From contig NZ_AP017560.1 of the NCBI RefSeq assembly GCF_003967015.1, positions 2,232,001-2,296,000 on the forward strand: a DNA stretch of 64,000 bases, written 5' to 3'. A program made the position numbers and the translations under genes. Under the pieces are notes generated by a model. That model was not told the origin of the DNA and did no database searches. It saw nothing but the letters and a program-made list of their open reading frames with translations. Below are positions 1-64,000 of this stretch, piece after piece (the first letter of the stretch is position 1; the number at the start of each line of letters is the position of its first letter). Origin of the DNA: Pseudanabaena sp. ABRG5-3. GTDB lineage: Bacteria; Cyanobacteriota; Cyanobacteriia; Pseudanabaenales; Pseudanabaenaceae.

Positions 1-1375
1 TCGTTTGATTAGACTGGTGAAACTTACCATTCTTTTCGTCAGGCAACCATTTTAAGAATGGGAGTGGCAATAGACTGCTGATATTTGCAATTGTAATCAA
101 TATCCAAAGATTATCGAAATTGGATTCCGTAACCCCTAGAAAATGGGTCAGCACAGCCCCTAATTGAAATGAACAGAGCGCTGAGATATTAATGACCGAC
201 ATCAACAGTGCAAATAAAGTCGCTTCGATCCCCTCAGGGCAAAGTCTCGCTGCTAAAACCAAAACAGGCATAAACGCAATTCTGCCTGCAACCGTCAAAA
301 TCAGACTATCACCGAGGCTAAACCAGCGATCGTCAATGCCTAAGGCTCTATTAGTATGGGTCACAAGCAATAAACTGGTTAATCCTAAAACTGTGGAAAT
401 AATCGTAGTCCAAAAGAAAATTTTGCGGGTTGGCACTGCTTTAAAGAAGCGTTGAAATAGCCATACTCCCAGCAAACCAGCCCAGCTTGCAAAAAACTTG
501 ATTGTTCCTAAAAATTCAGGGTTAAATTTCAGTTCATTCGTAGTGAAATAGAAAAATGCGGTATCAGAACTGGGCGTTGCTTGCCAAATAAACAAGAAAA
601 GTGTTGGTAGCCAAATAGCTTTATTGGTAAAGGCTTGGCGTAACTGACTAAAGTTAAACTTCAGCGACATCCATAGCTGTGAATTGCGGGATAGCGTCGC
701 AGGTGTTGTCGATTCGAGATTAGTTGCTGATTTGTCAGGCGCAACAATATATACCGTAGACATCGGTGGATCAGCGATCGCAAAGGCAGAAATCCCTACT
801 AACAGAGGCAAAATCGCCGTAATCTCAAATACAAACTTCGCGCCAAAATGCTCTAACAAATATCCACTCAAATAAGCGGACATAATTGCGCCAATGGATG
901 AGGCAATCCAGCTAAAGGATTGCAAAGAGCCTGCATCTCCCTCTGGTTCTAGTCTTGCGCGTTGCACAATCAAGGCATCAGTAATTGCATCCGAGCAAGC
1001 CAGTGAAAGAGAGCCAGCAGCAATCATGGCGATCGCCCAAAATGGAGTTTTCACCCAAAGCCCCATACTTGACCATGCAAAAATCCCCAATACACTTGAC
1101 AGCAATAGGTAGGGACGACGACGATAACCAAATATAGGGAATCCGTCAGAAATCAAACCATAGAGGGGTTTAATTGTCCAAGGTAGCATCGTAATCCCAA
1201 TCATTGAGGCAACTTCCGCAGGACTTAGCCCTAAGTCATCCTTAAGGAAAAAACTGACGGCAAGCTGCGAGATTGCCATTGCACCTTGGACAAAATAAAT
1301 AATAGCGATCGCCCCTAACTCTAGGTCAAACGAGTGACCTCGTAGCCTTTTGAGCCAGTCTGATTGGATTAGCAC
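1..1375 (-). CDS. Folate/biopterin-type MFS transporter, 3' end cut by window
   Basis: The minus strand is open from a GTG at 1375 to the window edge, so about 458 residues are seen and the C-terminus is missing. The translation is a hydrophobic multi-pass membrane protein. Early in it stands an ISQLAVSFFLKDDLGLSP segment, then a PLYGLISDGFP loop followed by an RRR basic cluster. This is typical of the BT1/folate-biopterin transporter family (major facilitator superfamily), which is common in cyanobacteria. The likely role is uptake of folates or pterins at the inner membrane; the substrate is inferred from the family only. The GTG is the only start between an in-frame stop upstream and the conserved first helix. 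The gene is not obviously linked to the polysaccharide genes beside it. Confidence 0.8.
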   Translation of the reverse strand, partial: MLIQSDWLKRLRGHSFDLELGAIAIIYFVQGAMAISQLAVSFFLKDDLGLSPAEVASMIGITMLPWTIKPLYGLISDGFPIFGYRRRPYLLLSSVLGIFAWSSMGLWVKTPFWAIAMIAAGSLSLACSDAITDALIVQRARLEPEGDAGSLQSFSWIASSIGAIMSAYLSGYLLEHFGAKFVFEITAILPLLVGISAFAIADPPMSTVYIVAPDKSATNLESTTPATLSRNSQLWMSLKFNFSQLRQAFTNKAIWLPTLFLFIWQATPSSDTAFFYFTTNELKFNPEFLGTIKFFASWAGLLGVWLFQRFFKAVPTRKIFFWTTIISTVLGLTSLLLVTHTNRALGIDDRWFSLGDSLILTVAGRIAFMPVLVLAARLCPEGIEATLFALLMSVINISALCSFQLGAVLTHFLGVTESNFDNLWILITIANISSLLPLPFLKWLPDEKNGKFHQSNQT

Positions 1376-1473
1376 GATACAATTGCCTAAATATTAAGAA
1401 ATTTTAATCTCAATATATTTTAGTCCTTTTCTCATCAATCAACTCATATAACCGCTCAAACCTACTCGAAATT

Positions 1474-2184
1474 CTATATATTCAGTCGGCAGTTCCAATT
1501 CTTAAGGCGATCACTAACTTTTTCTGATGGATTCACAATCTCCTCTTGGGTTCTGGGACGTAAATATCCATTCCATTGATAATTTAATAAGGCAGCGTAC
1601 TCTCTCAATACCACTCTGAGTTGCTTGAGGTTACTCCATTGCAAAGGTAAAGGTATCACATGAGGAATAACTTTAAAACCATAGTTCTGAAATAAAATTT
1701 GCGCTCGTAGCATGTGAGGTGCATCTGTCAACAATAATATTTTCTGAATTCCTTTCGGGTAAAGTAATGCTGTCGTAAACTGGGCATTTTCTTCTGTTGT
1801 TTGTGAACATCTCTCACCACTTATTTTTGACTTAGGAAGTCCTTTTTGTGCTAACAGGGTAAGTATTTCTTCTGCATCTAACATTCCACTCACAAACAGA
1901 ATAGGGGCACGTTTTTGTTCCCAGATTTCAGCACCAAATTCTACTCGCCTATCTCGTAATGGCTCACCTCGACCTAAAATGACAATGGCATCAACTTTTT
2001 CACCAGAATCTTGCGGCAGAGAAAAAATTAAGCCTTGATTTGCCAAAGCAAGCATCAAAGGAGAGGTTGCAAATAGCAAAATTAATCCAATAATAGCGAC
2101 TGGTAAAATAACTCGACGTTTCCATAAGCGAGGACTGATTAGCCAAAGTAACCAGAGAAAAGCAAAAAAAATCAATGATTCCAT
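1474..2184 (-). CDS. YdcF/SanA-like (DUF218) membrane protein
   Basis: This 236-residue protein has two N-terminal hydrophobic segments (about residues 2-17 and 25-50) followed by a DUF218 domain. The domain shows the family landmarks DAIVILGRG (about 64-72), a central SG, an ERCSQTTEENA stretch and LLTDAPHMLRA. Family members (YdcF, SanA, ElyC) act in envelope and peptidoglycan or polysaccharide-lipid metabolism, but their reaction is poorly defined. The gene lies downstream of the Wzc gene on the same strand, separated from it by two strong hairpins, so it may be transcribed separately. An envelope role is an inference from family and neighbourhood. Confidence 0.75.
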   Translation of the reverse strand: MESLIFFAFLWLLWLISPRLWKRRVILPVAIIGLILLFATSPLMLALANQGLIFSLPQDSGEKVDAIVILGRGEPLRDRRVEFGAEIWEQKRAPILFVSGMLDAEEILTLLAQKGLPKSKISGERCSQTTEENAQFTTALLYPKGIQKILLLTDAPHMLRAQILFQNYGFKVIPHVIPLPLQWSNLKQLRVVLREYAALLNYQWNGYLRPRTQEEIVNPSEKVSDRLKNWNCRLNI

Positions 2185-2242
2185 AATCTCTTGAATAATA
2201 CTTTTAATCCATGGAATAGCAATTGGCTCTCAAGAGAACCTC

Positions 2243-2290
2243 AATATGTTTATTACAAGTGTCGCGCGCGATACTTGTAATAAACATATT
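2243..2290. repeat. 48-bp near-perfect palindrome
   Basis: Two 18-bp arms (2243-2260 and 2273-2290) are exact reverse complements. The centre, 2262-2271, is itself the palindrome TCGCGCGCGA. Only the 2261/2272 pair departs, as a G-T. The element sits between the YdcF-like gene and the Wzc terminator and could form a long hairpin or cruciform. Confidence 0.85.
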
Positions 2291-2297
2291 AAGATTC

Positions 2298-2359
2298 AGC
2301 ATAGCAAGTTTGTGGAAGCTCACCCCTTTGGGGTAGAGCTTCCACAAACTTGCTATGCT
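2298..2359 (-). terminator. Long hairpin directly after the Wzc stop codon
   Basis: A 23-bp perfect stem (2298-2320 with 2337-2359) encloses a second short stem (ACCCC 2322-2326 with GGGGT 2330-2334) around a TTT loop. It abuts the stop codon of the Wzc gene, so it is a probable terminator or mRNA-stabilising 3' structure. No clear U-tract is seen. Confidence 0.7.
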
Positions 2360-4606
2360 TTAATAAAGTTTATAGGTTTCAGTAACACCCATAGCATAAT
2401 CTTTTGAACCATTTACAATAATTCCAAATATTCCAATTGGTGAATTACTTAACAGTTCTAGAGCTTGTGTCAGGTTCGATGCTTTAGTCTTATCCAATCC
2501 AACTACCATCACAATACCATCTGTTCTCGCAGCAATCAGCTTTGAGTCAACTAAACCGAGTGAAGGAGGAGTATCATAAACGACCAAATCAAAGCTTTCC
2601 TGAAATGATTGCATTAGGCTCTCCATCTTTTGGGAGGAAAGTAAACGTGTAGGATCTGGTGGAACTTGACCAGAGGTAAGAATTGATAAGTTAGGTTCAA
2701 TCGAGGATCGCTGTACTACTTGATCAAAGTTTAGATCTGTAGAAATTAAATTACTAAGTCCTAAAGCATTACTCAGAAGCAATCGATCATGTAATTTCGG
2801 ACGACGCAAATCAGCATCTACTAGTAGGACTCGTTTGCCTAGAGCTGCTGCTGCCTGCGCTAAATACACAGAAGTAGTCGATTTGCCTTCACTAGGTATG
2901 GATGAACTTATAACGAGAGAGCGGATCTCTTTATCAGGACTGAGAAGCCGAATATTTGTATACAGTGATCGAAACGACTCCAAAAAGATAGAAGTCATAT
3001 AATAGGGTTGGATTGCATTAGAACCTGAATCCAAGTTTTGATGTGATTGATTCATCCAAAACTTGAAATTCATAATTTTTGTCAGTTTACTAATAGCAGA
3101 TGCGGGTTCATTTCGCATTAAGATGCGATTAAACGGAATTTCCTCTAAAACCTCATCTATATCTTTATCAGAATGTAAATCTGGATTAAATGGAATTACT
3201 CCTAAAATAGGTAATTTGGCAATATCTTTTACTTCATCTGCTGTTCGTAACAGATTACTCAACCTATCTAGGAATAAAGCTACCCCAGAACCTAGTAACA
3301 ACCCCAGTATGCCACCCAGCACTCCATTCTTTTTAATGTCGGCTGATGATGATGCAGGATCTTTAGCAGGAGTCAGAATTTGCCAAGGGGTTTTGCGTTG
3401 TCCAGCATCAATACGTAAAGCTTCACGTTTGGTTAAAAATTGATTTAAATTCTCGTTGGTAATTTTTATCTCTTGTTGAATATCTGTGTATTGACGGGAG
3501 ATAATTGATAATTGTTTTACTTGCTGATTGAGTTTATCTTCTACTTCCGACAATATTTCAAGACGGGCTTCTAAATCTCGGATACGGCTGGCAACTAATT
3601 CTTTAGCTCTCTCCTCTTCTAGTCGGAGCAATGGTATCAAATTAGCTCTTTGATCTCGTAACGCTTGGACTCTATCTGTATTTTCCTGAAATATGCTCAA
3701 CTCTTTAGCAATTTGACCATCCACAACCTGAATTTGGGCTAAAATTGCCTGATATCGGGAATTGTCTTGCAGTATAGAGGAAACTTTGATTTCATTGACT
3801 GGTTCAGCTACTTGACGACTTAAATCGGAAAATAGCGATCGCAATTCATCTAACTTGACTTGGGTTTCTAGTTTCTGTTGGCTAATAGTAGTGGTTTCAG
3901 AAGCTAGTTGCTTGCTACTTGAATCTGGATCAATAAGATTGTACTGTTGTCGAAAAGTCTGGAGTTTATCCTGAAGCTTTCCTGCTCTTTCTTGGACTTG
4001 TGGTAGTTGAGAATTGACAAAGTCAATTCCTTGTTGCACATCAGACAATCGTTCTTCCAAACTATAGTCAAGATAAGCCTTAGACAGTAAATCAAGAACT
4101 GCCTTAACCTTTGCTGAGTTTTTATCTTGGTAACTAACGCTGAGAATCTGATTTTCGGCTTTAATTGCTAATCCATCGACTAAACTATCGTAATTAATAT
4201 CTGGGTACTTTGATTTTAACGCTTCAGAAATTGGATTGAGAATTTTAGGGCTTTTTAATAGTTTTAATGTAGTAGGGCTAATAGTATCTTTAGGTTCTTC
4301 TGTATCCCTATTGTTAAGTGTTACAGCAGAAATTACTCGAGTTTCTTCAGTAATTGGCTTGGCTAAAATTTCAAACCCTGATTGATAAATGGGTTTACTA
4401 GTGGCAGATTTAAATACAGCTAAAGAAGTAACTACAATAGTTACACCTGCAATTACAGGTAATCGGCGTTGTAAAGATTGCAGTACATTTCCAAATTTCA
4501 ATCCTCCTTCATCATCGTTGAGTGATGCACTAGACACATTAGTGCTTAAAACACGTTTAACATCACTTTTTTGATGATATATTTGAGAATTCTGTTCACT
4601 TTGCAT
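2360..4606 (-). CDS. Wzc-type polysaccharide co-polymerase / tyrosine autokinase
   Basis: Inner-membrane protein controlling chain length and export of a surface polysaccharide. The chosen start (4606) gives 748 residues. GGAAAC lies upstream of it, whereas the upstream in-frame ATG at 4654 adds 16 poorly plausible residues. A Wzz domain begins near TM1 (about 51-66), a long coiled-coil periplasmic part follows, and TM2 is about 429-446. The cytoplasmic BY-kinase domain shows Walker A (SEGKST, K575), Walker A' (LVDADLRRP, 595-603) and Walker B (VVYDTPP, about 675-681). The C-terminal tail has only three tyrosines (737, 745, 748), fewer than the tyrosine cluster of enterobacterial Wzc. The gene is divergent from the large polysaccharide locus, which it probably serves. 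Confidence 0.9.
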   Translation of the reverse strand: MQSEQNSQIYHQKSDVKRVLSTNVSSASLNDDEGGLKFGNVLQSLQRRLPVIAGVTIVVTSLAVFKSATSKPIYQSGFEILAKPITEETRVISAVTLNNRDTEEPKDTISPTTLKLLKSPKILNPISEALKSKYPDINYDSLVDGLAIKAENQILSVSYQDKNSAKVKAVLDLLSKAYLDYSLEERLSDVQQGIDFVNSQLPQVQERAGKLQDKLQTFRQQYNLIDPDSSSKQLASETTTISQQKLETQVKLDELRSLFSDLSRQVAEPVNEIKVSSILQDNSRYQAILAQIQVVDGQIAKELSIFQENTDRVQALRDQRANLIPLLRLEEERAKELVASRIRDLEARLEILSEVEDKLNQQVKQLSIISRQYTDIQQEIKITNENLNQFLTKREALRIDAGQRKTPWQILTPAKDPASSSADIKKNGVLGGILGLLLGSGVALFLDRLSNLLRTADEVKDIAKLPILGVIPFNPDLHSDKDIDEVLEEIPFNRILMRNEPASAISKLTKIMNFKFWMNQSHQNLDSGSNAIQPYYMTSIFLESFRSLYTNIRLLSPDKEIRSLVISSSIPSEGKSTTSVYLAQAAAALGKRVLLVDADLRRPKLHDRLLLSNALGLSNLISTDLNFDQVVQRSSIEPNLSILTSGQVPPDPTRLLSSQKMESLMQSFQESFDLVVYDTPPSLGLVDSKLIAARTDGIVMVVGLDKTKASNLTQALELLSNSPIGIFGIIVNGSKDYAMGVTETYKLY

Positions 4607-4784
4607 GTTTGTTTCCGTGCATATGCGGATTATGTGGTTAATTCTGGCGCTCAATCAATAGCGATCACGAGCTATTACCCACTCCGTATTGTAAATGCTC
4701 AAAGAATAGAATTTAGTTTAACTCATACAAACTTGGCTCTAATTTACGGCAGTACGATTGCTTAAGTCAAGACATCAATACGCA

Positions 4785-4829
4785 TTGGGTAAATATGGCG
4801 CGAGCTTCGCCCGCGCCATATTTACCCAA
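4785..4829 (-). terminator. Hairpin downstream of the WecG-like gene
   Basis: An 18-bp perfect stem (4785-4802 with 4812-4829) with a 9-nt loop lies about 40 nt beyond the stop of the WecG-like gene. It belongs to the long palindromes seen repeatedly in this window and is a likely transcription end. Confidence 0.65.
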
Positions 4830-4870
4830 AAACCAGTAAATTCGTTAGCATCGCGGAAGTCCTACAGATA

Positions 4871-5647
4871 CTAGCTTTTTATCTGCTTCTCGCTTGAGAA
4901 AACAATCTGCTTAAGCATTAGCCAAATAAAAATTGGGATAGTTGTAGCATAGCGTTTCCAAAGCCGTTTTGGTTCTTGACAAAGGCGAAATAACCACTCC
5001 AATCCGAGATTTTGCATGAATTTTGGAGTTTCTTTTAAGATTCCTGCATAAACAGGGAAAACACCGCCTACTCCAATCATGACCGCTTGGATTTTATCCT
5101 TATGTTGATTCATCCACAATTCCTGTTTAGGGCACCCTAGTGCAACGAACAAAACTCCTGCTCCACTCTCATTGATAGTATTCACCATATCCATGTCTAC
5201 TGTAGGAGCCAATGGACGGAATGGAGGGGACTCAGTACCAGCGATCTTTATAGTGGGAAATTGTGATTTTAGTCTTTGGCTAATTTTATCAAGTACTTCA
5301 GGAGATGAGCCTAAGAGGAAAATGCTTGTTTGTGCGATCGCAGCCTGCTGGCAAACAGTCTGAAAAATATCCATTCCCGCAACTCTCTGAGCCTGCTTGT
5401 GCCCTAGTAACTTTAGCATCCAAACTAAGGGCATTCCGTCTGGTGTAACTAAGTCTGCCTGTTTTAATACACTCGCAAATTGATTATTTTGCCAAGCTTC
5501 AACTAGCATATGCACATTAGCAACACAAACCATCCTACTTTGCTTCTGTTTTGCCCAACTTACCATCAGATTGATTTGTTCATCAAAAACCAAGGTTGAT
5601 ACGGGAGTAACAATTAAATCTTGTTTAGGGATGTCATCTGTATACAT
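4871..5647 (-). CDS. WecG/TagA/CpsF family glycosyltransferase (GT26)
   Basis: This 258-residue protein matches the GT26 family that adds the second sugar (for example ManNAc or ManNAcA) to an undecaprenyl-diphosphate-linked sugar at the cytoplasmic membrane face. Visible landmarks are NVHM (44-47), VTPDGMPLVW with the conserved aspartate D70, RVAGMD (89-94), FVALGCPKQELWM, GVGGVFPVYAG and the C-terminal GLEWLFRL...EPKRLWKRY membrane-binding region. The length is normal for the family. It lies upstream of wzc on the same strand, separated by a hairpin. The donor sugar cannot be read from the sequence. Confidence 0.88.
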   Translation of the reverse strand: MYTDDIPKQDLIVTPVSTLVFDEQINLMVSWAKQKQSRMVCVANVHMLVEAWQNNQFASVLKQADLVTPDGMPLVWMLKLLGHKQAQRVAGMDIFQTVCQQAAIAQTSIFLLGSSPEVLDKISQRLKSQFPTIKIAGTESPPFRPLAPTVDMDMVNTINESGAGVLFVALGCPKQELWMNQHKDKIQAVMIGVGGVFPVYAGILKETPKFMQNLGLEWLFRLCQEPKRLWKRYATTIPIFIWLMLKQIVFSSEKQIKS

Positions 5648-6317
5648 TTGTAAAATCTTCTTGTATGAAGCAATAAACTTGTCTCGTAAAGCAGAAAATT
5701 GCAGGAGTTTGTGTAAACGATCATATCTAGAGTTTAGTAGCTTAAATATATATCGTTGTTTATTTATTTAAAACTTATCCTGCTATTTTAAGCGTCTAAT
5801 TGTGTAAATAGCAAAAGAGATTAGTTTTTCTTTACACCACTATACAAGGTATCTGAATTGATGTTGATAGCTAGTTAAAGCTTATATTTATCCATATTTA
5901 ATTGAAACGCAAGACATTATATAACTTTATAACTTTTCCATAACTCTTTTATAACTTTTAAGGTGTTGATAGCCATAAGCTGGTTTCATTTGCTACCTTC
6001 TATGTTGTATTTCTGCGCACCTTAGAATAATGTCAAAGGGTGACTTGTAGCTATTCCTATAGCAACTATTTTAAAAATTATTCAGCGTTACGTAAAATAC
6101 TAAATATTTGGTGTATAGTGATTCTTATGATTTAGGATTCAGTATTGTATTAATTTATCTTGATAGATCATAATCTAACGTGTGCTTAATACTCATGTTA
6201 GTAAAAAGTGCCATTTGTCTTAAAAATGTATTTTTCTGTACAGATTTAAAATATATTGTCTCTGACACCTGCATTCCTAAATTTAAATATATTACGTAAT
6301 TTTAGAGGTGGGCTTCG
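5648..6317. promoter_or_regulatory. AT-rich divergent intergenic region upstream of the polysaccharide locus
   Basis: There is no credible coding sequence in these 670 bp. The region separates the minus-strand glycosyltransferase/Wzc genes from the plus-strand locus, so promoters for both directions are expected here. It contains four ATAACTTT-like repeats (5921-5958) and two copies of the palindrome TTACGTAA (6088-6095 and 6292-6299), the second about 20 bp before the first plus-strand start codon. No confident -35/-10 pair could be chosen in such AT-rich sequence. Confidence 0.5.
5921..5958 (+). promoter_or_regulatory. Four iterated ATAACTTT motifs, candidate regulator binding site
   Basis: Copies begin at 5921, 5929, 5940 (ATAACTCTTTT, with an insertion) and 5951. 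The last three are spaced 11 bp apart, close to one helical turn. Direct repeats with this spacing are typical of OmpR-family response-regulator sites; the regulator is not identifiable. Confidence 0.35.
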
Positions 6318-6824
6318 ATGGTCTTTATTGATCTCAGTCCCTTCAAGATAGTCTTCCCATTTTTGCTTTATTCTTTGATGGTGAGGGAGGTCAAATTGCA
6401 GAAAAGGTGTGACAAAAATCGGAAACGCTCAAAGCGTCGAGCTATTTATTGCCCAATTCACGGATGTCATCTTGATAGTGTTAGTCCCAAATATCCTCTG
6501 TTTGCTGATCGCGCTGAGCAACTACAGCAGCGAGGTATGCCCCGCCAAAATGCATTGATGCTTGTGGCAAGTCGAATAGCCGTACCTCTAGATGGAGAAT
6601 GGATTGAAGCTTTTTGGTGCGCTCAGTGTCAGCAAACAAAGTGGTATCACGTTTGTAAAGGTGAGGATCGCACTTTTCGTGTTTTGATTGCACCATACGA
6701 ACTCTGGCAATATGTGACAGGGGCAGTTTCGCCTGATGGCAATCCATCAGTTGGCGAGTTTACTCGTAAAAATGCCCGAATGATTGACTATAGCGGTATT
6801 AGAGATTTCCATTTTGTAGTGTAA
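6318..6824 (+). CDS. Conserved hypothetical protein with zinc-ribbon-like cysteines
   Basis: A 168-residue protein that I cannot assign to a named family. AGGTGGG stands just upstream and supports the start. A basic stretch (about residues 25-42, rich in K/R) precedes CPIHGCHL (about 45-52). A WCAQCQQTKWYHV motif follows at about 99-111, so paired cysteines and a histidine could bind zinc. The C-terminal part contains a YELWQYVTG segment. It is the first gene of the plus-strand polysaccharide locus, 15 bp before the region leading into the CDP-glucose dehydratase. A regulatory or nucleic-acid-binding role is possible but only a guess from the zinc-ribbon pattern and basic N-terminus. Confidence 0.6.
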   Translation: MVFIDLSPFKIVFPFLLYSLMVREVKLQKRCDKNRKRSKRRAIYCPIHGCHLDSVSPKYPLFADRAEQLQQRGMPRQNALMLVASRIAVPLDGEWIEAFWCAQCQQTKWYHVCKGEDRTFRVLIAPYELWQYVTGAVSPDGNPSVGEFTRKNARMIDYSGIRDFHFVV

Positions 6825-6887
6825 AGGGACTAAGTGTCAATGTTCTCACCAGCTATATATTTAGGTGAGGTAAAAGTAAAAATATCT

Positions 6888-7958
6888 ATGAATAATACTT
6901 TTTGGAATGGAAAACGAGTATTACTGACAGGACATACTGGCTTTAAAGGGAGCTGGCTGTCTTTGTGGCTACAATCTGTTGGCGTTGATCTATGGGGATA
7001 TGCCTTGCAGCCACCTACAGAGCCTAGTTTGTTTGAACTTGCTCGTGTAGCAGAAGGGATGAACTCTGTGATAGGAGATGTTTGCGATCGCGGGCATTTA
7101 CAGAAGGTCATTGCTGAGTGTAAGCCCGAAATAGTGATCCATATGGCAGCCCAATCAGTAGTCCGATCTTCCTATACTGATCCTGTATCCACTTACAGTA
7201 CAAATGTGATGGGAACTGTCAACCTATTAGAAGCAATCCGTCAGGTAGGTGGTGTTCGAGTAGTTGTTAATGTTACTACAGATAAATGTTATGAAAATAA
7301 AGAATGGGTCTGGGGATATCGCGAGAATGATCCATTGGGTGGTTATGATCCCTACAGTAGTAGTAAAGCTTGCTCGGAATTAGTTACATCTTCCTATCGG
7401 GATTCATTTTTTCATCCTAGTGAATATGCTAACCATGGTGTGGCGATTGCCTCTGCTCGTGCGGGTAATGTCATTGGCGGTGGCGATTGGACACCTGACG
7501 GGCTAGTGGCTGACATTACCAAATCGTTACTAAGTAAGCAACCAATCTTAATTCGTAATCCCTATGCAACAAGACCTTGGCAGCATGTATTGGATGCTCT
7601 AAACGGTTATCTGACCTTAGCAGAGAAACTCTATAATAATGGTTCTGCTTTTGCTGATGCTTGGAATTTTGGTCCCTACGAATCCTCAATCAAGCCAGTT
7701 GGTTGGCTAGTAGATCAACTATTATTTCTATGGGGAGAAAATGTTCATTGGGAACAAGATAAAGGATATCAGCCCCATGAGGCTAACTCCCTAAGTTTAG
7801 ATTGCTCAAAAGCACGTCTTAAATTGGGATGGGAACCGAAATTGTCTCTTGTAGAAGCTTTAGAGCAAATTATAGTGTGGACTAAATCCTATCAATCAGG
7901 AGCAGATATGCAGGAAATTACGAAAGCTGCAATTCATAGATTTATGGCGATTAGTTAA
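6888..7958 (+). CDS. rfbG: CDP-glucose 4,6-dehydratase
   Basis: Converts CDP-glucose to CDP-4-keto-6-deoxyglucose, the entry step of CDP-deoxysugar synthesis in the cytoplasm. The extended-SDR fold shows the NAD-binding TGHTGFKGSW (14-23), the active-site TTDK (129-132), CYENKEWVWGY, and the catalytic YSSSK with Y155 and K159. The start at 6888 matches the usual family N-terminus (MNNTFWNGKRVLLTG). Upstream in-frame starts at 6834 (GTG) and 6840 (ATG) would add 16-18 residues. It leads a module with a C-methyltransferase, an epimerase-like cupin and, further on, the cytidylyltransferase that makes its substrate. Confidence 0.92.
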   Translation: MNNTFWNGKRVLLTGHTGFKGSWLSLWLQSVGVDLWGYALQPPTEPSLFELARVAEGMNSVIGDVCDRGHLQKVIAECKPEIVIHMAAQSVVRSSYTDPVSTYSTNVMGTVNLLEAIRQVGGVRVVVNVTTDKCYENKEWVWGYRENDPLGGYDPYSSSKACSELVTSSYRDSFFHPSEYANHGVAIASARAGNVIGGGDWTPDGLVADITKSLLSKQPILIRNPYATRPWQHVLDALNGYLTLAEKLYNNGSAFADAWNFGPYESSIKPVGWLVDQLLFLWGENVHWEQDKGYQPHEANSLSLDCSKARLKLGWEPKLSLVEALEQIIVWTKSYQSGADMQEITKAAIHRFMAIS

Positions 7959-8011
7959 TCGTGTGATTAGGTATCAAACTAACCAGTCAATTTTTTATTT
8001 AGAGGTAGCCA

Positions 8012-9292
8012 ATGAGCAAACATTCCGAGACATCGAACTCAATGGAGAAAAAACTGAGTAAAACGCCAAAATGTCAATTTTGTGGTTCGGGCTTAAAGCA
8101 TACCCTAGTCGATCTGGGAATGTCGCCATTATGCGAGAGCTTTTTAAGTTCAGAACAACTCAATCAAATGGAAGCATTTTATCCATTACATGTTCGAGTC
8201 TGCGAAAATTGCTTTTTAGCGCAATTGGAAGCATATGTTAGTCCAGAGCATATATTTACAGAATATGCCTATTTTTCTTCCTATGCAGATACTTGGTTAA
8301 AACAGTGCAAAGAGTATACAGAGCAGGTTGTTGCACGATTCCATCTTAATGAAAATAGTCAGGTAATAGAGCTTGCTAGTAATGATGGCTATCTGCTGCA
8401 ATACTTTGTTGAAAAAAACATCCCTGTGCTTGGGGTTGAGCCTGCGGCGAACATCGCTAAAGTCGCGATCGCTAAAGGTGTTCCTACTTTAAATGAATTC
8501 TTTGGACAAGAGTGTGCACATAAACTAGTTCAGCAAGGCAAGCAAGCCGATTTAATTGCCGCAAACAATGTGTTAGCACATGTACCAGATTTGAACGATT
8601 TTGTGGCAGGGATCAAGATTTTGCTTAAGCCTCAAGGTGTTGCCACGGGAGAAATTCAACATCTGGTGAAATTGATGGCATCCAATCAATTTGACACAAT
8701 TTATCATGAGCATTTCTGCTATCACACCTTTACGACTCTCGAAAAAATCTTTGCCGCGCATGGTTTAACACTATTTGATGTGGAGGAGTTACCAACTCAT
8801 GGTGGCTCCTTACGAATTTATGCGCGTCATGCCGATGACCTATCAAAACCAATTAGCGATCGCGCGATTGAAATAAGGGACCGTGAAAAACTCGCTGGTT
8901 TCACTTCCATTGAACGCTACACCAACTTTGATGAACAAGTTCGAGAAACCAAGAGAAAACTACTCGACTTTTTGATTAAAGCTAAACGGGAAAGAAAAAC
9001 TGTCGTCGGTTATGGCGCACCAGGTAAAGGCAACACATTGCTTAATTACTGCGGTATTCGGACAGATTTTCTGGATTACACAGTTGATCGCAATCCCTAT
9101 AAACATGGCAAGTTTTTACCAGGAACCCATATTCCTATTTATGAGCCTAGCAAGATTCAAGAAACTAAGCCAGACTATGTATTAATTTTGCCTTGGAACT
9201 TTAAAGACGAAATCATCGAACAAATGAGTGTGATTCGTGAATGGGGTGGTCAATTCGTCGTCCCTATACCTGAAATCCAAATTTATTCCTAA
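8012..9292 (+). CDS. NDP-hexose C-methyltransferase (TylCIII/NovU-like, SAM-dependent)
   Basis: At 426 residues this matches the three-part sugar C-methyltransferases. The N-terminal zinc-binding domain has C21, C24, C64 and C67. A SAM-binding Rossmann domain carries motif I, VIELASNDGYL (118-128). The C-terminal domain has the GYGAPGKGNTLLNY signature. Characterised relatives (TylCIII, NovU, EvaC) methylate C3 or C5 of 4-keto-6-deoxy sugar nucleotides. Lying between the CDP-glucose dehydratase and an epimerase-like gene, it most likely acts on a CDP-4-keto-6-deoxyhexose, which would give a branched-chain sugar. The AGAGGTA upstream fits the chosen start; M11 is an alternative. Confidence 0.85.
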   Translation: MSKHSETSNSMEKKLSKTPKCQFCGSGLKHTLVDLGMSPLCESFLSSEQLNQMEAFYPLHVRVCENCFLAQLEAYVSPEHIFTEYAYFSSYADTWLKQCKEYTEQVVARFHLNENSQVIELASNDGYLLQYFVEKNIPVLGVEPAANIAKVAIAKGVPTLNEFFGQECAHKLVQQGKQADLIAANNVLAHVPDLNDFVAGIKILLKPQGVATGEIQHLVKLMASNQFDTIYHEHFCYHTFTTLEKIFAAHGLTLFDVEELPTHGGSLRIYARHADDLSKPISDRAIEIRDREKLAGFTSIERYTNFDEQVRETKRKLLDFLIKAKRERKTVVGYGAPGKGNTLLNYCGIRTDFLDYTVDRNPYKHGKFLPGTHIPIYEPSKIQETKPDYVLILPWNFKDEIIEQMSVIREWGGQFVVPIPEIQIYS

Positions 9293-9304
9293 GATAAGAT
9301 ATAG

Positions 9305-9850
9305 ATGCTATTCACACAGACAGGTCTAGAAGGCGCTTACATTGTTGAGCCAGAAAAGCTGCAAGATGATCGCGGATTTTTTGCGCGTACTTGGTGTCAG
9401 AAAGAGTTTCAAACTCGAAACCTTGATGCCAACTTAGTACAATGTAGTATTTCTTTTAATAAAAAAAAAGGAACACTACGAGGAATGCATTTACAACTCC
9501 CTCCATCATCAGAGACGAAACTTGTACGTTGTACGAGAGGGGCGATCTATGACGTTATTATAGATCTCCGTTTAGATTCTACAACCTATTTACAGTGGAT
9601 AGCTATTACCCTTACTGCTGAAAATAGTAAAGCTCTATATATTCCAAAAGGTTTTGCTCATGGCTTTCAAACATTGGAAGATAACACCGAAATCTTTTAT
9701 CAGATGTCCGATTTCTACAGCCCTAATTGTGCTATTGGATTTCGCTGGAATGATCCAATATTTAAGATTCAATGGTTAGAAGAAATTAGTGTTATATCTG
9801 AGCGTGATCAGCAATACAAAGACTATACTCCAGCAATGATTACTCAGTAA
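9305..9850 (+). CDS. RmlC-family 3,5-epimerase-like cupin (CDP-sugar module)
   Basis: The 181-residue cupin retains the family active site: LRGMHLQ with the catalytic-base histidine H62, KGFAHGF, and the YQMSDFY segment with Y132/Y138. It follows the C-methyltransferase by 12 bp and is clearly different in sequence from the second RmlC homologue in the window (48317-48862), which sits with rfbB/D/A. By position it should epimerise a CDP-4-keto-6-deoxyhexose at C3 and/or C5 rather than take part in rhamnose synthesis. Whether it is a 3-, 5- or 3,5-epimerase cannot be told from sequence. Confidence 0.8.
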   Translation: MLFTQTGLEGAYIVEPEKLQDDRGFFARTWCQKEFQTRNLDANLVQCSISFNKKKGTLRGMHLQLPPSSETKLVRCTRGAIYDVIIDLRLDSTTYLQWIAITLTAENSKALYIPKGFAHGFQTLEDNTEIFYQMSDFYSPNCAIGFRWNDPIFKIQWLEEISVISERDQQYKDYTPAMITQ

Positions 9851-9993
9851 CAACAAGAATAATCGCAAGAAAAATTAATAAACCTTTCCTGTAATAAAAC
9901 AGGCTTTTTAAGGTGTCTTTGTGTTAAGCCTTAAATTTAAGAAAACTGAAATTATCTAAAGTAGTAAATATGCTTGACAACTAGGAGAGCCAA

Positions 9994-11301
9994 ATGAATA
10001 CACAACAAATTAGCTTAAAAATGTATGATCTCATTGAAGAGCTATATCCAATTTGTCGTAGTATAACTGGCGAGGGAGTTCGTCAATCACTACATATACT
10101 ACAAAAGCACATTCCGTTAGAAATCCATGAAGTTCCCACAGGAACAAAAGTATTTGATTGGGAAGTTCCTAAAGAGTGGAATATTCAAGATGCGTATGTA
10201 AAAAATCAATATGGACAGAAAGTGATTGATTTTCAGAAGTCAAACCTTCATATAGTGAACTACAGTATCCCAACTCATCGAACGATGTCTTTGGCAGATT
10301 TAAGTAACCATTTATTTACACTCCCAGAACATCCTCACTGGATTCCCTACCGAACTTCTTACTATCATGAAACTTGGGGGTTTTGCCTTAGTTACAATGA
10401 TTTTATAACCCTCGAAGATGGCGAATACGAGGTCTACATTGATTCTTCTCTTCAGGATGGATATCTCACCTATGGAGAATATTACTTGTCTGGAGAAACT
10501 GATGAAGAAATTATATTTTCATGCCATATCTGCCATCCATCTCTTTGTAATGACAATTTATCAGGTATAGCTTTATCAACATTTTTAGCCAAACATATTA
10601 CTTCTTCGCCAAGACGATATTCTTATAGATTTCTCTTCATACCTGGCACAATTGGTTCAATCACTTGGCTTAGCTTAAATGAGATTAAAACTCATAAAAT
10701 AAGACATGGACTAGTAATATCAGGAGTTGGAGATAGTGGTAGCATGACCTATAAACAAAGTCGTCAAGGTAATACAGAAATTGATCAGATTGTTGCTCAT
10801 GTCTTACAGAATTTAGACAAACACTACACTATTGAAGCATTTTCTCCATATGGTTATGATGAAAGGCAATACTGCTCCCCTGGTTTTAATTTGCCAATTG
10901 GTAGACTAGGTAGAACCCCTTTTGGGTGCTATCCTGAATATCATACATCGGCTGACAATTTGGAGTTCGTTAAACTTAGCTCCTTAGAGGAATCTTGGAT
11001 AGCTTACCTTGATGTTTTTGAAATCCTAGAAAATAATAAAGCATATCTAAATACAAATTCTAAATGTGAACCTCAGTTGGGTAAACGGGGCTTGTATGGA
11101 AGCTTAGGTGGTTTACAAGACAAAAAAGCCCAAGAAATGGCACTACTATGGGTACTTAATTTTTCGGATGGTGATCATACTTTATTAGATATAGCTACCA
11201 GATCTAAGCTCAAATTTAAGTTGATATTAAAAGCGGCGATCTCTTTGTTAGAAACTGGACTATTACGAGAATGTAACAGAAATGTTGCTAGTAGCAAATA
11301 G
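9994..11301 (+). CDS. DUF4910 (aminopeptidase-like) protein of polysaccharide clusters
   Basis: This 435-residue protein has the M28-peptidase-like HICHPSLCNDNLSG motif (178-191) with candidate metal ligands H178, H181 and D187, and later a YHTSADNLEF segment. The C-terminal 70 residues (SDGDHTLLDIA...) look like the winged-helix extension usual in DUF4910 proteins. Such proteins are often encoded next to CDP-sugar genes, but I know of no established reaction. An amidohydrolase on an N-acylated sugar is one possibility. GGAGAG upstream supports the start. A weak hairpin and T-run lie in the 143-bp gap before it. Confidence 0.72.
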   Translation: MNTQQISLKMYDLIEELYPICRSITGEGVRQSLHILQKHIPLEIHEVPTGTKVFDWEVPKEWNIQDAYVKNQYGQKVIDFQKSNLHIVNYSIPTHRTMSLADLSNHLFTLPEHPHWIPYRTSYYHETWGFCLSYNDFITLEDGEYEVYIDSSLQDGYLTYGEYYLSGETDEEIIFSCHICHPSLCNDNLSGIALSTFLAKHITSSPRRYSYRFLFIPGTIGSITWLSLNEIKTHKIRHGLVISGVGDSGSMTYKQSRQGNTEIDQIVAHVLQNLDKHYTIEAFSPYGYDERQYCSPGFNLPIGRLGRTPFGCYPEYHTSADNLEFVKLSSLEESWIAYLDVFEILENNKAYLNTNSKCEPQLGKRGLYGSLGGLQDKKAQEMALLWVLNFSDGDHTLLDIATRSKLKFKLILKAAISLLETGLLRECNRNVASSK

Positions 11302-11375
11302 TTGTTAATATTTGAATAGAAATTCTATTTGTAATTCAGAAACTTGCAAGAATTAACTAATATTTATTATTCATT

Positions 11376-12158
11376 ATGAAAGTTGTATTGTTTTGTGGTG
11401 GTCTTGGTACTAGATTAAAAGAATATTCTGAAACAATTCCAAAGCCTATGGTAGAGATTGGTTATCGTCCTATTATTTGGCATTTAATGCGCTACTATGC
11501 CCATTTTGGGCATAAAGAATTTATCCTATGCCTTGGGTACAGAGGGGACTATATCAAAAAATATTTCCTAGATTACAACGAGTGCATGTCTAATAACTTT
11601 ACAATATCTAAAGGGGGGAAAAACATTGAGTTACATACTAGTGATATTGAGGATTGGAAAATTACATTTGTTGATACGGGTTTAAACGCAAACCTTGGGC
11701 AACGTTTAGTAGCTGTCAAAAAAATATTGGCAGGAGAAGAGATTTTCTTGGCAAATTATTCAGATGGGCTTACTGATCTTAACCTTGATGTGTACCTTGA
11801 CAACTTTTGCAAGCATGATAAAGTTGCAAGCTTTCTTGCTGTGCAACCATCTCAATCTTTTCATGTTATCTCATGGAATAAGGATGAACTAGTTGAAAGT
11901 ATTAAACCTGTTGGTAATTCTGGATTGTGGATTAATGGAGGATTTTTTGCTTTTAAGCAGTCAATCTTTGATTATATTCAAGATCAAGAAGAGCTAGTAG
12001 TTGAGCCATTTCAAAGACTGATTCAAAAACAAGAGTTGATCGCCTATAAAAATCAAGGTTTTTGGGCTTGTATGGATACCTTTAAAGAGAAAACTATGTT
12101 TGATGAGATGTATGCAAAAGGTAATACTCCATGGACTGTTTGGGATACTTCACGTTGA
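11376..12158 (+). CDS. rfbF: Glucose-1-phosphate cytidylyltransferase
   Basis: Makes CDP-glucose from CTP and glucose-1-phosphate, supplying the dehydratase at 6888-7958. At 260 residues it has normal length. The nucleotidyltransferase signature GGLGTRL (8-14), the KPMVEIG loop (23-29), LANYSDGL with a metal-binding aspartate, and a C-terminal FWACMDTFKE segment typical of RfbF are all visible. In most clusters rfbF directly precedes rfbG; here it comes after it with four genes inserted, but the pair remains in one transcriptional direction. Confidence 0.92.
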   Translation: MKVVLFCGGLGTRLKEYSETIPKPMVEIGYRPIIWHLMRYYAHFGHKEFILCLGYRGDYIKKYFLDYNECMSNNFTISKGGKNIELHTSDIEDWKITFVDTGLNANLGQRLVAVKKILAGEEIFLANYSDGLTDLNLDVYLDNFCKHDKVASFLAVQPSQSFHVISWNKDELVESIKPVGNSGLWINGGFFAFKQSIFDYIQDQEELVVEPFQRLIQKQELIAYKNQGFWACMDTFKEKTMFDEMYAKGNTPWTVWDTSR

Positions 12159-12275
12159 GTCTGTAGTCCCAATTTAAAATACATGAAATGTATGTAATTA
12201 GATGATGTGTTGCTTGTACTATTTGCATTGATAAATATTCGTATAAAAGTATTTTTTAGGAGAAAGTAACTTTCC

Positions 12276-13412
12276 ATGCTCAAAAAGCTGCCAAGAGTTG
12301 CTTTTCTTTTGCACAATATTGATAGTGGTGGTGTAGAGAGAGTAGCTATTAACCTTCTTAAAGAACTTGTTAAATACCCCATATCAATAGATCTAGTACT
12401 CTTTGAGAAAAAAGGGAATTTTTTAAATGAAACCCCGCCTGAAGTAAGAATTGTTGATTTGTCTGGTACCAGTTCTGGTAGGCTTAGAAAAATATTTCCT
12501 TTAGTTAAGTACCTTCGACAGGAGAAGCCATCTGTATTAGTTTCTAAACTAGTACAGTTTAATGTTATTGCCATAGTTGCTAAATTACTTTCATTTATTC
12601 CATTACATGTTCTTTTAGTGGAACATCTTAGTTTTGATTCTTTAGAAAATAAGATCAAAGATGACCCAAAAGAAAAAATAGGTCTTCTCAATCAATTAAG
12701 AAAGATTTTTTATCCTAAAGCTAATGTAGTTGCCGCAGTTTCTCAAGGTTTAGCTCAAGCTTTAGAAAGAGACTTAAGCATGAAAGTTGGAACGTTTAAA
12801 GTACTCTATAACCCTGTTATTGATGAAAGCCTAGTTGCTAAGTCTCAGTTGCCTGTCGAACATCCTTGGTTTGAGTCTGGACAGCCACCAGTTTTTTTAG
12901 CTGCTGGAAGACTGGCAGTTCAAAAAGACTTTCTTACGCTAATTAAAGCTTTTGCTATTTTTCGGCAGAATTACACCGCTCGATTAGTAATTTTAGGTGA
13001 GGGAACTGAACGCCAGACCTTGGAAGCTGAAATATCTCGACTAAATTTAGAGTCTGATGTTTCTTTACTTGGATTTACGAATAATCCTTATGCCTATATG
13101 AGTAAAGCTTCTGTATTTATTCTTTCTTCACGTTTTGAAGCATTGCCAACGGTTTTGATTGAAGCTTTAGCTTGTGGATGCCAAGTAATTGCTACAGATT
13201 GTCCCTATGGTCCCAATGAAATATTAGTGAATGGCAAATATGGAAAGTTAGTCAATATTGGCAATACTCATGAGTTAGCTGATGCAATGGCGGAAACCAT
13301 TAATAGTCCTATTGATTCTCAGCTTTTAAAACTACGTGCTTACGATTTTAATACTAAAAATGCAGTTGTAGAATATTTAAAAGCAATGAATTTAGATTGC
13401 TTACTTGAATAA
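12276..13412 (+). CDS. GT4 family glycosyltransferase
   Basis: This 378-residue GT-B enzyme has an N-terminal nucleotide-fold start with an SGGVERVAINL loop and the GT4 C-terminal signature SSRFEALPTVLIEALACG with the conserved E-x7-E pattern. It probably transfers a sugar from a nucleotide donor to the lipid-linked repeat unit on the cytoplasmic membrane face. It is a paralogue of the enzymes at 33272 and 40919, sharing an H-P-W-F spacer and an NPYAYM segment. AGGAGA upstream supports the start. Donor and acceptor are unknown. Confidence 0.85.
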   Translation: MLKKLPRVAFLLHNIDSGGVERVAINLLKELVKYPISIDLVLFEKKGNFLNETPPEVRIVDLSGTSSGRLRKIFPLVKYLRQEKPSVLVSKLVQFNVIAIVAKLLSFIPLHVLLVEHLSFDSLENKIKDDPKEKIGLLNQLRKIFYPKANVVAAVSQGLAQALERDLSMKVGTFKVLYNPVIDESLVAKSQLPVEHPWFESGQPPVFLAAGRLAVQKDFLTLIKAFAIFRQNYTARLVILGEGTERQTLEAEISRLNLESDVSLLGFTNNPYAYMSKASVFILSSRFEALPTVLIEALACGCQVIATDCPYGPNEILVNGKYGKLVNIGNTHELADAMAETINSPIDSQLLKLRAYDFNTKNAVVEYLKAMNLDCLLE

Positions 13413-13524
13413 TATGTTGAAGATGTTTATGATGATTTAATAGATAAAAAGTTTGGATGAGATAATAAAATCAATTTAGCTACTAAATAAGAAACACTAA
13501 AATCTGTCAAGAAACAAAAAAGTT

Positions 13525-14520
13525 ATGCCTAAAGTCAGTATCGTCATCGTAAATTACAATTATGGCAAGTACCTAGACGAACGTATTAGGACAATATTAA
13601 ATCAGTCATACAAAGACTTTGAGTTAATTATTGTTGATAACGGGTCAACTGATAATAGTGTTGAAATAATAAATCATTATATATCTGACAGTAGGGTAAT
13701 CCCCAATTTTTATCCTGAAAATGTTTCACCTTACAAGCGATGGAATTATGCTGCGGATATAGCTCAAGGAGACTATTTGCTAATATCTAGTGCAGATGAT
13801 AGCTGTCATCCAAGAATGCTAGAGAAATTAACAGAAAAGCTTGATAATCATCCTGAAGTTGGTCTTGCTTATACTCAGTCGATAGAAATTGACAATGAAG
13901 GTACTACTTTAAGATCGTTCAAACAATATACAGATGAATTAGATATTGATCACTGGTCTAGTGATTTTATAAACAGTGGAAAGGAAGAGTGTAAGTATTT
14001 ATTTTTCAAATGTACAATCCCCAACTCTAGTGGGGTATTAATGCGCCGTAAAATTTTTATTGAATCAGGTAAATTTGATGTACAGATGCCATTCTCAGCG
14101 GATTGGATGCTTTATGCAAAAATTTTGATGAATTCAGATATTGCATTTGTTGCTGAACCTCTCAACTATCATAGGATACATCCAAATGTAATGAGAAAGA
14201 ATAATAGAGATGATATATTCTTAGAAGAACGATTGCAAGTTCTATATTATTTATTTAATCATTTACAACCACCTGATTCTTTTATAACAAAGATTTACGA
14301 TCCAACTATTGGATGGTGGCTAAGAGTAATAGCTTCAGGTAAATCAACATTTAGCGGAAATCAGAGGATTTATAGAATTTTAAAAGATATCAATCCGACT
14401 CTTAATTATCGTGTAGTCAAAAATCTTATAGAGATTGTTAAAAGAAAATTAAAGATATCTTCCAATTTAAGCGATAGTATTTTAGTAGACAATAAAGCTT
14501 TTACTGATAGTATCAAATAA
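13525..14520 (+). CDS. GT2 family glycosyltransferase, copy 1 of a tandem pair
   Basis: A 331-residue GT-A enzyme. The GT2 start (PKVSIVIVNYNYGKYLDERI) is followed by VDNGSTDNS and an SSADDS region corresponding to the DxD metal site, then the acceptor-binding segment around PFSADWMLYAKI. The C-terminal part has GWWLRVIASGKS. The next gene, 10 bp downstream, is similar along its whole length, indicating tandem duplication. It probably adds one sugar to the repeat unit; specificity is unknown. Confidence 0.85.
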   Translation: MPKVSIVIVNYNYGKYLDERIRTILNQSYKDFELIIVDNGSTDNSVEIINHYISDSRVIPNFYPENVSPYKRWNYAADIAQGDYLLISSADDSCHPRMLEKLTEKLDNHPEVGLAYTQSIEIDNEGTTLRSFKQYTDELDIDHWSSDFINSGKEECKYLFFKCTIPNSSGVLMRRKIFIESGKFDVQMPFSADWMLYAKILMNSDIAFVAEPLNYHRIHPNVMRKNNRDDIFLEERLQVLYYLFNHLQPPDSFITKIYDPTIGWWLRVIASGKSTFSGNQRIYRILKDINPTLNYRVVKNLIEIVKRKLKISSNLSDSILVDNKAFTDSIK

Positions 14521-14530
14521 TAAATACTAT

Positions 14531-15472
14531 ATGACAAAAGTTAGCGTAATTATTCCTAACTATAACCATGCAAGGTTTCTAGAAAAGCGTATTCATACTG
14601 TTCTACAACAAACCTATCAAGACTTTGAAGTTATATGTTTAGATGATGCTTCAACGGATGCAAGCAATTATATGATTTCTAAGTTTTCAAATAATCAAAG
14701 GTTTCAGACAATTTATAATAATATCAATAGTGGTTCTCCTTTTAAACAGTGGGAGAAAGGCTTGCAGATTGCTAAGGGAGAATATATTTGGATTGCTGAG
14801 TCAGATGATTATGCTGATCTAAGATTTTTAGAAAAACTTGTACCTCTTCTTGATCAAAATCCAAATATTGGTTTAGTTTATTCTCAGTCTTTAGGAGTTG
14901 ACGAAAATGATCATGTGATGCGTAATTGGAAAACATGGACAGATGATCTGGATAGCGATCGCTGGTCAAATGACTTTATTAATAATGGAAGTGACGAATG
15001 TCAAAAGTATCTAATTTTTAAAAATACAATTCCTAATGCTAGTGCTGTGCTTATGAGGCGATCAGTTCTAGAAAAAACAGGAAAGATTGATACTCAAATG
15101 CGATTAGCTGGAGATTGGTTACTCTGGGCAAAAATGTTGACAATTTCAGATATTGCCTTTGTTGCTGAGCCTTTGAACAATTTTAGAACTCATACCAATG
15201 TAGTAAGAAATACAAGTAAACCATATTTAGAGTTGGAAGAAAGGCTTCAGGTAGTTCGCTATATTTCTCAACAAATAGATATCCCACATAATTTTTGGGA
15301 AATAGTTTTTAATCCATCAATTGGATGGTGGATTAGGATGATATTCCGTGGTGAAATCCCTTTAAGTAGAAGTCATAAAATTTATCAATTACTAAAAAAT
15401 ATTGATCCAAATATAAACTATCGGCTATTTACAATATTTTTCAAAACACTAAAAAGCAAACTATCTTTATGA
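14531..15472 (+). CDS. GT2 family glycosyltransferase, copy 2 of a tandem pair
   Basis: The 313-residue GT-A enzyme begins TKVSVIIPNYNHARFLEKRI, continues with LDDASTDAS and has a DxD-like ESDDYAD. Shared blocks with the preceding gene include NTIPNAS (NTIPN versus CTIPN), a GDWLLWAKM segment in the same place as ADWMLYAKI, EPLNNFRTHTNVVR versus EPLNYHRIHPNVMR, and a GWWIRMI motif near the C-terminus. The pair is therefore duplicated and diverged, probably towards different donors or acceptors. Confidence 0.85.
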   Translation: MTKVSVIIPNYNHARFLEKRIHTVLQQTYQDFEVICLDDASTDASNYMISKFSNNQRFQTIYNNINSGSPFKQWEKGLQIAKGEYIWIAESDDYADLRFLEKLVPLLDQNPNIGLVYSQSLGVDENDHVMRNWKTWTDDLDSDRWSNDFINNGSDECQKYLIFKNTIPNASAVLMRRSVLEKTGKIDTQMRLAGDWLLWAKMLTISDIAFVAEPLNNFRTHTNVVRNTSKPYLELEERLQVVRYISQQIDIPHNFWEIVFNPSIGWWIRMIFRGEIPLSRSHKIYQLLKNIDPNINYRLFTIFFKTLKSKLSL

Positions 15473-15517
15473 ATCTAAATTCTAAGAGTTTTATTAATTG
15501 TAATTCCTGTAATAACT

Positions 15518-16177
15518 ATGCTTCGATTAAAATTTGATTCGCAAGGAAAAGACTCTCTTCGCCAAGTTCTCTGCCTAGGCGCTCATAGTGATGACATTGA
15601 AATTGGTTGTAGTGGTACATTACTTAAACTCATTGATCAATTTCCAGATATAAGTATTTACTGGGTTGTATTTGGAGCTAATGGTCAAAGAAAGGAAGAA
15701 GCTCTTGCCAGTGCCTATGTCTTATTAAAAGATGTCAAAAAGAAAACGATATTGATTAAAGATTTTAGAGATCGCTTTTTTCCTTATATTGGCTCAGAAA
15801 TTAAAGAATTTTTTGATCATCTAAGTAAAGACGTATCTCCAGATTTGATTTTAACCCATTACCACAAAGACTTACATCAAGATCATCGACTAATTTCTGA
15901 TTTAACTTGGAATGCCTTTCGAGATCATATGATTTTGGAATACGAAATTCCAAAATATGATGGTGATCTAAGTAACCCTAACTTTTTTGTTCATTTAGAT
16001 TCTGTAATCTACGAGAAAAAAATCACTCATTTGATGGAATATTTTGCAACTCAATCTAATAAGCAATGGTTCACTGAAGAAACATTTTCCTCTATCTTGA
16101 GATTGCGTGGAATTCAATCAAATGCACCAAATAAATATGCAGAAGCTTTTTACTCAAGAAAAGCCATTTTTCTATAA
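15518..16177 (+). CDS. PIG-L family N-deacetylase
   Basis: This 219-residue protein carries the LmbE/PIG-L metal-binding motif GAHSDDIEIGCSG (21-33; H23, D25, D26) and the second histidine-rich motif THYHKDLHQDHR. Family members remove N-acetyl groups from N-acetyl-hexosamines or related substrates using zinc. Here it may deacetylate a sugar of the repeat unit or a sugar-linked intermediate. It closes the first block of plus-strand genes; a 409-bp gap follows. Confidence 0.82.
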   Translation: MLRLKFDSQGKDSLRQVLCLGAHSDDIEIGCSGTLLKLIDQFPDISIYWVVFGANGQRKEEALASAYVLLKDVKKKTILIKDFRDRFFPYIGSEIKEFFDHLSKDVSPDLILTHYHKDLHQDHRLISDLTWNAFRDHMILEYEIPKYDGDLSNPNFFVHLDSVIYEKKITHLMEYFATQSNKQWFTEETFSSILRLRGIQSNAPNKYAEAFYSRKAIFL

Positions 16178-16586
16178 CCCCCTAATTTTGTGGAGTATTG
16201 CAGTTGAAGCCCAGCCTTCTCTATCCTATTCTTATGTATTTGATTTCGCGTTTGGTCTGGGTTATTGCAATGACTACAAGATGTATGAATAGTATTCAGA
16301 TATAGATCTAATACAATTAGCATGGTATTTTAAGAATAATTTGCCGAAAATAATCAATTGCAATATTTTCTAAGCAAATATTTTTAATCCAGATTTTTGT
16401 CCAATAATTTACAATAATAAATAGGATTAGTAAGTAAAGGTGAGTAAAAAAGTTTTAACTTCTGCATATGTTTAATAATTAAGGTTTACTAAAAGCAGAT
16501 GCTATGCTTTTGCCTATTCAGTAGGCTTAGACACTTCTACAAGCCTAGTCTTTATTCAAAGAAATCTATCAAGGATATGTTGTTTA
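16178..16586 (+). other. 409-bp gap between PIG-L and ABC exporter genes
   Basis: No convincing gene is seen; short open frames here run on from the end of the PIG-L gene. The sequence is AT-rich. A 7-bp stem (TAGGCTT 16522-16528 with AAGCCTA 16541-16547) stands 40 bp before the ABC gene. It may carry a promoter for the ABC exporter block, but none can be defined with confidence. Confidence 0.4.
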
Positions 16587-18383
16587 ATGGATTATTTGTC
16601 AAAGTTTCTATTTGTTATATCTGCTCAAAAGATTAAACTTTTACTGATAGTAACTCTTTTCATAACTATTTCTCTGTTAGATGCTATAGGGATTGGGCTA
16701 ATTGGTCCATTTATTGGTTTAGCAGTTAAACCTGAAGCAATTCAAGGGAATGTCTGGCTGTCTAGTATTTATGGATATCTAAAATTAAATAATACCAATC
16801 AATTTATTGCTTTTTTAGGATTGACTGTTGTTATTCTCTTTTATTTTAAATCGTTTCTCTATTACCAAATACAGAGTTATGTATTGAAGTTTTGCTATAC
16901 ACAGCAAGTATGGCTGCGTTTGAGGATGCTGCATACTTATCTATCGCTCCCCTATACATTTTATTTGAAAACAAATTCTGCCCATGTAATTCAAAGTATC
17001 AGTGGTGAATCTGCGAATTTTACCTATTCGATCGCTATTCCACTTTTAAACTCGATCGCTAATTTATTTGTTTTGGTAGTCCTTTTGCTACTTATGGCAA
17101 AAACAGATTTGTTAGCAACAGTAAGTATCTTAGGATTACTTTTGGTGGTAGTTGTTCCATTTCATTATTTCAGACATAAAGTTGCTGCTTGGGGCAAAGA
17201 TGGTGTAGAGGCAAATACAGAGACTATTCGAGTGGTTAACCACGCAATTGGCGGCTTAAAAACTACAAAATTGATTGGCTGTGAGAGCTTTTTTGAAAAT
17301 CAGCTACTTGCCCAGTCTAATAAATATGCAAGGGCTGCAAGTCTGTTTCATTCTTTTCAGCAGCTTCCTCGCATTGTAATCGAAACATTACTAATTACAT
17401 TTGTGGTTGGATTTGTGTCGCTGTCCTTGATCATCGTTGAACGCTCTGATAGTTTAGTTTCGGTCTTGGGTATTTTTGCGATCGCCTCTGTACGCATTAT
17501 TCCGTCGGCAAGCCAATTGTTAACATGTATGGGAGTACTACGGAACAATAAACCAACTCTTGATCGCCTCTACTTAGATTTGAAGGAATTAGAAGCTCCA
17601 GAATCACTAAATTATCTCAAGATGTCTGGGAATAAAACAAATGCTATTAGCAATAATCGAGTTCATGCTTTTACGGACAAATTGGTAATTGATCAGCTTA
17701 ATTACTCCTATCCTGGGGCGGCTAGACAAGCTTTAAAAAATGTCTCTTTGACAATTCGCAAGGGAGAATCGATCGCTTTAATTGGTACTTCGGGAGCGGG
17801 TAAGACAACTCTTAGTGATGTGTTTTTGGGCTTACTGATACCCCAGTCAGGAGATATTAAAGTAGATGGTGTGTCTGTATACAGCGATCTTCGAGCTTGG
17901 CAAAATTTGATTGGATATATTCCCCAGTCAATTTTTCTAATGGATGACACCATCGAAAGAAACATTGCTTTTGGGTTGCCCGATGAGCAAATTGATCAGC
18001 AAAAGCTAGATCAAGCCATCAAAACTGCCCAACTTTCAGAATTAATTGAGCAGCTACCTGAGGGTGTCCATACTTTTGTCGGTGAAAATGGTGTGCGTCT
18101 ATCTGGAGGTCAAAGGCAGAGAATTGGTATTGCGCGTGCGCTTTACTATGAACGTGAAATATTAGTGTTAGATGAAGCAACTTCTGCTTTAGACAACGAA
18201 ACTGAAAGTTTAATCAGTGAAGCATTACGAGAATTGGGGCGCACTAAAACAATGATCGTAATTGCTCACCGCTTAACAACAGTCGAACATTGTGATCGCA
18301 TTTATGAGATGAGCAATGGTGAAATTGTGAGATCTGGTAGTTATCAAGAAATTGTTGTAGAAGGGAAAAAATATGAAGATTAG
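16587..18383 (+). CDS. ABC exporter / lipid-linked oligosaccharide flippase (PglK/MsbA-like)
   Basis: A half-transporter of 598 residues: an N-terminal six-helix permease domain (about 1-320) fused to an ATPase domain. The latter has Walker A (GTSGAGKTT, about 398-406), the LSGGQRQR signature (about 504), Walker B ILVLDEATSALD (about 524-535) and a switch histidine in IVIAHR. This architecture moves lipid-linked oligosaccharides or lipids across the inner membrane as a homodimer. No Wzx gene was found in the locus, so this is the best candidate for the repeat-unit flippase. Function is inferred from architecture and position. Confidence 0.85.
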   Translation: MDYLSKFLFVISAQKIKLLLIVTLFITISLLDAIGIGLIGPFIGLAVKPEAIQGNVWLSSIYGYLKLNNTNQFIAFLGLTVVILFYFKSFLYYQIQSYVLKFCYTQQVWLRLRMLHTYLSLPYTFYLKTNSAHVIQSISGESANFTYSIAIPLLNSIANLFVLVVLLLLMAKTDLLATVSILGLLLVVVVPFHYFRHKVAAWGKDGVEANTETIRVVNHAIGGLKTTKLIGCESFFENQLLAQSNKYARAASLFHSFQQLPRIVIETLLITFVVGFVSLSLIIVERSDSLVSVLGIFAIASVRIIPSASQLLTCMGVLRNNKPTLDRLYLDLKELEAPESLNYLKMSGNKTNAISNNRVHAFTDKLVIDQLNYSYPGAARQALKNVSLTIRKGESIALIGTSGAGKTTLSDVFLGLLIPQSGDIKVDGVSVYSDLRAWQNLIGYIPQSIFLMDDTIERNIAFGLPDEQIDQQKLDQAIKTAQLSELIEQLPEGVHTFVGENGVRLSGGQRQRIGIARALYYEREILVLDEATSALDNETESLISEALRELGRTKTMIVIAHRLTTVEHCDRIYEMSNGEIVRSGSYQEIVVEGKKYED

Positions 18384-18497
18384 TATAATTCTGTAATTGA
18401 TTTTTAATTAATTATGGTTGTTTTCAGATTGACAAATGTTTAGTGAGAAAATAACCGTATCTGTAAATTGTGAAACCTATGATACTAAAGGCTACCA

Positions 18498-20135
18498 ATG
18501 ATTATTGATGCAAGATCACTACCCTCCGAAGACAGTCTTGAAACCCATGTTTGTATTATTGGTGCTGGACCAGCAGGGCTGACCTTAGCGCGTGAGTTTG
18601 CTAATCAAAACTTTCAAGTTACCTTACTAGAAAGTGGTGGATTTGAATTTGATCCAGAAATCCAATCCCTTAGTATGGGAACGGTAATTGGCGATCCCTA
18701 TCCTGAATTAAGCAGAACCCGCCGCCGTCAATTTGGTGGAACTTCGCATACTTGGGAAGGACAAAATGGTTATAAAGAATATGGGTTTCGCTGTCTTCCC
18801 CTAGATGCGATTGACTTTGAACAAAGAGATTGGCTTCCCTATAGTGGTTGGCCATTTACAAGAACAGATCTTGATCCTTTTTATGAACGGGCGCATCAGG
18901 TTTGCCAAATAGGTCCCTATGCCTACAAAGCTGAGGATTGGGAAGATCAGCGAGCAGTACGTTTACCTTTTAAAAGCGATCGCATCAGTACATCCATGAG
19001 TCAGTATGGACTCCGCTATCCATTTACAGAGGAATATCCTCAGCAAATTAAGCAAACTCCTAATATCACCACGATTATCTATGCCAGCGTGGTAGAAATC
19101 GTGACCGATGAAAGCAATCAGACTGTTACTCGCTTGCGGATTGCTTCATCAAAGGATAAACAGTTTTGGTTAACAGCAAAGATATTTATCCTCGCAACTG
19201 GTGGGTTAGAAAATGCACGTCTATTGCTAGCATCGAACCATCAGCAAACATCAGGATTAGGCAATCAGTATGATGTGGTGGGGCGATATTTTATGGATCG
19301 TCCAATCCTAAGCTGCTCTCTCCTTCCTTACGATCATAAGCTTTTAGAAAAAACAGCACTTTATGATATTTATCGTACTAAGGGTGTACCTGTCATGGCG
19401 AGGGTTCATCTCACAGAAGATTTCATGCGCCGTGAACATATTTTGAATAATGGCGCTCAGCTATTTCCTAGACCTCAACAGCGTCAACGGGAAGCAACTT
19501 TAGCCCTGAGGGATTTGGTATCGGCAATTCGCGATCGCCAGCCCTTACAAAATATAACCCAGAATTTAAGCGCGATATTACGTGGCAGTGACTACATCCT
19601 TGCGGCGGGAGTCTGGGCTGCGATCAGAAAGATCCCTGCTCTCCGTCGTGGCGATTGGTCGTATTTACCTTATGAAAAACAGAGATTCTCACAATTTGAA
19701 ATCTTCTACCAAATTGAGCAAGCTCCTAATCCTAATAATAGAGTGATGTTAGGTGCAGAGCGAGATTTTCTCGGACAAAATAAACTTGAAATTCACTGGC
19801 GATTGAATCCAATTGATATTCAAAATGCTATTCGGGTACAAGAAATTTGGGCTGAGGAGTTTGATAAGGCAGGACTAGGTAAATTACAGTTTGCTGACAA
19901 ATTTGAAGATTGGAAATTTGAAAACCGTGCGATGCACCATCATATGGGAACAACGCGTATCAATAATGATCCCAAACAAGGAGTCGTTGACGCTAATTGT
20001 AAGATACATGGGATATCCAACCTATTTGTTGCGGGCAGTTCTGTTTTCCCTACGGCTGGATATTCTAATCCGACATTAACGATCATTGCTTTATCTCTAA
20101 GACTAGCCGACCATATCAAAACTCTGATTCATTGA
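18498..20135 (+). CDS. GMC-type FAD-dependent oxidoreductase
   Basis: This 545-residue flavoprotein has an N-terminal dinucleotide-binding motif CIIGAGPAGLTLA (19-31). Its C-terminal catalytic region contains HHHMGTTRI (about 480-488) and GYSNPTLT (about 521-528), positioned like the active-site residues of glucose-methanol-choline oxidoreductases. Members oxidise alcohols, including sugar hydroxyls. It is followed by an SDR and a Gfo/Idh enzyme, so these could together oxidise and reduce a sugar or sugar nucleotide. The substrate is unknown. A hairpin 14 bp past the stop separates it from the next gene. Confidence 0.85.
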   Translation: MIIDARSLPSEDSLETHVCIIGAGPAGLTLAREFANQNFQVTLLESGGFEFDPEIQSLSMGTVIGDPYPELSRTRRRQFGGTSHTWEGQNGYKEYGFRCLPLDAIDFEQRDWLPYSGWPFTRTDLDPFYERAHQVCQIGPYAYKAEDWEDQRAVRLPFKSDRISTSMSQYGLRYPFTEEYPQQIKQTPNITTIIYASVVEIVTDESNQTVTRLRIASSKDKQFWLTAKIFILATGGLENARLLLASNHQQTSGLGNQYDVVGRYFMDRPILSCSLLPYDHKLLEKTALYDIYRTKGVPVMARVHLTEDFMRREHILNNGAQLFPRPQQRQREATLALRDLVSAIRDRQPLQNITQNLSAILRGSDYILAAGVWAAIRKIPALRRGDWSYLPYEKQRFSQFEIFYQIEQAPNPNNRVMLGAERDFLGQNKLEIHWRLNPIDIQNAIRVQEIWAEEFDKAGLGKLQFADKFEDWKFENRAMHHHMGTTRINNDPKQGVVDANCKIHGISNLFVAGSSVFPTAGYSNPTLTIIALSLRLADHIKTLIH

Positions 20136-20148
20136 TATGTTTTTTAGG

Positions 20149-20185
20149 TTCAGGATAGATAGGATTTCGCGCTATCCATCCTGAA
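20149..20185 (+). terminator. Hairpin after the GMC oxidoreductase gene
   Basis: A 14-bp stem with one mismatch (20149-20162 with 20172-20185) and a 9-nt loop lies just downstream of the stop codon. There is no strong U-tract, so it may be a partial terminator. Confidence 0.5.
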
Positions 20186-20296
20186 ATCTACTTGGTTGTA
20201 AGCCTTATTGCATAATACTTTCAACAATATATTGATTTCTACAGAGAGCGCAAATCGCTGTATGCTTGTGTACAATCTAGCTCTTCAAGGTGAATG

Positions 20297-21409
20297 ATGA
20301 AAATTGGTATTGTAGGAGCCACTGGATTTGTTGGTAATCGTGCCACCGAAGTTTTTCTTGCCCAAGGTCATGAGGTACGTCCAGTTGTGCGTTCTGCGTC
20401 TAGTGCCGATCGTCTCACAATCAAAAATTTAGACTATCAGATTGCTAGCGCCTTTGATCAATCTCAGTTAGCAGATGCTTTTAAAGGATGCGATGTCGTA
20501 ATTCACTCCATCTTAGGTAGTCCTGGATTAATACGCGGTAGTGTTGAACCTACCTATAAAGCTGCTCAAAAGGCAGGAGTCCGTCGCATTATTTATTTAA
20601 GCTCGATGATTGTTCATCGCTCTGCACCTGCAATCGGTACTACTGAGGCTAGTCCCCTTGTCGAAAAGCAACAATTTCCTGCCCATCCCGCTAAAATTTA
20701 TGCAGAGCGCAAGCTACTCAAATTACGGGAAAAAGGCTCAGTAGAAGTAGTCATCTTTCGTCCAGGAATTGTATTTGGTCCGCGATCGCGTTGGGTATCA
20801 GACTTGGCTAGTCAGCTTTCTCAAGGAACCGCATACTTCATTAATGAAGGTCAAGGCATTTGTAATAGTGTCTATATTGATAATCTCATTCATGGGATTC
20901 AACTGGGGATCTCAACTCCATCGGCTGATGGGGAAGCTTTTTTTGTAGGCGATCGCGAGCGGGTGACATGGTTCGATTTTTATCGTCCCTTTGCAGAAGC
21001 TTTTGGAGTCGATCCCGCTCAGATTCCCAGTCTTCCAATTCCTGAATTTCATCATAGCCGCAAGCGAGAATTGATCAGTGCCGTGACTAATTCACAATTT
21101 GTGCAGAAATTTTTAGCCTCAGTTCCTGAAGATTTCAAGCAAAATCTCAAGAATATAGTTCCTAAACGCAATAAATCTTCAGTAGCTGTAATTCCGCAAG
21201 TTGAAGAAGTTAAACAAGTTGAGCATAAGCCAACACCTGTCGTAAATGAGATGATGGCAGAATTGCAGCAGTCGCAATATAAACTTCCTTTTGATAAAGC
21301 AGAGAGAATATTGGGCTATGAACCAATCGTTTCGTTTGATGAAGGCTGCCGTCTTTCTATAGATTGGTTATCGCAATTAAAGCAATTTGAGACAATCCTT
21401 AAAAAGTAG
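20297..21409 (+). CDS. NAD(P)-dependent epimerase/dehydratase (extended SDR)
   Basis: A 370-residue protein starting at the second of two adjacent ATGs, which is better spaced from AAGG (20287-20290). Landmarks are the Rossmann GATGFVG near the N-terminus, a serine in LSSMIVH and the catalytic YAERK (about residue 135). An extra, charged stretch at about 280-330 (KRNKSSVAVIPQVEEVKQVE) looks like an insert or linker before the C-terminal sugar-binding part. Substrate unknown; NDP-sugar or polyprenyl-phosphate sugar are both possible given the neighbouring GMC and Gfo/Idh genes. Confidence 0.78.
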   Translation: MKIGIVGATGFVGNRATEVFLAQGHEVRPVVRSASSADRLTIKNLDYQIASAFDQSQLADAFKGCDVVIHSILGSPGLIRGSVEPTYKAAQKAGVRRIIYLSSMIVHRSAPAIGTTEASPLVEKQQFPAHPAKIYAERKLLKLREKGSVEVVIFRPGIVFGPRSRWVSDLASQLSQGTAYFINEGQGICNSVYIDNLIHGIQLGISTPSADGEAFFVGDRERVTWFDFYRPFAEAFGVDPAQIPSLPIPEFHHSRKRELISAVTNSQFVQKFLASVPEDFKQNLKNIVPKRNKSSVAVIPQVEEVKQVEHKPTPVVNEMMAELQQSQYKLPFDKAERILGYEPIVSFDEGCRLSIDWLSQLKQFETILKK

Positions 21410-21450
21410 AGATTTTTAATTGGCTTTAGCCAACTAAAAATCTCTACTTT
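21403..21450 (+). terminator. Long hairpin overlapping the SDR stop codon
   Basis: Two 23-nt arms (21403-21425 and 21428-21450) pair with a single mismatch and a TT loop. The left arm includes the stop codon region, and the right arm ends in CTTTT. A probable terminator or mRNA-end structure. Confidence 0.65.
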
Positions 21451-21484
21451 TGGTTTGGACGATTGCTAGGTTCTGTGAGAACGG

Positions 21485-21610
21485 GTTTGAGAAGGCTCTT
21501 ATCTAGCATAAATTTCTGCTTTTACCCCCCTTACTCCTCCCTTTCAAAGGGGAAAATTTGAATTCTCCCCCGTGAAAGGGGGAGTTAGATGGGGTAAAAA
21601 CTTCTCAAAC
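21485..21610. repeat. 126-bp inverted-repeat element (MITE- or REP-like)
   Basis: The ends are exact 10-bp inverted repeats (GTTTGAGAAG 21485-21494 and CTTCTCAAAC 21601-21610). Inside, a C-rich half (TTTACCCCCC from 21531) pairs imperfectly with a G-rich half ending GGGGTAAA (about 21598). It occupies most of the 259-bp gap between the SDR and Gfo/Idh genes and codes for nothing visible. It resembles a small non-autonomous repeat. Confidence 0.5.
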
Positions 21611-21668
21611 ACGCTCTAAAAGTCGATTATGCTGATGCTCAAAAAACTCACGCACAAAAGGAGACATT

Positions 21669-22739
21669 ATGAGTTTCAAGATTGCAATTGCTGGAGCAGG
21701 GCATATTGCTAATGTTCATGCGCAAGCTGTAAAAAATCAAGGAGGGCAAGTAGTAGCAGTAATTGAAAAATTTCTCGATAAGGCTACTGCTTTTACGCAA
21801 AAATTTGCGATCGCCCATCAATATTCCACGATTGAAGAAGCCCTTGCTGAAGCTAAATTTGATGCTTTAGTAATTGGTACTCCTAATTTTTTACATGCAC
21901 CACAGACGATCGCTGCCCTAAAGGCAGGAGTTCCTGTCATGGTTGAAAAGCCGATGGCACTCAATGCCATTGAAAGTGCAGAGGTCATAGAGGCTAGCCT
22001 GCGATCTCAAACCGTTTTAGTAGTAGCCCACTGCTGGCGCTTTGATGAAGAGGTGCGATGGTTGCGATCGCAGGCTGATCAACTTGGTAAAATTATCCGC
22101 ACTAAAAGCTACGGTGTGCATACCTACTGGGGCCCTGGGGGCTGGTTTATTGACAAGCAAATGGCTGGAGGTGGCGCGATCGCCGATGTTGGCATTCATG
22201 CGATCGATACAGCCAGATTTTTACTTGGCGATCCGCAACCTGTTAGTGTATTTGCCAAAATTGGGACATATTACCAAAATTTCGATGTCGATGATACAGG
22301 TGTAATTATCATTAATTGGGATAATGGGGCAACTTCTTACATTGAATCAGGCTGGTGGCAACCCTATGTTGATAGCCCCCTCGCAGGGACACAGATTTAT
22401 GGTACAAAGGGATTCGGTCAGATCTTTCCTACACGATTGCTGTTACCAAATACCCAAAAAGCAAATAGCGGCGCTCGAGATCTCCTCAATCGCCTACTAT
22501 CTAAGCTTAAGCAGCAAAAAGGATTAACAGAGGTCAAATCTGGTTTCAAGTTCCCACGCAAAGATCACTTTCCCCAAGCTATGTACGATCGCCAAATGGC
22601 ACATTTCTTTGATTGTATTAAAACTAAGCGCACACCTATCTCTGGAGGACTGGAAGGATCAATCAATATGCAGATTGTCGATGCAGCCTATGCAAGTGCA
22701 AAAACAGGGCAAGTAGTGGAAATAACAGGAATTACATAA
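21669..22739 (+). CDS. Gfo/Idh/MocA family oxidoreductase
   Basis: The 356-residue dehydrogenase has an N-terminal Rossmann motif GAGHIANVHA (9-18), the family EKPMA motif with its lysine near residue 95, and GGGAIADVGIHAID (about 165-178), where the catalytic histidine is expected. Family members oxidise or reduce sugars, inositols and NDP-sugars with NAD(P). AAGGAG upstream supports the start. It shares one base with the next gene (TAATG), indicating translational coupling. The role in the locus is probably synthesis of a modified sugar. Confidence 0.85.
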   Translation: MSFKIAIAGAGHIANVHAQAVKNQGGQVVAVIEKFLDKATAFTQKFAIAHQYSTIEEALAEAKFDALVIGTPNFLHAPQTIAALKAGVPVMVEKPMALNAIESAEVIEASLRSQTVLVVAHCWRFDEEVRWLRSQADQLGKIIRTKSYGVHTYWGPGGWFIDKQMAGGGAIADVGIHAIDTARFLLGDPQPVSVFAKIGTYYQNFDVDDTGVIIINWDNGATSYIESGWWQPYVDSPLAGTQIYGTKGFGQIFPTRLLLPNTQKANSGARDLLNRLLSKLKQQKGLTEVKSGFKFPRKDHFPQAMYDRQMAHFFDCIKTKRTPISGGLEGSINMQIVDAAYASAKTGQVVEITGIT

Positions 22740-23656
22740 TGATTGATCATAATCTTGAAAAAGTTAGTGGACAGAATAAAGTGGGACAATTTAATCATTT
22801 TTTTCTAACTAAATTTAATGTTAGAAGTTTCCCAGAACTCAGACCTGGTTGTGAACCTGAGTGGCTTGAACGCAGATTCAATCTATTTGATCAATTCTGT
22901 TTTCCCTCTGTCTCTAAACAGGCTAATCAAAATTTTAAATGGCTAGTTTTTTTTGATATTGATACCCCTGAGCCTTTTAAACAAAAAATTGCTGACTATA
23001 CCAAAAAATGGGAAAATTTTGTCCCAGTCTACTTAGACTGTCCTCTACCCTATGGAGGATTTCCTGATGAGGTAAGAACTGTTGTACGTCAATATATTCC
23101 AGAAGACTGCGAATACCTGATTACAACTTGGTTGGATAATGACGATGCTATCCATAAAGACTATGTGCAACTGATCCAAGACAACTTTGAGCCGAAAGAT
23201 GGAGAGACATTAAACTTTTTCTTTGGCTACCAGTTAGCCGAGGGTAAACTCTACTTTGATTTTGAACTTGCCAATCACTTCATTAGCTTGATCGAAAAAT
23301 ATAATCCTGAATCGTTTAATACCTGTCTATGCCGACCTCACAAAGAACTCTATGAAGTTTGCAAATCTGCCAAAAAGATATTCTGTAAGCCTCTGTGGAT
23401 TGAAGTTGTGCATGGTTCTAACTACATGAATGTCTATCGGCGAGGCTTCCGCGTACCAGTTAGAAATATTTTGGAGGACTATTCCTTTGAACCCGAGAAG
23501 CCTAAGGATCAAGAGAAAACTATCCCATTTCTGCTTGAGCAGGCAAAGATTTCTATCTTCTTTCCCTACTATTTTCTTAGAAAGGTGTTTTTGCGAATTA
23601 AGCACAAACAGTTAGATGAATTGGCAATGAGTCGCTTTGAATTCAAAAAATATTAA
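22739..23656 (+). CDS. Putative rhamnosyltransferase-family glycosyltransferase
   Basis: A 305-residue protein whose N-terminal half (FNHFFLTKFNVRSFPEL, then WLERRFNLFDQFCFPSV and FKWLVFFDIDTPE) resembles the 'putative rhamnosyl transferase' family (PF11316). TTWLDNDDAI at about 133-142 provides the likely DxD metal site of a GT-A fold. It is coupled to the preceding Gfo/Idh gene by a one-base overlap. A rhamnose donor would be available from the rfb genes of this window, but specificity is inferred. Confidence 0.62.
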   Translation: MIDHNLEKVSGQNKVGQFNHFFLTKFNVRSFPELRPGCEPEWLERRFNLFDQFCFPSVSKQANQNFKWLVFFDIDTPEPFKQKIADYTKKWENFVPVYLDCPLPYGGFPDEVRTVVRQYIPEDCEYLITTWLDNDDAIHKDYVQLIQDNFEPKDGETLNFFFGYQLAEGKLYFDFELANHFISLIEKYNPESFNTCLCRPHKELYEVCKSAKKIFCKPLWIEVVHGSNYMNVYRRGFRVPVRNILEDYSFEPEKPKDQEKTIPFLLEQAKISIFFPYYFLRKVFLRIKHKQLDELAMSRFEFKKY

Positions 23657-23678
23657 CTAGCAGGATCAACTCTAATCT

Positions 23679-24809
23679 ATGAAAATTCTCATTACTGGCG
23701 GCGCAGGTTTTATTGGTAAATGGTTGATTGAAAAACTTCCACCTGAATTTGAAGTTGTTGTCATTGATTCACTAGATCCCCAAGTCCATACCAAATTACA
23801 GGACTTTACACCAGAGCTAAAGGCTCGTGCTAACTGTATCAAAGCTGATATTCAAGATATTGCCAATTACAAAGACCTTATTGAAGGGACAGATGTTGTT
23901 GTACATTTAGTCGCACAAACTGGCACTGGACAGTCAATGTACGAAATTAGTCGCTATGTTCAGGACAATGCTAATGGTACGGCAAAGCTACTGGAGTTGA
24001 TTTCTACACTCAGTCACAAACCAAAGCGTGTGGTTCTATCTTCAAGTCGTGCGGTCTATGGTGATGGAGCTTATACCGATGGAAAGTCAGTACTTTACCC
24101 TAAGGGAAGAAGTTTAGAGAACTTACAACGTGGTATTTGGGAAGTTTGTAGTACTGATGGTGAGATCCTACAGCCCTTACCAATGCGGGAGACCTATCTC
24201 ACTAAACCAACTTCGGTCTATGGTTTAACGAAATTATGGCAAGAGCAGCTATTAGAAATTTACTGTGAGAGTCAAGCGATCGATTTAGTGACACTGCGGT
24301 TTCAAAATGTATATGGTCCTAAGCAAGAGCTAGGAAATCCCTACACTGGCATTATTGGCATTTTTACGAATGCGATTTCTCAAGGTAATCCGCTAGAACT
24401 GTTTGAAGATGGATTAGTGACGCGAGATTTTGTATTTGTTGGTGATATCGCTGATGCCATTATCAAGTCTATTACTACTGACAAAACATTGAATACTACA
24501 ATTAACGTTGGTAGTGGATATGCCGTGACCCTGATCGATGTTGTCGAAACGATCGCCCATTTATTAGATAAAAAAGCAGACTTCACCATATCAGGTCGCT
24601 TCCGTATCGGTGATATTCGCCATGCTGTTGCGGATATGAGCCACTACGAAACTCAACTGGGCAAATGGCAACCTACTTCCTTAAAAGATGGGCTTGCCCA
24701 ATATCTAGATTGGTATCTGCATCAAGAGCCTCTTAATCCGAATGTTTTACAGGAATCTCTAAAGGAGATGGAACGTAAGGGATTATTGCAAACTAAAAAA
24801 ACTAGCTAG
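23679..24809 (+). CDS. NAD-dependent sugar epimerase/dehydratase (extended SDR)
   Basis: A 376-residue protein with GGAGFIG (7-13), a LVAQTGTGQSMYE region, SSSRAVYGDG and the catalytic YGLTK (about 181-185). An unusually long insertion (about residues 131-175, with YPKGRSLENLQRG and a cysteine) lies before the catalytic tyrosine. The C-terminal FVGDIADAI and NVGSGYAVTL segments are those of NDP-hexose epimerases. It probably acts on an NDP-sugar for this locus; the exact reaction (C4 epimerisation or reduction) is not visible. Confidence 0.8.
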   Translation: MKILITGGAGFIGKWLIEKLPPEFEVVVIDSLDPQVHTKLQDFTPELKARANCIKADIQDIANYKDLIEGTDVVVHLVAQTGTGQSMYEISRYVQDNANGTAKLLELISTLSHKPKRVVLSSSRAVYGDGAYTDGKSVLYPKGRSLENLQRGIWEVCSTDGEILQPLPMRETYLTKPTSVYGLTKLWQEQLLEIYCESQAIDLVTLRFQNVYGPKQELGNPYTGIIGIFTNAISQGNPLELFEDGLVTRDFVFVGDIADAIIKSITTDKTLNTTINVGSGYAVTLIDVVETIAHLLDKKADFTISGRFRIGDIRHAVADMSHYETQLGKWQPTSLKDGLAQYLDWYLHQEPLNPNVLQESLKEMERKGLLQTKKTS

Positions 24810-24829
24810 GCAATAATGCTTTACCAACT

Positions 24830-26071
24830 ATGAAAGTTTTACATCTGAGTACCTCTGATATTGATAATGGAGGCGCAAGGGCGGCTTATCGATTAAATCA
24901 GGGATTACAGTCCATAGGATGCTCTTCTCAAATGCTGGTGCGGGCTAAGTTTAGTAATGATCGCAGTGTCATTCCTGACAAATCAATCTTGACTAAATTA
25001 AGTCCCCCAATATCTGGACTACTACTGCGGCTTTATCCAAAACACAAATACGACACTTTCTCGCCTCAATGGTTTCCTGATGTTCTTGCCTCAAGAGTTG
25101 CTCAGATCAAGCCAGATATCATTAATCTACATTGGGTTTGTAATGGCTATCTGCGAATTGAGACCTTGCCTAAATTCAAAAAACCCTTAGTTTGGACATT
25201 ACATGATATGTGGCCATTTACAGGTGGCTGTGTCTACACACAAGAGTGCGAAAAATACAAAGTATCTTGTGGTAGTTGTCCACAATTAGGTAGCGATCGC
25301 GCTAATGATCTCTCCCATTGGGTCTGGCAACGCAAAATCAAGGCTTGGAAAAACCTCAATCTCACCATTGTGACGACTTCTTCATGGATGGCAGATTGTG
25401 CTAAAGCTAGCTCGATTTTTCAAAATACAAGAGTAGAAACAATTCCTCTAGGGCTAGACACCGAGACATATAAACCGATTGATCGTTCTATAGCCCGTCA
25501 GTTGCTAAATCTTCCACAGGATAAGCAACTAATTCTTTTTGGAGCGGTTAATCCAACTTCTGATCCCAGAAAAGGATTTCAGCTATTGCAACCTGCGCTT
25601 CAGCAAATCGCTCAATATGGCTGGCAAGATCGTGTAGAGTTAGCTGTTTTTGGTGCATCTAAACCAGAACAAGAAATCGATTTGGGATTTAAAACCAATT
25701 ATTTGGGATATTTCAAGGATGATCTTTCTCTATCATTAGTTTATTCAGCCGCCGATGTAACGATTGTGCCATCAATTCAAGAAGCCTTTGGGCAAACTGC
25801 TTCTGAGTCTATGGCTTGTGGTACTCCTGTGGTTGCATTTAGTAATACTGGAGTGAGAGATATTGTCGATCATCAGCAAAATGGCTATTTAGTAACTCCA
25901 TTTGAAATTACCGATCTGGCTCAAGGGATTATCTGGGTACTTGAAGACAAGGAACGCCATCAAAAATTGCAGATTCATGCTAGAGCCAAAAGTTTACGAG
26001 AGTTTGCCAATGATGTGCAGGCTCGTCGATACTTATCCTTATACGAAGACATTGCAGGTCTAAATAGTTAA
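24830..26071 (+). CDS. GT4 family glycosyltransferase (WcaC/WcaL-like)
   Basis: This 413-residue GT-B enzyme opens with KVLHLSTSDIDNGGARAAYRL, typical of colanic-acid-type GT4 enzymes. It has WTLHDMWPFTGGC and a cysteine cluster (about residues 136-151) common in this subgroup. The C-terminal signature PSIQEAFGQTASESMACGTP contains the E-x7-E residues. It is close behind the SDR gene and probably in the same operon. Donor and linkage unknown. Confidence 0.85.
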   Translation: MKVLHLSTSDIDNGGARAAYRLNQGLQSIGCSSQMLVRAKFSNDRSVIPDKSILTKLSPPISGLLLRLYPKHKYDTFSPQWFPDVLASRVAQIKPDIINLHWVCNGYLRIETLPKFKKPLVWTLHDMWPFTGGCVYTQECEKYKVSCGSCPQLGSDRANDLSHWVWQRKIKAWKNLNLTIVTTSSWMADCAKASSIFQNTRVETIPLGLDTETYKPIDRSIARQLLNLPQDKQLILFGAVNPTSDPRKGFQLLQPALQQIAQYGWQDRVELAVFGASKPEQEIDLGFKTNYLGYFKDDLSLSLVYSAADVTIVPSIQEAFGQTASESMACGTPVVAFSNTGVRDIVDHQQNGYLVTPFEITDLAQGIIWVLEDKERHQKLQIHARAKSLREFANDVQARRYLSLYEDIAGLNS

Positions 26072-26105
26072 GCTTTAAATTAATAGAATTATTTCTTCAA
26101 AAACT

Positions 26106-27119
26106 ATGGCGATCGAAAAAGAAGAGCAAGATTTAGAGGCTGATGTTGACTTCAATGTAAGTTATCCTCAGAAATCAACGAAACCATCAAGTGTCAAGTT
26201 GTTGTCTGCATATTTAAAAGCCTTGCGACCAAGGCAATGGACTAAAAACTTAGTTGTATTTGCAGCTCCACTTTTTGCCTTTGAAATCACGACTAAATCT
26301 TTGTGGGGCGGATTACTTGCCTTTTGCCTTTTTTGTGCCGCTTCCAGCAGCTTTTATTTGATTAACGATATTATTGACGTTAAGTCCGATCGCCAACATC
26401 CTGTCAAGTCAAAACGCCCGATCGCATCTGGATTAGTTTCTGTTCCTGCGGCGATCGCGATGGCAATTATCCTTTTGACCTCAGCCTTGACGATTAGTTG
26501 GTGGCGTGACTCAGGGTTAGGATTAGCGATCTTAAGTTATGCAATTCTTCAAGTTGCTTATAACCTCCGCCTCAAACGTACAGTTATTTTAGATGTCGTT
26601 GCTATTGCTATTGGTTTCATTCTTAGAGCATGTGCTGGAGCTGCGGCTACAGGTATTGTTCTGTCTTCATGGTTTATTCTCTGTACTGCTATGCTTGCCC
26701 TATTTTTAGGTATTGAAAAGCGCAAGGCTGAACTGAGACTATCAGAACTAAGGGGCAAGAAATCTCGTGCTGTCCTCCAACGCTATTCCTTATCTCTCCT
26801 AAATCGAATGGAAACCGTAGCAACCAATGGCACGATTATTACCTATGCACTTTGGAGTTCTGGACCAGTTGTTCGTGGAGCCTCCACATCATGGATGCTA
26901 GTTACACTACCATTTGTCATGTATGGTATTTTTCGCTATCAATTGTTGAGCGATCCCCAAGAGATTGCCCGTCGTAGTACTGATACTGAGTTAGGAGGAC
27001 AAACCGAGCGCCCAGAGGAAGTTTTGTTAAATGATCAACCGATACTAATGACCGTATTAACTTGGATTGCCACAACATTTGGGATTTTAGTTTTAAAAAA
27101 ATATGGACTTATCTCTTGA
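26106..27119 (+). CDS. UbiA-family prenyl-phosphate phosphoribosyltransferase-like protein
   Basis: This 337-residue polytopic protein has the subgroup start LRPRQWTKNLVVFAAPLF (about 40-57) and the first aspartate motif NDIIDVKSDR (about 86-95), followed by KRPIASG. This pattern is that of decaprenyl-phosphate 5-phosphoribosyltransferases (Rv3806c relatives) more than of quinone-synthesis UbiA proteins. Such enzymes join PRPP to a polyprenyl phosphate at the membrane. A HAD phosphatase and an SMR-like transporter follow directly, which is consistent with dephosphorylation and flipping of the product. The pathway is inferred; about eight to nine hydrophobic segments are visible. Confidence 0.78.
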   Translation: MAIEKEEQDLEADVDFNVSYPQKSTKPSSVKLLSAYLKALRPRQWTKNLVVFAAPLFAFEITTKSLWGGLLAFCLFCAASSSFYLINDIIDVKSDRQHPVKSKRPIASGLVSVPAAIAMAIILLTSALTISWWRDSGLGLAILSYAILQVAYNLRLKRTVILDVVAIAIGFILRACAGAAATGIVLSSWFILCTAMLALFLGIEKRKAELRLSELRGKKSRAVLQRYSLSLLNRMETVATNGTIITYALWSSGPVVRGASTSWMLVTLPFVMYGIFRYQLLSDPQEIARRSTDTELGGQTERPEEVLLNDQPILMTVLTWIATTFGILVLKKYGLIS

Positions 27120-27159
27120 CATTCAATTTAGAAATGTAATTTAGACATGGAGATTTCTA

Positions 27160-27681
27160 ATGGCTTCCTTTCTCACTAGGGCAGATACTTTAGCTTCTAT
27201 TGATCTTAATCGTTTAGTATCGTTGGGAATTAAAGGGGTTATCCTCGATTTAGATAACACAATTATTTCTGAGGATGATCGTTATCTATCACCTCATGCT
27301 GAAGATTGGATCGCACGAGCAAAAGATGTAGGATTGCAATTTTTCTTTTTGTCAAATGGCAAAAGGCGCTATCGTGTGGAGTATTGGTCTCACCACTTAA
27401 ATATACCTGCAATTAGTCCAGCCAAAAAGCCATTTCCGAGTGCATTTCACAAAGCAATGAAGCATATGCAGCTTGAATCACAACAAGTTATCGTAATTGG
27501 AGATAGTCGCCATACAGATGTTCTTGGGGCATGGCTATCAGGTTGTCGCAGTATTCAAGTTGCCTCTCTACCGCATCCACCTCGCTGGTGGGAAAAACTG
27601 TTAGGAAAATATGTCCAAACTCCCTATCCTAAAAAACTTGAACTTTGGGATTATCAAGCCTCAAATCACAATCAAAACTAG
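27160..27681 (+). CDS. YqeG-type HAD phosphatase (subfamily IIIA)
   Basis: The 173-residue phosphatase has HAD motif I GVILDLDNTII (D30 nucleophile, D32), motif II LSNGK, a lysine in KKPF, and motif IV IGDSRHTDVLGA. It belongs to the YqeG/Gep4-like group, whose members include phosphatidylglycerophosphate phosphatases. Its place between the UbiA-like and SMR-like genes suggests an alternative role in removing the phosphate from a polyprenyl-phosphoribose 5-phosphate. Both readings are open. An AGGAG-type site is not obvious upstream. Confidence 0.8.
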   Translation: MASFLTRADTLASIDLNRLVSLGIKGVILDLDNTIISEDDRYLSPHAEDWIARAKDVGLQFFFLSNGKRRYRVEYWSHHLNIPAISPAKKPFPSAFHKAMKHMQLESQQVIVIGDSRHTDVLGAWLSGCRSIQVASLPHPPRWWEKLLGKYVQTPYPKKLELWDYQASNHNQN

Positions 27682-27702
27682 ACCGTACCTTTTTGGTAAA
27701 CT

Positions 27703-28041
27703 ATGCAAAGTTTTCTTATTTCGTCAATACTTATTTTAATTACAGTAGGACTCAATACCATAGCCCAAGCACTTCTTAAATTAGGTTCTGGTCAAAATCC
27801 ATTAAATTTCTATTTATTAGGAGGCTTATTCGCTTATGGTTTAAGTACAGTATTTTACATTGTAGTTTTAGGTAAATTTAATCTCTCAGTAGCTTATCCC
27901 GTTATCATTGGTTTAACGGTTTTGGCAACTACTATGACAGGAGCTTTTTTATTAGGAGAAAAAGTAGCAACCGTTCAATGGTTTGGAATTGGACTTATGT
28001 TAAGTGGGATATCTGCGATCGCATTAGGTAAAGTTAATTAA
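27703..28041 (+). CDS. SMR/EamA-like four-helix membrane transporter
   Basis: A 112-residue protein made almost entirely of four hydrophobic helices (about 3-22, 34-55, 62-82, 88-108). The conserved LSVAYPVIIGLTVLATTMTG stretch and LGEKVATVQWFGIGL match small multidrug-resistance-type proteins. The N-terminal glutamate that is essential in EmrE is not evident, which fits the ArnE/ArnF-like lipid-linked sugar flippases better. It may flip a polyprenyl-linked sugar made by the two upstream genes. Confidence 0.75.
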   Translation: MQSFLISSILILITVGLNTIAQALLKLGSGQNPLNFYLLGGLFAYGLSTVFYIVVLGKFNLSVAYPVIIGLTVLATTMTGAFLLGEKVATVQWFGIGLMLSGISAIALGKVN

Positions 28042-28073
28042 TGGATAGCATGTTTTTAGTCTAAGCATCTGAG

Positions 28074-29222
28074 ATGCAAAACTTATTTAAATTAAATAAT
28101 TTACAACTGAGCATGGTCGTTAATAATCACAAGCAAAAAACACAAAAGTTTGAGGGATTTGATTTCTTAAGGGCAATTTTTGCGATCGCTATAGTTGCCG
28201 ACCATGCTGGTCTCTTTTCTGTTGCAACTATACAAGAGCTAACCTTTGCAACAGATATTTTGTATGCTAATTTTAGCTATGTTGCAGTTCCAGTATTTTT
28301 TCAAATATCCCTATTTTTATTTTATTTTAAAGGTAAAAATCTAGAACTTAGTAGCTTTTTTCAAAAAAGAATAGTTAAACTAATTTATCTTTATCTTTTT
28401 TGGGTTTCTACTTTTACATTTTTAAAAATATTATTTACAAAAGGATTAACTGGTTTTACTAACTTTGATTCTTTATCGATAAGAAATATCCTTGAATTCA
28501 TAATTAGTGGTGGTAATTCACCACTTTATTTCTTCTTTTCATTGATCTTTATAACTTCTCTTGCTGCTGTAATAACTTTCTTGCGTAAGAAAATAGCAAA
28601 TGACTCACTGCAATTAGTTATTAGTTACTGCCTACTTACTTTGTTTTGTTTGTTAATACTTTCTTTTTCATTCACTGATCTTGTTGTTAATCTTATTGGT
28701 AGTCAAGAAATATCTGCTATGACAGCAATATCTAATATTGCCCGTTGGAACTATAACCCTTTAAATTTTTTACCTTACCTATTTACTGCATCAATTACTG
28801 TGCAAGAGTTCTATCAGGGTGATTTACAAAAACAAACTCTACACTTGAGCAAGAAACTATGGAGTTTGTTTTTTCTGTTTTTGATATTTACTTTGTTGGA
28901 GTGGTTTTTACTTAAGAATTTATTTCACTATTCGAGACTTTCTCTTGTATTTGGATCATGGTTACTTCTATATCTTGCATTAATATCAAAACAAAAACCT
29001 GCATATACTGTTTCTCTTGTGTCAAATCTATCATTAGGTATTTATGTAACACATTTATTTCTTACACATGTTTTTTGGATAGAAGCTCCAAACTTCTCTA
29101 ATGCAATTTTTGAGTTGTTACCTAGATTATATGTAATAGTTAGATTTTTAATTGTCTTAGGAGCTTCTATAGCTATAACCTACCTTTTGAAAAAGACTAA
29201 ATTGCTAAACAAGTTTGTCTGA
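28074..29222 (+). CDS. Acyltransferase family 3 (OafA-like) membrane protein
   Basis: This 382-residue, very hydrophobic protein has about ten membrane segments. The first, FDFLRAIFAIAIVADHAG, contains the R-x10-H motif of family-3 acyltransferases. These enzymes transfer acetyl or other acyl groups onto sugars during or after export. The A+T content is conspicuously high compared with the flanking genes. An alternative start (M14) at 28113 would remove a short leader. The next gene is also an acyltransferase of a different family, so this part of the locus looks devoted to acylation. Confidence 0.8.
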   Translation: MQNLFKLNNLQLSMVVNNHKQKTQKFEGFDFLRAIFAIAIVADHAGLFSVATIQELTFATDILYANFSYVAVPVFFQISLFLFYFKGKNLELSSFFQKRIVKLIYLYLFWVSTFTFLKILFTKGLTGFTNFDSLSIRNILEFIISGGNSPLYFFFSLIFITSLAAVITFLRKKIANDSLQLVISYCLLTLFCLLILSFSFTDLVVNLIGSQEISAMTAISNIARWNYNPLNFLPYLFTASITVQEFYQGDLQKQTLHLSKKLWSLFFLFLIFTLLEWFLLKNLFHYSRLSLVFGSWLLLYLALISKQKPAYTVSLVSNLSLGIYVTHLFLTHVFWIEAPNFSNAIFELLPRLYVIVRFLIVLGASIAITYLLKKTKLLNKFV

Positions 29223-29270
29223 GGTGTGATTTGTTCTTATCTTGATTTTTTAACAGTAGTAATTAGTCGT

Positions 29271-29873
29271 ATGAATCCTAAATTGTTTCTAAAATGGTTG
29301 GTTTGGCGCTATCAAAAATCTCAACTGGGTACAATTGGTGAATTTTCAAATGTAAGTATATTGGCAGATATACGTGGAGACAAGAAAAATATTTTTTTAG
29401 GGGACAATGTCACGATATGTAAATATGCAACCTTAGAAGTTGATCTTTCTAAGAGTGACAAATCTAAAATCATTATTGGAGACAATACTTTAATCAGTTC
29501 ATTTGCAATTCTTCGCACCTACGGTGGGACAATTCAGATTGGGAACTCATCTTTTGTGAACTCGTTTTCAGTTCTCTATGGACATGGTGATCTGATTATT
29601 GGCAATGGTTGTTTAATTGCTCCTCAAGTTACGATTGTTCCTGTTAACTATGGGTTGCAAGATCGTGATATTCCATTTAGACAACAATCTCCCACTTTAA
29701 AAGGAATCATTATTGAAGATGATGTCTGGATTGGTGCTGGAGTGACCATTTTAGATGGATGTACAATTGGTAAAGGCTCAGTAATTGGTGCTGGAGCGGT
29801 TGTAACTAAAAACGTAGAGCCTTATTCTATTGTTGGTGGTATACCTGCTAAAAAGATTAGGATGCGAGAGTAA
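29271..29873 (+). CDS. Left-handed beta-helix (hexapeptide) acyltransferase
   Basis: A 200-residue protein with repeated hexapeptide units (for example IFLGDN, IIIGDN, IQIGNS, IIGNGC) and the C-terminal EDDVWIGAGVTILDG, IGKGSVIGAGAVV and GIPAKKIR segments of the WbbJ/CatB-type O-acetyltransferase family. The reading frame extends upstream to a GTG at 29226, but the ATG at 29271 gives the more usual N-terminus (MNPKLFLKWLVW). It would acetylate a sugar using acetyl-CoA. It follows the OafA-like gene closely. Confidence 0.82.
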   Translation: MNPKLFLKWLVWRYQKSQLGTIGEFSNVSILADIRGDKKNIFLGDNVTICKYATLEVDLSKSDKSKIIIGDNTLISSFAILRTYGGTIQIGNSSFVNSFSVLYGHGDLIIGNGCLIAPQVTIVPVNYGLQDRDIPFRQQSPTLKGIIIEDDVWIGAGVTILDGCTIGKGSVIGAGAVVTKNVEPYSIVGGIPAKKIRMRE

Positions 29874-29885
29874 ATTCAGGTAAAA

Positions 29886-32800
29886 ATGAACAGACTAAAA
29901 GCAATTAATTTTAATGTCGCTTCACCACTGGTTAAATATTTGCGCCAGTATCGGTTTGATCTTTTAATCGTAGTGGGATTAGCGATCGCGATCGCCATTT
30001 CTACCTATATTGGCACTTATCAGCTTCCTGCACCTCTTTTTACTGATTTATACGCTCAAGATGTCTGGTTTGGTGGTGACATCCCTACAGTCTTTGGTAA
30101 TATCACCAGTCTGAATAGTGATTTTGGTCGCAACAACAAGCATCCTTTATTCCCTCTGATCGTTTTTCCCCTAGTCTTTCTTTCTGGCAAGCTATTTCAC
30201 CTCGATCCTCTTGGCGCAGCTAGACTTGTAGCTGTTGGTGTATCTACACTTTGGATTGGTTCGCTTTACGCCTTATTTAGAATCATGGGTTGCTATCGAC
30301 TAGATTCAGCTTTATTGAGTCTAGTGGGGGCTGTGAGTGCAGCTTCAATTTTTTGGCTAATTATTCCTGAGTCATTTCCCCTCGCCTCTCTGACTTTCAT
30401 TTTAGGTTTAGCTTTTGTTACTCTAACGCAGTTTCGTCCGTTTACAGGGGCTTGGTATATTGCTATTAATGTGATCACTGTGAGTATTACCATCACTAAT
30501 TCGATGGTAGGCATTTTGGCTACATTGGTAAATAATCGCTGGAAAAAAGCAATCCAAATTTTTGTCGGTTCTTTACTGCTAGCGACAGGCTTATGGATTT
30601 TGCAACGGATTGTGTTCACAAATTCTGGTTTTCCTTTTCAGCCTGGAACTTTTATTGGTGAAAAGAAGTTTATTGCGGCTGCAAGTGGTGGTCTCCTCTC
30701 CTTCCTGAGTGCTTTTTTCTATCAAACGATGGTAATGCCAGCCACTCAGTTTGTAGATTTTGCAATTCGTCCTGACTGGGTAAAGATAGATGCTAATCTT
30801 TTAGCTCCGACATCAGGAAGCTGGTGGGGAACTGCTGCTATTGTCAGTTGGACTGCATTATTGATCTTGGGTTTGTGGGCATTTGTGACAACCAAGCAGC
30901 ATAACAAGCTACGGATCGTACTGGGATTGACTCTATTAGCTCAATTGGCAATGCATAGCATCTATGGTGCTGACGAGACCTTTATCTATTCCCTCCACTT
31001 CATTCCTCTGTTACTGACTTTGACTGCTTTTAGTCTGTTGACTCGCTTGCGTATAGTCAGTCTCATCCTCACAGCAGTTTTAATTGTCAGTGCGGGGATG
31101 AATAACCGCGCCCAGTTTACAGCGATCGCAGCTAATCTTTGGAATTATGGAACGCCTCAACAGCAAGTAGAAGCGCAAATGAAATTACGTCCCGCTGATT
31201 TTGGGTTGCGTAATGTGGGGCATGTGGTATTGGCAAATCCTAACAGTTCTAAGACCAATAAAGCTTTTCATGATATCGGTGGTAGTTTTAGTCCACAGGC
31301 AGGTAGTTTTGGGGTTTCGATTTGGGTTGTCGATCGCCAAGGAAATATCAAAACAACCAGCGATCGCATTCCTCTCAATGAAATTCAGCAGCAATTTACT
31401 GATTTCGCTCCTCAAAAAGCGCCGAAAATCCTCACGAAAACTAAATACTACGAAGCCTCTTGGTCATTACCCAAAGCAGGAAGTTGGCAACTGAATCTCA
31501 AAGCTTTAACTAGTGGCGATGATCGCTTAGTTGTCGCAGTCCGCAGTGTTGGTCCCGCAGGTGGGGCGATTCCTTCTCTTGATTGGAATGGCAATCGTTT
31601 GCTGATTAGCGATCGCTGGCTCATCAAAGATATTCCTAAGCAGGCAAAGGTGTATCTAGGTAGTGAAAGTACATCGGGATGGAACCGTGAACAATCTGAA
31701 ATTTCGCAATGGAAAGACCTCCATGGATGGATCTATGCGCGAATTGAGCTTAATCCTAGCGAAAATGTAAATTTACTAATCGAAGATAGTCAGGCGATCG
31801 CTGATATAGAAACACCATCCACCTCCCTCACATCTAATCTAGTCCTCGATTTACCAGATTCACAATTTGTAGATAGCTTAAAAGCTCAAATTGCTCACCT
31901 CACAATGGGAATTGCTGGAAACCATACCTACCCTAGTGATCCCGTAAGTTATCCGCTATCCCGTTTCCGTGATGGCGCTTATCAAATGGTCGCTCTAGCC
32001 CGTGCAGGACAACTGGATTTCGCCAAACAACTATCACCTTATTTTGCGGAAAATGATTTCATTAACAGTACTCTCCCTGAAGCAGATATCCCTGCTTTAG
32101 GCATTTGGGCGCTCGAAGAAGTAGCGATCGCTCTCAAACAGCCCGAATATGATCGTTGGTTATGGCCACATATTCAGCGTAAAGCCCAATTAATTGGGGA
32201 TATGTTGTCTAGCAATCGTGCTGGTTATCCGATCTTAAATGCTGCCAAGATTCCCTTTGCTGAAAACCCTGAATTGGTGAGGGTAGATCTTTCCGCAGGT
32301 AAGATGGAAAATAGTCCTAATGCCATTAGTATTGATCCTGCGGCTAACGTCATTAGTTATCGCGCTTTGCTTGATGCAGCAGCTTTAGCCGATCGCCTCA
32401 AACAACCCGACACTGCTAAACTATGGCGATCGCAAGCCGACAAATTAAGAGCAGTTTGGCAAAAAGATAATCCAATATCTACTCAAACAGACAATCAACA
32501 ATCAAAGTCAAAAGTTAAGCCACCTGAATTTGCTGCCTTTACCAATGGGCTTTGGCCAAGTGGAATTGCTGAAGGCGATCGCTCAGCTCTCACACAAGTA
32601 TTCCAAAAACGCTGGGCAAGTTTAAAAGATAAGTCTGGAGCCTTTAGCCCAGCATCTCCATCAATCCAAACTAATATTGCCGAAGCGCATCAATGGTTGC
32701 TGCTCGAGCAACCAGAGTGGGTATGGCAAGCCCTCAAATGGGCTTGGCAAAATCAAGCATCCTCTGGTCTATATACTTGGTCAGGCGATCGTAGTGAGCT

Positions 32801-33212
32801 AAGTGATAACGCATTACCCAAGAGCTTTTCTCAATGGCAACGGATGCGAGGACGAGTTAGTGCCACCCAACTCACCCCCCATTATTGGACATCTGCCGAG
32901 ATGCTTCTCCTGCAACTCGATATGTTGACTTATATCAGTCGTTCCACAAATCCACCAACTTTAGTTATTGGTTTAGGCATTCCTAAAACTTGGCTGAATA
33001 AACCAATTAGCGTTAAAGGTCAATTAATTGAGGGAAATCTTGTTGATTGGGCTTGGGATGGCAAGCAAATAAACCTCCAAGTTAAGGGAGAAACACTATC
33101 GTTCAAACTAGGCTCAGTATTCCCAAATGGGACCCAGATAAAAGTGGAAACTCCATCTGCGGAACCTTTATCTAAAGAAGAAATTTCCTCATTAAATTCA
33201 AAGGCAGAATAG
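29886..33212 (+). CDS. Large GT-C-like membrane protein with C-terminal alpha/alpha-toroid domain
   Basis: A 1108-residue protein. The first 420 residues hold about eleven membrane helices and an early periplasmic loop with acidic residues (PLFTDLYAQDVWFGGD), resembling GT-C glycosyltransferases. About 450-620 looks beta-rich. From about 650 to 1040 repeated helical hairpins appear (RDGAYQMVALARAG, GIWALEEVAIALKQPEYDRWLW, DAAALADRLKQPDTAKLW, QALKWAWQNQASSGLYTW), the pattern of a six-hairpin glycosidase or lyase toroid. I do not recognise a named family. It may both transfer and process periplasmic glycan. It starts 13 bp after the acetyltransferase gene and contains several HIP1 sites, unlike the two genes before it. 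Confidence 0.65.
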   Translation: MNRLKAINFNVASPLVKYLRQYRFDLLIVVGLAIAIAISTYIGTYQLPAPLFTDLYAQDVWFGGDIPTVFGNITSLNSDFGRNNKHPLFPLIVFPLVFLSGKLFHLDPLGAARLVAVGVSTLWIGSLYALFRIMGCYRLDSALLSLVGAVSAASIFWLIIPESFPLASLTFILGLAFVTLTQFRPFTGAWYIAINVITVSITITNSMVGILATLVNNRWKKAIQIFVGSLLLATGLWILQRIVFTNSGFPFQPGTFIGEKKFIAAASGGLLSFLSAFFYQTMVMPATQFVDFAIRPDWVKIDANLLAPTSGSWWGTAAIVSWTALLILGLWAFVTTKQHNKLRIVLGLTLLAQLAMHSIYGADETFIYSLHFIPLLLTLTAFSLLTRLRIVSLILTAVLIVSAGMNNRAQFTAIAANLWNYGTPQQQVEAQMKLRPADFGLRNVGHVVLANPNSSKTNKAFHDIGGSFSPQAGSFGVSIWVVDRQGNIKTTSDRIPLNEIQQQFTDFAPQKAPKILTKTKYYEASWSLPKAGSWQLNLKALTSGDDRLVVAVRSVGPAGGAIPSLDWNGNRLLISDRWLIKDIPKQAKVYLGSESTSGWNREQSEISQWKDLHGWIYARIELNPSENVNLLIEDSQAIADIETPSTSLTSNLVLDLPDSQFVDSLKAQIAHLTMGIAGNHTYPSDPVSYPLSRFRDGAYQMVALARAGQLDFAKQLSPYFAENDFINSTLPEADIPALGIWALEEVAIALKQPEYDRWLWPHIQRKAQLIGDMLSSNRAGYPILNAAKIPFAENPELVRVDLSAGKMENSPNAISIDPAANVISYRALLDAAALADRLKQPDTAKLWRSQADKLRAVWQKDNPISTQTDNQQSKSKVKPPEFAAFTNGLWPSGIAEGDRSALTQVFQKRWASLKDKSGAFSPASPSIQTNIAEAHQWLLLEQPEWVWQALKWAWQNQASSGLYTWSGDRSELSDNALPKSFSQWQRMRGRVSATQLTPHYWTSAEMLLLQLDMLTYISRSTNPPTLVIGLGIPKTWLNKPISVKGQLIEGNLVDWAWDGKQINLQVKGETLSFKLGSVFPNGTQIKVETPSAEPLSKEEISSLNSKAE

Positions 33213-33271
33213 ACAATAATCAGTGATGTCTATTCCACCTTTGAAAACAATATTTTTAATAAGGTAATTCA

Positions 33272-34402
33272 ATGACAAATACTAATCCTCGTGTAGCTTT
33301 TTTTATTGGTTCCTTTGGTGGTGGTGGAATTGAGCGCATTACTGCCCGTCTTGCCCATAGCTTTGTAAAAGTGGGTGTAGATATTGACTTAATCTTGAAT
33401 CGTGATGACAGCACACACCTATGGAGAATGCCTTCGGAAACTCGAATTATTAATCTTAATACTCCCAACTTATACCTAAGTTTACCAGGGTTAGTGCGCT
33501 ATCTTAAACAAGAATGTCCTAATGCTTTATTGTCATCTGATCATTACCTTAACGAAATTGCATTATTATCTAAACGAATCTCAGGTGTAAAACTGCAATT
33601 AGTAGTTGCTGAGCATAATCAATTGTCGAAAACAGCTCGAAACGCTACCAAACTTAAGGGGAAATTGGCTCCCTTATTCACACGAATCTTGTATCCTTGG
33701 GCTGATGGTATTGTAGCTGTTTCTGAAGGAGTTGCTAAAGATCTTGCTCGTACCGCTTCTCTCCCATTAGAAAGGATTCAGACAATCTATAATCCCGTCA
33801 TTAACAATGAGATGTTAGCAAGTGCTAAAGAACCTTTAGATCATCCTTGGTTTAAATCATCAGATATACCAGTTATTTTGGGAGTAGGTAAACTAGAAGC
33901 ACAAAAAGATTTTCCTAACCTAATTAGGGCGTTTGCCAATGTACGCAAAGTTAGACCTGCACGCCTTGTAATTCTCGGTTGGGGACCCGATCGACCTAAA
34001 CTAGAAGCGTTGATCCAAGAATTGGATTTGCAAAAGGATGTGGATCTACCAGGATACACACAAAACCCATACGCCTATATGGCGCGATCGTCAGTATTTA
34101 CGCTCTCTTCAGCTTGGGAAGGTTTACCTACTGTCTTAATTGAAGCAATGGCATTAGGAATACCTGTTGTATCTACCAACTGTGAGAGTGGTCCATCGGA
34201 AATTTTAGCAGAAGGCAAGTATGGCTACTTAACTCCTGTAGGAGATAGCAAAGCACTTGCAGAATCGATTTTGCAGGTTTTAGCAAGTAATCATAAACAA
34301 GTTGATGCAGAATGGCTTGACCAATTTGGCTTAGAGACAGCTACTTCCAGATATCTTAATATTCTTGGTATTAACAAAAACCATTCAGTCACTAACTCTT
34401 GA
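33272..34402 (+). CDS. GT4 family glycosyltransferase
   Basis: The 376-residue GT-B enzyme has FFIGSFGGGGIERITARL at the N-terminus and SSAWEGLPTVLIEAMALGIPVV at the C-terminal donor site. It is paralogous to the enzymes at 12276 and 40919: all carry the short H-x-W-F spacer (DHPWFKSSDIPVIL here) before the second domain and an NPYAYM segment. It ends the block headed by the large membrane protein. Specificity unknown. Confidence 0.85.
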   Translation: MTNTNPRVAFFIGSFGGGGIERITARLAHSFVKVGVDIDLILNRDDSTHLWRMPSETRIINLNTPNLYLSLPGLVRYLKQECPNALLSSDHYLNEIALLSKRISGVKLQLVVAEHNQLSKTARNATKLKGKLAPLFTRILYPWADGIVAVSEGVAKDLARTASLPLERIQTIYNPVINNEMLASAKEPLDHPWFKSSDIPVILGVGKLEAQKDFPNLIRAFANVRKVRPARLVILGWGPDRPKLEALIQELDLQKDVDLPGYTQNPYAYMARSSVFTLSSAWEGLPTVLIEAMALGIPVVSTNCESGPSEILAEGKYGYLTPVGDSKALAESILQVLASNHKQVDAEWLDQFGLETATSRYLNILGINKNHSVTNS

Positions 34403-34552
34403 TATTAATGAATATTAAATTATTGTTTAAGTCAAGATAAATTCGCAATTTATGCTGAAATAAATTATGAATCTAAAAATAAATATATTGCAATAAAATT
34501 AAAATCATTTATAATTAAGATTGCTTTCATGGAAATATATTGGAGGTTAGAT

Positions 34553-35473
34553 ATGTCACTTAATAAGCTCCCCATAAACGAAAAAAATGCTATTAAAGAA
34601 TACTATGATTCCTATGGTTATGTAATAGTTGAAAACCTGTTGAACCATTCTAGAATTCAAGCTCTTCTTGATGCTTATGAGATAATCAAGCATTCCAAAT
34701 CTTTTGTTTTTTTCAGTCAAGATACTCACCTTCCTACAAAACCAAAGCTAACTCAAGAAGGATTTATGGAGAATTCAATATTAAATCCTGCAAGTTTGAA
34801 ACTTTGGAAGCAATTTTCACAATCTGTAGAAGAATGCCTAGTTGATGAAAATATTACTGAAGTTCTCAAGGTACTGTCAGAATCATCTAGTTATGTGATG
34901 ATGCAAAATATGTTTTTTGACAAATCAACAGGCACTGTCGAACATCAAGATCACTACTATTTAGACTCAGAGCCACCAGGGAAAATGGTTGCTGCATGGT
35001 ATTCATTGGAAGACATCCATGAAGATGCAGGTTGCTTTTTTGTTCTTCCTGGTAGTCATAAGGGTAGAGTGATTGAACGCAAAAGTGCTTCAAATTTTTC
35101 CGACCATGACACCTTTGTAAAACAAATCAACAATTTAATTAATGAAGGTAACTACGAATATCGTAGTTTTCCACTCAAAAAAGGTGATGTACTTTTCTGG
35201 CATCCCTATACTATTCATGGAGCTTATAATAATCGCGATCCACGATTCAGTCGTAAATCTCTAACTGCTCACTATTATCCTAGTGACTTGGCTCCCCTTT
35301 ATGCAGGCAAAGTTCCAACACATAGGAAAACATCAAATTCAAACATCACGATTCTAGGTAGCCAAAAGGAATGCTATATATCTAATGCAATGCATTATGT
35401 AAGATATGTAGCAAATTATATTAGAGGTAGAGGTCCTGACTATGATATGAGAAGGAATAGCTATACAACATAA
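34553..35473 (+). CDS. Phytanoyl-CoA dioxygenase (PhyH)-like Fe(II)/2-oxoglutarate oxygenase
   Basis: The chosen ATG at 34553 follows GGAGG by 6 nt, giving 306 residues; an in-frame ATG at 34529 lacks such a site. The iron-binding facial triad is visible as H131-x-D133 (EHQDHYY) and H222 (HPYTIHGAY), with R232 or R234 placed to bind 2-oxoglutarate. PhyH-type enzymes hydroxylate lipids, amino acids and natural-product intermediates. In this setting it could hydroxylate an acyl or amino acid substituent, or a sugar. A second, distant member of the family lies at 44619-45653. Confidence 0.83.
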   Translation: MSLNKLPINEKNAIKEYYDSYGYVIVENLLNHSRIQALLDAYEIIKHSKSFVFFSQDTHLPTKPKLTQEGFMENSILNPASLKLWKQFSQSVEECLVDENITEVLKVLSESSSYVMMQNMFFDKSTGTVEHQDHYYLDSEPPGKMVAAWYSLEDIHEDAGCFFVLPGSHKGRVIERKSASNFSDHDTFVKQINNLINEGNYEYRSFPLKKGDVLFWHPYTIHGAYNNRDPRFSRKSLTAHYYPSDLAPLYAGKVPTHRKTSNSNITILGSQKECYISNAMHYVRYVANYIRGRGPDYDMRRNSYTT

Positions 35474-35509
35474 AGAGATTTTTACAGGACTTACTCTTTT
35501 AGGTAAAGT

Positions 35510-36439
35510 ATGAAAATAGCTATATTGTTTTGGTTTTATAAAGAGATAGATATTTGTAAAAATCGTCTAGCGCTGCTCCGACAGAATAATTCTAACATTC
35601 CTATTTATGGTGTATACGGTGGTGATCTATCTACAGTAAATGATTATAAAATTCAGTTAGACAAACTCTTAGATGATTTTTATGTTTTTCCTGAAGATAA
35701 GGATTCCCAATGGAAGTGGCTTCAAGGGGATTTGATGCTAACGCATTGGTATCGAGAGAGAGGTCAATATTTATCTTGGGATACAGTGGTAATCGTCCAG
35801 TGGGATATGCTGGTTTTTGGAAATATTGAACAACTTTTTGCAATGCTGAAGCAAGATCAAATATTGCTATCTGGGCTAAGACCAATCAAAGAAGTTGAGA
35901 ATGATTGGTTATGGGTTACTCCTAAAGTTCCCGATCACAGGGAGCAGTATCTTAACTTTTTAGAATATGTGAAGAAGACCTATGACTATCAACATGAGCC
36001 GATGGGATGTATTTTTATTGTTGTGTGTTTACCAAGGATATTTTTAGAGGCTTACTCCAAAGTAGAGCAACCAGAACTTGGATTTATTGAGTACCGAATT
36101 CCTATGTATGCTCAAATATTTAATATCCCCTTCTGCACCAATCATCCTTTCCAAGCTTGGTGGGTTGATGATGATCCAGTATTTCAGGCTAATAATACTT
36201 TACAGAGAGCGATTAACCTAGTTAAGATCAGGCTAAATCCTAATCCATTAAATCCAACTCGAAATGATATTTCTTTAGTTCCTATATTTAGACATCTTAA
36301 TACAAAGAAAGGGGCTAGAATTTTTCATCCTTATCAATATTTATTTCCATTAAAAAAACAACAATGGATAGCAGCATTATTTAGGGAACTGAAAAGAGAT
36401 TTAGATTGGTTATCTCGAAAAATATTGGGTCGAAGCTAG
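35510..36439 (+). CDS. Putative glycosyltransferase, unassigned family
   Basis: A 309-residue protein. Its opening (KIAILFWFYKEIDICKNRLALLRQNN) and the segment VVIVQWDMLVFGNIEQLF look like a GT-A nucleotide-sugar fold with a DxLV-type motif. Later landmarks are HEPMGCIFIVVCLPRIFLEAY and WWVDDDPVF. I cannot name the family with confidence. The surroundings (glycosyltransferases, dioxygenase, adenylation protein) support a role in assembly or decoration of the polysaccharide. No signal peptide or membrane helix is obvious. Confidence 0.5.
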   Translation: MKIAILFWFYKEIDICKNRLALLRQNNSNIPIYGVYGGDLSTVNDYKIQLDKLLDDFYVFPEDKDSQWKWLQGDLMLTHWYRERGQYLSWDTVVIVQWDMLVFGNIEQLFAMLKQDQILLSGLRPIKEVENDWLWVTPKVPDHREQYLNFLEYVKKTYDYQHEPMGCIFIVVCLPRIFLEAYSKVEQPELGFIEYRIPMYAQIFNIPFCTNHPFQAWWVDDDPVFQANNTLQRAINLVKIRLNPNPLNPTRNDISLVPIFRHLNTKKGARIFHPYQYLFPLKKQQWIAALFRELKRDLDWLSRKILGRS

Positions 36440-36470
36440 ATTTCTCATTTGTTTGAAGATAGTCTAAAAT

Positions 36471-36582
36471 GGTGGTGTATCACATTTGTTGAACCAAGTA
36501 ATTGATAAAAACGGCAAACTCTTACCAGCATTTTTATAGCCTATGCTTGTTGTTTTCTCCCCAACAAATGTGAAACATCACC
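36471..36582. repeat. 112-bp element with ~21-bp imperfect terminal inverted repeats
   Basis: The left end (36471-36491) and right end (36562-36582) match as inverted repeats with two mismatches, sharing CACATTTGTTG. The interior carries no gene. A small non-autonomous transposable element or solo remnant is possible; no clear target duplication was seen. Confidence 0.4.
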
Positions 36583-36688
36583 CTTTTAATTATCATGGAA
36601 TTAGCTCTTCAGTTGTTTTTAGCTATTAACTTTTCATTGATCTTTGTCTGTCTTACCATTTAATAATCGTTGCATTAGGATAACTTTA

Positions 36689-36734
36689 ATGCTAGAAATA
36701 AACTGTAGCCAATGCCAGAAATAAACTGTAACCG
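36689..36734 (+). repeat. 23-bp tandem duplication across the start codon of the adenylation gene
   Basis: Copies at 36689-36711 and 36712-36734 differ at three positions, and each begins with ATG. The first ATG is preceded by AGGA but opens an 11-codon frame ending at TAA. The second ATG opens the long gene but has no ribosome-binding site in the expected position. Confidence 0.75.
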
Positions 36735-39129
36735 AATTGGAATAGTAGCAGTTAATCATACTGGCTATGTGGAAGCAATGTTGCGGTGCATAGAGGATGG
36801 GAACATTGCTGTACCCCTTAGGTCAGACAATGATCATGATCGCATTAGTGCAGCTAGTGTAACAAAGATTATAACGCCTACTTTTGATGGAGATTGGATG
36901 ACGAGAAAATTCACTCCCCAAGAGATTGATGCAGTCGCCCTAATTTCTTTCACTTCTGGCACAGAAGGGAATCCAAAGGGCGTAATCTTAACCCACAAAA
37001 ACTTAACAGAGGTAGTTACACGTTTGAACTCGGTCATGCGTCTGGACAATAGTATTCGTGAGTATATTGGTGTACCTGTTTACCATTCATTTGGATTTGG
37101 TCGCTGTCGAGCAGTTGCTAAGGTAGGAGGGCAGTTTTTCATCCCCAGCAATGGATTTAACCCCTCTGAAATTGGAACAATGCTCAGAAATGGTGGAATC
37201 AACTCTATCTCAGCCGTTCCTAGCCTTTGGCGGTTATTGTTAGTTAATAAGGATCTCATTGGTAGTTATGGCAAAAGAGTCCGATGGATTGAAATTGGTA
37301 GCCAATATATGAGTCGTCAAGAAAAAGAAGAGCTTAGAAACCTGTTCCCTGAAGCAAGAATTGTCCAACACTATGGTCTAACAGAAGCATCGCGAACTAC
37401 ACTGCTTGAGATCCATCAGGCAGAAGGGGATGCCTTAGAGTCGGTCGGTCAAGCCTTAGGAAGTGTAAACATAAAGCTAACTGAGGCAGGACGAATTAGC
37501 ATTCGAGGCGAACATGTTGCCCAAGCATATCTAATTGATGGCAAAGAGGTAAACCTTCAAGACGAGGAGGGATGGTTCCTAACTAATGATCTTGGAAGCT
37601 TGGAGAATGGCTATCTGTACTATAAGGGTAGAGCAGATGACGTAATCAATTGCGGTGGCATCAAAGTTTATCCTGAAACTTTAGAAACAAAGGTTTATGC
37701 CAGTATTGGCTACAGCAATGGTATTGCAATTTGTCGCAAGACAGACCCAATGCGCGGAGATGGTTTTTTAGTTGCGGTGACAAGCGAAGTACAGATCGAT
37801 AAGCAACAACTGAGAACATTAGTCTTACAGGCTATTCAAGATATGGGGGTTAATGCTGGTAACGCTATCACAATCATTGATGTTGATAGTCTACCCAAAA
37901 CGGCAACTGGAAAAATCCAGAGGAAACAATTAGCTGAGTGGTACATGCGAGAATTCCCCCAAGAAGATCGACAAATAGACTCCCTAGATGAACCTGCATC
38001 TGACAATTCGCCCATTCAAGCTATTTTTTGTCGAACTCTTAAAGTCAACCAAATTCAAATTGAAGACACATTCATCTCATTAGGAGGAGATTCTCTATCC
38101 TACGTCCAGATTTCAATGGAGCTTGAGCGTTATCTTGGATATCTTCCTAAAAAATGGGAGCAGGTACCTTTGAATGATTTGGGAAAATTAGCTCCCCAAA
38201 AGAGAATATCTACAATCATCGAAATGAATACTCTGTTGAGAGCCTTAGCCATTTCTGGCGTTGTGGTTAATCAATCTGGTTTACTCTTTATCGAAGGAGG
38301 CGCATTGTTACTACTTCTAATCGCTGGTTTAAACTTTTCACGGTTTCAGGGATGTTCTTTGATTAAAGGACAGTTACATTCCATTGCGCCGCTACTGCGA
38401 CATATCTTAATTCCTTATTTAACTCTTGCGATTGCCTACCAAGCTTTTAAGCAAAACTTTGATCCTTTAGTCTTATTATTGCTAGGAAATTTTCAACTTC
38501 CAGAGATACAAACTTCAAATTCAATCTTCTTTGTTTGGTTTATTGCTAATCTTTGTCAAACTATTATTCTTTTTTCTCTTCCTTTTACTGTTCCGAATAT
38601 ACGCAGTTTTGCAGGTACATCTCCTTGGAAATTTGGGCTCATCTATCTAGTGATTGGTGTGGTTACACACCTTCTGGGACCATATATATGGGATACTAGT
38701 TATCTATACGATCAAGTACCACACATGTTGTTTTGGTTGTTTACACTAGGATGGTGTATACACTTTGCTAAATCTAAAGTTGAAAAAGTAATCACTACAC
38801 TCATAGTTATAATTATTACATCAGCTTTTATTGGATTTGATGTTTTAAGAAGTTGGTGGGTTTTAATTGGAGCAATTCTGTTGATTTGGCTACCTTATGT
38901 GTCTATCCCAAGCATCATCAAATCTCCTATACAAATGATTAGTGCGGCATCATATTATATTTATCTAACGGTCTTAATTTTTGTACATCTTGCCACTCGT
39001 GTAGCAGGAATTCGCTATCCTTTTGTTACTGCCGTAATAGTCTTGTTAGGAGGTGTGCTTACGTGGGGAGCAGTTCAATCGTTGCCACAATTTCTACAGA
39101 AACTCAAACAATTCCAGATCCAGATATAA
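36712..39129 (+). CDS. Adenylation-carrier protein-membrane (acyltransferase-like) fusion
   Basis: This 805-residue protein has three parts. Residues 1-430 form an AMP-binding domain with TSGTEGNPKGV (81-91), YGLTEAS (about 222), TNDLG in place of the usual TGD, and the catalytic-lysine region PKTATGKIQRK (about 394-404). Residues 430-500 form a carrier domain with the phosphopantetheine serine in LGGDSLS (about 460). From about 510 to the end there are some nine membrane helices, resembling a family-3 or MBOAT-like acyltransferase. It should activate an acyl or amino acid, hold it as a thioester and transfer it across or at the membrane, perhaps onto the glycan. The N-terminus is shorter than usual, in keeping with the duplicated start region upstream. 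Confidence 0.75.
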   Translation: MPEINCNRIGIVAVNHTGYVEAMLRCIEDGNIAVPLRSDNDHDRISAASVTKIITPTFDGDWMTRKFTPQEIDAVALISFTSGTEGNPKGVILTHKNLTEVVTRLNSVMRLDNSIREYIGVPVYHSFGFGRCRAVAKVGGQFFIPSNGFNPSEIGTMLRNGGINSISAVPSLWRLLLVNKDLIGSYGKRVRWIEIGSQYMSRQEKEELRNLFPEARIVQHYGLTEASRTTLLEIHQAEGDALESVGQALGSVNIKLTEAGRISIRGEHVAQAYLIDGKEVNLQDEEGWFLTNDLGSLENGYLYYKGRADDVINCGGIKVYPETLETKVYASIGYSNGIAICRKTDPMRGDGFLVAVTSEVQIDKQQLRTLVLQAIQDMGVNAGNAITIIDVDSLPKTATGKIQRKQLAEWYMREFPQEDRQIDSLDEPASDNSPIQAIFCRTLKVNQIQIEDTFISLGGDSLSYVQISMELERYLGYLPKKWEQVPLNDLGKLAPQKRISTIIEMNTLLRALAISGVVVNQSGLLFIEGGALLLLLIAGLNFSRFQGCSLIKGQLHSIAPLLRHILIPYLTLAIAYQAFKQNFDPLVLLLLGNFQLPEIQTSNSIFFVWFIANLCQTIILFSLPFTVPNIRSFAGTSPWKFGLIYLVIGVVTHLLGPYIWDTSYLYDQVPHMLFWLFTLGWCIHFAKSKVEKVITTLIVIIITSAFIGFDVLRSWWVLIGAILLIWLPYVSIPSIIKSPIQMISAASYYIYLTVLIFVHLATRVAGIRYPFVTAVIVLLGGVLTWGAVQSLPQFLQKLKQFQIQI

Positions 39130-39192
39130 ATTACAACTTGATGTCACTCATTAGTGAGCCACTGCGCAACATCAACAGTAAAGGTTACACAA

Positions 39193-39378
39193 ATGACTAT
39201 GAATCGTATTGCTCTAATTGTTTATTACATTGGTTTGTTTCCAAACAAATATTTTCGATATTTTATTGACACTGCTGCTCGTAACTCGGATATCGATTTT
39301 CGCATTGGGTGCATCTCAGTTTTCAATGAATATCGCCAATTCAAATCTGAAGCTCAACATCTAGAGATCTTGGCATAA
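39193..39378 (+). pseudogene. N-terminal remnant of a DUF6625-like glycosyltransferase-associated gene
   Basis: The short frame reads MTMNRIALIVYYIGLFPNKY and continues FRYFIDTAARNSDIDFRIG, which looks like the first 35-40 residues of DUF6625-type proteins (KIALIVPYFG...LPEYF...NPDIDF). After about residue 37 the similarity ends and the frame stops at 39378, whereas full proteins are much longer. It is therefore probably a decayed or truncated gene left between the adenylation fusion and the next glycosyltransferase. Confidence 0.5.
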
Positions 39379-39728
39379 AAGACTCATAAGGATATTCTGA
39401 TATTCATCACAATCATCAAGATATCCCCATGAGCTACTCCCATTTTACTGCATGAGAAAGATCTCAGTTGTATAAATTAAGGGTTACAGACAAATTGTCA
39501 TAGTCAGCGATCGCCGCAATTTTGTGTAGTATTAGAAAAATTTTAAGTAAGCCCAAAGCGCTGTAATATAGCAAATTTCAAGATGGTGAGGTACAGGTAT
39601 ACAACTTAACCATATTATTTAGATAGCTTAGACAAAAACATGTGTACCTCACTAGACTGAGAAACACTATATATGATGATGTTAACAGCAATAATTAGGA
39701 AACATAACGAGCAAATCTAGGAATAAAT
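39379..39728 (+). other. 350-bp non-coding stretch between gene remnant and GT4 genes
   Basis: No gene is visible. A 9-bp inverted repeat (GTGAGGTAC 39586-39594 with GTACCTCAC 39644-39652) brackets 49 bp. The stretch may carry the promoter of the following run of four closely spaced glycosyltransferase genes, but no -35/-10 pair stands out. Together with the remnant before it, it looks like a rearrangement scar. Confidence 0.4.
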
Positions 39729-40904
39729 ATGACTTCTAAACCCTCCTTTTATCCTAATGTACCAACTTCTAAGAAGATTTGTGTAGCTTGGCTCTTACCA
39801 GTGGCGTGGTTCTACTGGCAACCTGCTTTGAGTGAGTTCGCACAGTTATTTCCCAAGACAACTGTATTTACAGGTTTGTTCCCAGGGTTTGCTAAAGGGA
39901 TAGAAGGAAAACTTCAAGTTGAAGTCGTTGGCAAATTTCGAGTAATTGAGATCAATAAGGATGATTCGAGCTATGGAGATAACTTCACTTATCTATCTCC
40001 AAGAATTATTAATCACTTATTTAGTCTCAAGCCTCAAGTGATTTTTGCTAGTTCTTTTGGCGTATGGACAATTTTGGCTTTACTATTTAAGCCTCTATTT
40101 TGGTGGCGGGTGATCATTGCCTATGAAGGGAGTTCGCCAGGAGTAGATTATCGAAATTCAGCATTAAGGCTGTTGATTCGGAGGCTAATGATATGGATTT
40201 CTGATGCTTGCGTTACTAATAGTCATGCTGGTAGCGATTATTTAATTGAGATTCTAAAAGCAAAGAAAGATCGGGTGTTTGTGCAGCCCTACGAGATTCC
40301 CGATGAGCGCACATTACCAAGTAGTTCTGAAGTTCAAGAAACACCTGTTACCCGAAAACGTCCAGTATTTTTGTTTGTTGGTCATGTGATCCCCCGCAAA
40401 GGATTACCTTTGCTATTAGAAGCTTGTGCGATACTGCAAACTAGGGGCTATGAGAGTTACACTTTACAGGTGGTAGGCGATGGTTCACAGCAGCAAGAAT
40501 TAGAGTCTTTTTGTAAGGAGCATCATCTAAGCGATCGCGTGCAATGGTTAGGTAGAATCCCCTTTGATCAGATTAGAACTTATTTTGATCATGCTGATGT
40601 GTTTGTCTTCCCAACTTTAGAGGATACTTGGGGAGTGGTTACGTTAGAGGCGATGCTACTGGGTAAGCCGATCCTTTGCTCTAAAGGCGCAGGTACTTCG
40701 GAACTAGTTGTTGATGGAGAGAATGGCTATGTCTTTACCCCAGACGATCCTGACAAGCTTGCTGATCTCATGCAGAAATTTTTGGATGAGCCAAATTTGA
40801 TATCTGCTATGGGCGATCGCTCGAAGCAGATTATGTCTCAGTATACGCCAACAGCAGCAGCTCAATGTTTAGCTAAGATTACTGAACTTGTGATGTTAAA
40901 ATAA
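39729..40904 (+). CDS. GT4 family glycosyltransferase
   Basis: A 391-residue GT-B enzyme. Its N-terminal half lacks the usual GG-E-x loop. The C-terminal half shows FLFVGHVIPRKGLPLLLEA, VVGDGSQQQELE, FVFPTLEDTWGVVTLEAMLLGKPI with the conserved acidic pair, and GENGYVF. It begins a tight series of four glycosyltransferase genes (gaps of 14 and 2 bp, then an overlap), so they are almost certainly co-transcribed. Specificity unknown. Confidence 0.85.
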   Translation: MTSKPSFYPNVPTSKKICVAWLLPVAWFYWQPALSEFAQLFPKTTVFTGLFPGFAKGIEGKLQVEVVGKFRVIEINKDDSSYGDNFTYLSPRIINHLFSLKPQVIFASSFGVWTILALLFKPLFWWRVIIAYEGSSPGVDYRNSALRLLIRRLMIWISDACVTNSHAGSDYLIEILKAKKDRVFVQPYEIPDERTLPSSSEVQETPVTRKRPVFLFVGHVIPRKGLPLLLEACAILQTRGYESYTLQVVGDGSQQQELESFCKEHHLSDRVQWLGRIPFDQIRTYFDHADVFVFPTLEDTWGVVTLEAMLLGKPILCSKGAGTSELVVDGENGYVFTPDDPDKLADLMQKFLDEPNLISAMGDRSKQIMSQYTPTAAAQCLAKITELVMLK

Positions 40905-40918
40905 ACCGAAAAACTAAA

Positions 40919-42076
40919 ATGAGTACACCGAAAGTTGCCATACTAACTCATGACATTAGTGGAGGCACATTTACAAATCTTTGTACTGCACTAATCCGAG
41001 GATGGCAGAAGCTAGGAATAGATTGTCATTTGGTTATTCTTGATGCTAGTGATGAGGAAATATCTAGATTCCCAGATATTACAATTGTGTCTTTGAATGT
41101 CAAGCGCACAGCTTTTTCCTTAGTTCCCACGATCAAGTACTTAAAAAAATACAAGCCTGATGTGCTTTTACCGATGCCTTGGTATTTTAATATCGTGGCA
41201 GTTTGGGCGAAGTATCTATCAGGAAATAAAACTAAGGTAATTCTTGGCGAACATAACATTATTAGTCTAGAAGCGAGTGTTGAACATCGAGATAAACTCC
41301 GTCTGCGATTTTTACCAATTCTGATGCGGTATACATATCCATTTGGCGATGGGTTAGTGGGAGTATCTAAAGATACAATTACCGATTTAGTGGAGACTCT
41401 CAAAATTGCGGCTAAAATCCCCATGCAGGTAATTTTGAATCCGATTAACGCTAATCGTGTGGAGGAACTAGCAAAAGAAGCAATTATGCATCATTGGTTC
41501 CAGAACTTAGAGATTCCCGTAATTGTCACGGCGGCAAGATTAGCTAAGCAGAAGCAATTGGATGGTTTAATCCAAGCTTTTGCTCAAGTGGTGAAAGTGA
41601 CTCCAGCTAGACTTTTAATTTTAGGAGAAGGTCCTTTAAGAACTGAGCTAGAGGATCTATCTAAGAATTTAGGTGTAGAAGATTCAGTATGGATGCCAGG
41701 ATATGATTCTAATCCCTATCGCTATATGGCAAATTGTGATTTATTTGTATTAGCTTCAGCTTGGGAAGGCTGTCCAATCGCTTTGGAAGAGGCGATGGGT
41801 TGCGGAGCCGCAGTGCTTGTCACCGATGCCCCTGGGGGGATGAAAGACATTGTGGATTATGGTAAGTATGGTGTAGTAGTGCCGAATGGTAATCCTGATG
41901 CTTTGGCTCAAGGAATATTAAAAATATTGACACAGCCAGAGTTAAAGCAGCATTATCGAGAACAGGCAAAAGAGCGATCGCAAGATTTTGATTATGTGAA
42001 GATTAGCCAACAGTACTTAGAATTTTGTCAGTCGATCTTAGCTGATCCCTCTAATAACAAAAAGGAGGTAGCGTAA
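40919..42076 (+). CDS. GT4 family glycosyltransferase
   Basis: A 385-residue GT-B enzyme with an ILTHDISGGTFTNL N-terminal loop and ASAWEGCPIALEEAMGCGAAVLV at the donor site. It shares the H-x-W-F spacer (MHHWFQNLEIPVIV) and an NPYRYM segment with the enzymes at 12276 and 33272, so the three form a paralogous set within this locus. It is followed after 2 bp by the next glycosyltransferase; the AAGGAGGT site for that gene lies inside its 3' end. Confidence 0.85.
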   Translation: MSTPKVAILTHDISGGTFTNLCTALIRGWQKLGIDCHLVILDASDEEISRFPDITIVSLNVKRTAFSLVPTIKYLKKYKPDVLLPMPWYFNIVAVWAKYLSGNKTKVILGEHNIISLEASVEHRDKLRLRFLPILMRYTYPFGDGLVGVSKDTITDLVETLKIAAKIPMQVILNPINANRVEELAKEAIMHHWFQNLEIPVIVTAARLAKQKQLDGLIQAFAQVVKVTPARLLILGEGPLRTELEDLSKNLGVEDSVWMPGYDSNPYRYMANCDLFVLASAWEGCPIALEEAMGCGAAVLVTDAPGGMKDIVDYGKYGVVVPNGNPDALAQGILKILTQPELKQHYREQAKERSQDFDYVKISQQYLEFCQSILADPSNNKKEVA

Positions 42077-42078
42077 AG

Positions 42079-43338
42079 GTGAAAATCTTGATATCTGCCT
42101 ATGCTTGTGAACCAGGACGTGGTACGGAATTGGGAGTTGGTTGGAATACTGCTCGTGAAGTGGCAAGATATCACGAAGTTTGGGTTCTAACTAGACCTGA
42201 CGATGGACGAGAAGCGATCGAAGCAGAGCTAGCCGTTAATCCAGTTCCTAATCTCCATTTTATTTATTTCACGATTCCAGTTTGGGGTGATGGATGGAAA
42301 ATGGGACAGGGAGCTTTTCAAATTCATTACTATCTCTGGCAAATTCAAGCATTTTTTGTTGCTCGCAAATTACACCGTGAGATTGGGTTTGATCTTGTGC
42401 ATCACGTCACCTTTGTCAAATATTCCACTCCCAGTTTTCTATGCCTATTACCGATTCCATTTATTTTAGGTCCAGTTGGTGGTGGCGAATCAGCGCCTAA
42501 ATCCTTTAGCCAAGACTTTAGTAGACGGGGTAAGATCTACGAGTTTTTACGAAGCTTATCGCGTTGGATTGGTGAACGTGATCCTTTTACACGGATGACA
42601 GTTCGCAGAAGTATCCTCAATTGGGCAACGACAGCAGAGACTGCTGAACGAATGACCAAAATGGGAGCCAAGAATGTGGAGGTACTATCACAAGTGGGCT
42701 TGCTTCCCGAAGAAGTGACTTATTTAGAACAGTTTCCCTTGGCAGATGCTGCACCTTTGCGATTTATTAGTGTTGGTCGATTTCTGCACTGGAAAGGGTT
42801 TCACTTAGGGTTGCGAGCTTTTGCGGAGGCAAATTTACCAAAAGAGGCGGAATATTGGCTGATTGGCAATGGTGCAGAACAGGAACGTCTACAGCAGTTA
42901 GTCGCCGAACTTGGTATTGCCAATCAAGTTAAATTTTTATCCGAGATGCCCCGTGATGAGTTATTACAAAAGCTGGGAACTTGTCTGGCTCTAGTGCATC
43001 CTAGTTTACATGAATCAGGTGGTTTTGTTTGCTTAGAAGCTATGGCCTTGGGGCGACCAGTGATTTGTCTAGATCTAGGTGGTCCGTCGGTGCAGGTAAC
43101 TAAGGAAACAGGATTTAAGATTCCTGCTACTGATCCTCAGCAAGCAGTAACAGGATTAGCTCAAGCCATGAAAAGTCTGGCGGATGATCCCCAACTGCGA
43201 TCGCGTATGGGGCTAGCAGGTCGTCAAAGAGTAAATCAATTATTTAACTGGGAAACTAAAGGCAAGTTCCTTATTGATGTTTACGAAAAAGTTTTAATAC
43301 AAACAGGAGAGATTGATGCGGGTTCTAACAGTCCATAA
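42079..43338 (+). CDS. GT4 family glycosyltransferase, GTG start
   Basis: A 419-residue enzyme starting at GTG 42079, with a strong AAGGAGGT about 9 nt upstream. KILISAYACEPGRGTELGVGWN is the N-terminal signature of a GT4 subgroup common in cyanobacterial exopolysaccharide loci. FISVGRFLHWKGFHLGLRAFA and HPSLHESGGFVCLEAMALGRPVI mark the C-terminal domain. Its 3' end overlaps the next gene by 23 bp, showing translational coupling. Confidence 0.87.
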   Translation: MKILISAYACEPGRGTELGVGWNTAREVARYHEVWVLTRPDDGREAIEAELAVNPVPNLHFIYFTIPVWGDGWKMGQGAFQIHYYLWQIQAFFVARKLHREIGFDLVHHVTFVKYSTPSFLCLLPIPFILGPVGGGESAPKSFSQDFSRRGKIYEFLRSLSRWIGERDPFTRMTVRRSILNWATTAETAERMTKMGAKNVEVLSQVGLLPEEVTYLEQFPLADAAPLRFISVGRFLHWKGFHLGLRAFAEANLPKEAEYWLIGNGAEQERLQQLVAELGIANQVKFLSEMPRDELLQKLGTCLALVHPSLHESGGFVCLEAMALGRPVICLDLGGPSVQVTKETGFKIPATDPQQAVTGLAQAMKSLADDPQLRSRMGLAGRQRVNQLFNWETKGKFLIDVYEKVLIQTGEIDAGSNSP

Positions 43339-44476
43339 TTACTATCAGCAGCCTGGTGGTGAAGAGCAGATTTTTGCTACGGAAAGCGCTTTGCTGGAAT
43401 CCCACGGGCATGAAGTTACTCGCTATACCCTAAATAACGATGAGATTGCAACTACCAACCCGTTAATTTTGGCTAAAAAAACTTTATGGAATGGCAAGGT
43501 CTATCGAGATTTGCGATCGCTAATTCGTGAAGTCAAACCTCAAGTTGCACACTTTCATAATACCTTCCCCTTAATTTCTCCATCAGCATACTACGCTGCC
43601 AAAGATGAAGGGGTAGCTGTAGTTCAAACTCTCCATAATTACCGTTTACTATGTCCCAATGCTTTGTTTTTTCGAGAAGGACGTGTCTGCGAAGATTGCT
43701 TAGGTAAAGTTCCATTGCCAGCAATAGTTCATGGCTGTTACCGAGGTAGTCGCACTGCTAGTGCGATGACCGCAGCTACTACTAGTTTCCATTCCTCCAT
43801 AGGAACTTGGAGCAAGGCAGTAGATGTATTTATTGTCTACAGCCAATTTGCGATGAATAAGTTCATTCAAGGTGGAATACCTGCCGAGAAACTAGCCTTC
43901 AAGACTAACTTTCTGCATCCAGCACCTGAGCCTGACGAAGGTGATGGTGGCTATGGCTTATTTGTGGGGCGCTTGTCTGTCGAAAAAGGACTAGGAGTGA
44001 TGCTAGACGCATGGCGAAAACTAGATAACAAAATCCCTCTAAAAATACTAGGGGATGGTCCCATGTCAAGCTTAGTAACTGAAGCCGCTAAAGAAATGCC
44101 TGAGATTGAATGGCTAGGACGTAGACCCTTAGAAGAAGTATATGAAATCGTTGGTAAAGCTGCTTTTCTAGTATTTCCTTCTGAATGGTATGAGACTTTT
44201 GGCAGAGTCGCGATCGAGGCTTTTGCCAAAGGAACACCAGTAGTAGCTTCAAATATTGGGGCGATCGCGGAATTAATAGAGCATGGGCGTAATGGTCTAC
44301 TCTTTCGTCCTAGTGATCCCACTGATCTAGCAGACAAAATTAATTGGTTGCTGGAACATCCCCAAGAACTCCGTCAAATGAGATCGGCGGCAAGGGCTGA
44401 ATTTGATAATAAATACACTGCTGATGATAATTGCAAACGGCTATTAGAGATTTACCAGACTGCTCTTAACTATTAA
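43316..44476 (+). CDS. GT4 family glycosyltransferase
   Basis: A 386-residue GT-B enzyme starting at ATG 43316 after GGAGAG, inside the end of the preceding gene. RVLTVHNYYQQPGGEEQIFATE, then HFHNTFPLISPS, LHNYRLLCPNALFFREG and a two-cysteine CEDC motif are typical of a GT4 subgroup. PSEWYETFGRVAIEAFAKGTPVV is the donor site. It is the last of the four-gene glycosyltransferase run. Specificity unknown. Confidence 0.87.
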   Translation: MRVLTVHNYYQQPGGEEQIFATESALLESHGHEVTRYTLNNDEIATTNPLILAKKTLWNGKVYRDLRSLIREVKPQVAHFHNTFPLISPSAYYAAKDEGVAVVQTLHNYRLLCPNALFFREGRVCEDCLGKVPLPAIVHGCYRGSRTASAMTAATTSFHSSIGTWSKAVDVFIVYSQFAMNKFIQGGIPAEKLAFKTNFLHPAPEPDEGDGGYGLFVGRLSVEKGLGVMLDAWRKLDNKIPLKILGDGPMSSLVTEAAKEMPEIEWLGRRPLEEVYEIVGKAAFLVFPSEWYETFGRVAIEAFAKGTPVVASNIGAIAELIEHGRNGLLFRPSDPTDLADKINWLLEHPQELRQMRSAARAEFDNKYTADDNCKRLLEIYQTALNY

Positions 44477-44618
44477 CTTACAGAAGTTTGCGTTCAAAAG
44501 ATACAGAATATTGCTGTTGACAATAATTTTAGTAGTACTTTCAATAGAATATTGCTTCTAGTCAAAAGAAATAAAATTATCTTAACGGTCAGATTAAAAA
44601 TATCCAATATTCCCACGT

Positions 44619-45653
44619 ATGAAAAGTCTATACCAACTCCGTTATCTACGCCCTGACAACTTATATCCACTTTATTATCTAACTAATAAAGTGGTTAATA
44701 AATTACTAAGTCTGCCATCTGATATAGCTTGCGGATTTAATAGTAATGACTGGTTTGAACAGTTAATTCTTTTGCCTCGATATCAAAATATGCTCCGTCA
44801 ACACAAAGATCATTTACCCCGAATTGACGATAATGAGCAGAATATAGTTGACCAACTTGAGCAAAATGGTGTTTGTATTACATCGCTAGATGCGTTATTG
44901 ATTCCTGATAGTCATAAGCTTTTAGAAGCTGCCCAGCCTATTACTAACGAGCTTGCTCAACAGTCGCGATCGCCTAGTCACTTAGGTAAACATACATTGA
45001 TGGCAAATGCTGATCAATTGCTAGCACATCCAGAAATTATTCGTTGGGGACTTTCAGAAAGACTTCTCAAGATTGTGGAATGCTATTTGGGTTTACCTGT
45101 AGGCTACGGTGCATTATCGTTTTATTACAGTGTTGCAGATGGAAGAGATGCAGGACCACGCATATGGCATCGAGATAAAGAAGACTGGAAAATGGTCAAG
45201 GTTGCTGTTTATTTAAATGATGTTGATGAATTTGGTGGTCCTTTTCAGTGTGTTAAGTCAGATATCAACAAATTCTTGATTGAAACACTGCCCCAATATA
45301 AGGGGTTAACTAACTCAGAACTAGAACAATTATTAAAGACTAATAACCCTGATGAATACTTAACCTCTTGTGTTGGCAAAACTGGAACGGTTATTTTTAC
45401 TGATACATCCAAGTATTACCACCGTGGAAAACCACCCTCAAAAAGCGATCGCTCAGCGGTTTTTTTCCACTACTTTAGCTATCGTCCTAAAAACCCCTTT
45501 TACTGCGATCGATCTCCTCTATCTAGTAATCAAATTGTAGAGTTTGATAAGCAGCTACCAATTCATCTTCAGGGGTATTTAACTTGGAGAGAACAATGTC
45601 CTGGATTAGGGCGATATATTCCTAAAAATCAAATGAAAGTCGATAATTGGTAG
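44619..45653 (+). CDS. PhyH-like Fe(II)/2-oxoglutarate dioxygenase
   Basis: A 344-residue protein with an N-terminal extension of about 85 residues before the oxygenase core. The iron site is visible as WHRDKEDW (H-x-D near residues 184-186) and the distal histidine in YYHRGKPPSKSDRSAVFFHY (about 268), followed by an arginine suitable for 2-oxoglutarate. It is only distantly like the dioxygenase at 34553. Substrate unknown; modification of a glycan or its acyl decoration is the contextual inference. Confidence 0.75.
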   Translation: MKSLYQLRYLRPDNLYPLYYLTNKVVNKLLSLPSDIACGFNSNDWFEQLILLPRYQNMLRQHKDHLPRIDDNEQNIVDQLEQNGVCITSLDALLIPDSHKLLEAAQPITNELAQQSRSPSHLGKHTLMANADQLLAHPEIIRWGLSERLLKIVECYLGLPVGYGALSFYYSVADGRDAGPRIWHRDKEDWKMVKVAVYLNDVDEFGGPFQCVKSDINKFLIETLPQYKGLTNSELEQLLKTNNPDEYLTSCVGKTGTVIFTDTSKYYHRGKPPSKSDRSAVFFHYFSYRPKNPFYCDRSPLSSNQIVEFDKQLPIHLQGYLTWREQCPGLGRYIPKNQMKVDNW

Positions 45654-45810
45654 TGGATCAAGTAATAGAGATTTTTCTAGATCTACATTATTTGAAGACT
45701 GTGTCAGTACAAAGCACTGTAACATTGGGATTAACCCTCTCTCAATTTATTTAATGCTATATAAAATTTTGAGATACTGAGTACAAATAATTCTACAGTT
45801 GAATTAGTAA

Positions 45811-47157
45811 ATGAGGACAGTACTAGAATCGAAATACAAACGCAAAGGATATATTACAAACTCAAACTTGACATTGTTTGGGGTTGGTAGTGCATTATTT
45901 CCAAGGATTTTTACAGCATTAAAAATACCCTCAGCAATTAACTTTTTACATTTTGTTGCGATTCCTTTTGCCTGTGGATCAGTAATAGTTAAGTCTCGCA
46001 GTAAAGATCTCCAACAAATTACCATCTCAAAAAAGATTTTGCTGAGTTTATTTCTATTTTTAATTGTTGTTTTTGCTAGTGCATTACTTAATGAAGCAGG
46101 TGTAATCAATACAGTTCTAGACTATTTACTACTAGCAGAGCCTTTTATCTTAATCTTGACCATTGTTAGCATACCGATGACTACAGAAAGCTATGAACGC
46201 TTTCGTAGATGGATTTTACAAGCCGCTATGATTAATATGCTGTTTGCCTATATCCAAAAGTATGTCTTTCGGATGGACAAACTAATTGGTCTTGAAGATA
46301 ATATAAAGGGAATTTTTATTGGACAAGGAGCTGGTCATGTGCTGGGCGGCTCGGTTGCCATGACTTTTGCCATTTACTATTTTTTTACAGCCAAAAATAA
46401 ACCATTGTGGTTTCGTGCTGTAGTGTTTCTAGGTTGTTTAAATCATATTATTATTTCAGATACTAAGCAGGTTTTACTATCATTTATTTTAGGTTATGTA
46501 TTGGTATATTTCTTAACTCTTAAGGATATTAGAAAAGGCTTACTTTACCTTATTCTAGGAGTTGTATTTTTTAGTGCCTTCTATTGGGCAATTTATAACA
46601 TTGAATACCTTTCAGCATATACGGTGTGGATTCGACCAGAACTCTATGGTCCCGATGGAGAAGCAACTCGTTTAAAATTTGCCACTTTTAGACTTGTTCC
46701 TCAACATTTTCATTCCCCTCTCAATTGGTTATTTGGTTTAGGTCCTGGTCACACAGTTGGACGACTAGGTGGATGGATGCTAGAGACTTACTGGAATTTA
46801 TTAGCTCCATTAGGAGCAACTGTGCATCCTGTCAGTAAAGAGATTTGGCAAGCAGTAGCGGCAAGTTGGCTAGGAGATCAATCTAGTTTGTTTTCGCCTT
46901 TGTTTGGTTGGGCAGGAATCTGGGGAGATTTAGGAATTGTGGGATTAGGAACCTATTTTTATATGGCATCTGTTGTTTGGCGATATGTTTGTGTCAATGA
47001 TCTTTCTAAATATTTAATGTTAACCGTATTTGTATTCGGCTTAATATTTTCTCAGTTAGAAGAACCGGGATATACACTTTTTGTAGCAAGTATGATCGGA
47101 TTAAACTGGCAGGATGTTAAAGTTACATCTCAAAATAAAATTTTGTCTGATCAGTAG
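45811..47157 (+). CDS. O-antigen polymerase (Wzy)-like membrane protein
   Basis: This 448-residue protein has about ten to twelve hydrophobic segments and a large loop (about 285-370, containing PDGEATRLKFATFRL, GPGHTVGRLGG and LGDQSSLFSPLFG) between late helices, as in Wzy-type polymerases. Sequence conservation among Wzy proteins is low, so the call rests on topology and position in a locus that has Wzc, a flippase candidate and many glycosyltransferases. It would polymerise repeat units at the periplasmic face. Confidence 0.72.
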   Translation: MRTVLESKYKRKGYITNSNLTLFGVGSALFPRIFTALKIPSAINFLHFVAIPFACGSVIVKSRSKDLQQITISKKILLSLFLFLIVVFASALLNEAGVINTVLDYLLLAEPFILILTIVSIPMTTESYERFRRWILQAAMINMLFAYIQKYVFRMDKLIGLEDNIKGIFIGQGAGHVLGGSVAMTFAIYYFFTAKNKPLWFRAVVFLGCLNHIIISDTKQVLLSFILGYVLVYFLTLKDIRKGLLYLILGVVFFSAFYWAIYNIEYLSAYTVWIRPELYGPDGEATRLKFATFRLVPQHFHSPLNWLFGLGPGHTVGRLGGWMLETYWNLLAPLGATVHPVSKEIWQAVAASWLGDQSSLFSPLFGWAGIWGDLGIVGLGTYFYMASVVWRYVCVNDLSKYLMLTVFVFGLIFSQLEEPGYTLFVASMIGLNWQDVKVTSQNKILSDQ

Positions 47158-47244
47158 TTGGGCATAATTTCTAAATTGGTCAGGGCTAAGTCATAAGTCA
47201 GAGATTATCAACAAATATATTGATTAAGGAGTAATATCTAAAAT

Positions 47245-47427
47245 TCAAGGTAAATCAAATTTATCAAGTATCTTTAAAATAGCAGCAGTGACTACAACCT
47301 GTACAATTACCTGCACGGGGGACTGGGCATTTCCACCACCTTCCCCACTTTCTGTTTGAGCTAAAGCTGGAGAAGTAATACTTAGAAATAGTAGTAATAA
47401 AATCAAAAACTTTAATCTAGAAAACAT
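47245..47427 (-). CDS. Small secreted or membrane-anchored peptide, unknown
   Basis: Sixty residues with a clear signal peptide (positively charged MFSRLK, a leucine-rich core to about residue 18, then SPALAQ as a cleavage site). A short Gly/Ser/Glu-rich linker and a second hydrophobic segment (VQVIVQVVVTAAILKIL) follow. It is divergent from the SGNH hydrolase gene 45 bp away and lies alone on the minus strand within the locus. No family recognised; the regular signal peptide is the main argument that it is real. Confidence 0.45.
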   Translation of the reverse strand: MFSRLKFLILLLLFLSITSPALAQTESGEGGGNAQSPVQVIVQVVVTAAILKILDKFDLP

Positions 47428-47471
47428 TGAAGTTAAGTTAATAATTACAGGTTTTTAGGTCTTTAAGTTTA

Positions 47472-48212
47472 ATGAAAGTCAAATGTCTGAATCAGCGATC
47501 GCATTTAAAGGGGATTTTAAAATCTATCGCTATTAAAATTATCCAAATGTTGCTACCAAATCTTTGGCGACGAATGGAAGAACAAAAATCTCGTTTAAAT
47601 GACTGGGGACAATTGCAAGTTTATCATCAAAAGAATATTAATCTTGATGCTTCCATAATAGTAGAAAGCCGCATTATTTTTTTTGGTGACTCTATTACTG
47701 AATTTTGGGATCTGGAAGCCACTTTTAAGGATAAGAACTATATCAATCGGGGCATATCTGGGCAAACTACATCACAAATGTTAGTTCGCTTCCGCAATGA
47801 TGTCATTGATTTACAACCGAAAGTTGTTGTGATTTTGGCTGGGATAAATGACATTGCTGGAAATACTGGAGCAATGACGGTGGAGATGATCGAGGGTAAC
47901 TATTTGTCAATGTGCGAATTGGCTCAAATGAATCATATTAAGATTATCTTTGCTTCAGTATTACCCATTAATGAAAATAGTCCGCTAAGTCAATCAGATC
48001 CACAGGTACATACAAAAATTCGTACATTGAATAGTTGGTTACAGGACTACTGTGATAAGCACCAGCAAATTTACCTCGACTATTATAGCCATATGGCAGA
48101 TGCTCAAGGAATGCTAAAAATAGAACTATCTGATGACGGGCTACATCCAAATGCTAAAGGTTACGCAGTAATGGCTAAATTGATCGAGGAGGTAATTCAG
48201 CAGTTTAAATAA
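47472..48212 (+). CDS. SGNH/GDSL-family hydrolase
   Basis: A 246-residue hydrolase with the nucleophile block FFGDSITEFWD (S74), a glycine region in NRGISGQTT, the AGINDI block with its asparagine, and the C-terminal DDGLHPNAKGY with the catalytic Asp and His (about 222-225). Such enzymes act as esterases or O-acetylesterases. An N-terminal extension of about 60 residues precedes the domain, with an amphipathic segment (ILKSIAIKIIQMLLPNLW) that could bind the membrane. It may trim O-acetyl groups added by the acyltransferases of this locus. Confidence 0.82.
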   Translation: MKVKCLNQRSHLKGILKSIAIKIIQMLLPNLWRRMEEQKSRLNDWGQLQVYHQKNINLDASIIVESRIIFFGDSITEFWDLEATFKDKNYINRGISGQTTSQMLVRFRNDVIDLQPKVVVILAGINDIAGNTGAMTVEMIEGNYLSMCELAQMNHIKIIFASVLPINENSPLSQSDPQVHTKIRTLNSWLQDYCDKHQQIYLDYYSHMADAQGMLKIELSDDGLHPNAKGYAVMAKLIEEVIQQFK

Positions 48213-48316
48213 AAATCTGTAAAATAATTTGTAAAAAGTTTCTTGAAAAATACAGGTAGAATATTTACAAATTCCAAATCCTGCATTCAATTAGAATAAA
48301 TTTTAGCAAAAATTGC

Positions 48317-48862
48317 ATGAAAGTTGAAACTACAGCGATTCCCGATGTTTTACTGATTACTCCTAAAGTATTTGCGGATGCGAGAGGATTTTTTTACGAG
48401 TCCTATAATTATCAAGCTTTTGTTGAAAAAACAGGATTAAACATTAATTTTGTTCAGGATAATCATTCCCGATCGCAAAAAAATGTTTTGCGAGGATTGC
48501 ATTATCAAATTGGGAAACCCCAAGGCAAATTAGTGAGAGCTTTGGTTGGCACAATTCAAGATGTTGCTGTCGATTTACGGAAAAGTTCCCCAACTTTTGG
48601 ACAGTCAGTTAGCTATATTCTTAGTGCAGAAAACTATCAGCAATTGTGGATCCCCGCAGGTTTTGCCCATGGATTTGCCGTATTGTCTGACGTGGCAGAA
48701 GTAGCTTATAAAGCTACAGATTACTATGCACCTGCGGAGGATCGCTGTCTGCTGTGGAATGATCCTGATGTAGCGATCGCTTGGCAGATTAGTGAGACCC
48801 CGATTGTGTCTGCTAAGGATGCTGTTGGCAAACTATTAAAAGAAGCGGAGTTATTTGCATGA
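48317..48862 (+). CDS. rfbC: dTDP-4-dehydrorhamnose 3,5-epimerase
   Basis: Third enzyme activity of dTDP-L-rhamnose synthesis. The 181-residue cupin has the canonical VLRGLHYQ with catalytic H62, KLVRALVG, PAGFAHGF and YKATDYYAP with the active-site tyrosine. It overlaps rfbB by 4 bp (ATGA), and rfbB, rfbD and rfbA follow, so substrate assignment is secure compared with the other RmlC homologue at 9305. Confidence 0.93.
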   Translation: MKVETTAIPDVLLITPKVFADARGFFYESYNYQAFVEKTGLNINFVQDNHSRSQKNVLRGLHYQIGKPQGKLVRALVGTIQDVAVDLRKSSPTFGQSVSYILSAENYQQLWIPAGFAHGFAVLSDVAEVAYKATDYYAPAEDRCLLWNDPDVAIAWQISETPIVSAKDAVGKLLKEAELFA

Positions 48863-49878
48863 GTTCAGTAGAAAGATTTCAAAAAGTACTGATCACAGGT
48901 GGAGCAGGTTTCATTGGCTCTAATTATGTGCATTATGCCCTGACCCATCATCCAACTTGGGAGATTGTGGTGATCGATAAGCTTACCTATGCGGGCAATC
49001 TCGATAATCTCAAGGATATTAGCGATCGCATTACTTTCATTGAAGGGGATATTGCTAATCCCGAAGATGTGGAAAAAGCGGTGAGTGGCGTGGATGCAAT
49101 CCTCAACTTTGCGGCTGAGAGTCATGTCGATCGCAGTCTGCGCGATCCCTTGCCCTTCATTCGTACCAATATTGAAGGAACATTACTTCTATTAGAAGCA
49201 GCACGCAAGCATCAAATCAAGCGATTTCTCCATGTATCGACCGATGAGGTTTATGGGGATTTAGTTGGTAGCGATCGCCACTCATTGGAGTCTGACCCTC
49301 TATTGCCACGTAGTCCCTATGCTGCATCAAAGGCGGGAGCTGAGCATCTGGTATTTTCCTATGGGATTAGTTACGGATTAGATGTGGTGATTACCCGTGG
49401 TTCAAACACCTATGGCCCCTATCAATATCCTGAAAAGATTATTCCTCTTTTTGTTACCAACGCTCTAGAGTCAAAGTCTCTGCCAATTTATGGTAAAGGG
49501 GAAGCTGTGCGAGATTACCTGTATGTGGAAGATCATTGTTCGGGCATTGATACGGTACTCCATGCAGGTGAAAGTGGTAATGCTTATAACATTGGCGCGA
49601 GGGTACAAATCAATGGGATTGAAGTTGCTACCACTGTTTTAGGGCTACTTGACCGTCCTGAATCATTAATGCAGTATGTCAGCGATCGCCCCGGTCATGA
49701 CTACCGCTACTCCGTTGATCCTAGTGCTGCTGAGAATTTGGGATGGGAACGGAAATGGGACTTTAAACGTGGTATTGCCCAAACCGTTGCTTGGTATCAA
49801 CAAAATGCTGATTGGTGGCAAGCGGTCAAAGATAAAAAGGTATTCCAAGAGCATTACAAAGAATGGTACACCCGATGA
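48859..49878 (+). CDS. rfbB: dTDP-glucose 4,6-dehydratase
   Basis: Converts dTDP-glucose to dTDP-4-keto-6-deoxyglucose. The 339-residue SDR has GGAGFIGSNY (14-23), the active-site STDE (127-130) and catalytic YAASK (Y154, K158), with the diagnostic AAESHVDRS segment (85-93). It overlaps rfbC at its start and rfbD at its end by ATGA junctions, showing a tightly coupled operon. Confidence 0.95.
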   Translation: MSSVERFQKVLITGGAGFIGSNYVHYALTHHPTWEIVVIDKLTYAGNLDNLKDISDRITFIEGDIANPEDVEKAVSGVDAILNFAAESHVDRSLRDPLPFIRTNIEGTLLLLEAARKHQIKRFLHVSTDEVYGDLVGSDRHSLESDPLLPRSPYAASKAGAEHLVFSYGISYGLDVVITRGSNTYGPYQYPEKIIPLFVTNALESKSLPIYGKGEAVRDYLYVEDHCSGIDTVLHAGESGNAYNIGARVQINGIEVATTVLGLLDRPESLMQYVSDRPGHDYRYSVDPSAAENLGWERKWDFKRGIAQTVAWYQQNADWWQAVKDKKVFQEHYKEWYTR

Positions 49879-50753
49879 CTAACGTACTCAAAGTTGCTTT
49901 GATTGGGGCAAATGGTCAGTTAGGCTCAGATATTGTCAGTCACTTTTCGCAAAGCGATCGCTATCAATTTACGGCTTTGACTCGCGATGATGTGGATATC
50001 ACGCAAGCGGAATCAGTACAAAAGACTTTGACCAGTCAAAAATTTGATGTAGTGATCAATAGTGCTGCCTATGTAAGGGTTGATGACTGTGAGCAAGAGG
50101 TAGATACTGCTTTTAAGGTCAATGCCTTCGGTGCTTTGCATGTGGCTAGAGCCTGTCGTGAAATTGATGCGCTTTGCGTCCATATCAGTACTGATTATGT
50201 TTTTCGAGGTGATCAGTCATCTGCCTATATAGAATCTGATCTAGCAGATCCGATTAATATTTATGGCGCATCCAAATTGGCAGGTGAAAATCTAGTGCGT
50301 CAAACTACGCCGCGATCGCTAATTTTGCGAATTTCCAGCGTATTTGGTAAAGCAGGGGCAAGTGGTAAAGGTGGCAACTTTATTGAGACCATCATCAAAA
50401 AAGCAAAGGCAGGTGATCCCCTTAGGGTTGTCAATGATATGTTTATGTCGCCAACCTATACCTACGATGCTGCTAGATTGTTAGACGAGCTTTTACAATC
50501 GGGCGCTACAGGGGTAATTCATGGAGCGAATACAGGCCTTTGCTCATGGTATGAATTTGCGAGTCAAGCTCTGAAGCTTGCCAATATCTCCCATCCCATT
50601 GAGTCAATTCCTGCTTCTACCTTTCCCACTAAAGCAACCAGACCAATGAATTCGGCACTTACTAGCGATCGCTTAGAAAGCATTACAAATTTTAAAATGC
50701 GTCCTTGGCAAGAAGCTCTGACTGCTTATTTAACTGAAAAATCCTATCGTTAG
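49875..50753 (+). CDS. rfbD: dTDP-4-dehydrorhamnose reductase
   Basis: Final step to dTDP-L-rhamnose. The start at 49875 forms an ATGA overlap with rfbB and gives 292 residues; an in-frame ATG at 49863 would add four. Visible are GANGQLGSD (11-19), the STDYVF segment and the catalytic YGASKLAGE. RISSVFG and the FMSPTYT region match the sugar-binding part of RmlD. The order rfbC-rfbB-rfbD-rfbA is complete here. Confidence 0.92.
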   Translation: MTNVLKVALIGANGQLGSDIVSHFSQSDRYQFTALTRDDVDITQAESVQKTLTSQKFDVVINSAAYVRVDDCEQEVDTAFKVNAFGALHVARACREIDALCVHISTDYVFRGDQSSAYIESDLADPINIYGASKLAGENLVRQTTPRSLILRISSVFGKAGASGKGGNFIETIIKKAKAGDPLRVVNDMFMSPTYTYDAARLLDELLQSGATGVIHGANTGLCSWYEFASQALKLANISHPIESIPASTFPTKATRPMNSALTSDRLESITNFKMRPWQEALTAYLTEKSYR

Positions 50754-50760
50754 TTTTAGA

Positions 50761-50785
50761 ATGGGCAGTGCCAAGCGCTGCCCAT
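50761..50785 (+). repeat. Small hairpin between rfbD and rfbA
   Basis: Arms 50761-50770 and 50776-50785 pair over 10 bp including one G-T, with a CCAAG loop. It lies 7 bp after the rfbD stop, inside the operon, and may attenuate transcription or protect mRNA. Confidence 0.5.
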
Positions 50786-50814
50786 CTTCGTATTCACTAT
50801 TCAAACCCAAACAT

Positions 50815-51888
50815 ATGAAAGCTCTCATTCTCTCTGGTGGTAAAGGCACAAGACTACGACCACTCACCTATACAGGCGCAAAACAACTAGTACCTGTAGC
50901 TAATAAGCCGATTCTTTGGTATTGCATTGAAAGTATTGTTGCGGCAGGGATTACGGATATTGGCATTATCATTAGTCCTGAGACTGGTGAAGAAGTAAAA
51001 ACCAAAACAGGCCATGGCGATCGCTTTGGCGCGAAAATTGAATATATCCTGCAAGCCGAACCCTTAGGACTAGCCCATGCGGTTAAAATCGCCCAGCCAT
51101 TCCTTGGTGATGATTCTTTCATCATGTTTCTCGGTGATAACTTAATCGAATCGCAATTGGAGAAGTTTTTAGCTAATTTCCAGCAGAAACAACTAGATGC
51201 CCTAATTTTATTGAGACAAGTAGCTGATCCCACTGCTTTTGGGGTTGCGACCGTTGACGAATCGGGCAAGGTGCTGCAACTAGTGGAAAAGCCAAAGAAT
51301 CCTGCATCGAATCTGGCGCTAGTCGGCGTGTATTTCTTTAAAAATACGATTCATACGGCGATCGCCCAAATTGCACCATCGGCTAGAGGTGAATTAGAAA
51401 TTACCGATGCGATCCAGAAGCTAATTGACACTGATAAAAATGTAGCCGCTTCAGAACTAGAGGGTTGGTGGCTAGATACAGGTAAAAAGGATGACATTCT
51501 CGCTGCCAACCAGATTGTGCTGGATGCCCGACTGAAATCTAAGAATCTAGGCGAAGTTGATGCTGACAGCAATATTAGCGGGCGAGTCGAAATTGGAGCA
51601 GGCTCTAAAGTTACTAACTGCAAAATTCGAGGTCCCGTAGTAATTGGCGAAAATTGTCATCTCGAACATGCCTATATCGGTCCCTATACGAGCATTAGCG
51701 ATCGCGTCACGATTATTGATACTGATATCGAACATAGTGTGATCCTCAATGACACTAATATTACGGGTATCCATCAGCGCATCGTTGATAGTGTGCTTGG
51801 ACAGAGAGTAAAAATGCAGGTTTCACCTAAGCGTCCACAAGCATTACGATTTCTCGTTGGTGATGATTCTCAACTGGAAATTATGTAA
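50815..51888 (+). CDS. rfbA: Glucose-1-phosphate thymidylyltransferase, long form
   Basis: Makes dTDP-glucose for rfbB. The 357-residue protein has the nucleotidyltransferase signature GGKGTRLRPLT, the KQLVPVANKPI loop and FLGDN. Beyond about residue 240 it has a C-terminal left-handed beta-helix (ISGRVEIGAG, CKIRGPVVIG, TIIDTDIEHSVIL), which the classical 290-residue RmlA lacks. The long form is common in cyanobacteria and archaea. The ATG at 50815 gives the family N-terminus (MKALILSGG). A strong hairpin follows the stop. Confidence 0.9.
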   Translation: MKALILSGGKGTRLRPLTYTGAKQLVPVANKPILWYCIESIVAAGITDIGIIISPETGEEVKTKTGHGDRFGAKIEYILQAEPLGLAHAVKIAQPFLGDDSFIMFLGDNLIESQLEKFLANFQQKQLDALILLRQVADPTAFGVATVDESGKVLQLVEKPKNPASNLALVGVYFFKNTIHTAIAQIAPSARGELEITDAIQKLIDTDKNVAASELEGWWLDTGKKDDILAANQIVLDARLKSKNLGEVDADSNISGRVEIGAGSKVTNCKIRGPVVIGENCHLEHAYIGPYTSISDRVTIIDTDIEHSVILNDTNITGIHQRIVDSVLGQRVKMQVSPKRPQALRFLVGDDSQLEIM

Positions 51889-51895
51889 CGTGGAT

Positions 51896-51940
51896 TAATT
51901 GATATTTAAGCTGTTCTTCGCACAGCTTAAATATCAATTA
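51896..51940 (+). terminator. Terminator hairpin at the end of the polysaccharide locus
   Basis: A 19-bp perfect stem (51896-51914 with 51922-51940) and a 7-nt loop begin 7 bp after the rfbA stop. It marks the end of the long plus-strand locus. Confidence 0.7.
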
Positions 51941-51960
51941 ACTTTAGCCTAAAGTGAAAA

Positions 51961-52635
51961 ATGATATTAGATCAGATTGTGCCTTTTGGAAGGTCAAAGA
52001 CTGAATATGAGTTGATGTTTGCATTGTCAGATGGCGATCGCCATAAATCCATCATTGGTATTGGCGATGGACCCGCGAGTTTTAATGCCGAGATGACTAG
52101 CGCAGGTTATCGAGTTACATCGATAGATCCCATATATCAATTTACGGCAAGCGAAATCAAAAGCCGCTTTGATGCTTGTGTAGACAATATTATTGAGCAG
52201 GTGCGGAATACGCCAGATAATTGGGTATGGAGCTATCACAAGTCTCCTGATGATTTACGTGCTAATCGCGAAAAGGCGATCGCGTTATTTCTAGAAGACT
52301 ATGATCGCGGCAAAGCTGAAGGGAGGTATATCAAGGCTGAATTGCCAAAACTAGAATTTCCTAATCAACAATTTCAGCTTGCACTTTGCTCCCATTTTCT
52401 ATTTCTCTATTCCGATCATCTAAGTTTTGAGTTCCATTTAGAATCAATTCGTGAACTCTGTCGCATTGCCGAAGAAGTTAGGATTTTTCCATTATTAACG
52501 CTTGCTCAAGTGCGATCGCCTTATATCGATCAAATATGTAGCCTTTTAGCTAGCGAAGGCATTAGTTCAGAAATTGTGCAAGTTCCCTACGAATTACAAA
52601 AGGGTGGCAATCAAGCAGTTATCTTGCGGCAATAA
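51961..52635 (+). CDS. SAM-dependent methyltransferase-like protein
   Basis: A 224-residue protein with a Rossmann-type motif I (IIGIGDGPASFNAEM) followed by VTSIDPIY, and then the LALCSHFLFLYSDHLSFEFH segment often seen in a cyanobacterial group of methyltransferase-like proteins. The acidic residue ending the second strand (SIDP) could bind the SAM ribose. Substrate unknown. It is separated from rfbA by a terminator and ends in its own terminator, so it is probably an independent gene. Confidence 0.68.
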   Translation: MILDQIVPFGRSKTEYELMFALSDGDRHKSIIGIGDGPASFNAEMTSAGYRVTSIDPIYQFTASEIKSRFDACVDNIIEQVRNTPDNWVWSYHKSPDDLRANREKAIALFLEDYDRGKAEGRYIKAELPKLEFPNQQFQLALCSHFLFLYSDHLSFEFHLESIRELCRIAEEVRIFPLLTLAQVRSPYIDQICSLLASEGISSEIVQVPYELQKGGNQAVILRQ

Positions 52636-52657
52636 AAAAGTTTGCTATCCATAAAAA

Positions 52658-52690
52658 ATGAAGAGACTATCCGTAGGATAGTCTCTTCAT
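52658..52690 (+). terminator. Rho-independent-like terminator
   Basis: A 15-bp perfect stem (52658-52672 with 52676-52690) with a GTA loop lies between the methyltransferase-like gene and the oppositely oriented tRNA-Leu gene. It can serve either direction. Confidence 0.75.
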
Positions 52691-52717
52691 AAAAAGTTAA
52701 AGCAGATAGTAGTTAAT

Positions 52718-52798
52718 GCGGAACGGGGGACTTGAACCCCCAAGTCTTTCAACACATGTACCTGAAACATGCGCGTCTACCAATTCCGCCAGTTCCGC
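52718..52798 (-). tRNA. tRNA-Leu (anticodon CAG)
   Basis: On the minus strand the acceptor arms GCGGAAC and GTTCCGC pair at the two ends. The D-arm contains GGTAGAC, the anticodon loop TTCAGGT carries CAG between CATGT and ACATG, and a T-arm with GGTTCAAGTC is present. The extra arm between the anticodon and T arms is longer than in class I tRNAs, as expected for leucine. The 3' CCA is not encoded. Confidence 0.93.
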
Positions 52799-52810
52799 GT
52801 TTGGTATTTT

Positions 52811-52844
52811 TTAGCTATTAGCAGTTAGCAGTTAGCTATTAGCG
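52811..52844. repeat. TTAGC-type short repeat cluster
   Basis: Repeats of TTAGC(T/A)-NTTAGCAG type run from 52811 to 52844, directly upstream of the tRNA gene. The same words recur between groES and groEL (63215-63335), so this is a dispersed short repeat of the genome. Confidence 0.55.
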
Positions 52845-52959
52845 TTTGGAGCGTGAGATATTTCTTCTCACTCGCAGATATCAAGTTTGCTGTAAAGCTT
52901 GCATAATGTCAATAATCAAAACCCATAAGTTATAGCAATGAAAACCTTGCTTAGGACAT

Positions 52960-53014
52960 AAAACCCAAAAGATGAGTGGCGGCGCGAAGCGCCGCCACTC
53001 ATCTTTTGGGTTTT
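52960..53014. repeat. 55-bp perfect hairpin, 26-bp stem with GAA loop
   Basis: Arms 52960-52985 and 52989-53014 are perfectly complementary, with core GGCGGCGC-GAA-GCGCCGCC. It is preceded by GACAT and followed by TTGATT, as in the related copy at 61375-61427. It occupies the 379-bp gap between the tRNA gene and the peroxiredoxin gene, which otherwise holds only the TTAGC repeats and the peroxiredoxin upstream region. Confidence 0.85.
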
Positions 53015-53177
53015 GATTCGTTGCTATACCCATAAATTAAAGTTAAGCCTAACTCTAGTTTCTAGTTTTTATGCCATAATCTACAGTAAAGCGATGGGAA
53101 TACCGCATTATAAGACTGGCGATTTTCCCAGTAATCTTGTATCTTAGATTTGTAACAACGAAGACTGAACTAAAACT

Positions 53178-53819
53178 ATGACACTGCGTTTAGGCGATAC
53201 CGTACCCGATTTTACTCAAGACTCTACTGATGGCGTGATTAATTTTCATGAGTGGATCGGTGATAGCTGGGCAATTCTATTTTCGCACCCTAAAGATTTC
53301 ACCCCTGTTTGCACCACTGAGCTAGGAACCGTTGCGAAGCTCAAGCCAGAATTTGATAAGCGCAACATTAAGGCGATCGCTTTGAGTGTTGATGGTGTTG
53401 AATCTCACAAGGGATGGGTTGGCGATATTGAAGAAACCCAAAGCACTAAGCTTAACTACCCTATTCTTGCCGATGAAGACAAAAAAGTTTCTGAACTTTA
53501 TGGCATGATCCACCCTAACTCTTCCACAGGCAATACTTTGACTGTGCGATCGGTATTTATCATTGATTCCAATAAGAAGCTTCGCCTTACCTTGACCTAT
53601 CCTGCTAGCACAGGTCGTAACTTCGATGAAATTTTGCGCGTGATTGATTCACTGCAATTGACTGACAACTACAGCGTTGCGACACCTGCTAACTGGAAAG
53701 ATGGTGATGACTGTGTGATTGTGCCTTCAGTTTCTGATGAGGAAGCTAAGACTAAATTTCCTAAAGGTTTCAATCCTGTTAAGCCATACTTGCGTTTGAC
53801 TCCTCAGCCTAACAGATAA
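53178..53819 (+). CDS. 1-Cys peroxiredoxin (Prx6 subfamily)
   Basis: Reduces hydrogen peroxide and organic hydroperoxides in the cytoplasm. The 213-residue protein has the catalytic SHPKDFTPVCTTELG with peroxidatic C45. The C-terminal region (PANWKDGDDCVIVPSVSDEEAKTKFP) is typical of the Prx6 or 1-Cys group, which dimerises through it. It is a single-gene unit: a bidirectional terminator follows and a long hairpin precedes it. Confidence 0.93.
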   Translation: MTLRLGDTVPDFTQDSTDGVINFHEWIGDSWAILFSHPKDFTPVCTTELGTVAKLKPEFDKRNIKAIALSVDGVESHKGWVGDIEETQSTKLNYPILADEDKKVSELYGMIHPNSSTGNTLTVRSVFIIDSNKKLRLTLTYPASTGRNFDEILRVIDSLQLTDNYSVATPANWKDGDDCVIVPSVSDEEAKTKFPKGFNPVKPYLRLTPQPNR

Positions 53820-53834
53820 TTTAAAACTCACTAA

Positions 53835-53902
53835 AAACAAGGGGCTTAAGCCCCTTGTTTAGGTAAACAAAAAGGCTTGCTTAGCAAGCCTTTTTGTTTA
53901 CC
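53835..53902. terminator. Two consecutive palindromic terminators between convergent genes
   Basis: The first (53835-53860) is a perfect 26-bp palindrome with GGGGC/GCCCC and T-rich end. The second (53862-53902) has 20-nt arms around a single T and ends GCCTTTTTG. They separate the peroxiredoxin gene from the convergent NIL-domain gene, whose stop codon lies within the second. Confidence 0.82.
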
Positions 53903-54209
53903 AGCTTTCGTCTTCGACGGCTGTTTTATCCCAAATTTCTAAATCTAGCTCTTCTAGATAAATAATTCCACTTTGTATTTGTTGTGTTGTTCCAGTTAGT
54001 TCTAAGGTGAACCAGCCATCATCTTCTGGATTTTCTCCAAGAAGTGCAGCAATGATAGTCACAGTCAGCCCGTGTTCACAGGAGAGGCGAGAGATAATTG
54101 GCTCTCCGTAGCAACTTCTCGGTACGCGCATAGCTATACGTGTAGTCGTCCGTCGCTTTTCCTCTATATTTACGGTAGCTCTGGAATCGATGCATTCCGC
54201 CGCTAGCAT
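53898..54209 (-). CDS. NIL-domain protein
   Basis: A 103-residue protein, mostly a NIL-type ACT-like fold: RIAMRVPRSCYGEPIISRL, HGLTVTIIAALLG, EDDGWFTLELTGTTQQIQSGIIYLEELDLEIW. NIL domains are found at the C-terminus of methionine ABC transporter ATPases (MetN), where they sense substrate; free-standing versions are common in cyanobacteria and have no settled function. The first 25 residues are not conserved-looking, and a start near M27 (MRVPRS) would cut the first strand. Confidence 0.8.
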   Translation of the reverse strand: MLAAECIDSRATVNIEEKRRTTTRIAMRVPRSCYGEPIISRLSCEHGLTVTIIAALLGENPEDDGWFTLELTGTTQQIQSGIIYLEELDLEIWDKTAVEDESW

Positions 54210-54347
54210 TGAAGTTTCTCCAGTGCAAATGTCTTAATGTTTTGACATAACCATGATAGCTAAAGTTTTACGGAAATGAAAGTGATTTGAGTCACCAAAT
54301 CAATAAAGAGTATAAAGTTTTACTATCTGAATATTTAGATGATGCTT

Positions 54348-54393
54348 TAAAGCGGTTTTTAAATGAGTATGCACTCATTTGAAAACCGCTTTA
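54348..54393. repeat. Hairpin upstream of the alkyltransferase-like gene
   Basis: Arms 54348-54368 and 54373-54393 pair over 21 positions with one T-G, around a 4-nt loop. It lies 45 bp before the start at 54439, in the promoter or leader region between divergent genes. Confidence 0.7.
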
Positions 54394-54438
54394 TGCCCTT
54401 ATGGTATAAGGCGTTTAGCGACTGTATATTTGCTAATT

Positions 54439-54771
54439 ATGACCAAAGCAGCAACAAGTTACGATCGCATTTACGAAATTGTGCGTCAAATTCCACGAGG
54501 TTATGTGGCTACCTATGGACAGATTGCTGAGCTTGCCAATTTAGCGAGAAAAGCCCGTGTAGTCGGCTATGCACTCTATCGTGTAGATATGCAAGCTTTA
54601 GATGTGCCTTGGCAACGGGTAGTGAATGCCAAGGGAGAAATTTCACTTTCGCCTTTACGCTTTGGAACCGACTACTTACAGCGATCGCTTCTTGAGGCAG
54701 AAGGAATTATTTTCAGTCCCACAGGTAAAATCGATCTACGCAAATATTTATGGAAACCTGATTTAGGATAG
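54439..54771 (+). CDS. MGMT-family alkyltransferase-like protein (ATL)
   Basis: A 110-residue protein matching the DNA-binding domain of O6-methylguanine methyltransferases: YEIVRQIPRGYVATYGQIAELA, ARVVGYAL (arginine finger region) and the active-site position VPWQRVVNAKG. The usual PCHRV with its acceptor cysteine is replaced by PWQRV, so it cannot transfer the alkyl group to itself. It should bind alkylated guanines and recruit nucleotide-excision repair. The start at 54439 avoids reading through the hairpin at 54348-54393. Confidence 0.87.
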   Translation: MTKAATSYDRIYEIVRQIPRGYVATYGQIAELANLARKARVVGYALYRVDMQALDVPWQRVVNAKGEISLSPLRFGTDYLQRSLLEAEGIIFSPTGKIDLRKYLWKPDLG

Positions 54772-54809
54772 GTCGTGCGAGGTGCTGACCATCCCAATAC
54801 TAAATAACT

Positions 54810-55682
54810 ATGACAACTGCAACTTTACTTGTTTCTTGTCCAGATCAAAAAGGCTTAGTCGCAAAAATCTCGGACTGGGTGTTTTCCCACGGTGGCAATA
54901 TTCTCCATGCCGATCAACATTCTGATAGTACGGCGGGACTATTTTTAATGCGGGTTGAATGGGAATTAGATAGCTTTGATTTGGCGCGAGAAGAGATTGC
55001 ACCGACCTTTGAAAAATTGGCGATCGATATCCATGCGAAATGGAATATTCATTTTTCGGACTATGTGCGCCGTATTGCTATTTTTGTCTCGAAGCAGGAT
55101 CACTGTTTGTATGATTTGATCCTGCGGCAGCGATCGCATGAACTTGATGCCGTGATCCCCGTTGTTATTAGTAACCATCCTGATTTAGAAAAGGTCGCGC
55201 ATAACTTTGGGATTAATTATCATCACCTTGCGATCAATCCTGAAAATAAGTTGGAGCAAGAGAAAAAACAATTAGATTTGTTGAAGCAATACAAAATTGA
55301 TTTGGTGGTTCTGGCGAAATATATGCAGGTGCTTAGCCCAGATTTTCTGTCGAAGTTTTCGCAAGTAATTAATATCCACCATTCATTTTTGCCTGCCTTT
55401 GCGGGAGCCAATCCCTATCAAAGAGCCTATAAGCGTGGGGTAAAGATTATTGGGGCAACGGCTCATTATGTAACCGATGAACTCGATGAGGGCCCAATTA
55501 TTGAACAGGATGTGATTCGGGTGTCCCATCGCGATTCAGTTACCGATCTGATTCGTAAAGGTAAAGACTTAGAGCGAATTGTTTTGGCTAGGGCTGTAAG
55601 ACAGCATTTACAAAACCGAGTCTTGGTTTATGGTCAATCTGCTAGCTCAGGTTTGGGTCTGAGGACTGTAGTATTTGATTAG
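54810..55682 (+). CDS. purU: Formyltetrahydrofolate deformylase
   Basis: Hydrolyses 10-formyl-THF to formate and THF, balancing one-carbon pools. The 290-residue protein has an N-terminal ACT domain (TATLLVSCPDQKGLVAKIS...). The formyltransferase fold carries PVVISNHPDLE, INIHHSFLPAFAGANPYQRA with the catalytic histidine, and DELDEGPIIEQDV with the catalytic aspartate. Length and motifs are standard. It follows the ATL gene by 38 bp, perhaps in the same transcript. Confidence 0.93.
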   Translation: MTTATLLVSCPDQKGLVAKISDWVFSHGGNILHADQHSDSTAGLFLMRVEWELDSFDLAREEIAPTFEKLAIDIHAKWNIHFSDYVRRIAIFVSKQDHCLYDLILRQRSHELDAVIPVVISNHPDLEKVAHNFGINYHHLAINPENKLEQEKKQLDLLKQYKIDLVVLAKYMQVLSPDFLSKFSQVINIHHSFLPAFAGANPYQRAYKRGVKIIGATAHYVTDELDEGPIIEQDVIRVSHRDSVTDLIRKGKDLERIVLARAVRQHLQNRVLVYGQSASSGLGLRTVVFD

Positions 55683-55816
55683 TGTTTGATGAGGCGAAAA
55701 TCCCAAAAGCTGAAAACTGAATGTGATTGGCAACACATTTAATCTGCATAGTTGATGCTTTTAGGTTATGTTAATAACATTACAAATTTTAACAATTTTT
55801 ATTCAAGGTTTTAAAA

Positions 55817-56158
55817 ATGACAGCAAGAATACAGTTAGCGATCGGCATTGATGAAGAAGCTTCCGATGTGAAAATCACGCGGTCTAAGGATGGAGATACC
55901 AGTGTTGCTGTGTTTTTCTTTGAGTCGCCTAACTGTATGACTGGCCCAAATGCGGCTACTAACGAGATTTTGGGAATGTATATGATTGATGAAGAGGGTG
56001 AGATTATCACCCGCAATGTCAATGCTAAATTTATCAATGGTAAATCAGCAGGGATTGAGGCGATTCATAAAATTAATGGACAATACGAATGGGAACGCTT
56101 TTTGAGGTTTATGAATCGCTACGCTGAAGCAAATGGCATGAGTCTTAATAAAGCTTAA
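55817..56158 (+). CDS. psb28: Photosystem II assembly protein Psb28
   Basis: A 113-residue soluble protein: ARIQLAIGIDEEASDVKITRSKDG at the N-terminus, ATFFFE-like AVFFFESP, GMYMIDEEGEI and WERFLRFMNRYAEANG. This is the complete Psb28 pattern. Psb28 binds the cytoplasmic side of CP47 in photosystem II assembly intermediates and is restricted to oxygenic phototrophs, which fixes the organism as a cyanobacterium. Confidence 0.95.
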   Translation: MTARIQLAIGIDEEASDVKITRSKDGDTSVAVFFFESPNCMTGPNAATNEILGMYMIDEEGEIITRNVNAKFINGKSAGIEAIHKINGQYEWERFLRFMNRYAEANGMSLNKA

Positions 56159-56200
56159 AAAGCCTAGTAAGTATCTGGTCATAATTAAAAAAATAAAACC

Positions 56201-56239
56201 AAAACCTGTAGCGCACGCACAGCGTGCGCTACAGGTTTT
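56201..56239 (+). terminator. Hairpin after psb28
   Basis: An 18-bp perfect stem (56201-56218 with 56222-56239) with an ACA loop is followed by a C and TTGATT. It is about 40 bp after the psb28 stop and is the probable terminator. Confidence 0.75.
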
Positions 56240-56283
56240 CTTGATTGCAACCAGCTATTTACCAAATTAATTGAAAATTTTGC

Positions 56284-56315
56284 AAACCCCAGTTTTCTAT
56301 AGAAAACTGGGGTTT
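56284..56315. repeat. 32-bp perfect palindrome upstream of mutS
   Basis: Arms 56284-56299 and 56300-56315 are exact reverse complements with no spacer. With the preceding hairpin it fills most of the 311-bp psb28-mutS gap; the remaining part before mutS shows no other feature. Confidence 0.8.
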
Positions 56316-56469
56316 GTTTTGATGGCAATTTACGATCGCTTTCAGGATTTTTAGAGATGCGCGATCGCACAAGCAACATAAAGCACCAAGATAGGAGTAG
56401 ACACAATTCGTTAAAGACAGTGTGGCGTTTACAATGGGTTTTACCATGTTGTTTTATGTCTGAAATTTA

Positions 56470-59178
56470 ATGGCTGAATTAGTTCTGTCCTCGGCTCATA
56501 TTAATCGCGCTGCCCTCACACCCATGATGCAGCACTATATCGAAATGAAGGAGCAGTATCCCCATGCGGTGATGCTGTATCGATTAGGCGATTTTTTTGA
56601 GGCATTTTTTGAGGATGCAGAGCTGATTGCGCGGGAATTAGAACTAGTCCTGACGGGGCGCGATGGTGGTAAAGCAATTGGTCGGATTGCGATGGCAGGA
56701 ATTCCCCACCATGCCCTCGATCGCTATGCCAATCAGTTAGTCGAAAAAGGCTACTCGATCGCTGTTTGCGATCAAATGGAATCGGCAGCAGAGGCACAGG
56801 GACTAGTCCGCCGCGAAGTCACGCGAGTAATTACCCCCGGAACCGTGATCGAAGAGGGGATGCTGGCGGCGAAGAAAAATAATTTTTTGGCAGCGATCGC
56901 TAATGGTGGCGATAACTGGGGCTTAGCCTATAGCGATATTTCCACAGGTGAATTTGCGGTCACACAGCTAAGTAGCACCGAGCATTTAATTCAAGAACTC
57001 TTACGATTGCAACCTGCGGAAGTTCTCATTCCCATTGATGTGCCGAATCCGCAATTGTTTCGTGGCTCTAAAGCCGAAAAAGCCGCCGATTTTTGGGAAG
57101 GCATCGGACAGAAAAAACAATCTTCACTGCCTGAGCCTTACAACGCTTTGCCTGAGAGCTTTTGCTATACGCCGCGATCGCAATCCTCTTTTGCTTTAGC
57201 CGAAGCCAAACAACGGATTCTCGATACATTTCGGGTGCGATCGCTAGAGGGATTTGGCTGTCAGTCTTTGCCCTTAGCCATCCGCGCCGCAGGGGGGATT
57301 TTAGAATATTTAGAATCCACGCAAAAAAGCGTAAAGATGCCCTTGCAAGGGATTTCTACCTATGCGATCGCCGATTATTTGATTCTCGATAACCAAACGC
57401 GCCGCAATTTAGAAATTACCCAAACCGTGCGGGATGGGACTTTCTATAGTTCGCTTCTTTGGGCTTTAGATAAAACAACGACAGGCATGGGTAGTCGGGC
57501 TTTGAGGCGTTGGCTATTGCAACCTCTCAAGGATATTGCCGCGATTAACGAACGTCTTGATACGATTTCGGAATTATATAAACAACATTCTCTCCGTAAG
57601 AATCTCAGAAGTTGTTTGAGTCAAATTTACGATATTGAAAGGCTATGCAGTCGCATTGGTGCAGGCACGGCAAATGGACGTGATCTCATCGCTGTAGCCG
57701 TATCCTTAGATCGAATGCGTGATGTTGCCGATGTTGTCGCCAATTCCAATTCCCGCTATTTAAAGGCTCTGCAATCCGTACCATCGGAACTGCTGCAATT
57801 GGGCGCACAGTTGCAAAAAACGCTAGTGGAAGAACCGCCGATTTATATTACGGAAGGAAATATTATTCGGTCGGGAGTGAATGAGCAGTTAGATCATTTG
57901 CGCCAACAGAGTCGTGATGATGTAGAATGGTTGGCAGCCTTTGAGAAACAGGAAAAAGAACGGACGGGTATTAATACGCTAAAAGTTGGCTTTAACAAGG
58001 CTTTTGGCTATTACATCAGTATCTCGCGGGGCAAGAGCGATCAAGCTCCCGCTGACTATATCCGCAAGCAAACTCTGACTAATGAAGAGCGTTATATTAC
58101 TCCTGAACTAAAGGAACGGGAAACGCGGATTCTCAATGCAGATAATGAATTGAAGCAATTGGAATATGATATTTTTGTGGAATTGCGATCGCTTGCCGCC
58201 AAACATATCGAACCGATGCGAACTCTGGCGACAGCCCTCGCCGCCGCCGATGTGCTATGTAGCCTCGCCGAAGTTGCTGTCACCTATAACTATTGCCGGC
58301 CTGAATTAAAGAGCGATCGCTCAATCTCTATCCAAAACGGTCGTCATCCTGTCGTTGAGCAGTCCCTACCCGCAGGCTTTTTCGTTCCCAATTCCACCTA
58401 TCTCGGTCATGAACAACAATCACCCGATCGCCCCGATCTAATTGTGCTAACTGGCCCCAATATGAGTGGCAAAAGTATCTATTTGCGCCAAGTGGGACTG
58501 ATTCAATTAATGGCGCAGGTAGGTAGCTTTGTCCCTGCGGAGGCGGCAACTTTGGGAATATGCGATCGCATTTTTACCCGTGTTGGTGCGGTCGATGACC
58601 TTGCCACAGGACAATCCACATTTATGGTGGAAATGAATGAAACTGCGAATATTCTCAACCATGCTAAAGAGAATTCCCTAGTACTGCTCGATGAAATTGG
58701 GCGCGGTACTTCTACCTTTGATGGTATGGCGATCGCATGGTCAGTTGCTGAATATATTGCCAATAAAATCAAGGCTAGGGGCATATTCGCCACCCATTAT
58801 CACGAACTAAACGAACTTGCCAGTCTCCTCCCTAATGTGGCGAATTTTCAAGTCACAGTTAAGGAATTGGAAGATGAAATTATTTTCCTGCACCAAGTTC
58901 AAGAGGGCGGCGCAGATCGCTCCTATGGTATCGAGGTGGGGCGCTTGGCTGGTTTACCACCCAGTGTGATTAGTCGCGCTAAACAGGTATTAGAACAAAT
59001 CGCTAAAAACAGCCATATTGCCACAGGCTTGCGATCGGGCGGTTCTGAGAAAATAACAAATAAATCTGGTGACAAATCCTCCAAGGTATCATCAAAACCC
59101 AAGAGAGATTTAACTCAAGAATCCCAAATGACCATTGATGGTTTACTTACCGCCAAAGATGGATTCAAAAAAATCTGA
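56470..59178 (+). CDS. mutS: DNA mismatch repair protein MutS
   Basis: A 902-residue MutS. The mismatch-contact motif is GDFFEAF (residues 40-46, F-x-E type). Later motifs are Walker [10 protein letters not shown] (about 663-671), a [17 protein letters not shown] segment, Walker [15 protein letters not shown] and ATHYHEL. The C-terminal tail (about 855-902) is low-complexity and charged. It recognises mismatches and starts strand repair with MutL. Its last 36 bp overlap the 3' end of the convergent EAL-domain gene. Confidence 0.97.
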
Positions 59179-60072
59179 AAGTACTTCCCACGCATGACGA
59201 TCTTTAAAAAGGTCAATCCCCATCAAACTTTTGAAAATATATAACAAAATCAGAATCGCGATCGCACTAGCAACAATTCTAGAGATCAGCAAGCTAATCA
59301 ATCCAAAAGTTTTGGGATTGTCTTGGGGTTGACTGAGGGAATATCCCTGCACCCCTTTTACTCCTAGCTCACTAGCAAATTTCAAAGAGTACTTATCATC
59401 AATACCTTTGACAATGCACTGTTTTTGAAATACTTTGCTGGTGTAAGAGATTGCGATCGCTATTTGCTTCTGAGATGGAGATAAAGACTTTCGGGCAAAG
59501 CTGCGATCTAGCTTAATCATCGAGATTGGTAGCTCTTGGAGTTGTAATAAGGAAAAATATTTGCCAGTAAAGTCATCAATTACAATCGAACAGCCAATCA
59601 TTTTCAGTTCTGTGATCAATGCGATCGCCTGTGGTTGCATTTGGCACAGCATTTCTTCTGCAATTTCAAAACTGATGCGTTTTGCCAATACATTATATTG
59701 ACTGAGCCATTTATGGAGTTGCTCAGGAAATTTGTGATCTGTAAAAATCTCGTTGGACAGATTGATCGAAACTTTGACTTTAGGTTGCTGCATCAAGACT
59801 TCAATGGACTTTTCCACAACAATGCGATCCAATTGACAGAGCAACTGCGTATTTTGGAGAGCTAGTAACAATTCCTGCGGCTGTCTCAAATTCCCCTGTA
59901 TATCTCGCCAACGGACTAGCACCTCATTGTGCAGCACATTGCCTGTTGCCAATTCATAAACAGGCTGAAACCACAACTCAAACTTATCTGCCTCTAAACG
60001 AATCTCTGGAAAATCTTCCTCTATTTGAAGATCAATGTGGGCAGTGGCAAGGGGATCAAATTCGGTTTCCAT
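59143..60072 (-). CDS. Degenerate EAL-domain protein with C-terminal membrane helix
   Basis: A 309-residue protein: an EAL-type domain (about 30-250), then a single hydrophobic segment ([18 protein letters not shown], about 272-289). The signature is NEVLVRW instead of EALLRW. Several catalytic positions remain (VSINLS asparagine, [18 protein letters not shown] lysine, QGY glutamine), but the AEGVE segment reads VKGID, losing its glutamate. It may bind c-di-GMP without hydrolysing it, or do neither. It overlaps the upstream ligase-like gene by 17 bp, so the two are coupled. Confidence 0.78.
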
Positions 60073-61348
60073 TATCTTTTGCGGTTGTGGTTAGTCCAGC
60101 TAGTCCATACATAGCGCCAAGCAAAGACCACAACAGCATACTAATACGTGGTTCATAAAATACTAAGTCTAACCACCCCGATAGTAAACATGCGGTAATG
60201 CTGATCGCTGCTATGACCATTGTGCCTTCAGTAGCTTGAGCAAGCTTGGATTTAAGAGATTTCCAAATTGTCCAGATCATAATGCTGATAAATCCTAACA
60301 GTGCAGGGATTCCAGAACCAACAGCGATCGCTAAGAACAAATTATGCTCATGGGGCAAACCATGCAAATCATAGTTCATCGATTTGGCAACAAGGGGAAA
60401 ATTGCGTAAACCCCAACCTTGAATCGGATGTTGCGAAATCAGCGAGAGCGCAAATTGCCAAGCATTTAAGCGATTAGCAGTGGAAGCATAGTCGCCTAAT
60501 TTGGGATCGACAGTGCTAGCAAGGCGATTCACAAATCCTTCTGGTAATAGCGATCGCAATGCTTCCCCTCCTAACCCAAATTTCTGCCCAAATACAGCCC
60601 ATGCAATTATTAACATCCCAAATCCAAACCCTGCCACAAGTTTCCATTGACGGTAGTACAAAGCAATGACGACAAACTCTAAAATTGCTAATACCCAAGC
60701 ATTTCGAGAACCTGTAAGAATGAGTACACAGATTCCCAAAGCAAGCGCAATTATGGCAATCCAAAGTTGGGATTTAGAAATGCTTTTAACTTTTCCAAGG
60801 GCAAAATGAAATGCGATCGGAATAAGAGTTAATAAGTAAACTGCGGTTTCATTAAAATGTCCAAAGAATGACTGAATGCGGCGATCGGGACTAAAGCCCA
60901 TCGGGATTGGATAACTCTCAAAAATCACCTTGGGAAAGATCCATTCAGGACGATTAATAATTGCTTGCAAAATTCCAAACCCACTCACAAAAATAGAACT
61001 AAGGACTAATAACCACAAGAAGTGGATGAATTGGGAAGGGGTGCGAATAATGTAGCTAGTAATGGCAGCTAAGAGAAAATAGGGTAGAAAATTAGCTAAT
61101 CCACCTGCGGCAATACCAACATCAAAAGCGGTAATTGTCGTCAAGAGCATCCAGACTGACAAACTTAAATAGGCAATGCTAATTGGTGTGGCGATCGCTT
61201 TCCAGCCACGACGAAACAAGACAAACAATGCTAACAATGATGTGAAAAATGGCAAAAATACATTACTGATTGGCAGCAAAATCGCCATACTTTGTAACCA
61301 TTTCCACTCCAACTGTATTTCCTGATCTTCAGTCGGTTTCCAAAACAT
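60056..61348 (-). CDS. O-antigen ligase/polymerase-family (WaaL/IctB-like) membrane protein
   Basis: A 430-residue polytopic protein of about eleven to twelve helices. It carries a Wzy_C/O-antigen-ligase signature: GSRNAWVLA in a helix, then a large loop with STANRLNAWQFALSLISQHPIQGWGLRNF and PHEHNLFLAIAVGSGIPALLG. Members ligate O-antigen to lipid A or polymerise glycans; the cyanobacterial IctB proteins of this family were once linked to bicarbonate. It is not in the main polysaccharide locus but could complete its product. Confidence 0.78.
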   Translation of the reverse strand: MFWKPTEDQEIQLEWKWLQSMAILLPISNVFLPFFTSLLALFVLFRRGWKAIATPISIAYLSLSVWMLLTTITAFDVGIAAGGLANFLPYFLLAAITSYIIRTPSQFIHFLWLLVLSSIFVSGFGILQAIINRPEWIFPKVIFESYPIPMGFSPDRRIQSFFGHFNETAVYLLTLIPIAFHFALGKVKSISKSQLWIAIIALALGICVLILTGSRNAWVLAILEFVVIALYYRQWKLVAGFGFGMLIIAWAVFGQKFGLGGEALRSLLPEGFVNRLASTVDPKLGDYASTANRLNAWQFALSLISQHPIQGWGLRNFPLVAKSMNYDLHGLPHEHNLFLAIAVGSGIPALLGFISIMIWTIWKSLKSKLAQATEGTMVIAAISITACLLSGWLDLVFYEPRISMLLWSLLGAMYGLAGLTTTAKDNGNRI

Positions 61349-61374
61349 CTATTAACCCCACACCTTTATGACAT

Positions 61375-61427
61375 AAAACTCCAAAGAGAGTTGCGGCGCA
61401 AAATGCCGCAACTCTCTTTGGAGTTTT
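61375..61427. repeat. 53-bp hairpin, homologous to the one at 52960
   Basis: Perfect 23-bp arms (61375-61397 and 61405-61427) enclose a 7-nt loop. It shares with the 52960 copy the leading GACATAAAAC, the GCGGC core and the trailing TTTTGATT, but several arm positions differ and are compensated in the other arm. Confidence 0.85.
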
Positions 61428-61488
61428 GATTTTTTCTTAGTTCTATACGCACAATGCAGACCTACTTAGTCATAAAATATTAACTCCA

Positions 61489-61525
61489 AAAAGTAAAGGG
61501 AGCGCTATGCGCTCCCTTTACTTTT
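61489..61525 (-). terminator. groEL terminator hairpin
   Basis: A 17-bp perfect stem (61489-61505 with 61509-61525) and a TAT loop begin 14 bp beyond the groEL stop codon. Reading in the gene's direction it ends in a T-run, so it is a good intrinsic terminator. Confidence 0.85.
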
Positions 61526-61539
61526 ACAAAGATTGATGA

Positions 61540-63334
<1,795 letters not shown>

Positions 63335-63335
<1 letters not shown>

Positions 63336-63646
63336 TATGAAACGATCGCTAAAATATCTTTTTCGGCTAGCAAGACATACTCATCGGAGCCGAGCTTAAT
63401 GTCAGTGCCAGCATATTTGGAGTAAAGAACTTTGTCTCCAACTTTAACTTCGAGGGCTTGGCGAACACCTTTGTCATCAAGTTTGCCAGGACCTACTGCG
63501 GCGATTTCGCCAACTTGGGGCTTTTCTTTTGCGGTCTCAGGTAGGAAAATACCACCTGCGGTTTTTTCTTCTTTAGCGCTTACTTTGATAAATACGCGAT
63601 CGGCTAAAGGTTTTACAGTTGTTACGTTTAATGTCGTTGTTGCCAT
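63335..63646 (-). CDS. groS: Co-chaperonin GroES (10 kDa)
   Basis: The 103-residue GroES has [12 protein letters not shown], the mobile loop [28 protein letters not shown] and [16 protein letters not shown]. It caps the GroEL ring. It is the first gene of the operon, with the CIRCE operator about 50 bp upstream of its start. Confidence 0.97.
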
Positions 63647-63694
63647 AGGTATTCACTCATTGGACTAGCATTTTGAGGCTTTGTCTAGAGTGGT

Positions 63695-63721
63695 TTAGCA
63701 CTCTAGGTGACTGAGTGCTAA
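63695..63721 (-). promoter_or_regulatory. CIRCE operator (HrcA binding site)
   Basis: An exact TTAGCACTC-N9-GAGTGCTAA palindrome lies between the groES promoter region and its start codon. It is the established HrcA repressor site for heat-shock control. Confidence 0.97.
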
Positions 63722-63747
63722 TTTAACCGAAAGGGTTGCAATGTCTA
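63720..63747 (-). promoter_or_regulatory. Probable groESL promoter
   Basis: Read on the minus strand, TAGACA (63742-63747) and TAAATT (63720-63725) stand 16 bp apart as -35-like and -10-like elements. They lie just upstream of and touching the CIRCE operator, so repressor binding would block transcription. Confidence 0.5.
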
Positions 63748-63749
63748 TA

Positions 63750-63765
63750 GTGTGGTTTACCGAAC
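63750..63765 (-). promoter_or_regulatory. K-box (light-related regulatory element of cyanobacterial groESL)
   Basis: The minus strand reads GTTCGGTAAACCACAC, an exact fit to the published K-box consensus GTTCGG-NNAN-CCNNAC. It lies just upstream of the putative -35 element, as in other cyanobacterial groESL operons. Confidence 0.85.
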
Positions 63766-63803
63766 TGAAGGTAGACAAGTTAACAAAGCTAGGCTTTATA
63801 GCT

Positions 63804-63834
63804 GAGAATGGCGGCGCGAAGCGCCGCCATTCTC
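63804..63834. repeat. Hairpin with the GGCGGCGC-GAA-GCGCCGCC core
   Basis: Arms 63804-63817 and 63821-63834 pair perfectly around GAA. The core is identical to the 52960 copy, and TTTTGATT follows at 63843-63850. It lies upstream of the groES promoter in a stretch with no gene. Confidence 0.8.
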
Positions 63835-63867
63835 TTCTTGGATTTTGATTGTGTTCAAACCCGAACC

Positions 63868-63916
63868 AAGAAAAATTTTAAAAGCTTTGCTTCGCAAGGC
63901 TTTTAAAATTTTTCTT
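63868..63916. repeat. 49-bp hairpin, 23-bp stem with TTC loop
   Basis: Arms 63868-63890 and 63894-63916 pair with one T-G. It follows the previous hairpin closely; no gene is seen from here to the window end at 64000. Confidence 0.75.
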
Positions 63917-64000
63917 ATGGTTTTTTGATCGGTTGTCCTACAGCCGTTCTGAGGAATTTGTTTTGATTAGTTTTAGGACTGAGGTTCTGAGATTGTGGAT

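Follow-up and report, generated by a model that had tools for sequence, protein, structure and literature searches.

How activated acyl groups pass across bacterial membranes is an open question. The papers on the AT3 acyltransferases consulted here study it with acyl-CoA as the donor. A locus of the cyanobacterium Pseudanabaena sp. ABRG5-3 (genome 5.66 Mb) raises the question of whether one protein could activate an acyl group, hold it on a carrier and hand it to a membrane transferase. The window analysed here, a stretch of 64,000 nucleotides of contig NZ_AP017560.1, contains a glycan locus in which a single gene combines an AMP-forming ligase, a phosphopantetheine carrier and a membrane domain. 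If all three steps were united in a single chain, acyl passage could be tested in a compact system.

Domain organization and integrity of the fusion gene

The gene and its main features are located in the window as follows.

36712..39129, + strand: A-PCP-TmAT fusion gene, an open frame of 805 aa plus stop
36712..37956, + strand: AMP-forming adenylation (A) domain without the usual N-terminal part, with TSGTEG at A3, PVYHSFGFG at A4, YGLTEA and TND
37912-37914, + strand: A10 Lys401, from the reading of the A-domain motifs
38014..38139, + strand: phosphopantetheine carrier domain (PF00550, cutoff 20.8 bits)
38092-38094, + strand: Ser461, presumed attachment residue, in GGDSL
38194..39126, + strand: membrane domain of predicted TmAT fold, about ten helices (model and alignment)
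38239-38241, + strand: Arg510 of TMH1, conserved in the branch alignment
38272..38274, + strand: Gln521 (CAA) at the His position of R-X10-H (alignment)
38962-38964, + strand: Tyr751 of TMH9 (alignment)

A whole-protein Pfam scan of the 805-aa fusion recovered AMP-binding (104.5 bits, residues 68-274) and PP-binding (30.3 bits, residues 435-476), with no match for the membrane part. The Pfam matches, the open frame and the relatives described below bear out the preliminary description of ligase, carrier and membrane domain as one protein. The frame is also unbroken in a 97% orthologue (L009/L053) found in one congener. Since the arrangement is intact there and recurs in cyanobacterial and other loci, the fusion is real and not a product of chance. 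Among 145 near genomes, one other besides that of the orthologue gave a match at 1e-30 (G039), and this relative carries a different, full-length A domain. Between the window gene and the orthologue, the A domain had a dN/dS of 0.15, the carrier one of 0 and the membrane part one of 0.46; selection on the A domain speaks for a gene that is being used. The membrane-part value, derived from 8 silent and 12 coding changes, was not significantly different from 1 (Fisher p 0.11), and the difference in rate between membrane part and A domain was not significant either (p 0.15). In the carrier, GGxS was kept in all 19 aligned rows of the type I branch (defined below), and the host genome has one match to the phosphopantetheinyl transferase profile PF01648.

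Two near-identical 23-base units are situated at the 5' end of the gene (window 36689-36735). An ATG at 36689, preceded by a Shine-Dalgarno-like AGGA (by eye), opens a frame of 11 codons only, and the ATG of the gene at 36712 falls inside that short frame in another reading frame. The same repeat and the same out-of-frame, AGGA-preceded ATG are present in the orthologue.

Adenylation domain and class of substrate

The A domain scored 104.5 bits against PF00501 (cutoff 29.9) and possesses the core motifs A3 and A5, the A7 Asp and the A10 Lys. The match begins at position 157 of the 384 in the profile, leaving the N-terminal subdomain incomplete, and the domain starts approximately 40-70 residues late, with residue 22 aligned at position 62 of menE and residue 23 at position 92 of PRK09088. 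This late start is common to the relatives with the same short A domain and is for that reason not regarded as a damaged start. The TND in place of the usual TGD, singled out in the preliminary description, was discarded as a special motif, given that the short-A relatives have TKD, TTD, TSD, TGD, TAD or TND at the same site and that TND is normal for the family.

The evidence on the substrate comes from profiles and from motif A4. The top NCBIfam model for the fusion was an acyl-CoA ligase (161.6 bits), with an amino acid adenylation model at 89.5 bits; among the best 25 of 104 rows, none exceeded its own cutoff. When the A-carrier profile was compared with solved structures, the best matches were NRPS A-carrier segments, McyG, oxalate-CoA ligases and 4-coumarate-CoA ligases, and the D-alanine ligase ranked lower (E 5.5e-19). 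The A4 segment, PVYHSFGFG, is acyl-CoA-ligase-like and stands in place of FDxS, in which the Asp serves the amino group of an amino acid substrate. An FDxS-type Asp was absent from every readable A4 segment and present in the genome's own NRPS domain. Since this Asp would be expected in an enzyme for amino acids, an acyl group appears the likelier substrate. Of the two options in the earlier suggestion, a hydroxylated acyl or amino acid group, the amino acid is therefore unlikely.

Distribution and modules of the family

Related fusions were found in Cyanobacteria, Alpha- and Gammaproteobacteria, Actinomycetota, Chlorobi and one planctomycete. A scan of a genome collection yielded L011-L019, from cyanobacteria, gammaproteobacteria (L015, and L018 from Methylophaga), Chlorobi and the planctomycete Aeoliella. 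By blastp, L011-L015 were 40-72% identical to the window fusion over nearly its full length; L016-L019 were 45-49% identical over the A-carrier part and have a membrane part of another type. In 388 genomes of the class, taken to be the cyanobacteria because the named cyanobacterial records L011-L014 have the same proteins as genomes in that set, the short A-carrier part was detected in 13 (1e-60) and the membrane part in 17 (1e-10). No free-standing type I membrane domain was seen in these 388 genomes, with 18 of 18 among the matches listed (E 1e-10) lying in frames of 765-933 aa. The fusion was present in 4 of 150 genomes around the Chlorobium genome, that genome counted. In a plasmid collection 67 records matched, 49 of them covering 80% or more of the query, and the matches by genus included 41 from Rhizobium, 6 from Rhodococcus and 3 from Mycolicibacterium. 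No relatives were found in viral contigs with either alignment. In Neorhizobium galegae pNgVX (L112:8980-11196), the source of one of the 13 type I plasmid proteins described below, the gene is divided between two open frames of 366 and 323 aa. The product name "AMP-binding protein" is borne by 17 of 20 among the plasmid matches listed, and 10 of the 13 inspected plasmid-borne relatives are annotated as that only. Given this annotation and the spread of the layout over several phyla, what is learned from testing one protein would point to the function of many others.

The membrane part falls into two types, I and II. Type I comprises the window protein, L011-L015, L053, L058-L064, L066-L070 and 13 plasmid proteins, and its carrier-membrane module occurs joined to A domains of three kinds: the short A, an NRPS-like A (L066, L067) and a third A (L068-L070 and 10 plasmid proteins). 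Type II follows the short A domain in 7 different proteins (L016-L019, L065, L108, L109). A tree of 32 carrier-membrane sequences required 3 changes of A-domain kind, the least possible being 2, and placed the window protein in a clade of five with L053, L011, L059 and L061 (support 100/99).

Predicted fold of the membrane domain

AlphaFold2 modelling of the window membrane domain, run with five relatives, gave a pLDDT of 71.8 and a pTM of 0.71, and the predicted helices fit about ten spans and not the nine counted earlier. VIA-align, applied to the Foldseek list, placed HGSNAT first (Z 14.2, rmsd 4.5, 264 aligned) and GWT1 second (Z 10.5), followed by unrelated rows at 6.5 or lower. For the type II model (pLDDT 67.1) the order was the same, with HGSNAT at Z 19.6 (rmsd 4.5, 294 aligned), GWT1 at 15.7 and the next row at 6.0. 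Foldseek by itself returned no match for the membrane model at E <= 0.001, and a sequence search of the membrane domain against the PDB returned nothing up to E 10. HGSNAT and GWT1 are assigned to the TmAT superfamily in passages of PMC12423673, where MBOAT/DltB is used as a structurally distinct control. The membrane domain appears to match the TmAT fold of the AT3/HGSNAT acyltransferases, as judged from predicted models of middling confidence (the pLDDT values of 71.8 and 67.1 above).

Pfam AT3 (PF01757, cutoff 31 bits) was exceeded by 2 of 8 isolated membrane domains. Among type I domains, L014 (39.6 bits) and L012 (33.8 bits) were over the cutoff, and L010 (23.1), L015 (19.7) and the window (7.4) were under it; of type II, L018 reached 19.5 bits and no AT3 row was obtained for L016 and L019. 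Of five isolated membrane domains compared with NCBIfam, four had no row at all and the fifth had a single one at chance level (E 0.38). No Pfam row for MBOAT (PF03062) was obtained for the eight domains at a limit of E 10, the search filters dropping most rows above about 0.1, and MBOAT was unlisted among the structural matches of either model, an absence that does not exclude an MBOAT fold. An hhalign comparison of the membrane family with a small AT3 set reached a probability of 91%, but across no more than 79 columns, and was set aside; 2 of the 7 rows in that set (L075, L076) were wrongly chosen. The candidate that the preliminary description had named as fatal to its proposal, an unrelated transporter, was rejected on the match of the predicted model to an acyltransferase fold, that of TmAT, and on the AT3 scores of the relatives.

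Active-site residues

The conserved residues of the TmAT set, according to passages of PMC12423673, are the TMH1 Arg, the TMH2 FxxxxG, the TMH3 Arg and the TMH9 Tyr. In the alignment of the type I branch (19 rows, with L054-L057 dropped as duplicates of L011-L014, and L010 being the same gene as L066), the TMH1 Arg was found in 19/19 rows and the His of R-X10-H in 17/19. The TMH9 Tyr was retained in 18/19, with Phe in L015 (by eye). The Gly of TMH2 was kept and the Phe of FxxxxG was found in 0/19, and the TMH3 Arg was absent in the window branch. All 13 plasmid relatives have the TMH1 His. The Arg/His pattern counts (19 rows, 13 plasmid relatives) require the Arg, so the 19-row alignment is the independent reading. 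The Asp of DxxR was present in none of the 19 type I rows or the 13 plasmid relatives, and in 21 of 29 AT3 controls. As controls we used ordinary AT3 proteins encoded in the same genomes or in related ones; 31 loci were considered, five with frames shorter than 330 aa were dropped (L082, L090, L094, L099, L104) and three context genes were added to give the final 29, of which 12 resemble one orthologous group (by eye).

The two exceptions at the His position are the window copy and its orthologue L053, both with Gln. Being common to the two, the replacement is not an error of one genome, and it leaves the activity of this copy uncertain; the window copy may be weak or inactive, given Gln at the usual His position. 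The membrane domain might accordingly be non-catalytic in the window, either as the anchor of an A-carrier pair or as part of a decaying gene, with another enzyme taking the acyl group. Such a reading gains from the loss of a His found in 17/19 branch rows and 13/13 plasmid relatives, from the higher dN/dS of the membrane part (0.46 versus 0.15) and from the out-of-frame ATG at 36689 with its AGGA (by eye), shared with the orthologue. Nevertheless, two species retain an unbroken frame, the dN/dS difference lacks significance (p 0.15), and HGSNAT has Asn, likewise an amide, at this site, where it is called important for function in passages of PMC12423673. We regard a non-catalytic membrane domain as unlikely beside the preferred reading of an active transferase.

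Genomic context

Two neighbours of the fusion gene recur with its relatives.

26106..27119, + strand: decaprenyl-phosphate phosphoribosyltransferase-like UbiA protein (NF008978, 263 bits, cutoff 207)
29886..33212, + strand: 1108-aa protein without Pfam or NCBIfam match

All five window-clade loci lie in clusters that share genes with the window glycan locus, namely the NF008978-like gene, a YqeG-type phosphatase, the 1108-aa protein, a GMC oxidoreductase, an epimerase-like and a rhamnosyltransferase-like gene, not all of them at each locus. A homologue of the 1108-aa protein directly adjoins the fusion in L059 and L061. The YqeG-type phosphatase (27160-27681) adjoins the UbiA gene, and homologues of both were observed near the fusion in L059 and L061; the pair suggests polyprenyl-phosphate-ribose chemistry in a cyanobacterial glycan cluster. 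Outside the window clade, L014 has glycosyltransferase-like neighbours, and homologues of the window glycosyltransferase at 39729 are located near L016 and L018. The earlier proposal of activation, carrier and membrane transfer combined in one chain within a glycan locus is supported by these results.

Homologues of the window glycan genes were not found near six other short-A cyanobacterial loci (L012, L058, L060, L062-L064), and four of the five actinobacterial plasmid loci inspected adjoin iron ABC transporter genes (L115, L117, L118, L120; L115 and L120 are nearly identical). On these two grounds the acceptor need not be a glycan in every case, and the protein could be a self-loading transferase whose product is a secreted small molecule, a metallophore or a lipid. 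This is rather improbable for the window, where the whole clade of five shares glycan genes and where the glycosyltransferase homologues extend to L016 and L018. With an active transferase at the window locus, a polyprenyl-linked glycan or glycolipid is, tentatively, the most likely acceptor.

Other genes of the locus were also inspected. The PhyH gene (34529-35473), to which the preliminary description had attributed a hydroxylating role upstream of the fusion, is real (Pfam, 114.8 bits). The proposed partnership did not hold up: by blastp (1e-6), the orthologue L053 has a PhyH homologue close to the fusion and none was found at 20 other loci, some of which end at contig edges, so that it is not conserved among the loci compared, although a distant PhyH could escape blastp at this threshold. 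The gene at 44619-45653 encodes 344 aa with no Pfam match over cutoff and an H-x-D plus distal H pattern (by eye); it may be another 2-oxoglutarate dioxygenase, the second in this locus. A separate AT3 acyltransferase with intact R-X10-H (28074-29222, 70.7 bits) is encoded in the same cluster, which gives the locus a second transferase of this kind.

The CoA-contact pair

In simulations of OafB, the RxxR Arg74 lies at the 3'-phosphate of CoA (PMC9833829, in part), and in HGSNAT the TMH9 Tyr is near the thiol end of CoA (PMC12423673, in part). The window has LxxH at the RxxR site, and a basic residue at either of the aligned positions was found in 0/19 type I rows. In 13/19 rows the residue just ahead of the second site is basic, and it might still meet CoA. 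The same pattern, [RK]xx[RK] followed by an aliphatic residue within 80 residues after TMH1, was applied to fusions and AT3 controls alike, and was found in 0/19 type I rows versus 28/29 controls; in the plasmid relatives it occurred in 7/13 and in type II in 6/7 (L107, identical in sequence to L017, being dropped). At the aligned positions themselves, the plasmid relatives have basic residues at both in 0/13 and at either in 5/13. The loss of the pair holds for the window branch and not for such fusions in general, and the reasoning that follows does not extend to more distant relatives. In the window branch the contacts to the CoA end are lost and those to the thiol end kept, which would be compatible with a carrier-bound donor. 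Since the window protein fails the score, His and RxxR tests, it was not filed as AT3.

The membrane domain could still use acyl-CoA, with the fused A-carrier part serving another step. The retained TMH1 Arg, the single basic residue near the RxxR site in TMH3 of 13/19 rows and the basic pair kept in many more distant relatives can be read in this way. The total lack of the pair in the 19 window-branch rows, together with a membrane part that is never alone among the matches listed from 388 genomes, makes continued use of acyl-CoA quite improbable in comparison with a donor bound to the carrier.

Proposed mechanism

With modest confidence, we explain the fusion as a self-loading transmembrane acyltransferase that draws on a carrier of its own. 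The A domain would adenylate a carboxylic acid, probably not an alpha-amino acid. Judging by the motifs, the activated acid would then be loaded onto the phosphopantetheine of Ser461 in the adjoining carrier, and the loaded arm would enter the TmAT-fold domain through its cytosolic mouth, the site at which acyl-CoA is taken in by AT3 proteins. The acyl group would finally be passed to an acceptor on the outer face. The basis for this reading is sequence and prediction, that is, the fusion itself, the motifs, the fold match, the conservation and the loss of the CoA pair in the window branch. It is favoured by the occurrence of different A domains on one carrier-membrane module, by the phosphopantetheinyl transferase in the genome and by the glycan clusters of the window clade. 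The window PF01757 score of 7.4 bits, the Gln for His, the middling models and the basic pairs kept in distant relatives count against it.

A wider proposal is that of a multi-phylum class of TmAT-fold acyltransferases, apparently without a name so far, in which a fused carrier is charged by its own ligase. The window branch would lack the CoA site entirely, exchange of the ligase would set the acyl group with the carrier-membrane module constant, and the Gln of the window lineage would act as the Asn of HGSNAT does. This proposal is tentative, and we place it a little short of an even chance.

The addition of an amino acid to the glycan in the manner of D-alanylation, as first proposed, shares with the fusion the identical order of steps, from ligase to carrier to membrane acyltransferase, and in that respect the analogy stands. 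The specific resemblance to DltB was not sustained, the fold matched by the predicted model being TmAT-like, and the A4 segment is of the acyl-CoA-ligase type without the FDxS Asp, to which we assign the role given above. Amino acid transfer of this kind consequently has little likelihood. An amino acid homopolymer synthetase is scarcely credible. The epsilon-polylysine synthetase likewise unites A, T and membrane segments (PMC8117764, in part), but the window protein ends after its membrane domain at residue 805, without three tandem C domains, and its membrane model is TmAT-like.

Relation to known systems

No description of an AMP-binding/carrier/AT3 fusion was found in the literature searched, a scope largely outside the subscription journals, and a term search of the main texts of PMC9558356 and PMC12423673 found none of "AMP-binding", "phosphopantetheine" and "acyl carrier". 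The parts of the fusion are known, their combination was not found described, and the fusion is real and multi-phylum.

The DltA-DltC-DltB system of D-alanylation has the same order of ligase, carrier and membrane acyltransferase, and differs in its separate proteins, its amino acid substrate and its MBOAT membrane protein. The same logic is followed in a Gram-negative bacterium by AlmE/AlmF/AlmG in the glycylation of lipid A (PMC3783018, in part), again with separate proteins, an LPLAT-type domain in AlmG and glycine as the substrate. The epsilon-polylysine synthetase Pls is also an A-T-membrane fusion (PMC8117764, in part), but it has three tandem C domains and six membrane segments and polymerises lysine. 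HGSNAT, the top structural match, has an amide at the same TMH1 position (Asn, for Gln in the window) and, unlike the fusion, uses acetyl-CoA without ligase or carrier. With the AT3 proteins (PF01757; OafB, OatA; TmAT superfamily) the fusion shares the predicted fold, the TMH1 Arg, an SxxxY-like motif in TMH9 and, in most relatives, R-X10-H, for which the window copy has Gln in place of His. It differs from them in its own ligase and carrier, in the lack of RxxR and of the DxxR Asp in the window branch and in the score of the window copy, which is below the Pfam cutoff. In summary, the fusion most likely works like an AT3 protein that has its own acyl-carrier supply.
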